64,000 bases of DNA, from NCBI GenBank assembly GCA_021927905.1, contig BLLK01000047.1, positions 3,100,001 to 3,164,000 of the forward strand, given 5' to 3'. Of this stretch, positions 1 to 64,000 are shown in pieces. The stretch comes from Chaetoceros tenuissimus. Its lineage: Eukaryota; Bacillariophyta; Thalassiosirophyceae; Chaetocerotales; Chaetocerotaceae. Every line of letters begins with the position of its first letter. The first letter of the stretch is position 1. A program made the position numbers and the translations under genes. The notes under the pieces were generated by a model. It did no database searches. It had not been told where the DNA came from and saw only the letters and a program-made list of their open reading frames with translations.

Positions 1-1
1 A

Positions 2-3000
2 ACTGCTTGGAGAGAGGTACAGTTCGATGATCCATATCCTAAATCATCTACGGTGACATACAACCATGCAACCAATCCAAACAAGAAGCAGTGTCGCAAC
101 CTCGACTCTTGGAAAGTCACTCACAAGGATGGGACAGTCCAGAAGGTATACTCACCAAAATCTAAAGTTGCTAATGCATGGGACGCTTATCCTGGTGTGA
201 CTTCTGAGGTAAGTTACAGTGTTGAATCTTTCCTTTACTTTCACCTGTAGGTTTGTTTTCGTTCTGACTAATTATTCAATTCCATTTCTTTAGGTTGGTA
301 TTGAATGTAAGGCTAAGTGGAAGGGTAATGATGCTACTTTCAAATACCTTGGAGAATCCGATGTTCTCACTACTGACAGAAACAAGGCTGCTAACGATGA
401 TTCTAAAGTGGTAGCTCCTCAAGCAAATCCCGACTTTCGTGACCATTGTTTCGGAAGATGGCAGGTCGATAAGTGTATGGACGTTGAGGTAACCTACGAG
501 TTCACCATCACGAATACGTACACTATTCCACAAGCAATCTTTTACGATAAAAGAAAGAAGCAAAAGTTGCAAGTTACTATAAAGAACTCCGAAGATGCAG
601 ATACCTTCAATAATTATGGAAGCCTACTCGACGATATTCACAGCGATTTCATTGAGCCAAATCAAACCAAGCGTATTGGTAATAAAACATTCACCATCAA
701 TACATGTGATGAAGGTGGCATGAACTTTGCTGATTTTCGAATCAAGATGACTCTTGGTATTTTCTGCAACTATGAGGATGGGACATGCAACCATGGAAAT
801 AATGGTAATCTTGCAAACAGGTGTAAGTAAATGATTTGTGACAAACATGTTTTTTGTCACTAATTCTCAACATTTTCTTTGTATCAGGCGGGACAAAAGA
901 TTCAATTTCATTTGTCTATGCTCCTCCTCCTCCAACGTCTGCTCCTACTCTCGAATTCATTGAAACTATTGACACTCCAAAACCAATCATCACGGAGATT
1001 GCAAGGCCTGTCATCAATACAACAGTAAATCATATCGTTGAAATTTATGTACCAACTGTTACAAACTTCGTCCAGGTGAGTCATTGCGTCTAATTGCAAA
1101 ATATTTACATTGACAAGCTACTGACAGTATATCTTTTGTCGATTATAGAATTATTATTTTGTCTGGTACGATAACACAAACGGAAGATACAATAAAATCC
1201 TCCTCAACAGTAACAACTTCAACAATAATGGATTCCTTGTTTTGTGTGAAAACAGTATAGACGACATCTGCGATATAGTGGTCCCAGAATTAACATTTCA
1301 GGAAGAACCAACTTCTTTTTGGATCACAAATTGTGAAAGTCAAACATCCGAAGAAGCAGAATTTTGTACCAAAATTGATACAATTACTAATGTTACAATC
1401 AAAGGTAAAATGTACCGTTTGGAAGGTTTCGGAAAAAGCGACTTACCAAGTGGAGAATTTTATATTCCCGATAATTGGGTCTTTGTAGATACAGCAACTC
1501 CAGAAAACATGAGCTTGGGTAACAGAGATGACTTCAAACTAATCATTACAGAAGTCACTGATCCTATTGACGAGGGTAACGAGCTCATCGAGTTGTTTTC
1601 ACCAACTGGTCACACCAACCACCCTATCAAGGAAGTAAGTAGTTCTTCTTGACCTTCACATTCAAGTAATCAAAAGCCGTAATAATATCTAACTCTCCTC
1701 TCTTTCTCCTCAAATACAGAATCTTTTCCTCAAGAGATATGACAACGGACAATCTCCAGCAACAGAATCTTTGCCATTGAAAGGAAAGGTGATTGACAAC
1801 AAAGGCTTCATCGTGGTTTGTGATGCAAATGGAACTGGATGCGATCTTCGTGATTCAGTAGCTGATCTTTCAGGCAAGGATGTTGTCACTATCGAGAGAT
1901 GCAGTGATGCGTCTGGTACTACTGGTTGTGTGATTGTGGACGTATTTGGACTACCTGGAAATGCAGCAGGTACTCCTCCTGACTTTACCGGTGGTAGAGC
2001 ATACCGTCTACCAGGGCCAGTACATGATATGCCAAAAGCGGAATGGGATTCAGACGACTGGGTGATTCTTGGCAATGTGGATGAGGTTGGGACTACTCCA
2101 GGTAACAGAGATGACTTCAAACTGATCATTACAGAAGTCACTGATCCTATTGACGAGGGTAACGAGCTCATCGAGTTGTTTTCACCAACTGGTCACACCA
2201 ACCACCCTATCAAGGAAGTAAGTAGTTCTTCTTGACCTTCACATTCAAGTAATCAAAAGCCGTAATAATATCTAACTCTCCTCTCTTTCTCCTCAAATAC
2301 AGAATCTTTTCCTCAAGAGATATGACAACGGACAATCTCCAGCAACAGAATCTTTGCCATTGAAAGGAAAGGTGATTGACAACAAAGGCTTCATCGTGGT
2401 TTGTGATGCAAATGGAACTGGATGCGATCTTCGTGATTCAGTAGCTGATCTTTCAGGCAAGGATGTTGTCACTATCGAGAGATGCAGTGATGCGTCTGGT
2501 ACTACTGGTTGTGTGATTGTGGACGTATTTGGACTACCTGGAAATGCAGCAGGTACTCCTCCTGACTTTACCGGTGGTAGAGCATACCGTCTACCAGGGC
2601 CAGTACATGATATGCCAAAAGCGGAATGGGATTCAGACGACTGGGTGATTCTTGGCAATGTGGATGAGGTTGGGACTACTCCAGGTAACAGAGATGACTT
2701 CAAACTGATCATTACAGAGGTCACTGATCCTGTTGATGATAAGAACAAGTTCATTGAGTTGTTTTCTCCTTATCATGCTAATGAGACAATTCCAAGTGTA
2801 AGTTATTGATATTCCAGAGCCCATGATGCTTGTCATTGTCTATCGTATTATGCTGTTGTACTAACTTGTACTAATTTGCGCTTTTCACTATTTTTCATAG
2901 AAATACCGTGTGGTAAGATACATCGATGGAAATGATGCTTCCAGTCCGAAGCAAATTCATGACATCGGCTCAAAGGACCTCACAAGTGGATACTACATTG

Positions 3001-5122
3001 TTCCAGTCTCTTCCACTGATGATATCAAGAACCTTGACGGAAATGACGTAGTCACAATTGAGAAGTGTGTAGACACTGTGTGTAATGTTGTGGATGTGTA
3101 TGGTATTCCCAACTACAGCTTTGATGACCTCAAAAAGCATGACTTTACTGATGGTAGAGCTTACCGTCTTCAAGGACCAGTTCATGATACTCCCAAAAAT
3201 GAATGGGATAGAAGAGATTGGGTGATTGTGAAGCCATTGGATGGAGAAGATACTACCCGAGGCAATAGAAACGACTTCGAGTTGATCATTACTGAGGTCA
3301 CTGATCCGCAGGATGAGAAGAAGAGATTTGTTGAGCTGTATTCGCCAAGTGGTCACATCAATTATTCAATTGTGGAAGTAAGTCTGCACATCTGGATCAT
3401 ATATTCACTATGTTATAGATATGTTTTGTTTTGTGTTGCTAATCCTTTGTTGTTGTTTCTTCTTCTTTGTGTTCAATACAGAATCTTTACCTCAAGAGAT
3501 ATGATGGCGATAGTCCATCTCCGTCTAAATCCTTTGAGCTCAAGGATAAGTTTGTCAACAATAACGGTTTCATTGTGATCTGTGCAAGTAATGAAGGAGG
3601 AATCTGTCAATACACCGATGACGTTGCTGACCTCAATGGAGAAAATACAGTGACAATCGAAGCATGCTCCAAGGCTGATAGTACTGATTGTGAGATTATC
3701 GATGTATTTGGTGTTCCAGGGGATAAGCCAGACGATGCTAAGGATCAGAAGTTCACTGACGGTAGAGCATACCGTCTTCAAGGGCCAACACACGATACTC
3801 CAAAGGGTGTCTGGGATAGAGATGATTGGGTGATTTTGAAGCCATTGGACGGAGAGGATACTACCCCAGGGGATAGAGATGACTTCAACTTGATCATTAC
3901 CGAGGTGACAGATGTAGATAACTTCATTGAGTTGCACTCTACAAATGTCCACAATAATTACCCATTCCCAGATGTGAGTATGATGTTTGTTTTCATTTGC
4001 TTTTGTCTCTGTTTCATCGAAAGATGCATGGTTTTATTGTTATCATATTATGTTTACTGACACAATTTCTCCTCTTCTCTTGTATGTTGTGTTGTTATTG
4101 TGCAGAACTATTTTGTTGTGAAGTATACCGGAGGAAGCTTGTCTTCACCAACACCAACTGTATTCCCTCTGAAGGATGAGACTCTCGACGGCAACTCTTT
4201 CTTCGTCATTTGCGGTGCTAAATCAAACGAATTCAAAACATATTGTAATGACAATAATGCTGTTGGAGATCTAAATGGAGGCGATGTAGTCACTATCGAG
4301 AAGTGTGTTGGTGACGAGTACTCTCGTGAGAGCTGTGAGATTGTTGATGCTTACGGTATCCCAGGAGCTTCTTCCTCTGCACACCATTTCTATGACACAA
4401 GAGCTTACAGAAAGAGAGGCAATGTGCACGATGTGGCAAAGTCAACTTATGATGGTGATGATTGGGTGATTGCAGAGATTGGTAATACTTCTACTCCTGG
4501 AAATAGAGATGATGATAATTGCCCAGTAGCAAACACTTGTAGTGATGGAGAGATAGGAATCTGGTTGAGTGATGATGACTTTAGCTGCTGCAAACCAAAT
4601 CCTTTGTGTGGAAATGTTTGTGAAGATACATATTGTAGTTGCTCTATTGATGGAAGTGGCATGAATGGTATTCTGAACGAAAACAGCGAGTGTGTTGCTG
4701 TGAATGATCCAATTCAAATGGTTCCTACTGCTGCTCCAAATGCTGCTGCAGATACATTGTTAGAATCATGCGAGAATGTGAATCCATTTTGCCCTGGAAA
4801 GTGCAGTAATGAACCTTGTGACGAATGTGACTATTTTGGAAATTTGTCCAATGGGTTCAAAGGCGAAGAAGCTTGTTGTAGATACGCATGCAACAGTCTA
4901 AAACTTTGCCCACATCCCGAAGCTGAAGATAAAGGCGTGTCTGATAAAACTTGTATCCCAAATCCCCTCTGTAAAGATGTGTGTGTTGGAGAACAATGTC
5001 CACAGAAACTAGACCAAGGCGCTAGTCCTTCGAGCCCAGGTAAGGGTGGTAAAGGTATTCCTGGTGGGAAAGGAGTACCTCTAAAAACTAGAACAAGAAG
5101 ACTTAGGAGAGTAAGAAAGTAA
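2..5122 (+). CDS. Secreted/surface protein of six lamin-tail-like modules with Cys-rich C-terminus (5' partial)
   Basis: The gene enters from the left edge. My exon model is <2-208, 294-822, 888-1075, 1149-1634, 1720-2217, 2303-2797, 2901-3377, 3482-3973 and 4106-5122, giving 1462 visible residues; all junctions keep frame. Six modules of about 160-165 residues each open with a strand like LIITEVTDP...FIELFSP and contain GFIVVC, DVVTIE(R/K)C, GRAYRLxGPVHD and DDWVI...GNRDDF. The first strands resemble the lamin-tail domain (LTD), a beta-sandwich of secreted and nuclear-lamina proteins. Each module is cut by a phase-0 intron at the same place (E|N). The last exon adds a Cys-rich region (CCKPNPLCGNVC and similar), a Gly/Lys-rich stretch and a basic tail ending LRRVRK. 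The upstream part (CMDVEVTYEF...) is unrecognised. The Cys content suggests an extracellular role, but the signal peptide, if any, lies outside the window. Substrate or ligand unknown. Confidence 0.82.
1542..2718 (+). repeat. 583-bp direct tandem duplication (intron plus exon) inside the LTD-like gene
   Basis: Bases 1542-2135 match 2125-2718 at an offset of 583. The 85-bp intron (1635-1719 and 2218-2302) and the 498/495-bp exon bodies read the same in both copies; the first flanking differences I see are at 1541/2124 and 2136/2719. The unit carries one intron and most of one exon and keeps reading phase, so it adds exactly one 166-residue module. Near-identity including the intron implies a very recent duplication, gene conversion, or an assembly duplication. 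Confidence 0.93.
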
Positions 5123-5639
5123 GGCAGAATTTTGAGAAAATTGATAAGGTAGATGGTGGGTTTACTGTTCAACTTATCAACAAGAGAAATAAAGGATTTG
5201 TAATCTATAAGTATATGTGAATAAAATTCAAAGAAGTAAATAGTACAAGCGTTGATAAAACTTCGTAACATTGACTTCTTGAAATAACTGTTTCCACAAA
5301 AGGTGATGGTGTGCATGTGTCATGGTGGTCAAGCTTAGAAAAAGGAAGAGAACTAGAAGCAAGTTTCAGATCTTCGAATGCTGAAAGAACCATCGATCTC
5401 CACTCACCGTCACTACAAAGCAAGTTGGAGCAGTCTATAAATGTGCAAGAACTCCCTCAAGATCGAATACATTCCATATTTCTTCAATTTCTTATTAATG
5501 CTTTCCTCTCATTGAGTCAGTCTATTGGATAAAAGCGGAAGTATGTTTGCCTCATTTTCTAAATAAAACAAGATTATGACAACGCTTTGGCGAAAAGGGT
5601 ATTTTCATTTGAAGTCGCACTTTTTGAATATAAACCAAC
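5123..5639. other. Intergenic stretch, 3' of the LTD-like gene
   Basis: The interval holds an AATAAA-like signal near 5219, a plausible polyadenylation region for the upstream gene. A 73-codon open frame at 5311-5532 has no recognisable motif and no fitting splice junction to the next gene. I see nothing else. Confidence 0.5.
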
Positions 5640-7364
5640 ATGGTCTGCAGAACAGTGCTAGATCCCTCAAACAAAAATAATGATAATGCTTGTTCTATTC
5701 AAAAAGTACGAAAAGTACCGGGTTCGATAAGAAATCACTTGTCAGTTACGCGAGTGAAAAGAACCTGCACCTTCCGTCCAGCATACTCAATTACAAATGA
5801 AATATTTAGTGAATATCGAGGTTAGGACACTTTACATTTTAATGTTTTATTTACTGACGCTACTTCGACAGTCTTGTATATCCTATGGAAGTACTTACTA
5901 GTATTGTTTTAACGTTCATGATCATCAACGAGATTTGTGATGATATTGGACTAGCTTCTAACGTATTAGCAATACCTTTAGCCAATGATTCATTGGTGAT
6001 GGTGATTTTGCTGTGCGTAAGGTGATTTGAATTTACTTGGCTTGTCAGGTGGTGTTTTTTCGAGGAGACTGGATCAGGAGCCCTCACAACCATCTAGTCT
6101 ACAAGATTTGGATTCATCTCGCACAAATTGTGAAAGAGTTAGATTGAAAATGGGAGAACTAGTTGTTGACGAGACGACTAGAAGGTTATTAGAACTCACT
6201 TCTAATAAAGATCGTGGACCACATTGCGATGAAATTTTGAGTTTGTTGAAAGAAAAGGCATCCAAACTATTCGATGCACTTACTGATATCAACAAAGAAG
6301 AACTTGTGAGAACATGTCAACTAAGAACGTTTGAATTTGATCAGTTGGTTTTTGAACAAGGAGATCACCCAGATTGCTACTATGTCGTTTTACGAGGGTC
6401 AGTTTCCATTTACAGAAGACAAGAATCGGAAGAAAGCTTGAAGCAGAAGCAAAAAAGTCTTCAAGTAGAGGAAGATACCGACACAATGAAACCAAATCGG
6501 ACCATGTATGGACGTTTTCTGGTTTCGCTTATCCAAGGTGCAGGTTTTGGAGAATTGAGCTTTAACGAAAATGGGATTCATTCAAAACGAAACGCGACAG
6601 TGATTTCTGAAGGAAGTCTGGGACAGGCTCGTGTGGAGACCGAAACCACAAAGAGCGATGGATTATCCCAAGATGAAACAAATGCATCGAATGTTGCCGT
6701 TCTTTTACTCATTCCAGAACAAACATACATGAGAGTTTTGTACACAAAACATTCGTCAAAGCACCAAACCAAGGACAAAATTTCTTTTCTTCGAAAATGC
6801 ATACTCTTTCAAGATTGGTCTTATGATGACCTCGTCAAGATATCATTTGCAATGAGAAAAAGGAAATACGAAAAAGGTTCAGTTATTTCAACTCAAGGCG
6901 AACGCTTTGACAAGATATTCATGCTATCCAATGGTACCATACATATATCCCTCAAGATGACCAAAACTTCCAACAAGTCTCTATCCAATACTGAGAAACA
7001 CAAGGATGTAATCGTTGAAATTGCAGATCTATCTTCGACTGATCATGATATTTTTGGAATAGTGGAGATGATGAATGGGTCTAAAAAGTATAAAAGACAA
7101 GCTACTGCTTTGACAGATGTCGAAACCTACTTCGTTGATGCTAGCGACTTCCTCAGCTTCTTCAAACACAATCCCGATTCTGTCCAACATATGAGGAATC
7201 TTGTGAAAAGAAGAAGTAGGTGGGAAAATTTGAGAAAAGATTTTACTCAAAAGTTTTCTTCTTCAATCCCTCTAAAGCTACCAAAGAATGCGATTGAATT
7301 ATCCAATTATAGTCTATCGAAAAGTTCCATTCTGAGTGGAGAGAGGCGGGAGGAAACCTCCTAA
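5640..7364 (+). CDS. Protein with two cyclic-nucleotide-binding-like domains
   Basis: The supported part is the long open frame to 7364; ATG 6150 already includes both domains. A longer model joins 5640-5820 to 6049-7364 through a 228-bp phase-1 intron (G|GTTAGG...TTGTCAG|GT) and keeps frame, giving 498 residues; this upstream exon is tentative. Domain 1 has the cAMP/cGMP-binding fold signature FEFDQLVFEQGD...YYVVLRGSVSIY and a phosphate-binding-cassette-like FGELSF...RNATV with both the Glu and the Arg. Domain 2 has KGSVISTQGERFDKIFMLSNG and FGIVEMM...RQATA. No kinase, channel or acyltransferase domain is attached, so it could be a PKA-regulatory-like or stand-alone sensor. No pseudosubstrate or docking helix was recognised. 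Ligand and partner are unknown. Confidence 0.7.
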
Positions 7365-7877
7365 ATCGAAGAAGTGAAAGTGATGGGACCTACACTGTTG
7401 GTATTTCTGTGATAGAATATTTATAAAGACAGTATCTCCGTATTCATATGAATATGTTTTATATGTGAACTCTTTTGTCATTGTTTTCTAAAACAGGAAA
7501 AAAAAAGAGCAGGCTAAGAAGGGAATACGGTTTCAATCTATTTTATGTACCTATGTGATTGAGGGTACAATACAAGGGGGAGAGTATGTCTGAGTGAAGA
7601 TGAGGCTGATGAGAGAGTTTCATCAGTGATGTTTGTGTAGAAGAACCATCAGTATCATTCATCATCGACAAAGTACAGTACCTCAGTATATCTGAATCCG
7701 TAATCAAGAGCGAGCTGTGATAATCTCATGCTATAAAGAGGAAAAAGTATTCTAGTAAAAGTGGGTCGACCTAAAGTTTTCACTGAAAAAAGATAGATGC
7801 TCTACACATCACAATAGAAAAAGTGTGAATTCCAAATCTTTGCGTTGAGGAAAGAAAGCTAATGACAATAACTTACA
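7365..7877. other. Intergenic stretch between CNBD protein and ABC1 kinase
   Basis: About 510 bases containing an A-rich run near 7498-7506 and no convincing open frame, RNA gene or repeat. It presumably holds the 3' UTR of the CNBD gene and the promoter and 5' UTR of the ABC1 kinase gene. Confidence 0.5.
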
Positions 7878-9947
7878 ATGAAGCTACCTCTAGTTCTACT
7901 ACTTCTTTCCACCTTCACTATTGTTCAAGCTTTCACTAGCATCTCATCTACAAACCGAAATAGAATCAATGCATTCCATTTTCCTGAAATAGCGAGAACT
8001 TCACTGGATAGTAGAACATTGAGAACCTACGGAGGGACGTCTTCTTTGAACCTATTTAGAAAAACCAGTCTCGTAAATGATGCGACGATTAATTCAGTTA
8101 CACAACCAAATCAGATGATTCAAAATCTTCGCAACATTATGTTTGCAATGCTAGGTACTGTTTCTACTATAAAACAAAGAATATTACTTCCCTTGATGGA
8201 TTATACAAAGACGAGAAAGATAAAAACATTGCTAACTATAGTACTGCTTTTTCTATTGGTCGATACAATAGAGACTAAAAAACGCCAACGGATAGATCCA
8301 ACTTCTGAATGGGGAACATATGCAGATAATCCACAGAAAAGGGGCAGGGCTCTATTTGGTCTATTTGGAAGGATATCACTTCTTTCCTTCACTGCAAAAT
8401 TGCTTTCTTACATAAAAGTATCTTCCGATAGGGCTTCTAATTTGAAAAAAGTGGCAGGGGAAACATTTGCAGAGGGGCTACTGCGTCTAGGACCATTGTA
8501 TACCAAAATTGGTCAAATTTTATCTTGTAGAGACAAGCTTTTACCTGATGAATGGAAAAGCTCCATGGAACGACTTCAAGATCAAGTTCCAGCAAAGTCT
8601 GGCGAAGAAGCTCTTCAACTAGCTTACAGTGCATATGATGGTGGTAAAAAGGAATTTGATTCTATATTTACTGAATTCAACGATGTACCAATTGCAGCTG
8701 CTAGCCTTGGACAAGTTCATCTTGCCAAGTTGCGATCGACTAATGATACAGTAGCGATTAAACTTCAAAGACCTCGACTTCGAGATATATATGACAAAGA
8801 TCTAGCCTTGATGAAAAATATTGCAAAGACTGTTGATAAGTTTGGAGGCAAAGCTGGTGAGGTAGGTGGAGTCAAGCAATCATGGGAAGAAATTTTTGAT
8901 GATGCAGAGAAGATTCTATACAGAGAAATAGATTACAGAGATGAAGCAGAAAATGGAATAAAGTTTTGTTCGAATTTTGGTCTTGGTGTGAATGGTACAT
9001 CTGCGAAATGTACAGCCAAGAGTTTAGATGGCAAAGAAATGGAGAGTGCAGCTAGTTGGCTTCGCGCTCCATATGTTTACAACGATTTTTCAAATGAAAG
9101 ATCTCTAGTGATGGAATTCATTCCTAGTATAAAAATATCAGATAACGACAAGCTGAAAAAGAATGGAGTAACAGAAGAAGAGAAGGAATTCCTTGCAGAA
9201 TGTCTAGGTAGAGCGTATCTTCGTCAATTTTGCTGTGCAAAGTTCTTTTCCACTGATCCACACGCAGGCAACCTAGGCTGTGCGATCTCACGCAATGAAA
9301 AAGGGGAAAAGAAATCAGTTCAACTTGTATTCTATGACTTTGGGCAAGCATGTACATTGAATGATAATCAAGCGATTGGGATATTGGATGTCATTGAGGG
9401 TATAATGGACTACGATGTCGACAAATGCGTCAGTGCTTTTTCAAGAATGGGAGTTTTATCCGATGACGCTGATTTGGATAAGGTCCGGAGAAAGGTTGCC
9501 AACAACTTCGAAACTGGAAAAATCAAAGTGAAACAACGAAAGATAAGGACATCTAGCAAGTCAAATACTGAAACTGAGTCAACGCAGGAACAAGAATCTG
9601 TAAAGGAAGAAATTGACTTTTTATCCACAAATTCTACAACTGTAAAAACTGAAAACGGTGACATCAATGATGCTGAGATCATGTCATTTTTCACATTACC
9701 TGCAGAGTATGCATTCGCAGCTCGTGCGTTGACTCAACTAGACGGGGTAGGAAAGGGTTTGGACGAAGATTTCGATTTCATATCTGCCGCAGCACCATGG
9801 TTAGTCGAAATCAAAGGAGGTGAAAAATTTCTTGAGGACGAAGCCAGAAAAGCACTGAAGAGTATTCTAAAGAAGAGTACGGATTTTCAAAAGAAAATTT
9901 TCAAGACTGCTGGTTTTGACCCAAATAGGTATACGCGTCGTTCATGA
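7878..9947 (+). CDS. Plastid-targeted ABC1/UbiB (ADCK-like) atypical kinase
   Basis: Single-exon gene of 689 residues. The N-terminus MKLPLVLLLLSTFTIVQA|FTS is a signal peptide followed by Phe, the diatom plastid-import signature. The ABC1 core is complete: KxGQ motif (YTKIGQ, near residue 208), the Ala-rich loop AAASLGQVHLA that replaces the kinase G-loop, the VAIK lysine (near 294), the DPHAGN catalytic segment (near 460) and the metal-binding DFGQA (near 486). ABC1K proteins of plastids regulate prenylquinone and tocopherol metabolism and plastoglobule function; this is family knowledge. An insertion near residues 540-600 (KVKQRKIRTSSKSNTETES region) is low-complexity and probably disordered. 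A TM-like segment lies near residue 118 (LLTIVLLFLLVDTI). Confidence 0.9.
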   Translation: MKLPLVLLLLSTFTIVQAFTSISSTNRNRINAFHFPEIARTSLDSRTLRTYGGTSSLNLFRKTSLVNDATINSVTQPNQMIQNLRNIMFAMLGTVSTIKQRILLPLMDYTKTRKIKTLLTIVLLFLLVDTIETKKRQRIDPTSEWGTYADNPQKRGRALFGLFGRISLLSFTAKLLSYIKVSSDRASNLKKVAGETFAEGLLRLGPLYTKIGQILSCRDKLLPDEWKSSMERLQDQVPAKSGEEALQLAYSAYDGGKKEFDSIFTEFNDVPIAAASLGQVHLAKLRSTNDTVAIKLQRPRLRDIYDKDLALMKNIAKTVDKFGGKAGEVGGVKQSWEEIFDDAEKILYREIDYRDEAENGIKFCSNFGLGVNGTSAKCTAKSLDGKEMESAASWLRAPYVYNDFSNERSLVMEFIPSIKISDNDKLKKNGVTEEEKEFLAECLGRAYLRQFCCAKFFSTDPHAGNLGCAISRNEKGEKKSVQLVFYDFGQACTLNDNQAIGILDVIEGIMDYDVDKCVSAFSRMGVLSDDADLDKVRRKVANNFETGKIKVKQRKIRTSSKSNTETESTQEQESVKEEIDFLSTNSTTVKTENGDINDAEIMSFFTLPAEYAFAARALTQLDGVGKGLDEDFDFISAAAPWLVEIKGGEKFLEDEARKALKSILKKSTDFQKKIFKTAGFDPNRYTRRS

Positions 9948-10229
9948 TAATAGGCTTTCATTTAAACTACAGAAGTCAATAAAATATGAAAATGAAAACG
10001 AAGAAATACGAGTAATACTGAAATTGGAAATAGGGTGTTCCCACATCTCAATTCCCCACTTTTTTGTAGCTATTTTCCTACGTAGCTAGAAACTCAGTGA
10101 CACATGGAACCCTTCATTTTTTGCGGTTTTGCGATCGAGAGAGGAGGAGACATCAACATTTTGCATGAACACAAAGTGAAAGTATCGACATACACTTCAA
10201 CCCAGACCCAAAGCTCATTATATATATTC

Positions 10230-12642
10230 ATGAAGTTCCGTAGTGCAGCTCTATTTCTTTCCTTGAACCAGTTGGCAGGGGCAACTCCTTTTCGTTCGAA
10301 GGTTGCTTTTTTCAATCACATTAACCAAATTCCAAGAGGAGGTGATGAAACTGCAGCTGCAACTGAAGTAACATCATCCCAGGATGAAGACAATCTCGAG
10401 GACCGCGTACACGCGGCCATGGCTAAGTTGGGCTTATCATCTCCTGAAGAAATTGCTGAGAAAGCGCAGGGTGGGCCTGCAAATGCTGTATGCAAAGACG
10501 GTGTATGTGAAATTGAGCCATCTGTACCATCACCAGATAACACAGAAAGTTTCGAAGATATGAAAAAGAGATTGTCGAAAGAAATGAATGTCGACGAAGC
10601 AATTGTTCAGGCTGCTCTTGGAGCAACATTGCAAGTTGGGACAGAACCAGAAGAACAAAGACTCAATGAAGAAGCAGCTAGAACCATGATTCAGTACGAA
10701 ATTGATGCTATTCAGAAAGTAATGGAAGATTCTGACGAAGTGAAACAACTTGTTGATGAGGGACATGATCCTACTCTTTCTAGAAGAGCGTTGGCTTTTG
10801 CAGATATGAATGTAGAAGTAGCTCGCGCTATTTTGATTGCTGATGAAGAAGATGAAAGAGAAGAACAAGAACAATTGGCAAAGATCCAAGCAGAACGTGA
10901 AGAAGAAGAAAAAAGAGCAAAACTTCGTGCAGAAGCTGAGCAACGCAAAAAAGAAGAGGCACAAATGAAAACAATTAATGTAGATCCAAGCTTTGATCCA
11001 ACAAATCCGATGGGTCAAGCTGCAGCAAAGCCAGCTGCAGCTCCAGCAGCACAAACGCCTCCAAAGCCTGCAAAGAAGGAAGATGTTGTTTTCCAAGCAA
11101 CTGCAGAAAACATTCAAAAACTTGTTCTCGAGTCACCTGTTCCTGTTCTATTGGATGTATATGCTGACTGGTGTGGTGAGTTTCAATTCATTTCCATTCA
11201 TCATTTTACTTGAACTTTACTAATGACAATCTCTTTTCTAATTTACAGGACCATGTAAAGCATTGGTAAGTTTGTTATGCTTTCCACTTCCATCACTGTG
11301 TCATACGAATATAATCTAAAATATATATGACTGTATTTAGACTCCTGCATTGGAACAAATGGCAGTGAAAGCAGGTGGAATGTTTCGCTTAGTTAAATTG
11401 AATACTGACGAAGAGAGAAATATCAGTTCCGCATTAGAAGTGACTTCACTTCCAACTATTTTTGGAATGAAAGATGGACAAATTATTCATTCATTTAAGG
11501 GAATGCCTCGAGATGAAGAGTTTATGAAGAGTTTTATGATGGGTCTTTTCACTGGAACAGGTTTCAGTCCTGCACCAACAAATGAAGAGAAGGAGAAATA
11601 CACTGAACTTACAAATAAACTCATCAAAATTGCAGGTGCTTCTGGATTCACTTTCTCTCAAAGGGAGAGATTGCAAGTAAGAACAAATAGTAAATTGGAT
11701 GAACTTGTTGAAGTAAGAGGAGATATGGCAGATGCGGAAGAGTCTGCAAAGGTTGTTAGATCGCTTTTAAGTAACATTATTCGCGATCCATTTGATACAA
11801 AATTCCGTAAAGTGAATCTTGACAACAAGATTATCGCTGCCAGAGTCGGAGCATTTGCACCAGCTGTCTCAATTTTGAAGGCTGTAGGATTTAAAGAAGA
11901 GGAAGATTCAGTATCAAATTCCTTGGTCCTTGGCAAAGGTAAAAAGATTGTCAATGTCGCACCACTTGTAGTTGCTCGGGATACAATTGATAAATGGATC
12001 GATTTAAATAGACGTGCAATCGCAACAGCTTTGAGAAAGAAACAAGATGAAGAAGCCCGACAGAAACTACTAGACGAAGCTGAAGAAATAGACGATGATG
12101 AAGAATCTGAAGATGAGACCCCGCAAATTGACCCTAATGCATGTAATCTGAAACTAAGAATCGAGGGTAAAAAGAAGATGCACGACCTCTCTCTAAGCGC
12201 AGATGACACTTTAGAAAGCATCATCAAAAATCTTCCTGCATCAGTGAATGATGGAGAAGAAGTAACTATTATGTGTACAGCTAGACGTTTGATGGTGAAG
12301 AGTTCTGATACCGAAGCCATGAAGAAAACTTTCAGAGAAAGTAGACTTTCTCCAAGTGCTTCTATTGTTGTTAAGATCGGTAGTGGAGCACAAAGGAGTT
12401 CAGATGCATCCAGCTTGAAAGAAAGAGCAGCAGCTAGAAAACAAAAATCGAAAACAAATACGATGCAGAGTACAGGAATCTACGCGAAGGATGACAATGC
12501 GAAAGGTGAGCTTATTGACGGCGGTGGTGGAGTCTGGTATGAACACGATGTGACGACAGATGACGAGGCTGAAGAGGAGCAAGAAGAGGGGTCTGAATCA
12601 AGTGCCGATACTGAAGATGAGAGTGAAAGCTCAGATGAATAA
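10230..12642 (+). CDS. UBA-thioredoxin-PUB-UBX-like multidomain protein, candidate plastid SELMA cofactor
   Basis: Three exons (10230-11175, 11249-11265, 11341-12642) encode 754 residues. ATG 10230 is preferred because it begins a signal peptide (MKFRSAALFLSLNQLAGA); an in-frame ATG at 10104 is possible. Domains in order: a UBA-like helical segment (DEGHDPTLSRRALAFADMN), an acidic-basic coiled coil (EREEQEQLAKIQ...), a thioredoxin domain with intact WCGPCK (near 314-319) and SLPTIF cis-Pro, a PUB domain (IIRDPFDTKFRKVNLDN...ILKAVGF), and a UBX-like beta-grasp (LKLRIEGKKKMHDLSL...FRESRLSPSASIVVKI). PUB and UBX domains bind CDC48/p97. In red-derived complex plastids a symbiont-derived CDC48 system (SELMA) drives import across the periplastid membrane, and a signal peptide not followed by Phe fits the periplastid compartment; that assignment is inference. 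The C-terminus is acidic. An ER-lumen or cytosolic redox protein remains possible. Confidence 0.82.
11249..11265 (+). other. 17-nt microexon encoding the thioredoxin active-site centre
   Basis: Flanked by ...ATTTACAG and GTAAGTTTG. With the last base of exon 1 (11175) it completes GGA and then encodes Pro-Cys-Lys-Ala-Leu, so WC|GPCKAL|TP is assembled from three exons. Without it the second catalytic Cys is lost and the frame shifts. Confidence 0.9.
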
Positions 12643-12859
12643 TGAAGATTCATCAGTCTACTAGCTAGTAGAAAACTAAAATTAATTCCGGCATTAAACC
12701 TTTCTCAGGATCTTCCATATTGCCTCTAAGTACGTTCCATGGAAACGGGTCATAGTATAAATTTGTCCTTGGCATAAATGACGTAGTCGTGAACTTCATC
12801 AGGAAATCTCTGGAACTTGTGCAACTCTGAAATGATATTTTTTTTATTGTGAACATGTA

Positions 12860-14053
12860 TTATACATTTAATATAGTGTAGTGTAGATTTTGCTTAGAAT
12901 CTTCTTGTGTTGCGTGGCTCATACACAACCCCTTTTTTCCACGTGCTACCTTGTTACAGTTAGGCATCTTGCACTTTCTCCCACCACCATGACGAACACA
13001 AAAAGTCGAATTCGATTGAGCGCTTTTTGCACATTCTTCATGTTGGCATCTTCTCCCACCGCCATGTGCTGTGCATGTATTTCCTCTTCCAACAGCAAGC
13101 TTTGTGCAATTTTCGATATTGCAGCGACGTCCTCCTCCATGTGTTGCACAAAACTTTTTATCCCTTGCACCCTTGGTACATCCTTCAAACTGACACCTCC
13201 TTCCTCCACCATGTCCGATGCAAAACCTAGTACGGCCTTGAGCACATTTGTTACAGTTTGGAGCCTCACAGCGTCTTTGACCACTATGGTTTTTACAGTA
13301 TGGTGTTCTCCTTGCTGCTTCAATATTACAACCTTCCATACGACATACTTTCAAAAGGGATTTTTGAGCTGTCTTTTGTGGGAGGGGTGATGAGCTCTGA
13401 AGTGTTTCTGGTCTTTGCTGTTGCACTTGGTTAGGACCGCACGAAGCCAAAATTGGCTGGCAGAGAATTGAGTTTAGAGACGGAGGAGCAGAGAAAATCA
13501 TTTGATTTGAAAAGAGTTGCATAATCATAGAATTCGAGAAGGCTGGGACAGCAGGTCTTTCCATGGACATGCTATCTGTGAAAGAAGGAATTGAAGGCAA
13601 GGTAGGTCTTGTGTGATCCTTTGCCAATAATGGAATACTTGAGGAAGAGTTGTGTGTAACCTTCATTTGAGCAGACGACTTTTGTTGGATAGAGACCCTT
13701 CTAAGCTTTGGAGGTCTGCTCAAAGGCTTTACAACAATAGATGAAACTTCATTGGAGTTGACTGTTCTGAGTAGAGGTTCTTCGAAGCTACTGATTGATT
13801 GGGTATCTGATCTATCATCTCCAAAGGACCCAGGTGAGACAGATCTCTGAAAATTAGTATTGCATTGTGGAACAGGGGAGATATGTACTTGCGTAGTAGG
13901 AAGTTTCCTCTTGTATGAAATAGTAGGTTTCGTGTTCACGATAGCTTTACTGTTAGCACTGTGTTGAGCAACATTTTTTGACTCTTTCCCACTAGCAAGT
14001 GACTTCAATATCATTGCTGTTTCCAGCTCTTGTACAAGGGTAGGGTTCGCCAT
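12860..14053 (-). CDS. WRKY19-like zinc-finger repeat protein
   Basis: 397 residues from ATG 14053 (MANPTLVQELETAM). The C-terminal ~150 residues hold six tandem units of pattern C-x4-C-x(9-11)-C-x2-H, four of them joined by GGGR(R/K)C linkers (examples CRMEGC...CKNH, CQFEGC...CATH, CKMPNC...CMSH). This is the WRKY19-like zinc-finger repeat, widespread in oomycetes and diatoms and usually presumed nuclear and nucleic-acid binding; no WRKY DNA-binding domain is present. The N-terminal 220 residues are Ser/Pro-rich and basic. A minus-strand 5'-UTR intron (14141 to 14062, GTAAG...AACAG) ends just 8 bp before the ATG. The gene converges on the thioredoxin-PUB gene with about 217 bp between stops. 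Confidence 0.85.
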   Translation of the reverse strand: MANPTLVQELETAMILKSLASGKESKNVAQHSANSKAIVNTKPTISYKRKLPTTQVHISPVPQCNTNFQRSVSPGSFGDDRSDTQSISSFEEPLLRTVNSNEVSSIVVKPLSRPPKLRRVSIQQKSSAQMKVTHNSSSSIPLLAKDHTRPTLPSIPSFTDSMSMERPAVPAFSNSMIMQLFSNQMIFSAPPSLNSILCQPILASCGPNQVQQQRPETLQSSSPLPQKTAQKSLLKVCRMEGCNIEAARRTPYCKNHSGQRRCEAPNCNKCAQGRTRFCIGHGGGRRCQFEGCTKGARDKKFCATHGGGRRCNIENCTKLAVGRGNTCTAHGGGRRCQHEECAKSAQSNSTFCVRHGGGRKCKMPNCNKVARGKKGLCMSHATQEDSKQNLHYTILNV

Positions 14054-14142
14054 GATATGAACTGTTTGGAACAAATTGTAAGCAATTGAACACACTTGTG
14101 TTGTGTCTTGTGATATATTTTCATGGATCTTCTAGACTTACC

Positions 14143-15013
14143 TTTGTTGATTTTCTTTCTCCAATTGTTGTTTTTCTTTTTATGAAGAGGAGTTTGGGTT
14201 ACATTTTCGATGGAACCATTCGAAGGCAAGAAGAATAGAAAGTAACTGCAGGAAGTAGTTTTGTGAAGAGGAAAAAGGAAAAAGAAAATCAGAAGGTCCG
14301 GCATTTTGGATGCAAGTGGCAAATATGAGAACTTTAGAGAGTTTTAGCCTCTTGTCAGACTGGCAGCACAAACAATAGTACGTACGAGTAGTCGGAGAGG
14401 AGCTGTTCAACATTGTATCGTCTGGTACATCTGAATCTTTACCATTGCATTAAAAAAAAACTACTGCAGCTTCAATATGATAATAAGTTCATTGAAGGAT
14501 TGCACTACTCTATGCAATGTAAATTCTAATCAAATTCATTTCAGGATCACGTAGCTTTTGGCACTACTATTAACTTTGGTTTTATCTTTGCATTGAAAGT
14601 GCTGCCAGCATTACTTCATTGTTCTTCTTCAGAGAAGGAAGAAGTTTCAATTGTATTGGAACCAGTACGTGCGACACTATTCATGTACGTAGAAGAGATA
14701 CCAAAGGAAAGAGCTGAAGCGGTTTTGAAGAATTTGCAAAATAAATGCACACGTCACACAGAAAGAGAGAAGAAGAAAAAGAAGAAAGAGATTCCAAATC
14801 TTGCCAAATAACAAAGTCGTCCTTCTAACTAAGTAGCTATTTATGTTGCAACAATGACGATCCCCCTGCGCAAAAAATACGAGACTACTGTATTCCGTAC
14901 CAATGGTACCTTAGCAATTAATAAAATTAAACTTGGAACAACGTTTCCTCAATCATCTATGTACAACTTAGATACTCGACCATTCTGCATCTCGCATCTT
15001 TGTAAATAAAAAG
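14143..15013. other. Intergenic stretch, presumed divergent promoters
   Basis: Between the zinc-finger gene (minus) and the PDI-like gene (plus). It contains an A-run near 14452 and ACGT-core motifs (GTACGTAC near 14379; GTACGTG near 14685). A 72-codon open frame at 14593-14811 has a Lys-rich tail and no family match, so I do not call it a gene. Nothing else is visible. Confidence 0.45.
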
Positions 15014-17311
15014 ATGAAACTTCCAAAAGTGATCTGGATCTACGCCATTTTTTCTGTTCAATATTATCTTGTGCATGCGAGTGGATCGGTTCAGCATGAA
15101 AAAAGCAAAGAACACACCAAATCAGCATACGACGAGCATGGAGTTTTATCAATAAACTACCACTCATTTTTAGAAGATATCACAAAAGATGCTTACCTCG
15201 ATGATGGAGTAGGTAGCAGTCATACAATGTATCTTCTTGCAGTATATAATGATAATCACGAATGCGAATGCAGTTCCAATCTACTGAGAAAAATAGAACA
15301 AACATCGAAGTTACTATCTACGCATTTTGAGCGCTTTCCAGCTATTTCAGATTACGAACAAAATGCAAAAATGAAATCGATATCAAGACCAGTTGTAGCG
15401 AAAGTGAATGTATATGATGCCATGAAACAAGATAATCTTCAAAGATTATTTGACATCACTCAGCCTCCTCATTTAAAAGTTGTAATGTATGCACACGTTG
15501 GTAGACAGAGACAAAGGCAACATGAAGGAGAATCTTCAACAGATGAAGATGGCAGTGGCGAGGTTCGAAAACCAGAGACCTATAGCTTCGACTATGTAGG
15601 CAAAGATATGACAGCTCAAGATATTTTCCAATCTGTACTCCATTACTATTACAGGTTACTGGTAGCCGAATCTACAGAACTTTCAACGATAGACGAAATT
15701 GTAAATGACGATCCATCTACAGATAAAGAAGATGATTTCGTCGTCATGGATCTCATTCCAAGTAGACCCCTTTTCACAATGCCAAGTTTAGATAGTTTGA
15801 AGCAGTTTTTGCATATTCATGCACCATATATAATGTCCAAAGTTGTGCAAGACTTTTTTGGAACGAGTGAAAGAGAACGTGAATATTTACAAAGGTTAAT
15901 GAGGAATGTTGGTGCAAAAGATCCTTTTCATATTTTCGTACAATGTAGGGATATGAATGAAGCGTCGAAACATTTAATACCAGAAAATGTTCAAATTGCG
16001 TATGACGACTACGATCAAACAGCTTTACTTTATTTGTACCGAAGAGATGTTTTATTTTTTACAGTTATTGCAGAGTCTTGTGACTGGATCGACGAGGATA
16101 GTCCTGACGAAAGAATAGAAGGAGCTTCAAAAAGTGGTGCAATTAGAGAGCTTGCTATGACATCTATGCACTCCGATGTAGACTGGGTGCCAGGATCTTT
16201 GTTTTACCCTTCTAATTCAAAGACATTTTATGATGTTACAGAGAAAGAATATTGGCATCTAGGACAGAAGGAATACGCATTGATTCAGACCACTCCGTCT
16301 ATTGTTTGGTTAGATCGCCATACAACTGCTAGTATGATTTTTCCGATTTATAGACAAATTCACTTTGTACTTTTCCTTGATTTACATACAGTAAGGAACT
16401 CCGATGGATCATTCGACTATTCCTCTACAACTTTCACAGAATCTTTAAGGGTTATCGAAATGTTACACTCACTATCAGTGAATCATAAAAAGACTACTCC
16501 TTCGGAAGACGTAGTATTCATAATCGTTCCGAGTACCGAAGTTGAGGTATTGAAGACATTTGGAATAGACATTTGGTCGGATCTCGATCAGGCATGTGAT
16601 GGTAGCGAAAGTAGTGATTGCTTGATCGATACGATCTCATCCCTACCAGCAGCTATGGTTACATCAAGAAGAGAGAATCAATATAGTACCAGAGTCTTCC
16701 ATCTCCCATCTCAAAATATAACTTCTGCTAGTAAGGGAGACAATCCTTTGCATACTTTCTTCGACAAATACTTTCGTGACCCCGAATCTCTTCAGCCCTC
16801 AATACGAAAAGAAAGAATATTCGGGAAAAATCACAACAATACGCTATCATCTGGTGTCAATATAGCCACATCTACTACTTTCAATGAAACTGTAATGCTT
16901 TCGGAGAAAAATTGCATTGTTTATTTCTATTCTCCAACATGTGGTCATTGCAAGAGATTTGACATAGTATGGAGGAACTTTTCTAAGCTGATTCGAAAAT
17001 TGCAATGGGAGAATCACATTGATGTCATACAAGTAGATATTACTCAAAATGATTTGTTTCTAGATTTTGAGATAGCTAGTGTACCTGCAGTATTTTTCTT
17101 TCCAAAAGGACAAAATCAGAATTTCCAGGAATTACTTTTGGAAAGTGACTTGCTTATGAAGCAAGGAAGTGGTCAAAATGAAAAGGACAGGGACAACAGA
17201 GTCGAAAATAATTTAGGTGGATTTAGTGACCCAACTGCAATCCTCAAATGGATATTGAAAATGCTTAACAAAGAAGAACTGGAAGTACTAAAGAAACTAA
17301 GTAGCGAATAA
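15014..17311 (+). CDS. Secretory-pathway PDI-like protein with one CGHC thioredoxin domain
   Basis: Single exon, 765 residues. MKLPKVIWIYAIFSVQYYLVHASG is a signal peptide. The C-terminal domain (about 630-740) is a thioredoxin fold with CIVYFYSPTCGHCKRF and SVPAVFFFP, the classic PDI CGHC site and cis-Pro. The N-terminal part contains a second possible Trx-like fold with CEC (near residue 77) rather than a CxxC site, and a long middle region rich in aromatic residues and Asp. The layout resembles TXNDC11-type ER thioredoxin proteins, but the similarity outside the last domain is weak to my eye. There is no KDEL-like terminus (ends KKLSSE). Role inferred: thiol-disulphide exchange in the ER or another secretory compartment. 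Confidence 0.75.
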   Translation: MKLPKVIWIYAIFSVQYYLVHASGSVQHEKSKEHTKSAYDEHGVLSINYHSFLEDITKDAYLDDGVGSSHTMYLLAVYNDNHECECSSNLLRKIEQTSKLLSTHFERFPAISDYEQNAKMKSISRPVVAKVNVYDAMKQDNLQRLFDITQPPHLKVVMYAHVGRQRQRQHEGESSTDEDGSGEVRKPETYSFDYVGKDMTAQDIFQSVLHYYYRLLVAESTELSTIDEIVNDDPSTDKEDDFVVMDLIPSRPLFTMPSLDSLKQFLHIHAPYIMSKVVQDFFGTSEREREYLQRLMRNVGAKDPFHIFVQCRDMNEASKHLIPENVQIAYDDYDQTALLYLYRRDVLFFTVIAESCDWIDEDSPDERIEGASKSGAIRELAMTSMHSDVDWVPGSLFYPSNSKTFYDVTEKEYWHLGQKEYALIQTTPSIVWLDRHTTASMIFPIYRQIHFVLFLDLHTVRNSDGSFDYSSTTFTESLRVIEMLHSLSVNHKKTTPSEDVVFIIVPSTEVEVLKTFGIDIWSDLDQACDGSESSDCLIDTISSLPAAMVTSRRENQYSTRVFHLPSQNITSASKGDNPLHTFFDKYFRDPESLQPSIRKERIFGKNHNNTLSSGVNIATSTTFNETVMLSEKNCIVYFYSPTCGHCKRFDIVWRNFSKLIRKLQWENHIDVIQVDITQNDLFLDFEIASVPAVFFFPKGQNQNFQELLLESDLLMKQGSGQNEKDRDNRVENNLGGFSDPTAILKWILKMLNKEELEVLKKLSSE

Positions 17312-17365
17312 TAATCTCTTCAACTCTCATTAGCTTAGCCGAAAAGGTTTCATTTTACTTGCATA

Positions 17366-19393
17366 TTAAATTCCCTTCGATGCTTCAACAGCAGCATCTC
17401 TGGCACCTTTGACAAAAGTTTCAACTGCTTCATGATCCTTCTTGCCTGGACTAGCCTCAACTCCAGAGCTTACATCAATACCCCATGGGCGAGTGCTCAT
17501 CACAGCATCTTTGACATTTGAAGGCTTCAAACCTCCTGCAATGATCACCGGCAAACCATTGTTTTGTAACTTTTCTGCAATAGACCAATCAAATGTAACA
17601 CCTGTTCCACCACCCTCTTTATTGCCTTTGATTGATGTATCCAGCAGTATTGCAACAGGATCTGTTGTTATTTCATTAAGAAGTTTCTCAACAGCATCAG
17701 GGGCCGATCCGGATCCATCTGCGTTTGTTTCAATATCAACTACACGAATAGCTGGGACGCCACATTTAGATATATTTGCAGCTTCCATACCTTCCTTTCC
17801 ATGCAGCTGAACGAGATCCAGTCCACAAGTGTCTACCATTTCTCTGATGAATTCATGAGATTGATTCTGGAATACACCAACTACGAGAGGTCTTCTTGCA
17901 ACGTCTTCCATAGCCCGAGCCTTGCGAACAAGACTTTGAAGAGCCGATATGTTATCCTCTGCCATTGCAAACTCTGGAAAGTCAAGACGACCACTTCTTT
18001 CTCCGAACGCACGTACAGAATTCACGACTGCCTTTGCTTGTTCAACACTAACACATCTCTTACTTTTTGGGGCAAAAATGACCCCAATCAAGTTAGCACC
18101 ATTCTTGCATGCGACCAATGCGTCGTCTGGATTTGTGATACCACAGACTTTCACAATCTTGGTTCCTGCGGTATATGCACTACCTCTGGTAGACTCAGCA
18201 ATAAATTTTTCATAGTCTTCGGGGTTTAGGCAAAGACTTTTGATTGCTGCCTTTGGATCAGCAGCTCTCATCAGAGATTCTCCAATAAGACACATCCCAA
18301 CACCCTTCTTACGATATCTATCCACATCATTTGCTGACGACATTCCGGAAAGTGCACATATTGCATATTCTGGCTTGTTATCACCACTTGCTTCATTATG
18401 TGAAAAGTAACATCCTCGCTTTTGAAGTTCTTCTGCAGTATTATCTGTTGTTGCCAAGTCCATCTGGAAAGTGTGCAAATTACGATTATTGACTCCAATA
18501 ACTTTCGCTCCAGATTTGAGAGCGACATCCAACTCTACTCCTGCATGAACTTCTACCAATGGTTCCATCCCAAGAGATCTAGCATAATCAATCATTTCTT
18601 TCAACAACTTCTTTGGTGTGATTGCAACTATTAACAGAATTGTATCTGCACCTGACGCAGCTGCTTCAGCAATCATATATTTTGATATGCAAAAATCTTT
18701 TCTAAGAATAGCTGGACGACTCTTTCCATTTTCATTTGCCCATGCGGTAGTTTGAAGTCTTGCTTTGGTCAAATCTGAAAGTGATCCTTTGAACCAATGC
18801 TCTTCAGTCAATACTGAAATAGTTACTGCCCCTGCTTCTGTGTATAGGGTAGCTTGATCTCCTGCATCAAGATTAGGTGCAATATCTCCTTTCGATGGAC
18901 TAGCTCGTTTAAATTCTGCTGCAAGAGCCATGGATGGAGACTGCTTCTGGATCTGATTCAGTAAGTTAAAAATTTCTCCATTTTCTTTGTGAAACAACGC
19001 CGCCTTTTCTTCAAGAGATGCCATCGATGGTGTTTCAGGGATCGACTGTAAAAATATCATAGAAAATGAGATACATGAAAGAAATTTTTGCATGAAAGAT
19101 TCCAAGTTACTTACTCTACGCTCCATATAATCCAGGATCCTTCTAGCTGTAATCTTTTGAAGCATACTTAGTTCATGTTCAGGTTTGAAGAAGGATCCTG
19201 GTCTACTTCCTTCGTTGAATCCATGAATGTGACCACAATCTTCATTGATATCCATTCCCTCGCACGACGAAAGAGAAGCCAAGGCCTCCATGAGTTGAGA
19301 CTCGTTATATGGCATATTGTCAAGGGGACCCATGTTTAATTGTAAATGTGAGTTGAACAAAATGAGGATTGGAATGAAGATGAAGTAATGCAT
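17366..19393 (-). CDS. trpC-trpF: Bifunctional indole-3-glycerol phosphate synthase / phosphoribosylanthranilate isomerase
   Basis: Catalyses two consecutive steps of tryptophan synthesis. Exons 19115-19393 and 17366-19045 (minus) give 652 residues from ATG 19393, or 632 from ATG 19333. The TrpC part has AAEFKRASPSKGDI, VTISVLTEEHWFKGS, ILRKDFCI, VGVNNRNLHTF-type (here VIGVNNRNLHTF) and CLIGESLM. The TrpF part has VKVCGITNPDDAL, GVIFAPKSKR, LVQLHGKE, LLDTSIKG and IAGGLKPSNV, including the catalytic Cys and Asp. The order IGPS-PRAI is the one seen in enterobacterial TrpC(F). The first 20 residues after 19393 are hydrophobic and could be a signal peptide, but no Phe cleavage motif is clear. The 69-nt intron (19046-19114) has no stop and is a multiple of three, so unspliced mRNA would add 23 residues. 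Confidence 0.92.
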   Translation of the reverse strand: MHYFIFIPILILFNSHLQLNMGPLDNMPYNESQLMEALASLSSCEGMDINEDCGHIHGFNEGSRPGSFFKPEHELSMLQKITARRILDYMERRVSNLESFMQKFLSCISFSMIFLQSIPETPSMASLEEKAALFHKENGEIFNLLNQIQKQSPSMALAAEFKRASPSKGDIAPNLDAGDQATLYTEAGAVTISVLTEEHWFKGSLSDLTKARLQTTAWANENGKSRPAILRKDFCISKYMIAEAAASGADTILLIVAITPKKLLKEMIDYARSLGMEPLVEVHAGVELDVALKSGAKVIGVNNRNLHTFQMDLATTDNTAEELQKRGCYFSHNEASGDNKPEYAICALSGMSSANDVDRYRKKGVGMCLIGESLMRAADPKAAIKSLCLNPEDYEKFIAESTRGSAYTAGTKIVKVCGITNPDDALVACKNGANLIGVIFAPKSKRCVSVEQAKAVVNSVRAFGERSGRLDFPEFAMAEDNISALQSLVRKARAMEDVARRPLVVGVFQNQSHEFIREMVDTCGLDLVQLHGKEGMEAANISKCGVPAIRVVDIETNADGSGSAPDAVEKLLNEITTDPVAILLDTSIKGNKEGGGTGVTFDWSIAEKLQNNGLPVIIAGGLKPSNVKDAVMSTRPWGIDVSSGVEASPGKKDHEAVETFVKGARDAAVEASKGI

Positions 19394-19750
19394 AGGGTAA
19401 TGCCATTATTTCTATTCTTCTCTTGATTTCACGCGTAAGGCGTAGACAAGTGAATGTGTGGGGTGGGAGAACAGATCCAAAATGAGACTCATAACCTTGT
19501 TTTATTCTATTCTAGGAACACTTTTAGTTTTCAAAAATCTGCTGTTTTATTTTATTCATTACATACTCTCATCTGAGTCTATTTCGTAGATAATAATAAC
19601 TCCATGCAGCATTGTACACTTAACATTGAAACCAAATATAGCGTCGCAAGGAACACTTTTTTTACTCTGATGATACTCCCAAAGTTAAAAGACCCCACAA
19701 GAAGTTGCTTTAGAAATTACATCACTTCACAAAGCATTGCTACTTGCTAT
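19394..19750. other. Intergenic stretch
   Basis: Roughly 350 AT-rich bases between the TrpC-TrpF start and the stop of the next minus-strand gene; promoter and 3' UTR presumably lie here. No open frame, RNA gene or repeat is recognised. Confidence 0.5.
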
Positions 19751-20758
19751 TCATTCTGAAACAGGGGCTAACCAGACATTGTCTTGGTCTCCAGCTGGTG
19801 GAACTGCTCCATCAACAAGATTTTCTTCGAGAGGCTTCTCCTCCTTCTTGGAATGAACCATCATTGCCGCTACGCCTAGAAGGATACCTGCAACTGCTGC
19901 AATGATGTAAGCCCACATGCTCATACTGAATCTTCCAGAAAAAGGATTGGAAGGTTGTGTTTCAGAGCACCCAAGCAGCGTCAAACATGTGTCGCAGATA
20001 CTGCATCCTTTCGGACAATATGGAGCTGTATCAGTTCCGTTAGGGCACTGAAGTTGCCCTTCTGACATCAAAATTGCAGCTGTTGTACATTCGCAATTTG
20101 TGAGATTCTTTTCACTGTCGCAAGTAAGGGCAAGATCCCAAAGCCAGTAATTACTGTATGCTGTGCAGTTGCCAACACTAAAGTCAATAATTTCTTCAAT
20201 TGCATCATCTACAGTGTCATCGTAAATATCGTCATTTCCAGTGTCATCATCCCCCGAAGATCCTGATGATGTACCACTTGTACTTGAGAAAGTACAATTC
20301 TTTCCAGGGCATTCTGGAATATCGCCTGGAAAGTTCCATGCAGACTCTAATTGAGAGCAAGTATATGATGTACAACTATTAGTTACATTGTGAGAATGCC
20401 TGTGATGTGGATGATCTATGGAAAAGAATGAAAGGAGTTAGATTGATAGATTTCTTCTTATTTCTTCACATTGGCCATTTTAGCTGATGGAAGAAAAGCT
20501 CTTCGCTGAAATGAAATAATACAACATCCAAAGTCAAGGTGCTGTTGCATGTTCTATCTCACCTTTCTTCTTCTTCTTGAGTCTTCTTTCTTCTACAATG
20601 TTGTCCAATCTTCTGTTGAGTTGTATCGAGTTTGTTTTTCTTCTTGCTGCTGGAGACATACGGATGGGTGCAGCAACACTTGAAGAGACAAGCATGCTCA
20701 CACATACCAGTAAAAGAACAACTTTACTTGATATATTGAATGATCTTAACTCAGTCAT
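19751..20758 (-). CDS. Type I single-pass membrane protein with Cys-rich ectodomain, unknown function
   Basis: Exons 20563-20758 and 19751-20415 (minus), phase-1 junction, 286 residues. The N-terminus has a hydrophobic signal (VVLLLVCVSMLVSSSVAA). The ectodomain includes a His-rich stretch just after the junction (HPHHRHSH), an acidic Ser/Gly linker (SGSSGDDDTGNDD) and about 15 Cys, for example CPGKNC and CPKGCSICDTC. A single membrane segment follows (MWAYIIAAVAGILLGVAAMM), then a short acidic cytosolic tail. I do not recognise the family. The architecture fits a cell-surface or endomembrane receptor or adhesion protein; that is inference from topology only. Confidence 0.8.
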
Positions 20759-22151
20759 CTTCTATTATATATGTTGGATTGACGTTGTGATGTTCTAGAT
20801 GTTCTAATGATATGTCTGGACAGTAAGTGTAATCTTTTGGATGAGGAAGTTGGTGTTGTTATCGTGATGCTTTTGATGGTGTTGTGTGTGAGCTATGGCA
20901 CAGTGTCTTCCTTCAGTTTCAGAAGCAGAATGGCGTTGGAAGAGTTTTAGTAGGGGTACGGAATATAACTTATATGGGACTCAATTGCTTCATAGAAGTT
21001 GCAAAATCCTCAAAGTCTCAAAATTCCGTAGACCTACCGTGCTGAAAATTTCATTTCCTCGCTGGCTAAATTGCTCTATTGTTATTGCCCCTACTCACAT
21101 AACGCGGAAATATAACCGTTCCAAACAGCTATTTCTGCCAAAAATTGAAGTTCAACGCAAACTCTTTTTCTTCCACATTTTTATTTTATGCTGTCATTGA
21201 ACGTTTGACATGTCTTTTTCTACTCAACGTAAAACCTTGAACTCTTTTGAAATAAGGTACTTCCATTGAGTTCTGTTAAGAGAAAGAGAATGTACAACTA
21301 CGTACTTTGCTTCTGAAAGCATTTACCACTTTGGACGAATATTTCATTTTTTTTATCATTTTGTCGTGGCAGACTACCTTACCTTGAATACTCATAACTT
21401 TACGAATAGATTAGATTTCTTTTTGTACTATATTTTTTCCCAATCTAGGTAGTACTATAAACAATCTAACTTTTACTTTTCAAACTATTGGAAAACACGA
21501 GATCTACTAGGTACTTCTCTATAATTTTGAATTTGATTTTTTAGTGTCTTTATATAAACAAGAAATAATTTAGCTACTAATGTAATTCATAATTGTAAAT
21601 GATATAATGAGATTTAAGTTGGGAGATATAAAGGAGTCAATAGATATTTTCTCATCATTTTTTGAAAAAGTTATTACTTATTGTTATTAGTATGGCATGT
21701 GATAGGTAGTAATAGGATTATCTCTATGTGCAATCATTTATACTTGATACTTTAAAATTTCTGGAACATTTTCCTCTTTGCGACGAAATCTTTTTGCATA
21801 TCATCTTGATCTCAAAGTTTCAACTTGCACAAACTTTCAAAAAAGAGAACGTATTGAAATCAGTTAAATGGAGGCGTTATTTGGAGGGGGGCGTTTGTGT
21901 TTTTATTTACCCCTCACATGACAAAAAGATACAACAACGTGATTGGCAAAAAGATTTGGATTCGAAGTTCCGATGGACTGATGACTGACCCCTAATACTC
22001 ATTCAATCATACAGTGAAAAGATCCAACGCTGTCACTTCACATCATTCGCAAGAGTAGTAACTTTTGCTTACCAAATACTATCTTCAAGGCTTATAGTAT
22101 CAAACATAAGACTAATACTAAGATTTGACCCAGTTATCCCTGCTTGAGAAG
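20759..22151. other. Long AT-rich intergenic region
   Basis: About 1.4 kb, the longest gene-poor stretch here. Open frames at 20895-21200 and 21728-21988 lack recognisable motifs and low-complexity A/T blocks dominate from 21240 to 21720. I see no RNA gene or mobile element. It separates a minus-strand from a plus-strand gene, so it should hold both promoters. Confidence 0.5.
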
Positions 22152-25100
22152 ATGATTCGGTTATCTGTATCAAAAGCAGCAAAGACAAACACATATCAAA
22201 AGCTCCAATTCAGTAGACATTGGAGAAGAGGCTTCTCCGCTTCGGCAGCTGGAGACGATAAGCCAAAAGGAATACCATATAGTAACCTTACTGTTGGTAT
22301 TCCAAAGGAGACCTATCCTCTTGAAAAGAGAGTTGCCGCAACACCAGAGACAGTTGGAAAGTTGGTGAAACCAGGATTTAGTGTGGTTGTTGAAAAAGAC
22401 GCTGGATTAGCATCTCACTTCAAAAATGAAGACTACGAAGCAGCTGGAGCGACTCTCGTTGATAAAGCAGATGTATGGAAAAATTCTGACATTGTCATGA
22501 AGCTTCGTCCTCCTACTACAGAAGAAGCCACTGCATTGGAAGATAAAACTCTAATCTCATACATTTGGCCAGCTCAAAATAAAGATCTTGTAAAGCAACT
22601 AGAAGATCAAAAGGCAACTGTTTTCGCAATGGATTGCATTCCTAGAACTCTCAGTAGAGGTCAGACTTATGATGCATTGTCTTCGCAGGCGAATATTTCG
22701 GGCTATCGTGCTGTCATTGAGGCTTCTAATGCTTATGGAAGATTTTTTGCGGGACAAATGACTGCAGCTGGAAAAGTTCCACCGACGAAGGTATTAGTAG
22801 TTGGTACTGGTGTTGCTGGTCTAGCTGCAATTCAGACTGCAAAGAATATGGGTGCAGTTGTTCGTGCATTTGATGTCAGACCAGTTACTAAGGAACAGGT
22901 AGAAGCGATGGGTGGACAATTTCTTGAAGTTGATTACAAGGAAGATGGCAGTGGAGCAGGTGGATATGCCAAGGAAATGAGTAAAGAATGGCATGCAGCT
23001 GCGGCAAAAATGCTTTCGAAGCAGTGCGAGGAGGTAGACATTGTCATTACTACTGCTTTGATCCCAGGAAGACCAGCGCCTAAAATGATCACAAAAGATA
23101 TGGTTTCTTTGATGAAACCAGGAAGTGTCACTGTTGACTTGGCTGCAGAAACAGGAGGAAACATAGAAACTACAGTGAAGGATGAGAGCATCGTTACAGA
23201 AAATGGTAAGTGTGGCATTTACTTTCGAAAATTAATTTGCAACCTTTTCTGTGTCTAATGGCTTTTTCTTTTTAGGTGTCACATGTATTGGATACACAGA
23301 TCTTCCAAGTCGCCTTCCAACCACAAGTAGTTCATTATACAGTAATAATATCTCAAAGTTCTTGTTGTCAACAGGACCGCATACAACTAAAGAAAAGGAA
23401 TACTATTTTATTGATCATGAAGACGAAGCGGTTCGTGGAATGCTTGTTTTGGAAAATGGGAAGATGATGTGGCCAGCACCGCTGCCACCTCCACCAGCTG
23501 CACCAACAAAGACCGAAGAGAAATCTGCAGAGCCTGAAGTTATTGACTATAGAACACCATATGTAACTGGAGCAAAAAATGCGGCATATTTAGCATCTTC
23601 AGTTTTGGCATTCGGTGCAATTGCACCAAACCCGGCATTCAGCTCAATGTTCACAACGTTTGCACTATCTAATATCATTGGAGTTCAAGTAGTACTAGGG
23701 GTCTCACACGCATTGCATAGTCCACTCATGGCTGTCACTAATGCAATCAGTGGAACTACAGCACTTGGAGGAATGCATCTTCTAGCGCATAGTCAATCTG
23801 CGGCAGCCACAGCTCTAGGAGCAGCTGCTACAACTCTTTCAACAGTAAATATCGTTGGTGGCTTTATTGTCACAACCAAGATGTTGGATATGTTCAAGCG
23901 TCCATCGGATCCACCTGAGTACTACCATCTTTACGGGATCCCAGCCGCAGGAGCACTTGGTATGTATGGAATTGGAACCATGAGTGGCAAATTCCCAGAA
24001 CTTGACGCAGCAGCAGCGACATTGTCAGGTCTTCTATGCATTGGAGGTATTGGAGGATTAGCATCTCAGAAGACTGCACGGCTTGGTGCTGTATCTGGGC
24101 AAGCTGGAGTTGCTCTTGGAGTTGCCTCCACACTTGGACATCTTAGTCCATCGATGGGAACCACAGCTTCTATTGCTGGACTCATGGGAGCAGGAGCAGC
24201 AGCAGGTCATTATATTGGACATAGAGTTGAACCAACCTCTCTTCCACAGACAGTCGCAGCATTCCACTCCTTGGTAGGTTTCGCTGCAAGTTCTGCAGCT
24301 ATTGGTGACTACCTGAATGCTGCAAACCCAGCAGAATTGGATAAGGTTCATCTTGCAAGCATTTATCTCGCGAACGTGATTGGAAGTGTAACAACAACTG
24401 GATCTCTTGTTGCCTTCGGAAAGCTTGATGGTCGTTTGGCTTCAGCTCCAATGGCACATCCTGCTAGAGACCAAATCAATGCAGGATTAGGACTTGGAAC
24501 TCTTGGAGCTGGTGCTATTTTCATGGGAGGACCTGAATTCGGAACTGGGCTAGCAGCTCTTGGAGGATCGCTAACAACAAGTGGAATTCTTGGATGGCAC
24601 ATGACCGCTTCTATCGGAGGAGCAGATATGCCAGTAGTGATTACAGTTTTGAATTCATACTCTGGTTGGGCACTATGTGCAGAAGGATTCATGCTTGACA
24701 TGCCACTTTTGACCACTGTAGGAGCTCTTATCGGATGCAGTGGAGCAGCTTTAACAAAGATTATGTGCGATGCTATGAACCGTGATATTCTCAGTGTAAT
24801 TCTTGGAGGATATGGAACAAAGAGTGCTGCAAAGGGAGAAGCAATGAAGTTTGAAGGAGAATCTACCACTACAACAGTGGAAGACACTGTAAAGCTATTG
24901 ACTGAATCAGAGAGTGTAATTATTGTTCCTGGATATGGTCTTGCAGTAGCGAAGGGACAATATCCATTAAAGGATATGGTTGACAGTCTAATTGCTGGTG
25001 GAAAGAAGGTCCGCTTTGCAATCCACCCTGTAGCTGGAAGAATGCGTAAGTATTTCACCAAAATGATTTCGTCGACGAATGTAATTACATCAAATTTCAA

Positions 25101-25471
25101 CTCACCTTTTTTGTATCTTAGCTGGTCAATTGAATGTACTTCTCGCTGAAGCTGGGGTCGATTACAGCATCGTAGAAGAACTTGAAGAAATCAATGACGA
25201 TTTTGATGAGACTGACGTTGCTCTTGTCATTGGTGCAAATGATACTGTAAACTCAGCTGCAGAGGACGATCCAAATTCTGATATTGCTGGCATGCCGGTA
25301 CTTCGTGTATGGAATGCAAAGCAAGTGATTGTAATGAAGCGTAGTCTTGCTGCAGGATATGCTGGAGTAGACAATCCAGTTTTCATCAAGAACAACACTG
25401 ACATGCTTTTGGGAGATGCTAAGGATACTTGCGAGAAGCTAGCAGCTGGTGTCAAGGAAGCACTCAAGTAA
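22152..25471 (+). CDS. NNT: Mitochondrial proton-translocating NAD(P) transhydrogenase (PntA-PntB fusion)
   Basis: Exons 22152-23205, 23276-25045 and 25122-25471 encode 1057 residues. The enzyme couples hydride transfer between NADH and NADP+ to proton movement across the membrane. ATG 22152 begins a Ser/Arg-rich presequence ([11 protein letters not shown]...RRGFSAS) typical of mitochondrial import. Domain I has [18 protein letters not shown] and the NAD-binding [13 protein letters not shown]. Domain II is a long Ala/Gly-rich membrane region with [12 protein letters not shown]. Domain III has the NADP-binding [32 protein letters not shown] (restored by the 76-nt second intron) and IGANDTVN...[11 protein letters not shown]. 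The order is alpha then beta, as in animals rather than the reversed order of some protists. Confidence 0.95.
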
Positions 25472-25727
25472 ATTCATTTCAAATCGCTCTATGTATACAA
25501 TTTTGTTACTTTAAAGTAATCAACTGAAAAGTCTTAACAACTTGATAATTATAATACAGATTATTTACATTTTATTGTATCTTTCACTGATGCATGTTTT
25601 GATATACGGAATATTCTAATATTTTTCTATAACTTTTCGTGTATTCAAAATTGGAAATGTTGACATGAAAATGGTTAAGGAACTTTCGAAAGAACCCTAA
25701 CGTTGTGAACAAGTGCTGCGAATATGA

Positions 25728-26642
25728 TCAACTAGAAGCAGCTACTGTGGGGATTTTGTGCAGAAATGTGGATGGGATGATATCTAGAACTTTTCTGATA
25801 TTCTCTTCAATATCATCATCAAGAGAAGAAGTAGAGACAGATTCTGATTCCTCTTGAATGATATGGTCCATATCATCAATATGGAGCTCACTGACCTCAT
25901 CATCTTCGCGATGAATTGGAAATTGAATGAATTCAGGAACAGTTTCTGGTGGTTCGAGGGGATTCGGAACACCAAACCTACTTCTGAAGACACCATCTAT
26001 TTCTGGGAGGTTTGGAAAAGAAGGAAACCTGTTATTGGGGACTTGACCTTTTATTTCTTTTGAGTTGAAAGTTTGAGGCTCCTCTGGAATCATCACAGCA
26101 CGAGGTTCCTGAGGAGTGTGTGTAGGTTCTAATGTCGTGTTCGGGTCATGGCAACCAAGTTGAAATATACCTATGACAGCATCACATCTCTTCAAACGTT
26201 TAGTTGGTAATGCTAAAGGCTCTGGTAATTGCTCAGAGTGTTTCCTTTTCTTGAGTTCAATTGTCATTTCTAGAAAAGGGTCTATACTTTGATGAAAAGA
26301 AGGCTTCACTTTCTTCTTTTGAGTTCCGGACATCATTTCTTTACAATTTCTATGCGAAGAAGAATGACTAAGGATAGGAGATGGAACATGGTGCATGAAG
26401 TCAAAAGAAGATGGCAATCTTCCTTCCTCTAATATGGGTATCAGGCTTGATGAAGATCTTAATGGCTTTAGAGATTGTTTCAATGAAGATGGCATTGTCA
26501 ATAGTGATGTCGGTGTCATTGATGTATTTTCAGAAGAACTTGATTGTTGAATCATTATGGGTGAAGATTTGATGAGCAGGACCTCTTGATGCCCTTTGGC
26601 ACATACGCCTGGATCGAAAATACGCTTTGCTGTATGATTCAT
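25728..26642 (-). CDS. Hypothetical Ser/Pro-rich protein with nuclear-localisation-like basic clusters
   Basis: Single open frame of 304 residues from ATG 26642. No known domain is recognised. The sequence is Ser-rich at the N-terminus, Pro/Glu-rich in the middle and acidic towards the C-terminus (DDEVSELHIDDMDHII). Basic clusters (ELKKRKHSEQ and PTKRLKRC, near residues 130-155) could act as a bipartite nuclear signal. It looks largely disordered, as in a transcriptional regulator, but that is only inference. A paired CRE-like motif lies about 250 bp upstream of its start. Confidence 0.6.
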   Translation of the reverse strand: MNHTAKRIFDPGVCAKGHQEVLLIKSSPIMIQQSSSSENTSMTPTSLLTMPSSLKQSLKPLRSSSSLIPILEEGRLPSSFDFMHHVPSPILSHSSSHRNCKEMMSGTQKKKVKPSFHQSIDPFLEMTIELKKRKHSEQLPEPLALPTKRLKRCDAVIGIFQLGCHDPNTTLEPTHTPQEPRAVMIPEEPQTFNSKEIKGQVPNNRFPSFPNLPEIDGVFRSRFGVPNPLEPPETVPEFIQFPIHREDDEVSELHIDDMDHIIQEESESVSTSSLDDDIEENIRKVLDIIPSTFLHKIPTVAASS

Positions 26643-27381
26643 GTGAAGAAATAGTCATTAGAATAGACCTTACCAAGAAGGCTTCTGAAGGAAGAGTATG
26701 TTATGTATGTTATGTATGTTTGTGATATGTTGTTGATGGCTTCTTCAAAACTTCGTTCTGTGGACTCGACTCTGACTGTGTAACTACAAATTGTACGTAC
26801 TTAATGATTGGTTTTTGTTGCAGTCAAGACATTTTGACGCCGAAAAGCAGCTGCTCCAAATGCTCAAGGACGAGCTCTTCAACTCCTACGTCAGTTGACG
26901 TACGTGAAAAGTGAAGAAAAGACAGTTTCAAGAAGCGTCGTCACTCAAACGCACTAGATTTCCAATCTTCAATAATCAGCTCGCATCTGTTCGCATCCAT
27001 CCATGACTGTGCCCAGTCAAGATACCGAAACCATTCATCTTCAAGATTCAAGTGCGTATTGAAACTACTCCAGCAAACATATCAACAATACTTCAAGATA
27101 GTGCAAAGTCTCCGTGGATCAAACCATTATATTTGCAATGTTAGCAGCACACATTCACAATAAAAAGTAGTGGACAATCAAAACATTAAATTTCTTATTT
27201 CTCTTGGGGTTTTCACTTTGTTTTGTCTTACCAGCCAAGTCTTGATAGTGTGAATTGATTAATCTCGACTTCATATTATTATCATCAATCTGACCGGGAT
27301 ACTCTAGGAAATATATATACATCAAATTCAATCTTTTGTGCTATGAAAAACATCAAATTATTTTTCCTATGGAAACTATTT
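26643..27381. other. Intergenic stretch with CRE-like inverted pair and short TATG repeats
   Basis: About 740 bases. It contains a degenerate TATG/TATGT microsatellite near 26697-26720 and the ACGTCA/TGACGT pair at 26888-26901 described separately. The rest is AT-rich with no convincing gene. Confidence 0.5.
26888..26901. promoter_or_regulatory. Inverted pair of CRE-like elements (ACGTCA-GT-TGACGT)
   Basis: Two perfect TGACGT cores face each other with a 2-bp spacer, followed at once by another ACGT (TACGTG). In the diatom Phaeodactylum, TGACGT elements in a carbonic-anhydrase promoter respond to CO2/cAMP through bZIP factors (established for that promoter). Here the pair is about 250 bp upstream of the hypothetical gene starting at 26642; function is inferred from sequence only. 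Confidence 0.4.
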
Positions 27382-28167
27382 TTAACGTCTTCTTTTTCTA
27401 TTTGGCTTTTTGTTCATCATAAGGTCCCAAACATTTGGAATTTCTATTTCATCATTCTTCACACCTGGTTTCTTGATAGGGGTTGGATCTAGTTCACCAG
27501 TGACTACTCCATAGGCAACACGCACTCCAAGCAAAAAGACTCCAAGCCCAGATACAGCAGCGAAACCACTAGCTAATGAAACTAACCCCATTACTGCATT
27601 TCTAAAGACACTAGCTGCTCTAACAAATGCATATGGAGCATCGGCTGGTGGAGGATGAGTTGCGAATACTCCAGCTAAGTACTGGGTCAATACCCAACAA
27701 CCAAACGCCATTCCAAATGCAAAGAAAGATGCCAATATTGTCACGACAGGATTTACTCCATTTAAATCTCTAGCAGCTTCAAGTGCAGCTTCTCTTTCTT
27801 CATCAGTTTTATCAGAGTATCGAAACGCTCCCTTGAATTTTTCGCCCATTTTTGTTTTTGGTCCCTTTTCTGCTTCTGTGGCTGCCTGTAATTCTGCCAT
27901 TAGACGTTCATTCACAGTATTTGTCTTGGCAACTGGTTGGTCAACTTCTTCTTTGGTGTCTAATTTCAATTCTATCGTGCTTTTCTCAATTGGTTTCACA
28001 CTGATGCTTCTTGGTTCATCTGAAATCTCATTTTCTGCATATAATCTAAACTTTCCATTACTATCACGTACAATAGTAGCTCCAGTTCTGCCTTGTGGTA
28101 TTGTAAATGAATCTGACGTTGAGAAAATACACACTAGCGAAGTGATAAATATTGCCACAGTCTTCAT
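27382..28167 (-). CDS. Plastid-targeted small membrane protein, resembling DUF3082 family
   Basis: Single exon, 261 residues. The N-terminus MKTVAIFITSLVCIFSTSDS|FTIP is a signal peptide followed by Phe, indicating plastid import. After an acidic, low-complexity stretch there are two membrane spans: NPVVTILASFFAFGMAFGCWVL and the region around MGLVSLASGFAAVSGLGVFLLGVRVAYG. The second resembles the C-terminal span of DUF3082, a cyanobacterial and plastid family of unknown function; I rate that match as moderate. The tail is basic (NKKPNRKRRR). Confidence 0.75.
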   Translation of the reverse strand: MKTVAIFITSLVCIFSTSDSFTIPQGRTGATIVRDSNGKFRLYAENEISDEPRSISVKPIEKSTIELKLDTKEEVDQPVAKTNTVNERLMAELQAATEAEKGPKTKMGEKFKGAFRYSDKTDEEREAALEAARDLNGVNPVVTILASFFAFGMAFGCWVLTQYLAGVFATHPPPADAPYAFVRAASVFRNAVMGLVSLASGFAAVSGLGVFLLGVRVAYGVVTGELDPTPIKKPGVKNDEIEIPNVWDLMMNKKPNRKRRR

Positions 28168-28569
28168 TTTCTCAAATCACAGTAATTTTTATATGCTACG
28201 TCTTTCCAATTCCGCTTAGCTTTTATGACTTCTATTGATTACTAAAAATGGTTTGTGTGTTGAGATGGATACACTTTCAATAGGAGACCTATTACTTTTA
28301 AGTATTCACTGCAGATTACATACAAAACCGATTGAGAGTGATGTAGTAGTCTACGTACGTACGTAGTAGCGAGGAGAGGCTCTCGTTGTTTTGACGCCAC
28401 CCCTACATGACATGGATTGAAATAGAATTCCTTTATCATTGGATAATAATTGTAACCGGATGCAAAATTATTATAAGTCTATTGCACTAACATAGAATAT
28501 CAGCTTCTTCATTCATAGAAAAATTTCGCATATATAATTTTATATCTTAAATCAAATCTGAATATGTAA
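28168..28569. other. Intergenic stretch with a 16-bp palindrome
   Basis: About 400 AT-rich bases between two minus-strand genes. It holds the perfect palindrome at 28351-28366 listed separately. No gene seen. Confidence 0.5.
28351..28366. repeat. Perfect 16-bp palindrome CTACGTACGTACGTAG
   Basis: Self-complementary over all 16 bases with three overlapping ACGT cores. It is about 185 bp upstream of the start codon of the plastid membrane protein at 28167 and could bind a bZIP-type dimer; unproven. Confidence 0.5.
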
Positions 28570-30138
28570 CTACATCTCAACAATCTGCTGCTCATTCTTT
28601 CTAGCAGTGTCCAAACGAGATAATCTCTTTGTCCAGTAAATTTCTTCGTGATCAATGCCAACAACATCTTCAATACTCTTCTGTCCATTTTGAGCCATCA
28701 ATTCACACAATTCTTTTCGGATGCGACTAACAACTCCCGGACCTTCATAAACCATTCTACTGTAAATCTGTACGACGCTAGCTCCGGCCTTGAGTTTTTC
28801 ATATGCATCATGTCCTGAACCGACTCCTCCAATACCTACAATGAAAACATTACCATCTGTCAACTCATACATTTTTCGGATACATTCCGTTGACATATCG
28901 CGAATAGGCAATCCCGATAATCCCCCAGTTTCTTTACTATTTGAAGATATCAAAGTATCTGGTCTCTGATTGCTAGTATTGGTGACTAAGATTCCATCAA
29001 CATTACATTCTCTAACAGCTGAGGCAATATCTTTCATTTGATCCAAAGACATATCAGGTGCAATCTTTACGAATAGTGGTGGTTGTGTCTCAAGTTGATC
29101 ACGCTTCGCTATAGCAGCTTTCAGTAATCTTCGAATAGGTTCACTCTTTTGTAAATCTCGAAGACCTGGTGTATTTGGCGATGAAATATTGATCACCAAG
29201 TAATCTGCATATTTTCCAAGTTTCTCTATTCCTATTTCATAGTCCTGTACAAATTATTGATTGATTAGTAAATGAGATTCAAATTATTTCTTCAAATTGA
29301 AAGCATTTTGTGTCGAGTAGATAGGTCTCCTTACCTCAGTTTCATGAGTACTAATTTTGTTCTTTCCAAGATTGATCCCGAGGAGACTCTTTTCAGAATT
29401 GGAAATTGGTGGAAATACTAATATCCATAGTTTCTTGATCAAGTCAAATGTGACGTGCATAGCTTTTTGAAGAGCATCATTTTCGTCATAATCCTTTTTG
29501 ATGATTTGTCTCCCTGATTGCTTCTCTCGAAATTTTCGAACATTTTGTTCCACAGCGTCTACCCCAACAGAATTAAATCCAAATCGATTTATCACACCGA
29601 CATCTTCAATTAATCTAAACATTCTAGGTTTAGGGTTTCCAGGCTGTGGCTTTGGTGTCACAGATCCAATTTCAACAAATCCGAATCCTAAATCCATCAA
29701 CCCTTGAATTGCTAAACCATCTTTATCAAACCCTGCTGCAAGACCGATACAACTTGGAAACACAATTCCCTTTGGACCCACACACTTTAAGCTAACGCTA
29801 TTTGATGCTTCTAATCCATTTGGTCTGAACTTTGGCGCAAATCCCTCCTTTACAAATTTAATAGCTGTATTATGCGCATCTTTCAATTACGTATACTAAT
29901 TCGTTAGACTGAGTTTTATGCTGTACCCCTCTCATATTATTTTTAACTCACCTTCTGGATCTAGTATCTTACGAACAAGAGGAGTAACCACTTTGTCAGA
30001 TACATTATGATACAAACTACTAGATTGGCCTTCGGATGGCAGTTTCGTAGTGAATTCAACACCTGCAACCACAAGAATACCTGTTCCCACAGTTTTCACG
30101 GTTTTATCTCTGATGGATCGAAGCATTTTCAAAGACAA
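28570..30138 (-). CDS. DHODH: Mitochondrial dihydroorotate dehydrogenase, class 2 (quinone-linked)
   Basis: Exons 29952-30138, 29335-29879 and 28570-29244 (minus) give 468 residues. The enzyme oxidises dihydroorotate to orotate in pyrimidine synthesis, passing electrons to the respiratory quinone. Family motifs run in order: [86 protein letters not shown] (containing the class 2 catalytic Ser), [18 protein letters not shown] and [15 protein letters not shown]. The N-terminus has a basic segment followed by a hydrophobic span ([14 protein letters not shown]), as in the membrane-anchored mitochondrial enzyme. The first junction uses an AAG acceptor (GAAAG|AT), required to give the conserved DPE-(D)AH sequence. 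Confidence 0.94.
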
Positions 30139-30860
30139 GAAGGGTTTAGCGAGATAATTAGAGTCTAGAAATTCTGTTACGACTTCTTATTCAACTTGTT
30201 GATGCTCTTCCTATTCAACTTATTCAGATTTTCGTGTTTTTGAATGGACTTGACTACACGCGTGTAGTTGAGAGAGCGTTGATTTTGGGGTTCTCATTGA
30301 CTTTCATACTAGCTACTTACGTATGTAGCCATGTAATCAGTCGTATATGTACTTGCTGAGTACGATACGACCAGCATCATTGTTGTAACATCAATCACCA
30401 TGGCTTCATTATTTTCTAGGAGGAACTTCCAAGTATTTGACAAACTTTCTTTCATCAATATCGACCATTTATTTATTTACAATTACAAAGAAAAGGGAAT
30501 TACAAGCAACCGCAAATAATAATTCAAATGGGACAAGACTGGGCTGACTTCCAACGACACCATGGTCATCAAGAAGATCATTTTTGGATGGGAAATGAAG
30601 AAGAAAATAAAAGGAGGATACGATTCATGAGAATAATGGCATGTCTCTCTTTTCTTTTCTTGGGAGGTTGGAAAGGAATAGGTCGAAGGAAGAATAATAG
30701 ACAAGGGGATAGAATGTACAATTTTCATAATGGCATTTATGAGGTTTCATGACAACAATTACTGTATATAATTATTAATTTGTAAAAAACTGAAACAGCT
30801 TGGTGCTATTCTTTACTTTGATTTTATATTGGAAGCTCGCGAATATGTCACGGAAGTATG
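30139..30860. other. Intergenic stretch upstream of DHODH
   Basis: About 720 bases. It holds the palindrome at 30253-30268 and an open frame at 30528-30752 that has no motif and which I do not call. No RNA gene or mobile element recognised. Confidence 0.5.
30253..30268. repeat. Perfect 16-bp palindrome ACTACACGCGTGTAGT
   Basis: Self-complementary over 16 bases and GC-richer than its surroundings. It lies about 115 bp upstream of the DHODH start codon (30138), a plausible transcription-factor site. Confidence 0.5.
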
Positions 30861-31832
30861 CTAAGAAGAGACGGTAGAATTCTGAGCATGTTGCATTTGT
30901 TCCAAGTACGACAATATTTCGCGATTATAGACAAAGTGAAACCTTCTCATGTCTATAATCCTAGATGTTGCATTTTTAATGGATCTTTCAACATCTATGG
31001 GGCATCTTTCTTCAACCAAATATTGCAGAAGTTCAAGCTTTCCAGTCCAAACTGCTTCATCGGTCCATTTTTGACTCAGGAAAGGAATATTCAACTCTTC
31101 ATGTAAAAATTTGATAAATTGTAATGGCTCATCGGAATGCCATACTATTGATGCAATGACACCGCTCATTTCAACGGGTTGAAGAACAATTTCATATTTC
31201 GAATACAGATACTTCAAGACATCCCGGTCTTCTTTTCTCATGGCAGCTCTGGTAAGTTCGGAAAGCCGTGAAGAACGCGTTCTGATATTATAATCAAATA
31301 GACCTAGTACTTCTAAGCTAAACAGATCTAGCACATCTACGCTGAGATTATCTCTCAAAACGAAACCCCATACCGATTCAGTGAGCATATGACTAGCCTC
31401 AGCTGCAACCCAGTCAACTACAAAGCGTTTTAGCTCTCGGATAGACTTTTTGAGGACTGAAATACCGAAATTATAAATATATAAATTGCTTTCTTTCTTC
31501 TTTACAATATCGTTCTCTTTCATTAAAGGACTAAAAACTGAAAAACTCGAAGGTGTAGCTATGATATTTTCAATACTTGTAGATGTGGAGTTCTTGAATT
31601 GCTTCCTATAGACTCTTCGAAGTAGTTTACTTGTAGATGCAACATAAATATAGTTCCCTTTGCCTACATAAGACAAGCACTCCTGTATGAGATTGAACGG
31701 AAGAGAATAGAAATCTGATGTCTGGCTGTTGTCATATTGTACAACTGGTGCGTTTGGTTTCAATCTCTTTTTAGGTTTGAAGTAGGTGTCAATAGCATAG
31801 GTTTCGTGAAATGTGATTGCTTTGGAGTCCAT
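30861..31832 (-). CDS. F-box-like / ankyrin-like repeat protein
   Basis: Single exon, 323 residues. A helical segment near residues 43-75 (LPFNLIQECLSYVGKGNYIYVASTSKLLRRVY) has the look of the F-box-like N-terminal motif of a large diatom ankyrin family; the quoted stretch spans two helices and only its Leu/Val pattern is conserved. Degenerate ankyrin-type repeats follow, for example DRDVLKYLYSKYEI and WTGKLELLQYLVEERCPID. Members of this expanded family are mostly uncharacterised; substrate-adaptor roles are assumed from the F-box. There is no signal peptide. Nothing around it suggests a specific partner. Confidence 0.65.
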   Translation of the reverse strand: MDSKAITFHETYAIDTYFKPKKRLKPNAPVVQYDNSQTSDFYSLPFNLIQECLSYVGKGNYIYVASTSKLLRRVYRKQFKNSTSTSIENIIATPSSFSVFSPLMKENDIVKKKESNLYIYNFGISVLKKSIRELKRFVVDWVAAEASHMLTESVWGFVLRDNLSVDVLDLFSLEVLGLFDYNIRTRSSRLSELTRAAMRKEDRDVLKYLYSKYEIVLQPVEMSGVIASIVWHSDEPLQFIKFLHEELNIPFLSQKWTDEAVWTGKLELLQYLVEERCPIDVERSIKNATSRIIDMRRFHFVYNREILSYLEQMQHAQNSTVSS

Positions 31833-32219
31833 GATCTCCTTTAATCTGGCAGACGTCTTATACTTTACTGATTTGTGAATCCAACAGAGATTTTGTTATA
31901 TGGACAATAGCTGCTATCTAGGTAAAGGATGCTATTGATTACTAGTAGGTATTCATGGTGGATTGTGCAGGAATTTCTTTTTCGTGAGCAAACATAGGCA
32001 ATTTCAACTCGGCTCGTCATTGGTCATTACTATGTCGACTAGCTAGAAATGGGGGGGGGCTGTAGGGGGAGATGTCAACACGCAAGATACGCGAACACAT
32101 CACACATTGGACATGATGACACAATTTCTCAGTTTTGTTGTTGGATCTAAAAAAGAAAGTCAGGAGTGACCTATCTTACTATTCATAACATAACTAATAT
32201 CTATACTACAAGAGTCACG
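31833..32219. other. Intergenic stretch with G-run
   Basis: Divergent intergenic region of about 390 bases between the ankyrin-like gene and the FKBP gene. It contains a run of nine G at 32050-32058 followed by a second G5 run. No gene is seen. Confidence 0.5.
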
Positions 32220-32774
32220 ATGTTTTCGAAGAAATTTACTTTGGCTGTTCTTCTCTGCGCGATCGGAGCAAATGCTTTCTCCGTAGACAACTCCAACAGA
32301 AGAGCATTTCTCGCTAAGTTTGCAAGTGGATCTGCTGCTGTGGTAGGAGCGTCCGCACTAGCACCTACTCAGACTCTTGCAGCTCCGGAAATTATCAAAC
32401 TCAATTCTGGAGTCAAATATGCAGTCACTAAGCCAGTAGACAAAGGATCATACCCTCAGGTTGGAGACTTTGTCGTTGTCGAATACACTGGATATCTTGC
32501 AAATGGACAAATCTTTGATGCTACACACTCTGAAGGAAAGAAGAACGCTCTTTTATTTAAACTCGGATCAAATGCTGTTATCCCTGGATTGAATGAGGTT
32601 GTTGCAAATATGAAGGTTGGCGAGAAGGTCCAAGCAATTATGCCTCCAAATATGGCATTCGGTGATGATGGGATCTGTATCGAAAAGGGTGATGAAAAAG
32701 AGTGCCTAATCAAGCCAGGTGCAACCTTGGTATATGACGTACTATTGAAGAAGACTTCTATTCCTCCACCTTAA
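32220..32774 (+). CDS. Thylakoid-lumen FKBP-type peptidyl-prolyl isomerase
   Basis: 184 residues from ATG 32220; an ORF extension upstream is not needed. The N-terminus MFSKKFTLAVLLCAIGANA|FSV is a signal peptide plus Phe (plastid). Next comes a twin-arginine lumenal signal: NRRAFLAKF, a hydrophobic stretch and TLA|AP. So the protein should cross into the thylakoid lumen by the Tat route. The FKBP domain has VGDFVVVEYTGYLANGQIFD, VIPGLNEVVANMKVGEK and an IPP-like finish (GATLVYDVLLKK). It carries an extra Cys pair (CIEKGDEKEC) near the C-terminus, as in redox-sensitive lumenal FKBPs. It catalyses prolyl cis-trans isomerisation and probably assists photosystem assembly. Confidence 0.92.
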   Translation: MFSKKFTLAVLLCAIGANAFSVDNSNRRAFLAKFASGSAAVVGASALAPTQTLAAPEIIKLNSGVKYAVTKPVDKGSYPQVGDFVVVEYTGYLANGQIFDATHSEGKKNALLFKLGSNAVIPGLNEVVANMKVGEKVQAIMPPNMAFGDDGICIEKGDEKECLIKPGATLVYDVLLKKTSIPPP

Positions 32775-33545
32775 GCTCAAGCATTTCGAAATGAGTATGA
32801 TTCCTATGAATTGTTCTACTCACGAAGATAACAGTTTATACTAATTTTAAAACTCGCCTACATTGATACTCTAGCTAGCTATTATTTTATGTCTCAGAAA
32901 ATCGCAATTGAAAGCCTTTGGTAGGAAATACTATGATGGTATGATTTTCTCTATTAGCAATGAATGAAAAATATACACAAACGAAGATAAAGGTATGCAT
33001 AATTTTATATTGCATTTATTCCATTAAAATAGCATCTAACTCATAGAATTATAAAAGCATAGAATCTGCTTATCTACTTCTTACTTGTGAAATCAGTCTA
33101 CGTTCGAATTATATCTTCTCTAAAGAAAAACCAAATAGATTTTGGAAAAGAGAATAAGAAAAGAAAACTAATTTAGCTGTGTCAAGAAAAGGGAAGGTGG
33201 ATTTTCCTTCATCATTGTCAATTGTGAGAGATGATAGATGATGTGAGAAGAGAAGGCTACCTACCTGTATCATACTCTATTCATTATCATCATCATAATA
33301 AACAAGGGGAGTGGACGAGGTTCTTAGTAATAAGAAGGTGAATCGTAGCCTTCTCAGTGTTAGTTTAGTTGCAACTTTTTCGTTACACATACATTCACCA
33401 GCATAGCTATTCTACCACCATAGTGAAGATACAAATTGGATCACCATCTCATTATCTCATTAGATGTCAACATTTCAAGTCACAAGAACTTTTATGAAAG
33501 CAGAGTATTATTACATCAAATAAATCAATAGCATCTATCGTGAAT
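32775..33545. other. Intergenic stretch before the Raf-like kinase
   Basis: About 770 AT-rich bases between two plus-strand genes, with CTAGCTAG near 32871 and short ATC repeats near 33285. No open frame, RNA or repeat family is recognised. Confidence 0.5.
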
Positions 33546-35618
33546 ATGTCATCTGGTCTACATGATTCAGCGAATCACAAAGCCAGTGAACATAGTCAGC
33601 ACTTCATTGAAGGTATAGGAGACGGAAAGGTTTTATCAGACTTCGACCTCCCAGATCCAAACCGTAGATACAATTTAAGAAAGAGCATCATTCATGCCCA
33701 CAAACGAGGAGGCAAATTGACTTTCACACCTCCAGCTCAAAACTCTGAAGGCCTAACTCAAGATGATGATACAAAGCATAACTCTCATAACACACGACAA
33801 GATTCATATATTCATGTCGGTGAGCATAAAAGCATCGGGGACAATATACTCAGGGAAGAATCGATGGAAATGAATATCACAAGTAGTTATCTCAACTATC
33901 CAAATGCAATCGTTTTTGCGTGTATTGTCATGATGCTTGCATATGCCTTATTATCAGAACAAAGGGGTTCTAGAGGTTTTCGACGAAAAAGATCAGATAG
34001 AAAGTTTATCAAAAGGACGGATTCATTATCGATACGGAAAAAGAAGAAGACAGATGAATGGGATGATGAACTGAATGATAGCTATTGCGAATTTCTACCG
34101 CACGAACATTCACCTGATGAAGTGGATATTTCTCCTGCTATGCATTCTAATTCATATCATTACGATGGAGGAAATTTATACAAGTCAGTTCCAGCTCGAC
34201 AACGAAAGACAGTCATGACTGATAATAGGAAAAATGGTTCTGATAGATATTTGGACAATAATTACACAGAATTTTATCAAATGTTGATGAATGCCCCTGC
34301 TCCAGATGAAGAGTCACCGCCAGTAAGAGTCAAACCTAGAGCTAGTGGTTCACGACATACAGCTGGTAGCTATGATGATATGACACCTACATCACAGAAC
34401 AAACAGCCCATCTATGTAGAATCCTTTGCACAACTCATTGTACCAAATCTATCTTGTCACAATTCTTCACTGACTGGTGATACTACTTCTTTAAGTGTGA
34501 GCGATGGAAATGCAAGAATTTCTTCACCACAAGTCAGAGATCCTCCACAACATAGCAGAGTTCAGTCTGGTGAGACTGAGGGTGCTAATGGCCTCTTACA
34601 TAAACGAAAGGATTTGACGAGTTCCTCAGACGCTGCGTCTTCCTTGCATTCACCTATTGAATTCTCAGACTTGACTTTAAATCGAATGATTGGAGGAGGT
34701 GGATTTGGTCAAGTTTGGTCAGCTTCCTGGCGAGGTACGCCAGTAGCAGTCAAAATTTTATCTTCGACAAGCGAGTCCGAAAATGTACAGAAGGCAATCA
34801 TGCAGGAATTTGTAGCAGAGATAAATATGCTTTCTGGAATGAGACACCCTAATGTATGCCTCTACATAGGCGCATGCTTGGAACCACACAATCGTGCTAT
34901 AGTAACAGGTAGGTCCTTTCTCTCATGTTAGACATGATTTTTTGCATATATTTTTTTTAATAACAAATCTTTGTTTTCAGAATTGGCGGGAAATGGCTCT
35001 CTTTGGGACGCGTTACGATTACCTTTGAAGGCTCCATTCGATACACAGAAAAAAAGTTGGCCATTGGAATTATACGCTAATGATGACAACATGGGATTCG
35101 TATTGCCACCTCCACCTGACACCTGGCCTTGGGCTTTGGTAAAGAGAGTTGCTGAAGGTGCGGCTAGAGGAATGAACTATTTACATTGTGGTAAGCCACC
35201 TGTTCTACATAGAGACTTGAAATCTGCAAATATATTACTAGACGATAGCTACAATCCAAAAGTTTGTGATTTTGGATTGAGTAGAATAAAAGAACATGAG
35301 AAGAGTATGACAGCAAATTGTGGAACTGCACAGTGGATGGCGCCTGAGATTCTTGCTAACAAACCCTATGCCGAACCTGCAGACGTGTACAGCTACGGTA
35401 TCATTTTATGGGAACTTTTGACCAAGAAATGCCCATACGATGGCATGAGTTCAATTCAAGCTGCCATGGCAGTATTGAATGATGACTTACGACCCGAGAT
35501 ACCTGTGTGGTGCCCACCGAAATTTGCAGATGTTATCCATAGTTGTATTTTGAAAGAACCTGAACAGCGTCCTAGCTTTCATGACATTTTACAGATTCTG
35601 GACGCATTGCCAAACTAA
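33546..35618 (+). CDS. Transmembrane Raf-like (TKL) serine/threonine kinase
   Basis: Exons 33546-34908 and 34981-35618 (phase 1) encode 666 residues. A single membrane span lies near residues 120-136 (AIVFACIVMMLAYALL), with no obvious cleavable signal, followed by a basic stretch (RRKRSDRK). A long disordered region leads to a C-terminal kinase domain (about 376-660): IGGGGFGQVW, VAVKIL, HPNVCLYIGAC, HRDLKSANILL, CDFGLSR, GTAQWMAPEIL and DVYSYGIILWELLT. HRDLKSxN and the WMAPE run are typical of the plant/stramenopile Raf-like or CTR1-like TKL group. All catalytic residues are present. Its stop is 78 bp from that of a membrane metallophosphatase on the other strand. Confidence 0.92.
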
Positions 35619-35696
35619 TCAATACATATCTGTTCGGTTACATAAGATCATAAATTTATATTTACACCTGCATTCTTATCATCACAGAGTCTTCAG

Positions 35697-38147
35697 CTAC
35701 TTTTTAAACTCAGCAGTTTTGAATGAAAATGGTTTTTGTCCTCCTCTAATTGTAACATGTGTTGGGGCAACTACACTTCCTTTCTCTAATCTCACAGCAG
35801 TGAACTTTTTAAAGTCGTCAACTGGTCTGTACTCAATCATACCTTCACCATCGTTAGCATGGAGATACAAAACTGGCTTATTTGCAATCTTCAAATCTTC
35901 CATTACTGGCCAGAAGAAATCGCCAACCTTGCTAGAATATCCAGCATGCCCAAGCATTACAATTGCACGGTATTCGTCTTCCTCATAAATGTTCAGCTGC
36001 TCTTCGACCCATTGCAAGTTCTCCATGTCACGAACTGACCACTCACGTTCACTTTGAACTGTACCATCAACCAAGTGAACTGCAATGAAAAGGACACCTT
36101 TATGCAAAAACGCAAAATTCTCATCTCTTCCGACTTGACGATCGACAGTTGGGAAACTGGTAAACTTCTCAGCGTCAAAATTCTGTTCAAATCTGTTCAA
36201 CTTATCCATCCAGTAGTCGAAAGCGGCTTCAGGCATTGGGCAATCGTTCCAATCATTATCTCCTGGTAGCACCATCACTGGGACTTGACTTTGCTTGAGT
36301 AGATAAGCAGCATCATCATAGACAGAGAAAGTACAGAGAGATGTCGAAGCAGAGCTAATGTCTCCCAAATGAATCAAGAAATCTCCATCACGAGGATGAA
36401 GACCTTCTATTTCTCTAGATAACTTTGTTTCGTCCGCCTTGTTGACAGGAATATCGCTAGTTACAAAGAATCTAACTTCTTCTCCTACAGAAATGTATCC
36501 ACCTCCCCGGCGCCCTGAGCTCACACTCACTGTTGTCCCAATGACACTGAAAATAGTCAAAAGAGTTACAAGAAGAACAGCAAGCCAAAACATCTTTTTG
36601 CGCTGTTCCTTCTTTTCGTAAGATAAATCATCATTGGATGAAAAGTGCATGCCATCTGGAAGATCATGAGAATCTAAACTATTCATCACATGAAGGTTAT
36701 TCCAGTAATTTTTACCGCCAGTCTTCTTTGCATTTTGGCGACTAGTTGGAGATAGGCGGTCCAAGAAATTGGTCATTGCTACTCCAGTAAAGATTCCTTG
36801 ATTTGGAGAAGAGTGATTTGCGGATCTCCATTGCGAAGAAACATTATCCTCGTATCTTTGAGAAAGATTTGCAAAGGTATCCTTCACATTCTCCACAAAA
36901 GTGTACCACAATCTTCTCTTTCCTCCACTTTCAGTTCTCATTCCATTCTCAATGTTGTACATCTCATCTTGTTCGTGAGGAGAAGACTTGTACATATTAT
37001 TTGCACTGGTGTTTTGATTGACCTTGTTGTAATGGTTCTTATCCATTTTACTCATGAAATCTTTTGGAGTCAAACCACCATGAAGCGCACGCAAATGACG
37101 ATCAATCGAGTATCTTGATCCCCAAGAATTCTTTTTATCAGTATTTTCATAATCAGTCTCATCATGAATGACAATCTCATCCATGGAATCTGCCACTGCA
37201 GCCTTGGAAGGATTGGTGGTGAAAACATCACTATCCGTATCCATACGATCATACTGACCTCTATTCTTCCTGGATGTCAAACCAAGCCCACGAATGGCAC
37301 TACTTTTTTCTCTTCCAGCAACCTTCATAGATTTGAATTTTTGTCCTCCAGTCGAAGTAAACCCATCATTGACAATGTATTTCCCAGTTTCACCAGTACT
37401 ATTGGCCAATTCCAACAATTTCAAAGCTTCCATACGAACTTGATCATGATGAGATTTACGACTTGAGGTAGTCGCATCATCGTCTAAATCATCACTGCCA
37501 AAAGAAGTCTGAAGATCTTTCTTCGCTGCACGTTCTGCAGCAAGAGAGATTCCTTTCACATGAGCATCATGTACTTCCTGAGGAGAGGATGCATTCTTCC
37601 ATCTAGAATTCATACCTGCGTCAATATCATCCATATCCGTTTGATGAGTGACACCTCTTTGGTTCTGAACCTCAGGATATGGAAGCGCTTCCTCCTGTTT
37701 CGGAACAGGAAGAGTTGCCGATGCAGAAGGATAAGGCAATGCAGCAGTTGATGCATCATAGCTAATATCATCGTCATCGTCTTCATAGACCACACCATCT
37801 TTTGCATCTTCTTCGTCCTGTTTCTTTTCCTCGGCAATAGATTTCTTGGATGGAGGAGATACAACATTAGTGTTGACTCCACATATGTCAATGTCATCGG
37901 TCTGGATCGCATCATATGCGTTAGCTTGTTTCCACGGACGTTCACGTGTAGACTTCTTTTTGTTAATGCTCATGCGTTGATTTGATTCATATGAGTTATC
38001 CTCTTGCTTATCAGGTGATACTACACGAAGAGCCATTTCATCATCTGGTCCTTCAGCTTCTGGATAAGGGAGAGCTGATGTTTGGACACTACGAGATGGC
38101 ATGAGTTCATCCTCATTCTCGTGAATGTGTTCGTTTTCAAATTGCAT
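35697..38147 (-). CDS. Membrane-anchored calcineurin-like metallophosphatase with long disordered N-terminus
   Basis: Single exon, 816 residues. The first ~510 residues are hydrophilic and low-complexity with three ALPYP motifs (TSALPYPEAEG, TAALPYPSAS, EEALPYPEVQN). A membrane span follows near 515-537 (FWLAVLLVTLLTIFSVIGTTV), then a metallophosphoesterase domain (about 550-800): TSDIPV, HLGDISSA, LPGDNDWNDC, MLGHAGYS and LHANDG. The GD, GDND and GHAG motifs supply the dinuclear metal site of this superfamily; the first motif is D-x-P instead of D-x-H, a variant seen in some DxP-type members. The domain would face the lumen or outside if the N-terminus is cytosolic. Substrate unknown. Confidence 0.85.
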   Translation of the reverse strand: MQFENEHIHENEDELMPSRSVQTSALPYPEAEGPDDEMALRVVSPDKQEDNSYESNQRMSINKKKSTRERPWKQANAYDAIQTDDIDICGVNTNVVSPPSKKSIAEEKKQDEEDAKDGVVYEDDDDDISYDASTAALPYPSASATLPVPKQEEALPYPEVQNQRGVTHQTDMDDIDAGMNSRWKNASSPQEVHDAHVKGISLAAERAAKKDLQTSFGSDDLDDDATTSSRKSHHDQVRMEALKLLELANSTGETGKYIVNDGFTSTGGQKFKSMKVAGREKSSAIRGLGLTSRKNRGQYDRMDTDSDVFTTNPSKAAVADSMDEIVIHDETDYENTDKKNSWGSRYSIDRHLRALHGGLTPKDFMSKMDKNHYNKVNQNTSANNMYKSSPHEQDEMYNIENGMRTESGGKRRLWYTFVENVKDTFANLSQRYEDNVSSQWRSANHSSPNQGIFTGVAMTNFLDRLSPTSRQNAKKTGGKNYWNNLHVMNSLDSHDLPDGMHFSSNDDLSYEKKEQRKKMFWLAVLLVTLLTIFSVIGTTVSVSSGRRGGGYISVGEEVRFFVTSDIPVNKADETKLSREIEGLHPRDGDFLIHLGDISSASTSLCTFSVYDDAAYLLKQSQVPVMVLPGDNDWNDCPMPEAAFDYWMDKLNRFEQNFDAEKFTSFPTVDRQVGRDENFAFLHKGVLFIAVHLVDGTVQSEREWSVRDMENLQWVEEQLNIYEEDEYRAIVMLGHAGYSSKVGDFFWPVMEDLKIANKPVLYLHANDGEGMIEYRPVDDFKKFTAVRLEKGSVVAPTHVTIRGGQKPFSFKTAEFKK

Positions 38148-38850
38148 GTTGATACCTAAGTACTAGACGTGTTCAAATTGAGATGTACTTGAATAAGACT
38201 GGCTTGCGATCTCCTATCTTGAGTATCTACAAATATATTCAATGTGCCTCTTTCCCTACAGTATCCTGGCTTGACTAATCCTTGAATCACCAAACAATAT
38301 ATGCAGTCGGAGTAAGCAATTGTATTCTTGTGAAAGAGTTGCACTTGGTATAAATACCAAAGCTGTGAGTATTATGATGAAAAAGGAGGAGGTTATTCGT
38401 TCTTTGAGAAGAGCAAATCGTGGGGATTTAGGGAAATTTAGTCTTGTTCCCAACTTTTCAAATTAGAAACAAGTTGAAAAGATACCATGGCTGTACCACA
38501 GGGGATATAGCATCTTTATTCGAATATGATGTATGCTCATCACAAATTTAATTATATACTAGAAGTATCGTTGTGTTCAATTCAATGTGTATCATCAACA
38601 TAAACCACATTTCATATGAAAAAGTAAAGTAAAAATCATTCTAAATGTGTTATTTTACCCACTCTTTAACCGCTAGTCTGTGTCACTTTTTCCCACTTTT
38701 TTGGGTTCTGCAGTGTTCTCTGCGAAGCATCAAGAGGAAGAAGATGATGTACATCACACATCACATCTGAAAGAGTTCCACCATTGACATTACACACGGA
38801 ACATATCAATAAATAGTACTTGGGAGTAACACTTACATATATCCAAACCA
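38148..38850. other. Intergenic stretch, divergent promoters
   Basis: About 700 bases between the metallophosphatase (minus) and the PAS protein (plus). AT-rich. Small minus-strand open frames are unconvincing. No RNA gene or repeat seen. Confidence 0.5.
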
Positions 38851-40011
38851 ATGAGTAAACTAATGCCTGACAGAACAGAATCCTACATGACTTTATGTCC
38901 AGTAGGCCAAATGATTGCGACTTCACTAGATGGAGCATCCGAAAGAGCTGTGCTAGTCGCCGCAGACGGAACGACCCTGTATATGAACCCTCCAGCAAAA
39001 GGTTTCTTATGCAAAACATCTCAAAAACATGTGACAGACTTTTTAGTTACAGACGATTGGCTCAATGTCAAACATTGCTGTGTGGTTATGCAAAATGGAA
39101 CCTCAACTCATAACTTTCGAAACATTACTGTCCGTCAACTTGATATTTGCCCTTGTTGTAGCCAACAGTATTATGTAATTTACATTTGTGGTAAATATGA
39201 AAGGGTTCGTAAAGTAGTCGACAATTCCTTAGATGCAGTGTTTACTGTCGATGAATCGGGAATTATTTGTACTGTCAACAAAGCTTCGTTGAAATTGTTT
39301 GGATATGAAGAACATGAACTTGTAGGGCAAGATATTAAAATCATTTGTGGAGGTGGTCATGGTGAACACCATCATCAGTACATGAAGAATTATCTACAGA
39401 CAGGAATTAAAAAGGTGATTGGGAAGAAGCGTGAGGTCCCTGCAAGAAAGAAGGATGGTACAGAGTTTCCTGTAGAATTAGGCTTGCAGGAAATTTCCAG
39501 TCAAGGTGGTGAAAAGCGCTTCTTTGTTGGATTCATCAAGGATTTGACGCAGCTTAAAGCTCATGAAGATGAGCTTCAAGAAAGAAGAGCTTTGGCGGAA
39601 GGAATGATTAATGCATCGTTTGAGCCCATGATTGAGATTGATGATAAGGGCGAAATCAAGCTCGTCAATCAAGCTGCTTGTGCTCTATTAGGATATACTC
39701 GTGAGGAATTCATTGGTAGCAATATTTCAATGATTTGTGGTGGAGGACATGCGGAAAAGCATGCATCCTACATGAAGAAATACATGGAGACTGGAGTGAA
39801 ACATATTATTGGTAGAAAGAGACAAGTCAAGGCTCGTAGAAAAGATGGCTCTGAGATTGAAGTAGAACTTGGTGTGCAGGAGGTGACGATGAGGGGAGGC
39901 AAGAAGGCCTTCTGTGGATATATTAGAGACCTTACTCAGCAGAAGAAGGATAAGAGAGCTTTGATCAAGCAACAGCAATTGATACATGGAAAATTCTTTG
40001 GGAGTGAGTAG
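38851..40011 (+). CDS. Cytosolic PAS-repeat protein with FixL-like haem-pocket residues
   Basis: Single exon, 386 residues, no signal peptide. Two complete PAS domains (about 120-232 and 248-362) are close repeats: DAVFTVDESGIICTVN...FGY...ICGGGH and EPMIEIDDKGEIKLVN...LGY...ICGGGH. Both end with a [I/V]IG-x-(K/R)R-x-V-x-AR-(K/R)KDG segment like bacterial oxygen sensor FixL. Aligned by eye to FixL, His174 and His304 fall on its haem-ligand His200, and Arg194 and Arg324 on its Arg220; repeat 2 also keeps His318 and Ile319 at FixL positions 214 and 215. The N-terminal ~115 residues contain CPCC and CC pairs and look like a third, degenerate PAS. No histidine kinase or GGDEF output domain follows, so the output must come from a partner. 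It may be a haem-based gas or redox sensor; ligand binding is inference. Confidence 0.85.
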   Translation: MSKLMPDRTESYMTLCPVGQMIATSLDGASERAVLVAADGTTLYMNPPAKGFLCKTSQKHVTDFLVTDDWLNVKHCCVVMQNGTSTHNFRNITVRQLDICPCCSQQYYVIYICGKYERVRKVVDNSLDAVFTVDESGIICTVNKASLKLFGYEEHELVGQDIKIICGGGHGEHHHQYMKNYLQTGIKKVIGKKREVPARKKDGTEFPVELGLQEISSQGGEKRFFVGFIKDLTQLKAHEDELQERRALAEGMINASFEPMIEIDDKGEIKLVNQAACALLGYTREEFIGSNISMICGGGHAEKHASYMKKYMETGVKHIIGRKRQVKARRKDGSEIEVELGVQEVTMRGGKKAFCGYIRDLTQQKKDKRALIKQQQLIHGKFFGSE

Positions 40012-40222
40012 AATTGGAGTCGAGTAGAGAGCGGAGTCTACTGAGACCGGACATTTCTATTATTATGTTATATCTTAGAGTGGTAAAGACGTAAAGTTAT
40101 TGTACTAATTCAAAATTTCATACAACTTTTACAACTATTAAAACTTATATATTACTACTTCCTACTACTACCTACCTCGTAAGTAGACATGTAAGAGGCA
40201 CAAAGAGCCCCCGAGATGAAAT

Positions 40223-41185
40223 TTACTCGTCTTCATCGGTCTGATTTCTAGACACCTGAAGTTTCCAGGGAATGATTGTCTGGATTTGATGCCTCCAAGT
40301 AGATTGACTCAACTCGTATAATTCCGCATCGAATCTATTGAATTTGTAAAAAGACTGCCAAGCTGGTGAGTCGTGATCAGCCCATTTCTCGGAAGGGAAC
40401 CCTTCCAAAGCATTATCTATACATTGCTGACCAGCTTCATCAGACATTCCATTCGCAAATATCCAGTTCATATGCTCTGCTATTCGTATGATGCTTGTCT
40501 TCATTTTGTCCATCTCTCCCATGAGGCAACATTGACGTACGACGTGCTTGGCGACTCCTAGTTCTTTGAATGTAATCTCATCTTTGTGCCAATTACTCAA
40601 TAGACGAGTCATCCAATTATCTTTTGCTTCAAAAACCGGTAAGGAAGGATGCAAGTCGTAATCAATTGGATGTCGAAAGAAACAGATCATACGGCCAAAG
40701 TGATCTGTAGTGAAGATTTCTGAAGTTTCTCTAACAAATGGACTTGTAATAACATGCTTGTATCTATCTAGACCTTTGACAATTTCCAGCTCCTTTGCTT
40801 CTTTTATAGAGTCAACGTCATTCAGTTCAATCAACTGTAGACCATAGCAGCCTTTGAGAATATTTTTATATACCTTTTCATCACTATTGTGGACGTGCCA
40901 AAAGAAGGGAATATCAGAGTCGGATACAGGCTGATCTAAAACAACGTCCCTCAGCAAAGTGTACGGAAAAAAGAGTGTAAGCAGACTATGCGGATAACGA
41001 CCGTGGTATTGATTAGGATCTAAGCCATGCAACGAATCATCTACTTTTGACTCGACCCCATCCGCTTCGTAGAATAAAACATAATAGGCAAGTGCTATTC
41101 CAAACAGGTAAAAGTATTTCTGGAAACTATGCCTTTTCTGTGCTGGTCTTTCGAAACCAAACTCGTCTTGAGGTTCTTGAAACAT
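40223..41185 (-). CDS. Type II membrane protein, degenerate sulfotransferase-like
   Basis: 320 residues from ATG 41185, chosen because it puts a short cytosolic tail before a membrane span (YFYLFGIALAYYVLFY); the frame is open upstream to 41335. The ectodomain has the spacing of diatom P-loop sulfotransferase-like proteins: IPFFWHVHNSDEKVYKNI where the PAPS loop PKxGGTT would sit, and FGRMICFFRHPID where the 3'-phosphate motif (FRHP-x-R-x-S) would sit. The PAPS loop is lost, so catalysis is doubtful. It is a distant homologue of the divergently transcribed gene at 41591-43130. Confidence 0.7.
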   Translation of the reverse strand: MFQEPQDEFGFERPAQKRHSFQKYFYLFGIALAYYVLFYEADGVESKVDDSLHGLDPNQYHGRYPHSLLTLFFPYTLLRDVVLDQPVSDSDIPFFWHVHNSDEKVYKNILKGCYGLQLIELNDVDSIKEAKELEIVKGLDRYKHVITSPFVRETSEIFTTDHFGRMICFFRHPIDYDLHPSLPVFEAKDNWMTRLLSNWHKDEITFKELGVAKHVVRQCCLMGEMDKMKTSIIRIAEHMNWIFANGMSDEAGQQCIDNALEGFPSEKWADHDSPAWQSFYKFNRFDAELYELSQSTWRHQIQTIIPWKLQVSRNQTDEDE

Positions 41186-41590
41186 GGGTTGTCTGTGTAT
41201 GGAGAGAAACAAGAACGCCACTAAGCCACTACTTTTCGCTACGTATACGTTTTTTTGAATCAGGAAATGGTCACTGCCAATCCGGTGTTTGCTTTTGCCT
41301 TGAAGTGTATTGTGTAGTAGATGCGCTTCGATCAAAACTCAATCAAAGAATGAATCGCACATCGCGGAGTTTCTCTCTCAGTGTCAAGGTCATTGTCGAA
41401 AGGCTAAAAAGGCAAAAGACCGTCATTGTGTGGTTTACGGCAAACAAAATCAACTAAACTCATATTCATTTTGTTTTATGAACTTGTATAGACCTTCATT
41501 TATCATTACTCCAGTATTCTGAAGGCGAAATAGAAAAGATTCTTACATATATCAACAAAAGAAAAATTGCTGGAAAAGAGGGTGACAGAG
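41186..41590. other. Shared divergent intergenic region of the sulfotransferase-like pair
   Basis: About 405 bases between two divergent, homologous genes. Open frames here are shadows or the extended 5' frame of the left gene. No motif is assigned. Confidence 0.5.
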
Positions 41591-43130
41591 ATGACATCTA
41601 CACTGGGAGATATGCGAAAGAGTCTTCGACGCAATCGGAGAGGAATGCACTATGATCCATTTCGGGAAAATACAAGTTCATTTACCACTAGACCATCATC
41701 GATGAAGTATAGGAGTGGCTTTGGGGGGTCGGATAGTAGTTCGTCTTCATCAAGAGGAAATTTGTCGAAAAGTTCAATAGATAGGTCATTAGGAATAGCT
41801 GAAAGGCTTGTAAAATTTAGGAGAGCAAGTGAGGATGAAGGGATAGATTCTCTTCGGAGTTCATTGGCAGGTACGAGGAGGCATCGCATGAGGCGAGAGC
41901 CTCGATACTCGCAAGTACTTCAAGAAGATGATACTTCGGAGTATTCTGAATACAGTGAGAATACCACCAGTGGATTGATTTATGCTACAAAGTCAATGAT
42001 GATCAACATGATGAAATGTTTGTTGATTCTTTTTGCGGTTGCGTGCATAGCCACATTCTTTTCAATTGAGCGAGAAGCAAAAATATCAATATCGGCAGGG
42101 AAAAAGTATGAGCATTCAGGCTATGACCATGTTCCATTCGACCCGATAAGTTCGGTTCTAACAAAGCAGAGATTGGACAGACTTGATTCGATTGCAAATT
42201 TGACAACTGCGTACGATCCGCGAACGGAAATACCAATGTTTCTTGATATACGTTTAACAGGAGCGACAATGGTAAAGAGAGCCATGTCAAAGTGTTTCAA
42301 CTTGACATTAGCTTGTGATCTCGGTTTACGACAACCTAATTTCAATGAAAAAGAACTAAATGTGTTCAGTAGTGAATTTATGGGCTTCACTGGATTTTAT
42401 GTAAATGTCGATACAAGTACAACGAAGGGAATTCATAGAGCAACAAGATTAGGTCTTGCATCAAGTGGATTAGCCGAGGTTGTTTCGACACCATTTCTTC
42501 AAGAAGGAAATGATATCTTCCGTTCTAGCAACGGAACTCATGCTCGACTATTTGCAATGTTTGCACATCCAATTGCAAGATCAATAGGACACTATTACTA
42601 TATACAACATGCAACGTGGTAAGTGGATTAGATCTATATGAAGAATGCCTTTGATTGAGCCAAAAGTCTAATGATTCAAACTTCCTGATAGGGATAGAGA
42701 TTACAATTCAAAGGTAAAAAAGATGACATTGTTTGAGTATTCAGCTTCCCCATATTTAGAAGACAATCCTTTTGTGAGATTTTTAGCAAAGAAAGAGTGG
42801 CCCAGCCCGTTAACACCCCTTGATCTTGAGATTGCAAAAAAGATAATAGAGACGAAAGTTTTAATAGGTCTCTACAGAGATCTAGCAGGAAGCATATCTA
42901 GGTTTCAACGCTACTTTGGATGGGGCGAAGAGAGAGGTGATATGATAGGTTGCAAATCACAAATGTCCATCACGGGAGAAAAATGGATGAAGATGCACAA
43001 AGATAAGCTGGCCAGTGATGATCCAGTATATACAAATCTTTTACGCTCAAAGAAGTTAGACATGGATCTTTACCAACACATAGAGATGCTGTACACAGTA
43101 CAAGGTGAAAAGATTTTCGATGTCGTCTAA
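41591..43130 (+). CDS. Type II membrane protein, degenerate sulfotransferase-like (paralogue)
   Basis: Exons 41591-42618 and 42692-43130 (phase 2, 73-nt intron) encode 488 residues. The N-terminus is a basic, Ser-rich cytosolic tail (~135 residues), then a membrane span (MMKCLLILFAVACIATFF). The ectodomain aligns with the neighbour on the left: IPMFLDIRLTGATMVKRAM (loop position), VVSTPFLQEGNDIF, ARLFAMFAHPIARS and DPVYTNLLRSKKLDMDLYQ. Compared with the FRHP-x-(E/D)R-x-(V/L)S consensus the Arg and Ser positions are partly kept (AHPIARS). A role in Golgi glycan modification is possible but the active-site loop is altered; a non-catalytic role is equally likely. Confidence 0.7.
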
Positions 43131-43175
43131 AGCAAGTTGAATATTATAGACTTTAATTTTGATAGAATACTAGCA

Positions 43176-43694
43176 CTACTCTACAAGAACCAAAATTGGT
43201 TTCTGTGTTAAATCTTGGACCTTGCCTCCCATCGCAGTTGGTCTTTCCAGCCTAATTTTGTTTGCTTTCTTTAATTCAGCAAACTCAGCTTCATCATATA
43301 GTTCAAAAGTTCCATCACTCTTCTTCACCATGAACTTTCCATAGGATGCAAAAAAGTCTGGATAGTTTTTCATTTGATAAGCAGACAAGTATTCCTTTTG
43401 TGTAGCCTCCTTATTCTCTTGACTGCGTTTTTGTAATTCTTTAATGAAGGCATTATCTCCTGCAAGATCCTCGCATCCTTCTCCTTCACCATATGCGCAT
43501 TTGTTTGCTCTCAAAATTTTGCCCTCTGCTTTCTCGATTGCAGCAGCGTTTGCAATCTCGGGAGCCAATGAAGATGAGAAAGCTGCAATTCCAGCTGTTG
43601 ATAGTATTTGAACGAATTCATGTCTACTAGTTGTTCCAAAGGCTGCAGCTGCTTTAAAGAGCGACAAGATCGAAACAATATTGAGAAGTTTCAT
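43176..43694 (-). CDS. Small plastid (probably thylakoid-lumen) protein of unknown function
   Basis: Single exon, 172 residues. MKLLNIVSILSLFKAAAA|FGT is a signal peptide followed by Phe (plastid import). A second hydrophobic stretch (ILSTAGIAAFSSSLAPEIANA|AA) looks like a Sec-type lumenal signal, without twin arginines. The mature part is about 120 residues, helical and charged, with one Cys pair (KCAYGEGEGCE) and a region SYGKFMVKKSDGTFELYDEAEF. I do not recognise a named family. An extrinsic photosystem subunit is a possibility, not a claim. The stop is 45 bp from that of the convergent sulfotransferase-like gene. Confidence 0.78.
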   Translation of the reverse strand: MKLLNIVSILSLFKAAAAFGTTSRHEFVQILSTAGIAAFSSSLAPEIANAAAIEKAEGKILRANKCAYGEGEGCEDLAGDNAFIKELQKRSQENKEATQKEYLSAYQMKNYPDFFASYGKFMVKKSDGTFELYDEAEFAELKKANKIRLERPTAMGGKVQDLTQKPILVLVE

Positions 43695-44048
43695 GACTAT
43701 GTAGGTTTGATGAGATAAGTCTAAGGTATTTTTATAATACAGATGTGAAGAGTTTATTTTGATAGAGTTGCAAAAAGTGATGTGGAAAGTGGAAAGAAAC
43801 CTTTCATACCTGCAGTTCGTACGTACGCATTAGATATTTCTCTTTTTTAGTGTTAGCATCAAATTCCACCCCTTCTAAAAATGGAATGCTTCTTGCATGT
43901 GGTTAAACAGCAAATTCCATCATCGTCAACCGTAACCATCAAAAAGAACAAAATAGGCGAGAATTTTAATGGAAAATGCGTTCCATTCATAACTGCATCT
44001 TCATCTACTACAGTATAGCTAGTTCAGAGTAATAGAACTAATCACACA
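43695..44048. other. Divergent intergenic stretch
   Basis: About 350 bases between the lumenal-protein gene (minus) and FUN14 gene (plus). It contains GTACGTACG near 43819. No gene seen. Confidence 0.5.
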
Positions 44049-44579
44049 ATGACTTCCAAAGATGAGAGTGATCCGGTGAATCAGATGCTGGATAAGGTTA
44101 GACCCTATGCTGCTAAGCTCACCTTCGGATCTATTGTAGGGTACTGGTGAGAACACTTTTTTCTTCTTTGATGATGATATTCTATTCGCTTCGCAATGAC
44201 TCATGTGTTTTCATCAAAAGTTCTGGAGCAGCTGCAAAGAAAATTGGAAGATTTATTGCTGTAGTTGTGGGAATGGGTTTCATCTGTATTCAATCTGGTG
44301 AGTCTTTTCAATATCTTGAACATATGAGTTCTCAACATTGAAAGACATAATAGACTCATTTTCTATTTTATAAAAGCATCCTACTCTGGATATGTTTCTG
44401 TTGACTGGAAGCAAGTACAAGATGATGCTATTGCAAAGGTTGATGTAGATGGGGACGGTGAATTGACTGTGGCTGATGCAAAGCATTATTGGAAGAAGGT
44501 GAAGAAGATCTTGACTTACAATGTTCCATCTGCTGGAGGTTTCTCTTTGGGTTTCCTTTATGGATTACAGTCAAACTAA
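44049..44579 (+). CDS. FUN14-domain mitochondrial/plastid membrane protein
   Basis: Exons 44049-44146, 44221-44297 and 44377-44579 encode 125 residues. The spliced product has the FUN14 pattern: LTFGSIVGYCSGAAAKKIGRF, a Gly-rich span (VVVGMGFICIQS), YVSVDWKQV and a C-terminal GFSLGFLYGLQSN span. An EF-hand-like DVDGDGELTVADA sits between the spans. FUN14 family proteins are outer-mitochondrial-membrane proteins; FUNDC1 acts in mitophagy in animals, while plant and algal members are little known. Both introns end in AAAAG rather than CAG/TAG; these acceptors are required to rebuild GYCSG and QSASYSG. No canonical LIR motif is obvious near the N-terminus. Confidence 0.9.
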
Positions 44580-44668
44580 AAGATAAAAGATGATAATATA
44601 GTAATGGGAAAATGAAAACAATGATTGATTTATATTTTAGACCCACTAATTATACGTATTCAGTTTGC

Positions 44669-46892
44669 TTAGTCACATTTGACTGCAGCATAAATCTTTC
44701 TACAAAACCAAAATGAACTGATCAAACCAATGCCTCCGCAATATAAGCCGAATGCAAAGCAGATCAAAGCCATATATGATATATAGACAGTGATGGAGAG
44801 GATACCGACTAATTCTAGTTTTGTAACCAAGTACCAAATAGAGTACACGAATAGATAGAAACTCGTGGCTGCCCCATTGAAAAATGACTTCCACCACCAT
44901 CTGTGATCTTCATTACATAGCTGGCAATAGCACATTACCATTGATGTTGTCGAGCATGAAAGAGTAAAGACAAACCCAACAATAATCAAGAATCCCATAA
45001 TGTAGTAAATTTGATTGATCCAAAGGGCATTCATGATGAAAGATAATTCAATTGCCACAGACGCAAAAGGCAGTATGCCTGCAAGAAGTGAGCAGTGAGG
45101 AAACTTCACAAACCAACTATTTGAATCCGGAACGAATCTTGCGATTTGAGTAGTTTTTGTAGGCACTTCGATTGGTGCAGATTTGTACCCAAAGAAAGCT
45201 CCTACAAATACCAAGGGAGCACTCACACAGACCCATAGTAAAAACATTGTGAGAATAGTCCAAAAAGAAACAGCTGCTGACGCCTTTCCGAGAGCCAAGT
45301 GCAGAAACAAGTTCAAAGCAACAAAAAGAGTGAATAAAGCTCCTGGAAATGCTGCTGCTGTCATGAGTGTTGTTCTCTTCCAAGCTTTTCCGTTGAAGAA
45401 TTTGTATAGCTTTGCTGAAAAGAAACCTGCTACACTTCCAGACAGAATGTACAAAACGATGATGTAGCTTAGTGTCTGCCCCTTTTTCATTGGATTCATG
45501 AGTCTCAGTGCAGAGGCAACCAATGTCAAGAAGACAGCAGTTCCAATCTGAAGACCAGTTCCAACGCTCACACTGAGTAATGTCCTTCCTCTACTAGGAG
45601 GTCGAAAGACGTCACCATGAACTAATTTCCATCCAGACTCTTCCATAATCGTCACTCCATCGCTTTGCAAGTCGCCTCCCATAGCAACACCAACATCGTT
45701 ATACTGAGCAATGTCCTTTTTCAGCGCACGCACCATGATGACCACCACCACTCCTGTCAACATGAATGCAATCATTAGAGAATTAACGATTGCAAAATAG
45801 TGAATCTCGCTATCAGGAGTTTCCATCATGTAAATATCCCAACGATCTGCCCAAGTAATGTCTGACTTTTGGAAGGATACTTCGTAACTGTACAAAATAC
45901 TGACATCATTTCCGGCTGAATCTGTTTTGAGAGGTTGGAAGTTCTCGTGCTTATTTGTAAGCGTTGATGCCGCGCTATTACATTCTTGCCTATCTTGCTT
46001 GATAGAAACAGGAACAACATCGAAACCTGTGATCTGGATTTTATTTGGTGACGACTGTACCGAAGTTTCATCATTATAATAAATGACAAATCTCAAATGA
46101 TTGTAAATGTAATATCCTACATCTGACGGTGATTTGCCCTCATTATTATCGCTTGGACTATGCTTGAAACCAATTGGAAATCCTCTCAATGCGTAATTTC
46201 TTGTCTTTGATCTAACCAAAATAGGAAGTGAATCTAATGAAAAATGAACTCTATACTGCTTGTCGACCAACTTTTTCAGGAACTTGATGCCTTTTGAATT
46301 CACTGATTGTTGGCATAATGGTGTACATTTTTTATCTTTGAGCGCATGAACAGCATAGCTTTGTCGGAATCCGTGAGAGCTGATTCTAATATTGTAAGAA
46401 ATGAATATCTTCAAACTTCAATTTTTCTTACCTTGTCAACTGCGTAGATTGCGATCCCATTAGTTTCTGTCCAAGATTTTTCTTTTTGATTTTGACATTA
46501 TCACCACCAGTCATGTTTTCAATCTCAGCTTTATTAGGAGCGCGACAAGTCCCAGGCATTGAAAAATATTTTACAGGAAGTTGAGTTTTTCTTGATTCGA
46601 CATATTCTACAAATACAGGTATGAGCTCATTTTCATCGTATTCAGTGGGCGTCGCTCCTGGAAATAAAAGCGAAGTGAAACTTCCTTTGATACCACCGTA
46701 CTCATCAGGGTGTTTCTTTCGCATATGCAATGGCTTCTTCTTATTGAGATGCTGTTTTCTGAGCAATGCTGCATCTTTTGTCATTGACACGTGATCATTT
46801 GCTGATACCAGTGGCAGTGAGTGTAATGACAGCGATATCAAAGATAGAAATAGTAGGAATGCTGAAGAACTGTATTTTTTGATTTGTGGCAT
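44669..46892 (-). CDS. Nonaspanin / TM9 superfamily (EMP70) protein
   Basis: Exons 46432-46892 and 44669-46385 (minus), 46-nt phase-2 intron, 725 residues. ATG 46892 is chosen because it begins a signal peptide (SSSAFLLFLSLISLSLHSLPLVSA); in-frame ATGs exist upstream. The ectodomain has LPVKYFSMPGTC and KTRNYALRGFPIGF, typical of TM9 proteins, and the nine-span membrane domain begins at YFAIVNSLMIAFMLTGVV. Other family hallmarks are the DVFRPPSRGRTLLSVSVGTGLQ segment, HLALG and FGYKSAPIEVP. TM9 proteins reside in Golgi and endosomes and help sort membrane proteins with Gly-rich membrane spans. The C-terminus ends KCD. Confidence 0.93.
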
Positions 46893-47237
46893 CCTGTCGC
46901 TACGACTGAAAGATTCAACTCCTGCAACCATCGTTCTTCTTCCACTATAGAATAAAGTAAGCTTAGGAAAACTGTTTGGTGGAGGAACTGGTTGAATTCC
47001 TCTTATATCACTATGCTTTGTTATTGTTTGTTTGGAATTGTTATGATTCTTCAATTCAAATAACAATGTTGCTAAAATTCAAATGCCATCTCAATCGCAG
47101 AGAACACCGCTTATCAAAGTATGGGCAGTCTTTAGCAAATAATAGGCTGTGAGCCTCCTACACCAAAGTTCCAATGAAGCATAGTAGCATAGTAGAAACA
47201 ATATGTTATAAAAATAGCTTGTTATGCTTAGATAGTC

Positions 47238-48479
47238 CTACTCGAAAGCAAATGGAACTACTATAGAACGATCTTCACTGCCTTCTCCAAAGTTTAAATT
47301 CTTGAGATTTTCAAAGATTGTCAATTTGATATCAGATGCAGCATCTTCGAAAACTGGTCTATCAGCTTCATCATATCCAATGACTCCTCTAAAATCTTCG
47401 GGATCTGCTTTAAGTGTATCGCATACACCAATGACATCATCTACATCACCGTCTTCATCAATTTCAATTCGACAAGCCAAGTAGCCGCATACTCTTCCAA
47501 TTTCTCCGCTTGCCAGAGTTTCTACAATTGGTTGTAATGCTTCATCTAACATTGTATTCATGCTTTCTACTTGAGTCTCATCCCAACTTCCAAACCAGCA
47601 AACTTCAGGTTGATTGAACCAACCATGAATTGCTATTCTTCCTTTTCTAGGATCATTGCCAAAAGACTTTACTAAGTTTACTCCATGTGGAACCCTAGGA
47701 TCGAATACAATACATCTACCTAGAGGTGAGGCTGGAATGTAACGCATAATATTTCCAGTTTCCATTCCCATTGATCCATCAAATCCTTTCCATAGTTCTG
47801 TTATCTTTGATTTCAACATAATTGTTTCACCACCTTGAAAATCACCTTCGTTGGATAAAGAAAGCACAAATGCCAGTGGCCCATGAGGAGCATCTGTGTG
47901 CAAGTTTTGCATATCGCCATTGGTATACATGGATATCCAAGGCGGGGTTATCGCAGTCAACCCAACCGACCTTCCAAGTGCAGTCAGCTCTTCGACCAAA
48001 TTAGAAAAATCATCATCTGTAAAGAAATTATTGGATTGAATTCTTTTCAATGAATATTGTGTTTGAGCTTCTGTAGCCTCTTTTTCACCTTCAATCATGA
48101 ATTCTTCATCATTAGATACTGCTGATTCTTCCTGAGATGATGTTACATCTCCTACATTTACATACCATGGATCCCACATAAATCTATTAGAATCGGGCTG
48201 TCTGGGATCTTTGAAATGTTCATCATAGTATTGTCTTAGTTGCTTTGAAATTGGTTCAAGATCGTTTGTCGACATGACTTGTGTGTAATCACATTCTGGA
48301 AGACTCTTTTCAAGTTGAAATTTTGGACCATCAGTCTCTACATCAATATTGAAAGCAGATGCAGTTTCTTGATGCAATTTGGTGGAATGGATATGTTTGA
48401 AAGAATGATGTCTCGTGGTAAATGCATGACTTGAACTGGAAGACAATAGCACCGCGAGCAAAACCTTTGAGCTATACAT
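47238..48479 (-). CDS. Plastid-targeted 2-oxoglutarate/Fe(II) oxygenase-like protein
   Basis: Single exon; ATG 48479 (residue 11 of the frame open to 48509) gives 413 residues and begins MYSSKVLLAVLLSSSSSHA|FTT, a signal peptide plus Phe. The double-stranded beta-helix core shows the iron ligands H-x-D (NLHTDAPHG) and a distal His (DPRVPHGVNLV), then an Arg-containing strand (GRIAIHGWF) for 2-oxoglutarate. GGETIML lies between. This pattern resembles prolyl-4-hydroxylase-like oxygenases; the substrate is unknown. The C-terminal ~110 residues are acidic and not assigned. Confidence 0.8.
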   Translation of the reverse strand: MYSSKVLLAVLLSSSSSHAFTTRHHSFKHIHSTKLHQETASAFNIDVETDGPKFQLEKSLPECDYTQVMSTNDLEPISKQLRQYYDEHFKDPRQPDSNRFMWDPWYVNVGDVTSSQEESAVSNDEEFMIEGEKEATEAQTQYSLKRIQSNNFFTDDDFSNLVEELTALGRSVGLTAITPPWISMYTNGDMQNLHTDAPHGPLAFVLSLSNEGDFQGGETIMLKSKITELWKGFDGSMGMETGNIMRYIPASPLGRCIVFDPRVPHGVNLVKSFGNDPRKGRIAIHGWFNQPEVCWFGSWDETQVESMNTMLDEALQPIVETLASGEIGRVCGYLACRIEIDEDGDVDDVIGVCDTLKADPEDFRGVIGYDEADRPVFEDAASDIKLTIFENLKNLNFGEGSEDRSIVVPFAFE

Positions 48480-48902
48480 TATCATAATGAAAGAGAGGCT
48501 TTGGAACACAATAAGTGTACAATTGGGTGTATCGAATGTAATTTATCTTAATGCTTTGATGTATTTGATAAGGAGTAATCGTACTCTTTGATGATTGCGT
48601 GGAGCGTGGAGAAAGGAGAAATGAGTGGTTACGCTTACCCGTTACGTCACCGTTTCTAATTGACTCTATACAGTTTCCAATGACTATCCGTGCAAAGCAG
48701 CGAGCAAAAACGAAGCGGACATTCGATCCTTCCATGTATTTTTAGTAATTGAGGAGTTAGACTGAGTGAAAGCACTAGGCTTAGATTCTAATAAGCTAGC
48801 ACAATAGTATTATAGATCTACAGAAAATCTACACATAGCTGACGTTGGAGCTGACCTTCCTGTGAAAGAATTTGCAAGCAGTAAAAGAGACGACGAAGCA
48901 AA
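48480..48902. other. Divergent intergenic stretch between 2OG oxygenase and TAF9
   Basis: About 420 bases presumed to hold both promoters. It includes TACGTCA near 48644, a CRE-like hexamer. No gene, RNA or repeat is recognised. Confidence 0.45.
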
Positions 48903-49772
48903 ATGGCGGATCCTGCAACATCAACAACCCCAACAAATACTGCTTCCAAAGCGCCAGCTGCAGCTAAGAAGAAGAAACCACCAGCAAAAAGAAAAAAGCC
49001 TGCCAAAAGTAAATCAGCTGCTGCTGCAACTGCTCTCTTGAATAGCAGCGCCAAGGCACAATATAAAAAACTACTAGAAGAGCGTGAAGCTGCTATTAAT
49101 GATGCGGCATGGTTATCCAAAGCTCCTTCTCCCAATGAGGAAAATACAACTACTGACTTTAGCGAAAAATTAAAATCGCCTTCATTTTTGGATCATGATT
49201 TCGAGATTGTTCAAAAAGCCCTTCTCAACAATGGTCTGACAATGGAAGACGTTACTCTCGAAAGTTTTGATACTCTTCTTGAACAAGCCCGAAGATATGC
49301 AATGGTTCTAATCACTGATGCAGCTGATTATGCTATTCATTGTCATGGTAATGAAGGTATCACTGTAGCTGACATTAAGTTAGCAAGAGAGATGCAATCT
49401 GATAATTGCTTGGGGCAGTCCAATAGTGATAATTTGGAGCAGCTTTCTAGGATTGCAAATGAGACAAATAGAAAAGTGCTTCCTCCTATCCCTGAACATT
49501 GCTACAATGGAGTAGTTTTACCTGATTTGGAGTACACCTTATTGGGAAGGACTTATGATGTTGTTTGTAGAAGTGACGAGAAAGATAAAGTGGTTGATAG
49601 AAAAAGCAGTGAAGATAATGAAATGATTAGTGAAGGTCATGGTGCTGCAAGTCGAGATCAAAAAGGAGTTCCGTCTTTTGGGGCTAAGAGAGGTTCAAAA
49701 CAAGTGCAGATTAACATTACATCAACCAATTTGGATGGAGAGAGCAAAGCACAAGGAATGGACACATCGTGA
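48903..49772 (+). CDS. TAF9: TFIID subunit TAF9
   Basis: Single exon, 289 residues. The N-terminus is Ala/Lys/Pro-rich (KKKKPPAKRKKPAKSK), likely disordered and nuclear. A histone-fold domain spans about 88-165: IVQKALLNNGLTMEDVTLESF, LLEQARRYAMVLITDAADYA and GITVADIKLAREM. The conserved TAF9 follow-on LPPIPE...GVVLPDLEYTLLGRTYDVV, equivalent to the (L/I)P-x-I-...-G-x-x-LP-x-x-x-x-L segment, comes next. TAF9 pairs with TAF6 in TFIID and in SAGA. The C-terminal tail is acidic and unassigned. Confidence 0.92.
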   Translation: MADPATSTTPTNTASKAPAAAKKKKPPAKRKKPAKSKSAAAATALLNSSAKAQYKKLLEEREAAINDAAWLSKAPSPNEENTTTDFSEKLKSPSFLDHDFEIVQKALLNNGLTMEDVTLESFDTLLEQARRYAMVLITDAADYAIHCHGNEGITVADIKLAREMQSDNCLGQSNSDNLEQLSRIANETNRKVLPPIPEHCYNGVVLPDLEYTLLGRTYDVVCRSDEKDKVVDRKSSEDNEMISEGHGAASRDQKGVPSFGAKRGSKQVQINITSTNLDGESKAQGMDTS

Positions 49773-49854
49773 TTCCGGGGTATATAGATCTTTAATATTT
49801 TAAAAATGTACTTTATATTACACTGTCAAATATCTGTTCCTAACTCAATTTGAA

Positions 49855-51009
49855 CTATCTCTTTAGCTCTGAAACTTCTTCCTGAAATGTTCCCATATAC
49901 CGCTCTTGCACGTCAGCAATCTGTTCATATCCCCATTCACTATCAGTTTGCATAGCACATTGGAACATATCTTCGACACTATTTGACTGTTCTTCCTGGT
50001 TTCCTTTCATTCTACCAGTAAAAACGTATCCGTTCGACTTATCAATCCTTGCTACCAGTCTCCCGACACTTGCAGCATCATTTATATCTAATGGAATATA
50101 ACTTAATAAACTATAATCTTCAATGACTTCACAGAGCTCTTTGTGCATCTTATGATATCTTTTGTAAAACCTAGTATTTCTAGTCTTGAAACGTGCCTTG
50201 CGATAATCTTCGTCTTCCATGATGGCTCTTTCAGTTTCATCATCAAGATTTTCATTTTGATCTATTCCAACTCCATTACCTTCTAAAAATGGCAACAGCC
50301 GATCAAGTTCTTGGCATTCCATGAAGAAATCCAAGTTGAAAGGAATACTATCTTCGCCATAGCCACCAAGTAAATCTATTTTACTCAAAACATTGACTGC
50401 AGGTAATTCCAATCTAAGCATGGTTGTAGTACTCAGTAATGCAGCAGAAATAAATTTTGATGGATCAGCACAGCTATGCGCATCTACAAGATGAACAGAC
50501 ACAAGTCTCAAATCCATCTCCTTTACAAGTGTTTCAAGAATAGTTTGAACGCTTGTGTTGTGTGTATACAGTTCCACTTGTCCTGGAAAGTCAAAAAGCA
50601 AATATGGTGGTGGGGAACCCTCATTCTTTTGACAATATTCTTCTATTCGTTCATTAAGCATTTTGACAAGTGTTGATACATGGTGACAAATATATTCTAG
50701 ACAATAAATCAATCCACCATTAGGACCAAGTTCGAGTTCTGTCATGACTGAAGATAGATTGATGATATCTTCTGACGCATCCAATAAAACATCATAAGGG
50801 AGATGTGATGATTTATTTTCTTCTTGATTCTCAGATGAAGTTTCTTTTTCTTCGTCAACGTTGTCCTCGTGACCAAATTCATTTGCGGGGTCCAAGTTGA
50901 CAACAAGAGTTTCTCTGCCAATGCAACGAAGATATTGTTGCATTCCATTGCAGTACGTGGTCTTCCCCGCGCCTGGGTGGCCAACCACAACTTGTCCGTA
51001 CAACACCAT
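49855..51009 (-). CDS. GPN2: GPN-loop GTPase, GPN2-like
   Basis: Single exon, 384 residues from ATG 51009 (MVLYGQVVVGHPG); the open frame continues upstream but without family sequence. Walker A GHPGAGKTTYC (10-20), the DPANE switch, the insertion defining the family LGPNGGLIYC (near 93) and LFDFPGQVELYTH (Walker B/switch II) are intact. VLSKIDLL supplies the base-specificity motif. GPN GTPases are cytosolic dimers that assemble RNA polymerase II and help its nuclear import. The match to GPN2 rather than GPN3 rests on YDVLLDASEDI and overall length. It diverges from the PPR gene across 320 bp. Confidence 0.92.
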   Translation of the reverse strand: MVLYGQVVVGHPGAGKTTYCNGMQQYLRCIGRETLVVNLDPANEFGHEDNVDEEKETSSENQEENKSSHLPYDVLLDASEDIINLSSVMTELELGPNGGLIYCLEYICHHVSTLVKMLNERIEEYCQKNEGSPPPYLLFDFPGQVELYTHNTSVQTILETLVKEMDLRLVSVHLVDAHSCADPSKFISAALLSTTTMLRLELPAVNVLSKIDLLGGYGEDSIPFNLDFFMECQELDRLLPFLEGNGVGIDQNENLDDETERAIMEDEDYRKARFKTRNTRFYKRYHKMHKELCEVIEDYSLLSYIPLDINDAASVGRLVARIDKSNGYVFTGRMKGNQEEQSNSVEDMFQCAMQTDSEWGYEQIADVQERYMGTFQEEVSELKR

Positions 51010-51328
51010 ATTCGGTATAGAGATTAATGTTTCTGAAGTATAGATGGAGCTTTGTGCAATAAAACGTAGAATGAAGAATGTAGAATGGGTATGAATAATG
51101 AAAGTTTCCAATGTCGTTCGATGGTCGAAAGAAATATGAAAGAGATGCAAAAGGCGAAGAAACAGAGAAAGTCTTCCTCTTTTTCTCCCTTTCTTTTCCT
51201 TGCTCATATATAAAACCCGGACCAACGAAATCGTCTTTCACTTTTTCTTTACAACACACTTTCATTCATCTAATTTCCAAACTCTGTCAGTCTTCTATTG
51301 CAATAGTATATCATCATAGCTATCAGAT
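51010..51328. other. Divergent intergenic stretch between GPN2 and the PPR gene
   Basis: About 320 bases, presumed shared promoter region. The open frames seen on both strands are the upstream extensions of neighbouring genes. No other element recognised. Confidence 0.5.
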
Positions 51329-54300
51329 ATGTTGCGCAGTACAATAACGCGTAGACCTTGGCTAGCTCAAGTAAGGAATGGAAAGAGGAGCTTGAGATCA
51401 CTCCAAACTCATCAAAATGGTCCAAAGCAACTATCAACTTCAAATTTCTTTACAAATGTAAATTACAGCACGTCGACACCATTGAAAGAGGCACTTCAAG
51501 CTACATCTAACGATGACGACGTTCGTGAGCCTATGCATAATGTACCTGAAAGCATACTTCAACGACATGATCATGCATATGACGGAAAAGATGAATTTTC
51601 AGAACGAAAAAGGCAACTATTGCAATATTTACAAAATTCATTGTGGCATGATGTAGATCACATGATTGAGAAAATTCAACAAAAGAATCCAAAGAGATCT
51701 TTTATCAAGTTCAAAGTGAATGAATCTTCTTGGAAGAGGATCAAAACAGGTAAAAAATTTGTGCAAGAGAAGAATATGATGCGGTTACAAAAACGTAGAG
51801 AACGAAGAGGAGAAGATGAAGGTCTTACTATCGTACCAAGTGGTAACGAAGCATTGAGTGCCATAAATCTAGATGTTGTCGAGGAAAAGATTGCTGATGA
51901 TATTAATAATGATGATGGCCCAACTGAAATACCATCTTTGATGAGCTTACTAGAAGATGACACATTGTTTCCCAGTGCTACCGAGGAAAATGTTGAGGAA
52001 CAAATATCTACAGAAAAGAATCGCCTTTTGGCACTATTTGACGATTCAGATACAAGCACAAGTACTGGAGAAATAGGAAGCAAAACGAGAGAAGATAGCG
52101 CAAGTGTTAATTTGATGAATCTGTTGAATGATGATGGATTTTTCGATAAAATTGAATCTGAATCAAAAGCCAAGTCTGAAAGTAAAAGCCAGTCTAGTCT
52201 GTTGGATTTACTAGACGATGATTTATTTGCAGAAAGTCATGCATCTATGGATTCTGTAGATGCTGAAGTCGATAAATTGACGGGGAATAGTGATAGTAAT
52301 ACATCTCTTCTGGGCCTTTTGAGTGATGGTGAACCAAGTCAACAGGAGTCATCGAAAAATAATGCATCATCATCACTACTCGACTTATTAAATGAAGATG
52401 AATATTTGATGCCCAACACAGACGAAGCAGCGCAGAAGCAAACAATGCCAAATCACAAAGATACTGCCGAAATGAGTCTGCTTGAATTATTAGATAATGA
52501 TGAATGGAATGTAGATGATGTACAAGATACTAGCAATTATGGTTCTACCAACACAAAGATGGATGATTCAATACAGTCTGCAACATCGAAATCATTGGTT
52601 GACTTATTAGATAAAGAAGACTTTGTAGATGTTGAAAGTGATAATTTGCATGCATTTGTGGAAGAAGAAATTGAGGAGGTGATAGAGTCCTTCTCCATAA
52701 AAGATGTAGTTAGTAAGTGTCTTTCTCTTGTCAACATGATGAGAAAGAGCGAATGGGAACTTTGTGACAAGGCAGTAGAAGACATAAAGAGTGCTGTCAA
52801 AGAAAAAGAAGATGAACATGAAGAGGAACTACTTGCAGATCTTTTTGGTGAAAGTGAAGACACGGATGACGTAGTATTTGATCATGATAGGGGAGAGGAA
52901 TTTGTGGAAGAAATCATCAGTGGATCATCTGCAATGAAGTATTCTTTGAAAGCTAACGAATTCAATGTCCTTCTTTTGCACGTTGCCATGTCTTCGAGAA
53001 AAGATAAGGTGGAGAAGCTTCTAGATATCTACTTGCACATGAGTGAACTTGCGAAAAGTGGATGGAAAAATTCAGGACCAAATGGAGATACATATACGAT
53101 TTTATTATCTTTGTTTAATAGTATACCTGGTTGCAGCCAAATTGGATATGAAGTGTACTCACAGATGATGGAAAGAGTAATAGAAGTCTCAAAGGACGGC
53201 TCATCGGTCTTTGATGAAGAAAATCCCTTGCCTTTCAACGAGGAATGCTTAGATGCATCTATGCGAATGCTATTACGACGATTGGATATAGAAGGAGCTG
53301 AAAACTTAATGGACTTCGCTCTTAGTGATGCATCCAATGGTGTAAGGGTCAGTACATCTGCTTTTCAGATCATGCATTTGCTTTACAAGAGTGATAATGA
53401 ACAGGAGAAGGCTTTGAAATTAGTTGATGAATGTATAGAGGTACGTACAAATTTGAAGTTACATACAGTTATCCATTAGAGTTATTTTAATTTGATATTC
53501 TATTTAGGAAAATCGTGGTGATTGGGATGGTATTCATAAATATTTGTTGACAGCAGTCACTTGGCCAAGGCGAAATAGAGAAGGTCGAAAAATAGCAATC
53601 TCATCGTATGTAAATAGTATGATGGATACTTTAGAGGCTTGTGAAGAAAAGGGTATCTATGTGAAACCTGGAGTTTGGAGGAAAATGCTTGGAATATCTC
53701 GATATCTCGTCAATTCTGAAGGTGGTGTTCATTGGTCTTTGGTACATCGTTGCGTTAAATCTCTTACCTCCAGTAGTGAAGTCTCAAGAAATGGGGTAGA
53801 TGAGCGGCTTTTAGTGACCGGGTTGAAAGCTGCCGAGAAAATGAAAGACACGCAATTGGTTGCGGACCTCATATGTGGCGTTACCGATTCGCAATCCTTT
53901 GACTCATATGATATTGATAATCAAAAGCCATCACTAAAAATATCTCCCACAATCTATGCAAAAGCCATAAAATTTTGTGTTGAATTTGGGGCACCAAGTC
54001 AAGCAGACAGGATATTAACACATTCCTCACGTCAACAGTTGCCAACAAAATTTATTGCTGACTTTCACACTATGGTGCTGACAGGATATGCAAAGGCTGG
54101 TGACACAGCAAAGGCAGAACACCTACTACACCAAATGGAAATGGCAGGTATCGAAATCACGTAAGTTCATCATCCCTTACTTTTTCAATGGCTTCAAAGT
54201 TTGGTCCTAATTATATATTTGTTATAGAGAATCTACTCGAAGTGCATACATGTATGCTCTTGCTATCAGCGGTCAACACAATAAAGTCATGACAGATTTA

Positions 54301-54840
54301 GAAACTCTTTTGAACGAGAATATCATAGACAAGAATTCGCTAGGAAAATCTATTTTCCACATGTGTATTATGTCAGCCCTGAAGTCGGAGAAGTATGAAG
54401 ACGTCATAAAAATCAATGAAAAGATGAAAAAGCTTGGAATTGAGTCCACAGCATCATCTTTACAAGGTACGATCATTGCCCAGAAAAAAATGGGTGATCA
54501 TACTGGGTTTGAAAATGTAATCCAAGACGCAATTGAAGATAATGTCGCATTTGACTTGAATGTTTTCCTTCTTGCATCTCGACATTACATCCCAGATATC
54601 CTAGCAAATGGAAAAGGTGATATCGAAGGTATGAGAAAATATTTGCGAAAAATAAGTGAAGAAAAGCCGGATATTTCTTATGAAGCTTTGGAGCTTAGTA
54701 AGAGTTTGAGAGATTGTCTCAGAGAGGAAAATAGGAAGCCTTCCAAAATGAAGAGTCAAATTGTTATTGAGAAGTTGAAGAAAGAATACTGGAGGCAAGC
54801 TATGATAGATGCTATCAATTTGTCGAAAGCACTGAAATAA
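51329..54840 (+). CDS. Mitochondrial PPR-like protein with an array of acidic LLxLLxDD motifs
   Basis: Exons 51329-53440, 53508-54160 and 54228-54840 encode 1125 residues. The N-terminus (MLRSTITRRPWLAQVRNGKR) is basic and Ser-rich, a likely mitochondrial presequence. From residue ~203 to ~432 there are eight short motifs of form S-L-(L/M/V)-x-L-L-x-(D/E)-(D/E) with an aromatic one or two positions later (SLLDLLDDDLF, SLLDLLNEDEY, SLLELLDNDEWN, SLVDLLDKEDF and others). Helical-repeat sequence follows, with pentatricopeptide-type helices most visible at the C-terminus (ATYAKA-like IYAKAIKFCVEFGAPSQAD, GYAKAGDTAKAEHLLHQMEM). PPR proteins bind organellar RNA. The motif array is unexplained and may dock a partner. 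Target RNA unknown. Confidence 0.8.
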
Positions 54841-55193
54841 ATGATAAAACGATATTTTCCGAGCCGTACATCATACTGGTGATGTTCCTCTGCTTACTGT
54901 AACGGAAAAGATATTTTGCTACTTTTGGACTTGAACTATTCTCAAGTCGAGAACATTTTTTGTTGAATAGTTATAGGAGGACGCACCTCATGTATGGAAA
55001 ATGATGAAGATGAAGAGAAAAAGAATGAAAAAGAAGAAAGTTTAGCAAGAAAGTAAGCTAAATACTTGTGAGGTTTTCTTTGCTTCCATCTAATTTGCAG
55101 GAGACAGATCCGTAAACATATAGTAAATTCTGTGATGTAAATATATTCTTAAATGAAACATGTACAAATGTAAAGTATTGTCGTTTTGCATCT
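54841..55193. other. Convergent intergenic stretch
   Basis: About 350 bases between the stops of the PPR gene and the fusion gene. It contains an A/G-rich run near 55000-55060 (Lys/Glu-coding by chance) and ATTCTTAAATG near 55144. Both 3' UTRs presumably lie here. Confidence 0.5.
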
Positions 55194-58100
55194 TCAGACT
55201 ATATCTGCGGTAGAAAACGACACCTGTTTTGGAAGGCTAGGCAAAAGTATCTCTTCACTGTTTTGATACGAAGACCTCGAACCTGATCCTGAATTTTTTG
55301 TTTTATTACTTGATGAATCGCTGTTTCCACTATTACATGATCTCCATTGGCATCCTAATGATGTTATCTTTGACGTAGCAATCACCTAAAGAGTGATTAT
55401 ACGAAGCAAGGATTTTCATATTCTTGTCAGCGTTTTCTAAAATTCCAAGAGTAAATGAACATGCTGAAATTTCAAACAAGACTTACCGATAAAACTGCAC
55501 TTCTCAACTTTCGTTTTGCATTATAAGTACAGAATTTCTCCAAATCCATTTCCTGTCCAATTAGGGCTTCATCACTGCATACTATCCATGGACTCTGAGA
55601 TGCTTCGGAGGCAGATAGACGTCTTTTGGGATCGACATTCAGCATACCCATAAGTAATCTCTTCGCTTCTGAAGAGATTCCATCATCATATTCCACAACA
55701 CCGCCTTTAATCATCTCGAAAAGCTCTCTCTGATCTTGCGCAAGAAATGGAGGGTAACCAAAAAGTAGGGTATACATGATAACACCAAAACTCCACATGT
55801 CACTCTTTGTTCCATAGGGAATGCCATTCAATATTTCAGGGCTTACATAAGTTGGAGTTCCACATTGCGTAGTAAGATATTGTCCATCTTTCATCATTTT
55901 GGCAAAACCAAAATCAATAAGTTTGATGTCGGCGTCATCATCTTTACTCACAAGCAAAATATTTTCAGGTTTGAGGTCACGATGGACAATATTGTGTAAA
56001 TCAAGATGTGCAAGGATGCTTAGTAGGGACTTGCATGTATTTCTTGCCTCGATCTCTGTGTAAACTTCCTTTGACGCAATTCTATCAAACAATTCTCCTC
56101 CAAACGCACATTCTGTGATGAGATAAATACGTGTAGAGTCTTGGAAAAAGTCAAAAAGAGTAATGGCATTCTTGTGCTTTTTGAGATGTTGTAGAACAAA
56201 TATTTCGTCTTGAAGATCAGTTCTATCTTCATTGCTCAATTTCTCTGCCTCGATAATTTTTGCAGCATACATTTTCTGATCCTTTACTCCAAACACTTGT
56301 CTCACTGTTGAAAATGATCCAGATCCCAACTATTTACAAATATGTGCATTGTTTGTAAAGACGGCAACTGCGAAGACAAAATATGAACGGTACTTGATCT
56401 TACCATTTTACCAACACTATACAACTTTGCTAAACTTGCTTGCCTGAATTCTAACTCCTCCAGGCCCAAGCGATTCTCTTTTGAACTATTTGAAACTTTT
56501 GGACTACTCGAAGAAACTGTGAATGAGGAAGAGGTGTTGGTATCTTGGTTTTGGTGCCTTGTAGCAGCATCATTTCGATGTTGAGGTTCTCCTGAAGATG
56601 TAAAGTCCGTATTTACAGTAAGTGTAGACAACCTTCTCTGAATCCGGTTAATCTCTCCGACATAATTTCGTGGCGTTTGTGGCCGCGGCAAGTCTGATCC
56701 TATTTCAGAGACAGAATCTCTTGTTGCTTTCTTGTCTTTCCATAAAGTTGACTTCAATTTAGTAAAGGTTTGAAGTGGTTCCTCAGGTCCAAAACAGTCT
56801 ACAAGGACAGAAAAGAAGACAAGACCTCCATACAGAGAAAAGGCTATTGTCACAATAAGTAACTGAGCAAATTTTACAAAGAAAAGTACTTGGCAAAACA
56901 GCATTAGAACAGAAACAGAAAATGTTGTCAATGTTGCTCCCAATATTGAAGTTCCCATACTCATGATGGCTCTCTTTGTTCTTTCTTCTCTAGGGTGCTT
57001 CCCATGGGTATGGCAATATGAATGACTATTTGGACAAGTAGGAAACAGTTGAGAGAAGCACCGTTGATATAGAATGTCTCTGTTTGCTTTTACTTACCTC
57101 AGGTGTATCACGAAATCGGCAGAGAGCCCAACCAGTATAGCAAAACAAATCCACTATGAATTGAAAGAAATGTTAGACCTTGACATGAAACTTCCATAAT
57201 CCAAGACGAAACTTATTTACCTCAAGAAATCCCAACTCCCAACCTAAAAATACCAATGTCGCGGTTGATATCGCAAGAATAAAGCAGATACTCAAAGCGG
57301 AAACAAACGATAGGAACAGAGATTTTGAAGTGAAAAGGACTATCAGTGCACTGAAGGATATGGCAATGTACAAAGAGCTCAAACCAGTAGATCGCATAGT
57401 GGCGTATGTGTCATTCCACCACCACAAACTTGCAGAATGGAAGAAATTTATCCCTGGAGGACTGATAAGCTTTCGTTCATAGTCTTGAAACTCTTCAAAT
57501 TTTTCCCATTCCTGCCGAGTCTCTTCAAGTGGCATGTCAAACCTAGCTTTCGTACCGAGGTTAATAGTCATGATCTTTATTTCATCTTCCCATGAAAGAA
57601 TACTGGAATCGCCGGTGCTCTTACTCCATGCAATCATACATGCTTCAAAATGATTTTCATCCATAGGTAAGGCAATGGCACCATTGCAAATGGATTTGTA
57701 CTCTAGGTCTTGATCACTCTGTGGAAGTTGAGATTGGTCCCAAAGCCATTCTTGAAAATTATTCATGCTACATTTGTAGCCATCTGATTTGTACGCAAAA
57801 GGCAATGCGAATAGACGATCACAAAAAGAGGCCAAATAAAGCTGGGCAGATGCAGAACTAGGATTAAAACTTTCATCTAGCTCCAATGTTGATAAGGAAT
57901 CTGGGAGATTTTTATTCCCTGTATCCTTCGCACTTACACCGAAAATGATTTCCACATTAGACCCAGTAGTCATTTTCAAAATCTCTGATGACAGGAGATT
58001 CTCGTTCTCTATTCTGTTGTGTTCTTCCAAGGGATGAGAGTATGGTAGCATCTGTACAGCTGTATCTTTTGGGGCAGTGATTTGTAGAGCATAGTACGTC

Positions 58101-61100
58101 GCAAATCCAAACAGAATGGTATTCGAAATCAGTAAAATCCATCGGAATTTATGCATGAGTTTGTAGTACCTGTCAAGGATACTAGGGAAATGACCGGACT
58201 GAGAAGATTGAGTATAGTTGTTTCGTTTGCGCTTGCACAAAGGTCCAAGTTGTAAAAAACAATTTTTGGATCCATTCCTTGTCCATTGATCAAGAAGGCA
58301 CAAGGCTGGAAATACCAAGAAAATATTGAGAACATAGTTCATAATGACCATTAATCCACAAAACATCGAAAATGTATAGATTGGAGCTACTGGCGAAACA
58401 CTGTTTGAATTATTAGAGAAAGAACGAGAAGATGAACACAAGACAATTATATCATAGCAAGAGAAAAACTCACCATGTTGCAAAGAAAGCAACGGATGTT
58501 GTCGCCGTTGTGAGTACCATTCCAAATGCGGCCTCTGGCAAAGCAATCATAGCAACATCTTCAGTAGGCGCTGTGTTTCCTAGCTTGGTACGAACTTGTT
58601 TGAACTTTTCCACTGCTACAAATAAATCATCTGCGCCTAAAGCAGCAGATACAAAGAAACCAATCAAATTTAAGAGAGAGAAGAATTTCAGCCCAAATAT
58701 AAATCGGTAGATTGCATACGCCAGTGGAATTGCTAGTATAATCTGCAGTAAACCTACACAGACGAGCCACAATGATCCTGTAAATATTGCAATGGCGACA
58801 ATTACCATGAATGCAGATCCTGCCGCGAAAAACTTTACAAACGATGAAAACTATGAGCTTGTAAAAAGACAAAATGTGTATTAGCATAAACAAAAATGTA
58901 CATACCAAGTCAGCCTTGACAGCCTTGTCAATTGCATGTTCTTCAAAGTTATCGAAACGAGACTCATATATGATCCCTACGTTTTCATCACCCGAACTTA
59001 ATTCTTCAATCTTGTCAAAGAGATCTAAAGTGTCAACTGAAGAAATTGGATATATCGAGGCCGAATATTTGAGAAAAGAATTGCCTTTAACGCCAAAATC
59101 CTTGTCTACCATCATTGCCGAAAATTCTAGTGGACATGTCATGTTTTCAACAATCTCCCCAAGATTATCCTTTAGTTCATTTGCACAATCTAGAAGCTGC
59201 TGGGTAAAGGTATCCTGTACATCCTGATACACTTGAGCTAAGTCATCGCAAGGCAGATGATTGGAATCACCAATGTATGATCTAATCACCCTTACTAAAG
59301 AAAGAGGGAATGAACAAGTTGGATTGGCACTAGTACAGTAGTTATCACAGAGCCCCTCACTTTCGAGGATGGCTATATTAGAAACTTCAGCTTTGCAGAT
59401 ACTCCTTACAGCAGTAGGGTCTAGCAAAGATGCATCCTTTGCCTCCAGTAGCGCAACCATGTTGTTCTGCTTGAACAAAAGTTCCGATGAATACCAGTGT
59501 TCTTCACTGCATTCACCTTCAAGAGATTTTGATGGAAGCTGCAATTGAGAAGCCACTTTATTCATTGGTAAAGAGAAGCGGCGCGAAAGCTGATCTTTGA
59601 TTGGGAAATAACCCTCTACAACGCTTGATGTCATTTCTTCCCAATAAACTCCACTTCCTTCCTGAAAGAGAATATTGGTATTGTTACGTATAAGATCTGC
59701 CTGCATAGCACGTGATCCAATCATTGTCTCTCTAGACTTCCACCCTGTTCATTCAACAATGTGAATTCGATGGATTAAAGTAAGATTGTATTTATATGAC
59801 ATCCATATCACTCACCTTTCTTATTTTCCTTCACAAGTTCAAAGCCACTGAAGAATACACATGTGAGGGATATTACCAATGTAAAAAGAAGAGTGCTAAT
59901 AATATACACTAATGGATGTGCAACCATATTCCTCACAACTCTCTTTGTTATCTGATTTTTGCTATGTGATGATAAAGAGAAATCATCATCACGATCGTCA
60001 ACAATGTTATCTTGAAGGCGACTATTCTTTCTCTCAAGTGTACCTTCTTTCACTTCCTTCCTTATCTGCTGTCTACGTAAAAACTCCTCATCAAATATAC
60101 TTTTCATACTGCTTCTGCTTTTTGACTTCGTAGACTGAAATATTCTTCTTTTATCTTTGCTATCATTGATTACACGACGACTGGGACTTTGCAATAAATT
60201 CTTCATCGTTGTCTTTAACTGGAGACGAAGACCAGGATTATTTCTAATCTCTTTTCTCACATGATTTTCAAGATTTGCAATTTTGTAAATATCTGACTCC
60301 GCGGCGGAGGCAGTTTTGATGATATCCATGGGAGGTAAGATTCTTTGGAAATGAAGACTTGGGCTGTGAACTCGAGCAAGGTCGATAGCTCTGTATGCAA
60401 ATCGATCTTGAGAGGGATCTAGGCCAATGGAAAGAATTGTTCCAAACTCGCGACCAGGGTAAAGTCTCTTCGCTTCAGCAATCGCCAAAGATACTGGGCA
60501 GTTGCATGATAACCCTCCATCACATAAAGTATATGTCTCGTCATCAATTTCTACCCGGACTCGATCAAAGGCAACAGGTGCGCTACTAGTTCCTTGGATT
60601 GCTTCACTAAGCTTTAGTGAGCTGGTTCCTTTGATCAACTCGTTCTCTTGAGTTTGGATATCATACGTGCGTAAGAGAAAAGGTTTTGGCTTCTCTCCTT
60701 TTTTCAAATCCGAGTCTGAAATAGCTACTGCAACAGCAAAAGCTTTCAATCCAATTTCATTTCGGAGCATAGCCTTCTTACCAAAAACTTTTTCTGCGAA
60801 GGCAGCTGGTTGTTGAGTTGCCTTTGTTGCGCTACCTGTAAACATCAGACGAAAAAGATTCAGATTAGCAAAAGCGTGTTCTCTTGCCATATCCAGAAAA
60901 TAAGTTCCGTTAATGATCGCATCATCACTGTTCAAAAGAAGGATTTAGAGGTAAGAATTGATATTTTTAACTGTTCGATGAACGAACTCGACTCACGTTG
61001 TTGAAGTCCTATTTGCTGTTAATGCTGCACATCCTCCTACCGAAGTTCCAGCAATGAGATCGAACTTTGAAAGAAAATCGTTTTGTGCTCCCATTGATTG

Positions 61101-61425
61101 ATAAAGAGATTCAATTTCTTCCACCATCGAAATCGTTGCATATCCTAATAAAAACATCAACAATATGATTAGAATTAGTAGCTTGAAAATACGAGTTAAA
61201 ACTTTTAGACATACCTTTGGCTCCACCTCCATCCAAGCAAATGATATTGATTGGTTCACTATTATCATCACTTGTTTGAGGGTTGTATTTTGAAGGTGCT
61301 TGGGACTTATTCTTTATCTCATTTTCAGCATATTTCTCCATCATTTCAAGTACTTCATTATGGGCTTCTTCATACTGGAACACCTGCTTGATCCAATACC
61401 AAGTAGACGGTCCTTTTCGGACCAT
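55194..61425 (-). CDS. Triple fusion: patatin phospholipase + Patched/Dispatched-like RND transporter + CaMK-like kinase
   Basis: Ten exons (minus): 61425-61215, 61144-60997, 60927-59816, 59744-58906, 58850-58474, 58400-57221, 57153-57098, 57025-56404, 56329-55487, 55385-55194. They sum to 5580 nt, 1859 residues, all phases fitting. Patatin (about 60-260): oxyanion DGGGAKG (65-71), nucleophile elbow GTSVGG (Ser105), catalytic DGG (Asp256). RND (about 455-1375): first span VYIISTLLFTLVISL, an extracytoplasmic loop, GADD (842-845) in the SSD-like spans, cytosolic loop, second loop, VGLSADF (Asp1302) and the MGTSILGATLTTF...CFGP finish. These match Patched/Dispatched/NPC1, where the acidic residues conduct protons. 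Kinase (about 1508-1775): LGSGSFSTV, Lys1539, HRDLKPEN (1631-), DFG (1654-), SPE; Ser-rich tail. Lipid or sterol cleavage, transport and phosphorylation may be linked at a membrane; substrates are unknown. Confidence 0.9.
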
Positions 61426-62269
61426 TTTGGGATGAGTGTATCAATAGTGCAGTTTACAGAGTGTATTAGATATTTTTGCTTTGGGAGTAAAGTTGTATCT
61501 TCTGCCTAAAATATGAGGGTCAACCTCAGTAACAAAACAGCTGGCTGCGCGACATCACTTTTTTTTTGAAATGTTGCATGCTAGCATGCATTTAGCATTT
61601 ACCAAATATTTAGCATTTTTACATACCTAAAATTAGTAAAAGTATCCTACTAAGATAGTATCAAAGGTTTGAAATTGTCCTGGGCAGATATTTTTTCTTG
61701 GAGCAGATGATGGAGCAGATGTTTTCTTTTATTATTGGTCAGAAGCTGGCAGCTGGGAGACAGCTTCAAGCAATCTTTATACAAAACTTTCTTGAACAAG
61801 CACCGGTAAAGCAAGCAATTTTTGAGCCAGAGGGCTCTCTGGAGAGCTTGACTTTTCATCCTCATAGCAGCAGCAAGGGGGGAGCGCGATGCAGGTGATC
61901 TACTATGAGCCTGAGCATTGAAAAATTCATCCTCATAAGTGCGTTACAAAAAGCTTGAGAAGAAGTGTTTGTTGACTGTTCATCAGTTCATGTTGTTTTC
62001 TATTTTGTTTGAGATGGCGGTTGGTTCCAGAATTGACACAAATTGAAAATGTGGCTAAAATAAAGATACGATTTTAACATCGGACAAGAACAGGAACTCA
62101 GAATCTGATTTTAAAGGCAGCTACGTAACGATTTAAATTACTAGAATAAAAGTAATGAATTATATTTTTAATCCTCAAACCATCGTTTCTTGGAAATATC
62201 TTTCCTTCCTTCAGCGTGCATCTTCGTGAGCGGAGATGCAAAGGAATTCACAATTCAGCTTCGGCATCA
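61426..62269. other. Intergenic stretch between fusion gene and peptidase gene
   Basis: About 840 bases. It holds the palindrome at 61575-61590 and a purine-rich stretch with GGAGCAGATGATGGAGCAGA near 61699, a short direct repeat. The open frame at 61698-61898 arises from that repeat and is not called. No RNA gene seen. Confidence 0.5.
61575..61590. repeat. Perfect 16-bp palindrome TGCATGCTAGCATGCA
   Basis: Self-complementary over 16 bases, about 150 bp upstream of the fusion gene start (61425). Candidate regulatory site; function unknown. Confidence 0.5.
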
Positions 62270-64000
62270 TTATTTCGAATTTATCCATTTATAATATCGA
62301 CCTAAAATGAATGCGTTTTCTAGAGCAGTGACATGGAGATGGTGTTGATGAAGTAAATGACCTCCATTGTCCTCAATATGTAGGTGGACCGATGACTCTG
62401 GACTATAGTTCTTAATTTTTTGAAAATAAGCCATTGCATTTGTAGGTGGTACGTGCTGATCATCTAATGCAGAGACCAGAAGCATGGAAGGGTAAAGATG
62501 ATCCGAAATATTATGCACTGGGCAATATGATTCGATAACGGAGCAGTTTGTGTTTATTCGTGGGTCTAAAAACTCATCATATTCATGCTGGGTCAAGAAA
62601 AGTGCATCATTCAGCATAGTGTTTCTGACATCAAGAAATGCATTTCTCAATACAACGGCATCAAACAATGTCGGGTGTTTATTAATAGCTGCTCCCAAAA
62701 TGATACCTCCCGCTGAGAATGCTCGTGAGGCAATGAAGGGTTTGGATGATATCTCTGAAAATTCATGTATCAGACTGTTCTTCGAAACATAATCCGCAGC
62801 TAAGATGAAATCTTCAATGCTATTATCTTTTTTGTGTAGACGCCCTTCTTCATGCCAAAGTGTCCCAAGTTCTCGTCCTCCTCTACAATGACAGTAAACC
62901 TATTTAGGGCGTATGTATGAGATTTTGTATTATAAAAATTTAAAAATAAAGTGTGTAATGCAGACTTCAGCTTACCACAACAAACCCTCTATCTAGCAAA
63001 GGAGCAATAGTTGGGTCAAAGTTAAGATTCAAGTTTTTCCCATAACAACCATATCCAATCAAGAGAATTGGTCTTGCAGCAGTATTGAATTCACTACGTC
63101 GATGAACAATGGTTAGAGGTATATTGACTTCATCTCGGCCTGAAATCAATATCCGACGAGAGATATAGTCTTCTCCCTTGGATTGTTTGCCTATCTTCAT
63201 CTGCTTTGATTCAAAATTATACTCAGCAGTCACCGGTTCTTGTGCGGGATTCTCTATTTGGACTTTGATAGACGATGAATGGAAATTCATATTTCCAGCA
63301 GCTGTTATGATTGACAAGTGATCATCTTCATTCGCAGTAATAGCAGTCATTGGTAATATCGTCTCACTTAAATCAGATCTATTCCTAATCCGCATTCTCT
63401 GCTTGGCATCAAAAAGCGACCTCTCATACAAACACAGATATTCAGAAAAAATGTCAATGTCCTCGATGAAAAAGCCTCCCGATGTTTTGTCACTGCTTTT
63501 TATTTTGTTCGGAAAGGAATCAAGTAAAGGGAGGTCTTTGAACTTGGCTTCGAAAACCGATAAATCTCTGTCAAGGCCAAGTTTTTGATCATCTCCTTCG
63601 AATTCGGAAGTTGTATGTGCCATTATAAAAATATCATCATCCTTTCCACAGTCAACGAAGTATTGCACTCCTTTCTGTCGAAGTCGAACAAGTTGCATCT
63701 TCAAATCTACTCCTATGAGATGAATTTCATTGCTAGACTTTGACGATGAATGGATTGCAACATATTGACAACCCTTTGTCCTTTGTATATCTACAAAATG
63801 CGACCCATCATCATCACGCAGGAGCAATTCTGGTTTCGAATGCGAAAACCCAGAATCCTCCTTATCAAACAAAATAGCTGCGAAAACATTAGCTGGTCTC
63901 CCTAAATGGTCACATGTAGTAAAGTATATTGAATGATATTCTTCTTCTCCATCTTTTATTGTAGGTCCGAATTCAATATTATGAACATTCACTAAACTTT
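62270..64000 (-). CDS. Prolyl oligopeptidase-family serine peptidase (5' partial)
   Basis: Exon 62976-64000 continues beyond the right edge; the last exon is 62270-62899 (76-nt phase-0 intron, GTAAG...ATAG). The spliced sequence shows the S9 peptidase catalytic domain: LDRGFVVVYCHCRGGRELG, LGTLWHEEGR, nucleophile AFSAGG, VLRNAFLDV, acid SALDDQHVP and the catalytic His in EDNGGHLLHQ. The nucleophile elbow is AFSAGG rather than the usual GGSAGG, which keeps the Ser. Upstream lies the beta-propeller (ECGPTIKDG-like region and others), as in oligopeptidase B or prolyl oligopeptidase. These enzymes cut short peptides after Pro or basic residues. About 550 residues are visible; the start lies outside the window. 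Confidence 0.85.

Follow-up and report, generated by a model that had tools for sequence, protein, structure and literature searches.

A single gene of the diatom Chaetoceros tenuissimus encodes patatin, Dispatched-like RND and CaMK-like kinase modules in one predicted membrane protein

Diatoms release fatty-acid-derived signals and defences, and to our knowledge it is not established how diatom lipids exit the cell or how their release is timed. Dispatched, in turn, is best known for the release of lipidated protein. The ion-coupling positions of DISP1 are Asp572, Asp573 and Asp1051 (PMC7362390, PMC8630017); these three Asp are conserved and both the N- and C-terminal segments of Disp1 are cytoplasmic (PMC8630017), and the protein needs a sodium gradient (PMC9222137). 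Fatty acid precursors of oxylipins are freed by diatom patatin-like hydrolases (PMC6723882). A membrane module and a phosphorylating enzyme are found in one chain in the GPCR-PIPK fusions of oomycetes and Dictyostelium (PMC12223298), whose modules differ throughout from those of the gene reported here, so that the parallel is an analogy only. All three parts of this gene belong to known families. Their combination is undescribed in the literature searched, in which we found neither the patatin-RND-kinase architecture nor any patatin-RND or RND-kinase fusion; this agrees with the initial annotation, which knew of no described protein with this order, the scope of the search being papers rather than eukaryotic protein databases.

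The gene lies on the minus strand of a 64-kb stretch of the C. tenuissimus genome (the window; G000:C34:3100001-3164000; G+C 38.9%). Rebuilt from the sequence, it runs from 61425 to 55194 in ten exons (61425-61215, 61144-60997, 60927-59816, 59744-58906, 58832-58474, 58400-57221, 57153-57098, 57025-56404, 56329-55487 and 55385-55194), which form an 1853-aa frame without internal stop that closes with a TGA at 55194 and predicts a protein of about 205 kDa. The nine introns are 67-101 nt long and all GT-AG. The exon coordinates first proposed proved correct, and we looked for an internal stop or an assembly join and saw neither. For intron 4, either of two acceptors keeps the frame, 58832 or 58850; the latter was not favoured because the homologous acceptor in the paralog described below supports 58832; the paralog intron ends exactly where 58832 aligns (DL/FFAAGS vs DL/ILAACS, the slash marking the splice junction). 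Just upstream of the gene, on the same strand, ends a prolyl oligopeptidase frame (62270-62899, minus; Peptidase_S9, E 1e-32), and a longer frame at 62967-63998 is probably part of the same protein. A convergent gene downstream (53508-54840, plus) weakly resembles PPR repeats, its match staying under the curated cut-off.

The patatin domain (aa 62-269; 60480-61242, minus) is spread over exons 1-3 and was assigned from its Pfam match (PF01734, E 1.1e-16, 62.1 bits against a cut-off of 27.7), PDB relatives and motif positions. It carries the Gly-rich oxyanion loop of the family (DGGGAKG at aa 65), the nucleophile of the GxSxG motif, Ser105 in GTSVGG (61043-61041), and the Asp of the DG[GA] dyad motif, Asp256 in CDGG (60521-60519), both dyad residues standing where they had been claimed. 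Judged by these motifs, the module is an intact predicted hydrolase. Among solved structures it resembles the bacterial CBASS phospholipases CapV (E 1.3e-9), with weaker matches to PLA2G6 and patatin-17. Set by description beside LAH1 of Pseudo-nitzschia, one of the diatom patatin-like lipolytic acyl hydrolases, it shares the patatin motifs and the Ser-Asp dyad, a likeness that would make acyl hydrolysis of membrane lipids plausible (PMC6723882), and differs from diatom patatins of this type in sharing its chain with a transporter and a kinase. Within the linker that follows, inside exon 3, the block FDEEFLRRQQIRKEVKEGTLERKNSRL (aa 398-424; 60015-60095, minus) is near-identical in the paralog (FDEEFLRRQ.IRKEVKEGTL.RKNSRL in both copies) despite saturated synonymous sites.

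The RND module spans aa about 453-1382 (56785-59930, minus), as placed by hmmsearch with DISP1, Pfam and hydropathy. It has the architecture of Dispatched, with 12 transmembrane (TM) helices, this count being a prediction, a sterol-sensing domain (SSD) in TM2-6 and two large, conserved, Cys-containing ectodomains. A profile of the RND module, made from four C. tenuissimus genes, matched DISP1 in hmmsearch with E 2.8e-84 from ectodomain 1 to TM12 (profile 167-950), far more strongly than NPC1L1 (4e-13), NPC1 (7e-13) or Patched-1 (PTCH1; 5e-12). As the PTCH1 match falls about 70 orders of magnitude behind that to DISP1, the original label of Patched/Dispatched-like is borne out for Dispatched and dropped for Patched, to which the closest kinship does not lie. 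The GADD of TM4 (aa 836-839; 58626-58637, minus) aligns with that of DISP1 (Asp572/Asp573; PMC8630017), and Asp1296 of TM10 (57115-57117, minus), in GLSADF beginning at aa 1292, aligns with Asp1051 in GLSVDF of DISP1 (PMC7362390, PMC8630017). The acids initially pointed out in GADD and GLSxD are thus both present, and all three ion-coupling positions are kept. What sets the module apart from DISP1 is its place between a patatin and a kinase; moreover, a diatom would not be expected to have Hedgehog. Relatives of the module were found neither in viral contigs nor in prokaryote contigs.

Pfam matched this module as Sterol-sensing (aa 792-928, E 3.7e-8) and as Patched SSD (aa 785-923, E 1.4e-7); like the Patatin and Pkinase matches, both exceed the curated cut-offs. 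For all three modules, sequence matches suffice to assign the fold. These matches and the two conserved ectodomains would also suit an RND unit that senses a sterol or lipid instead of exporting it, the ligand of the SSD altering the attached patatin and kinase, so that the protein would be a receptor with two enzyme outputs; receptor-enzyme fusions are known, GPCR-PIPK in oomycetes being one (PMC12223298). We regard a sensor of this kind as somewhat doubtful, as the ion-coupling Asp triad is kept in both copies of the fusion and in stand-alone RND relatives, which suggests active transport.

The protein kinase domain (aa 1504-1758; 55583-56421, minus; Pfam PF00069, E 6.3e-70) is split by intron 8 just before its Gly-rich loop and finds its best match in CaMKII delta (E 9.5e-65). 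The motifs of the CAMK group are all present (LGSGSF, Lys1533, HRD with Asp1627, DFG with Asp1648, and SPE), among them the Lys, HRD and DFG named in the initial annotation, and by its motifs this is an intact CaMK-type kinase. The alignment with CaMKII delta extends through the regulatory segment (FNARRKLKGAILTT vs YNAKRKLRSAVLSV), where YNAKRKLRSAVLSVIATSKITSLG (aa about 1778-1801; 55352-55525, minus), which spans intron 9 (55486-55386), aligns with CaMKII FNARRKLKGAILTTMLAT as a putative autoinhibitory and calmodulin-binding-like segment. The kinase resembles CaMKII/CaMKI-type enzymes in its catalytic motifs and in a FNARRKLKGAILTT-like, putatively regulatory segment. Unlike CaMKII, it has Met at the aligned position of Thr286, it is attached to a membrane transporter, and no association (hub) domain was found among the Pfam matches of the window protein. 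Elsewhere in the genome, two CAMK-like kinases (L041:2302-3081 and 6792-6043; G000:C59) have an unusual catalytic loop, HRDxRxEN in place of the usual HRDLKxEN, and in one of them DFE replaces DFG.

When the genome (41,027,912 bases in 68 contigs) was searched with the three modules separately, only one other place contained them all, at G000:C34:2903457-2897127, on the same contig and strand as the window gene and 0.26 Mb away. This paralog has ten exons, 1888 aa, no stop and the same Pfam order, and its protein is 57% identical to that of the window. The two genes have introns at common sites in eight of nine cases, each copy having one intron that is missing from the other. Synonymous sites are saturated between them (pS 0.76), and pN/pS ranges from 0.18 (patatin core) through 0.22 (TM8-12), 0.25 (TM2-6) and 0.37 (patatin-RND linker) to 0.40 (kinase); the patatin core, 78% identical, is among the most constrained parts, and the RND-kinase linker, at 16% identity, is not conserved. 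The same module order in a paralog so diverged at synonymous sites indicates that the fusion is old and has been kept by selection; from the saturation, other Chaetoceros species would be expected to carry it too. The paralog kinase (L021:2852-2004, C34 about 2.898 Mb) has GFS in place of DFG and LEYGAFS in its Gly loop where the window copy has LGSGSFS, and its calmodulin-like regulatory segment has decayed. The fusion protein is otherwise intact, with what is probably a pseudokinase as its third module, so kinase activity would not be essential in every copy.

One intron departs from the divergence of the rest. Intron 6 (57220-57154; L021:3736-3670 in the paralog; both minus) is 88% identical between the copies, against 38-53% for the other introns common to both, and the cause may be gene conversion over a short stretch or constraint on the intron. 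The tract of similarity is about 140 nt long and includes the flanking exon ends, and retention of the intron would end both proteins in a similar short tail (EVN...LGLWKFH..V, then stop). A search for a functional RNA in intron 6 gave no Rfam match, no unusual fold and no further copies in the genome.

Stand-alone relatives of each module are present in the same genome. Patatins at C43, C34:4.28 Mb, C32 and other places are about 32-41% identical to the fused module, two RND genes at C14:921152 and C19:659590 (42% and 37% identical in the module) have neither patatin nor kinase, and a CaMK gene at C16:2391096 is 54-55% identical to the fused kinases. Two introns of the C16 gene, one preceding the Gly-rich loop and the other within the regulatory segment, match those of the fused kinases in position. 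A kinase tree pairs the two fused kinases as sisters (100/98) and places C16 beside them with weaker support (82/89). The simplest reading of these sequences is that a kinase gene resembling C16 was taken up by the fusion a single time, exon structure included, before the duplication.

The stand-alone RND paralogs, together with the likely pseudokinase and the 16% identity of the RND-kinase linker, would fit a fusion that serves mainly for targeting or scaffolding, with transport as its core, a patatin that supplies or remodels local lipid, and a kinase that is regulatory and partly non-catalytic. Such a division of roles is unlikely: the patatin core is highly constrained and the window kinase keeps every catalytic motif.

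Both module boundaries fall within single exons. Exon 3 encodes TM1 of the transporter as well as the active-site Asp of the patatin, and exon 8 holds the first kinase strand (LYSVGKM) together with the RND-kinase linker and the last TM helices. Exon 9 opens with the Gly-rich loop and offers no Met ahead of it; because intron 8 cuts the first kinase strand, the kinase exon cannot stand alone, and a separate kinase transcript would miss that strand. In the paralog, the extra intron falls after the patatin Asp and still leaves the patatin C-terminus, linker and TM1 together in a single exon; at the kinase, the junction matches that of the window gene. A chance or mis-joined gene model is ruled out by the paralog and the common intron positions, and an assembly join by the identical mis-joining that two diverged copies would need. 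That two or three adjacent genes were mistakenly read together, for which a possible internal promoter in exon 3, for instance before Met454, could be invoked, is highly improbable given junctions that lie within exons, the module order and intron sites shared with the paralog, and the conserved linker block. The claim of one gene with the order patatin, RND, kinase is strongly supported by the paralog, the common introns and purifying selection in all modules, and on this genomic evidence, combining the splice model with a full-length paralog, we consider it confirmed that the three are encoded by one gene (55194-61425, minus) as one large predicted membrane protein.

For this protein we tentatively propose, as the most likely of the readings considered, that one chain joins lipid cleavage, lipid movement and signalling of the Ca2+/calmodulin type, cleavage and export following a Ca2+ signal. 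The N- and C-terminal segments of Disp1 being cytoplasmic (PMC8630017), both the patatin and the kinase would by analogy face the cytosol. The patatin would act on the cytosolic side, cutting acyl chains off membrane lipids; the RND unit would take up the freed fatty acid, a lysolipid or another lipid and, driven by Na+ (or H+), carry it to the outer leaflet or release it from the cell; and the kinase, once released by Ca2+/calmodulin, would phosphorylate linkers of its own protein or nearby targets. Lipid cleavage and export would thereby be tied to a Ca2+ signal, such as that of wounding or stress. The sequence itself establishes that the modules are present and intact, stand in this order and are conserved; from it we infer the substrate, the direction of transport, calmodulin binding and the coupling of the modules as set out here, and export of free lipid by a Dispatched-like unit would be an extrapolation from DISP1. 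The self-contained lipid-signal system suggested at the outset is plausible on these terms.

As a natural fusion, the gene is a direct clue, by the Rosetta-stone argument, that patatin, Dispatched-like and CaMK proteins encoded separately may cooperate, and it offers a concrete gene for knock-out. A Dispatched-like transporter in an alga would also allow work on an ancestral substrate of Dispatched where Hedgehog plays no part. In its fullest form, which we think quite unlikely, the proposal would make this diatom family a self-contained Ca2+-gated machine that, in a single chain, cleaves membrane lipids, drives lipid export with Na+/H+ and phosphorylates in response to Ca2+/calmodulin, and that releases a lipid messenger. 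If that were true, the messenger might be, for example, an oxylipin precursor, and the family would provide a Dispatched-type exporter outside animals.
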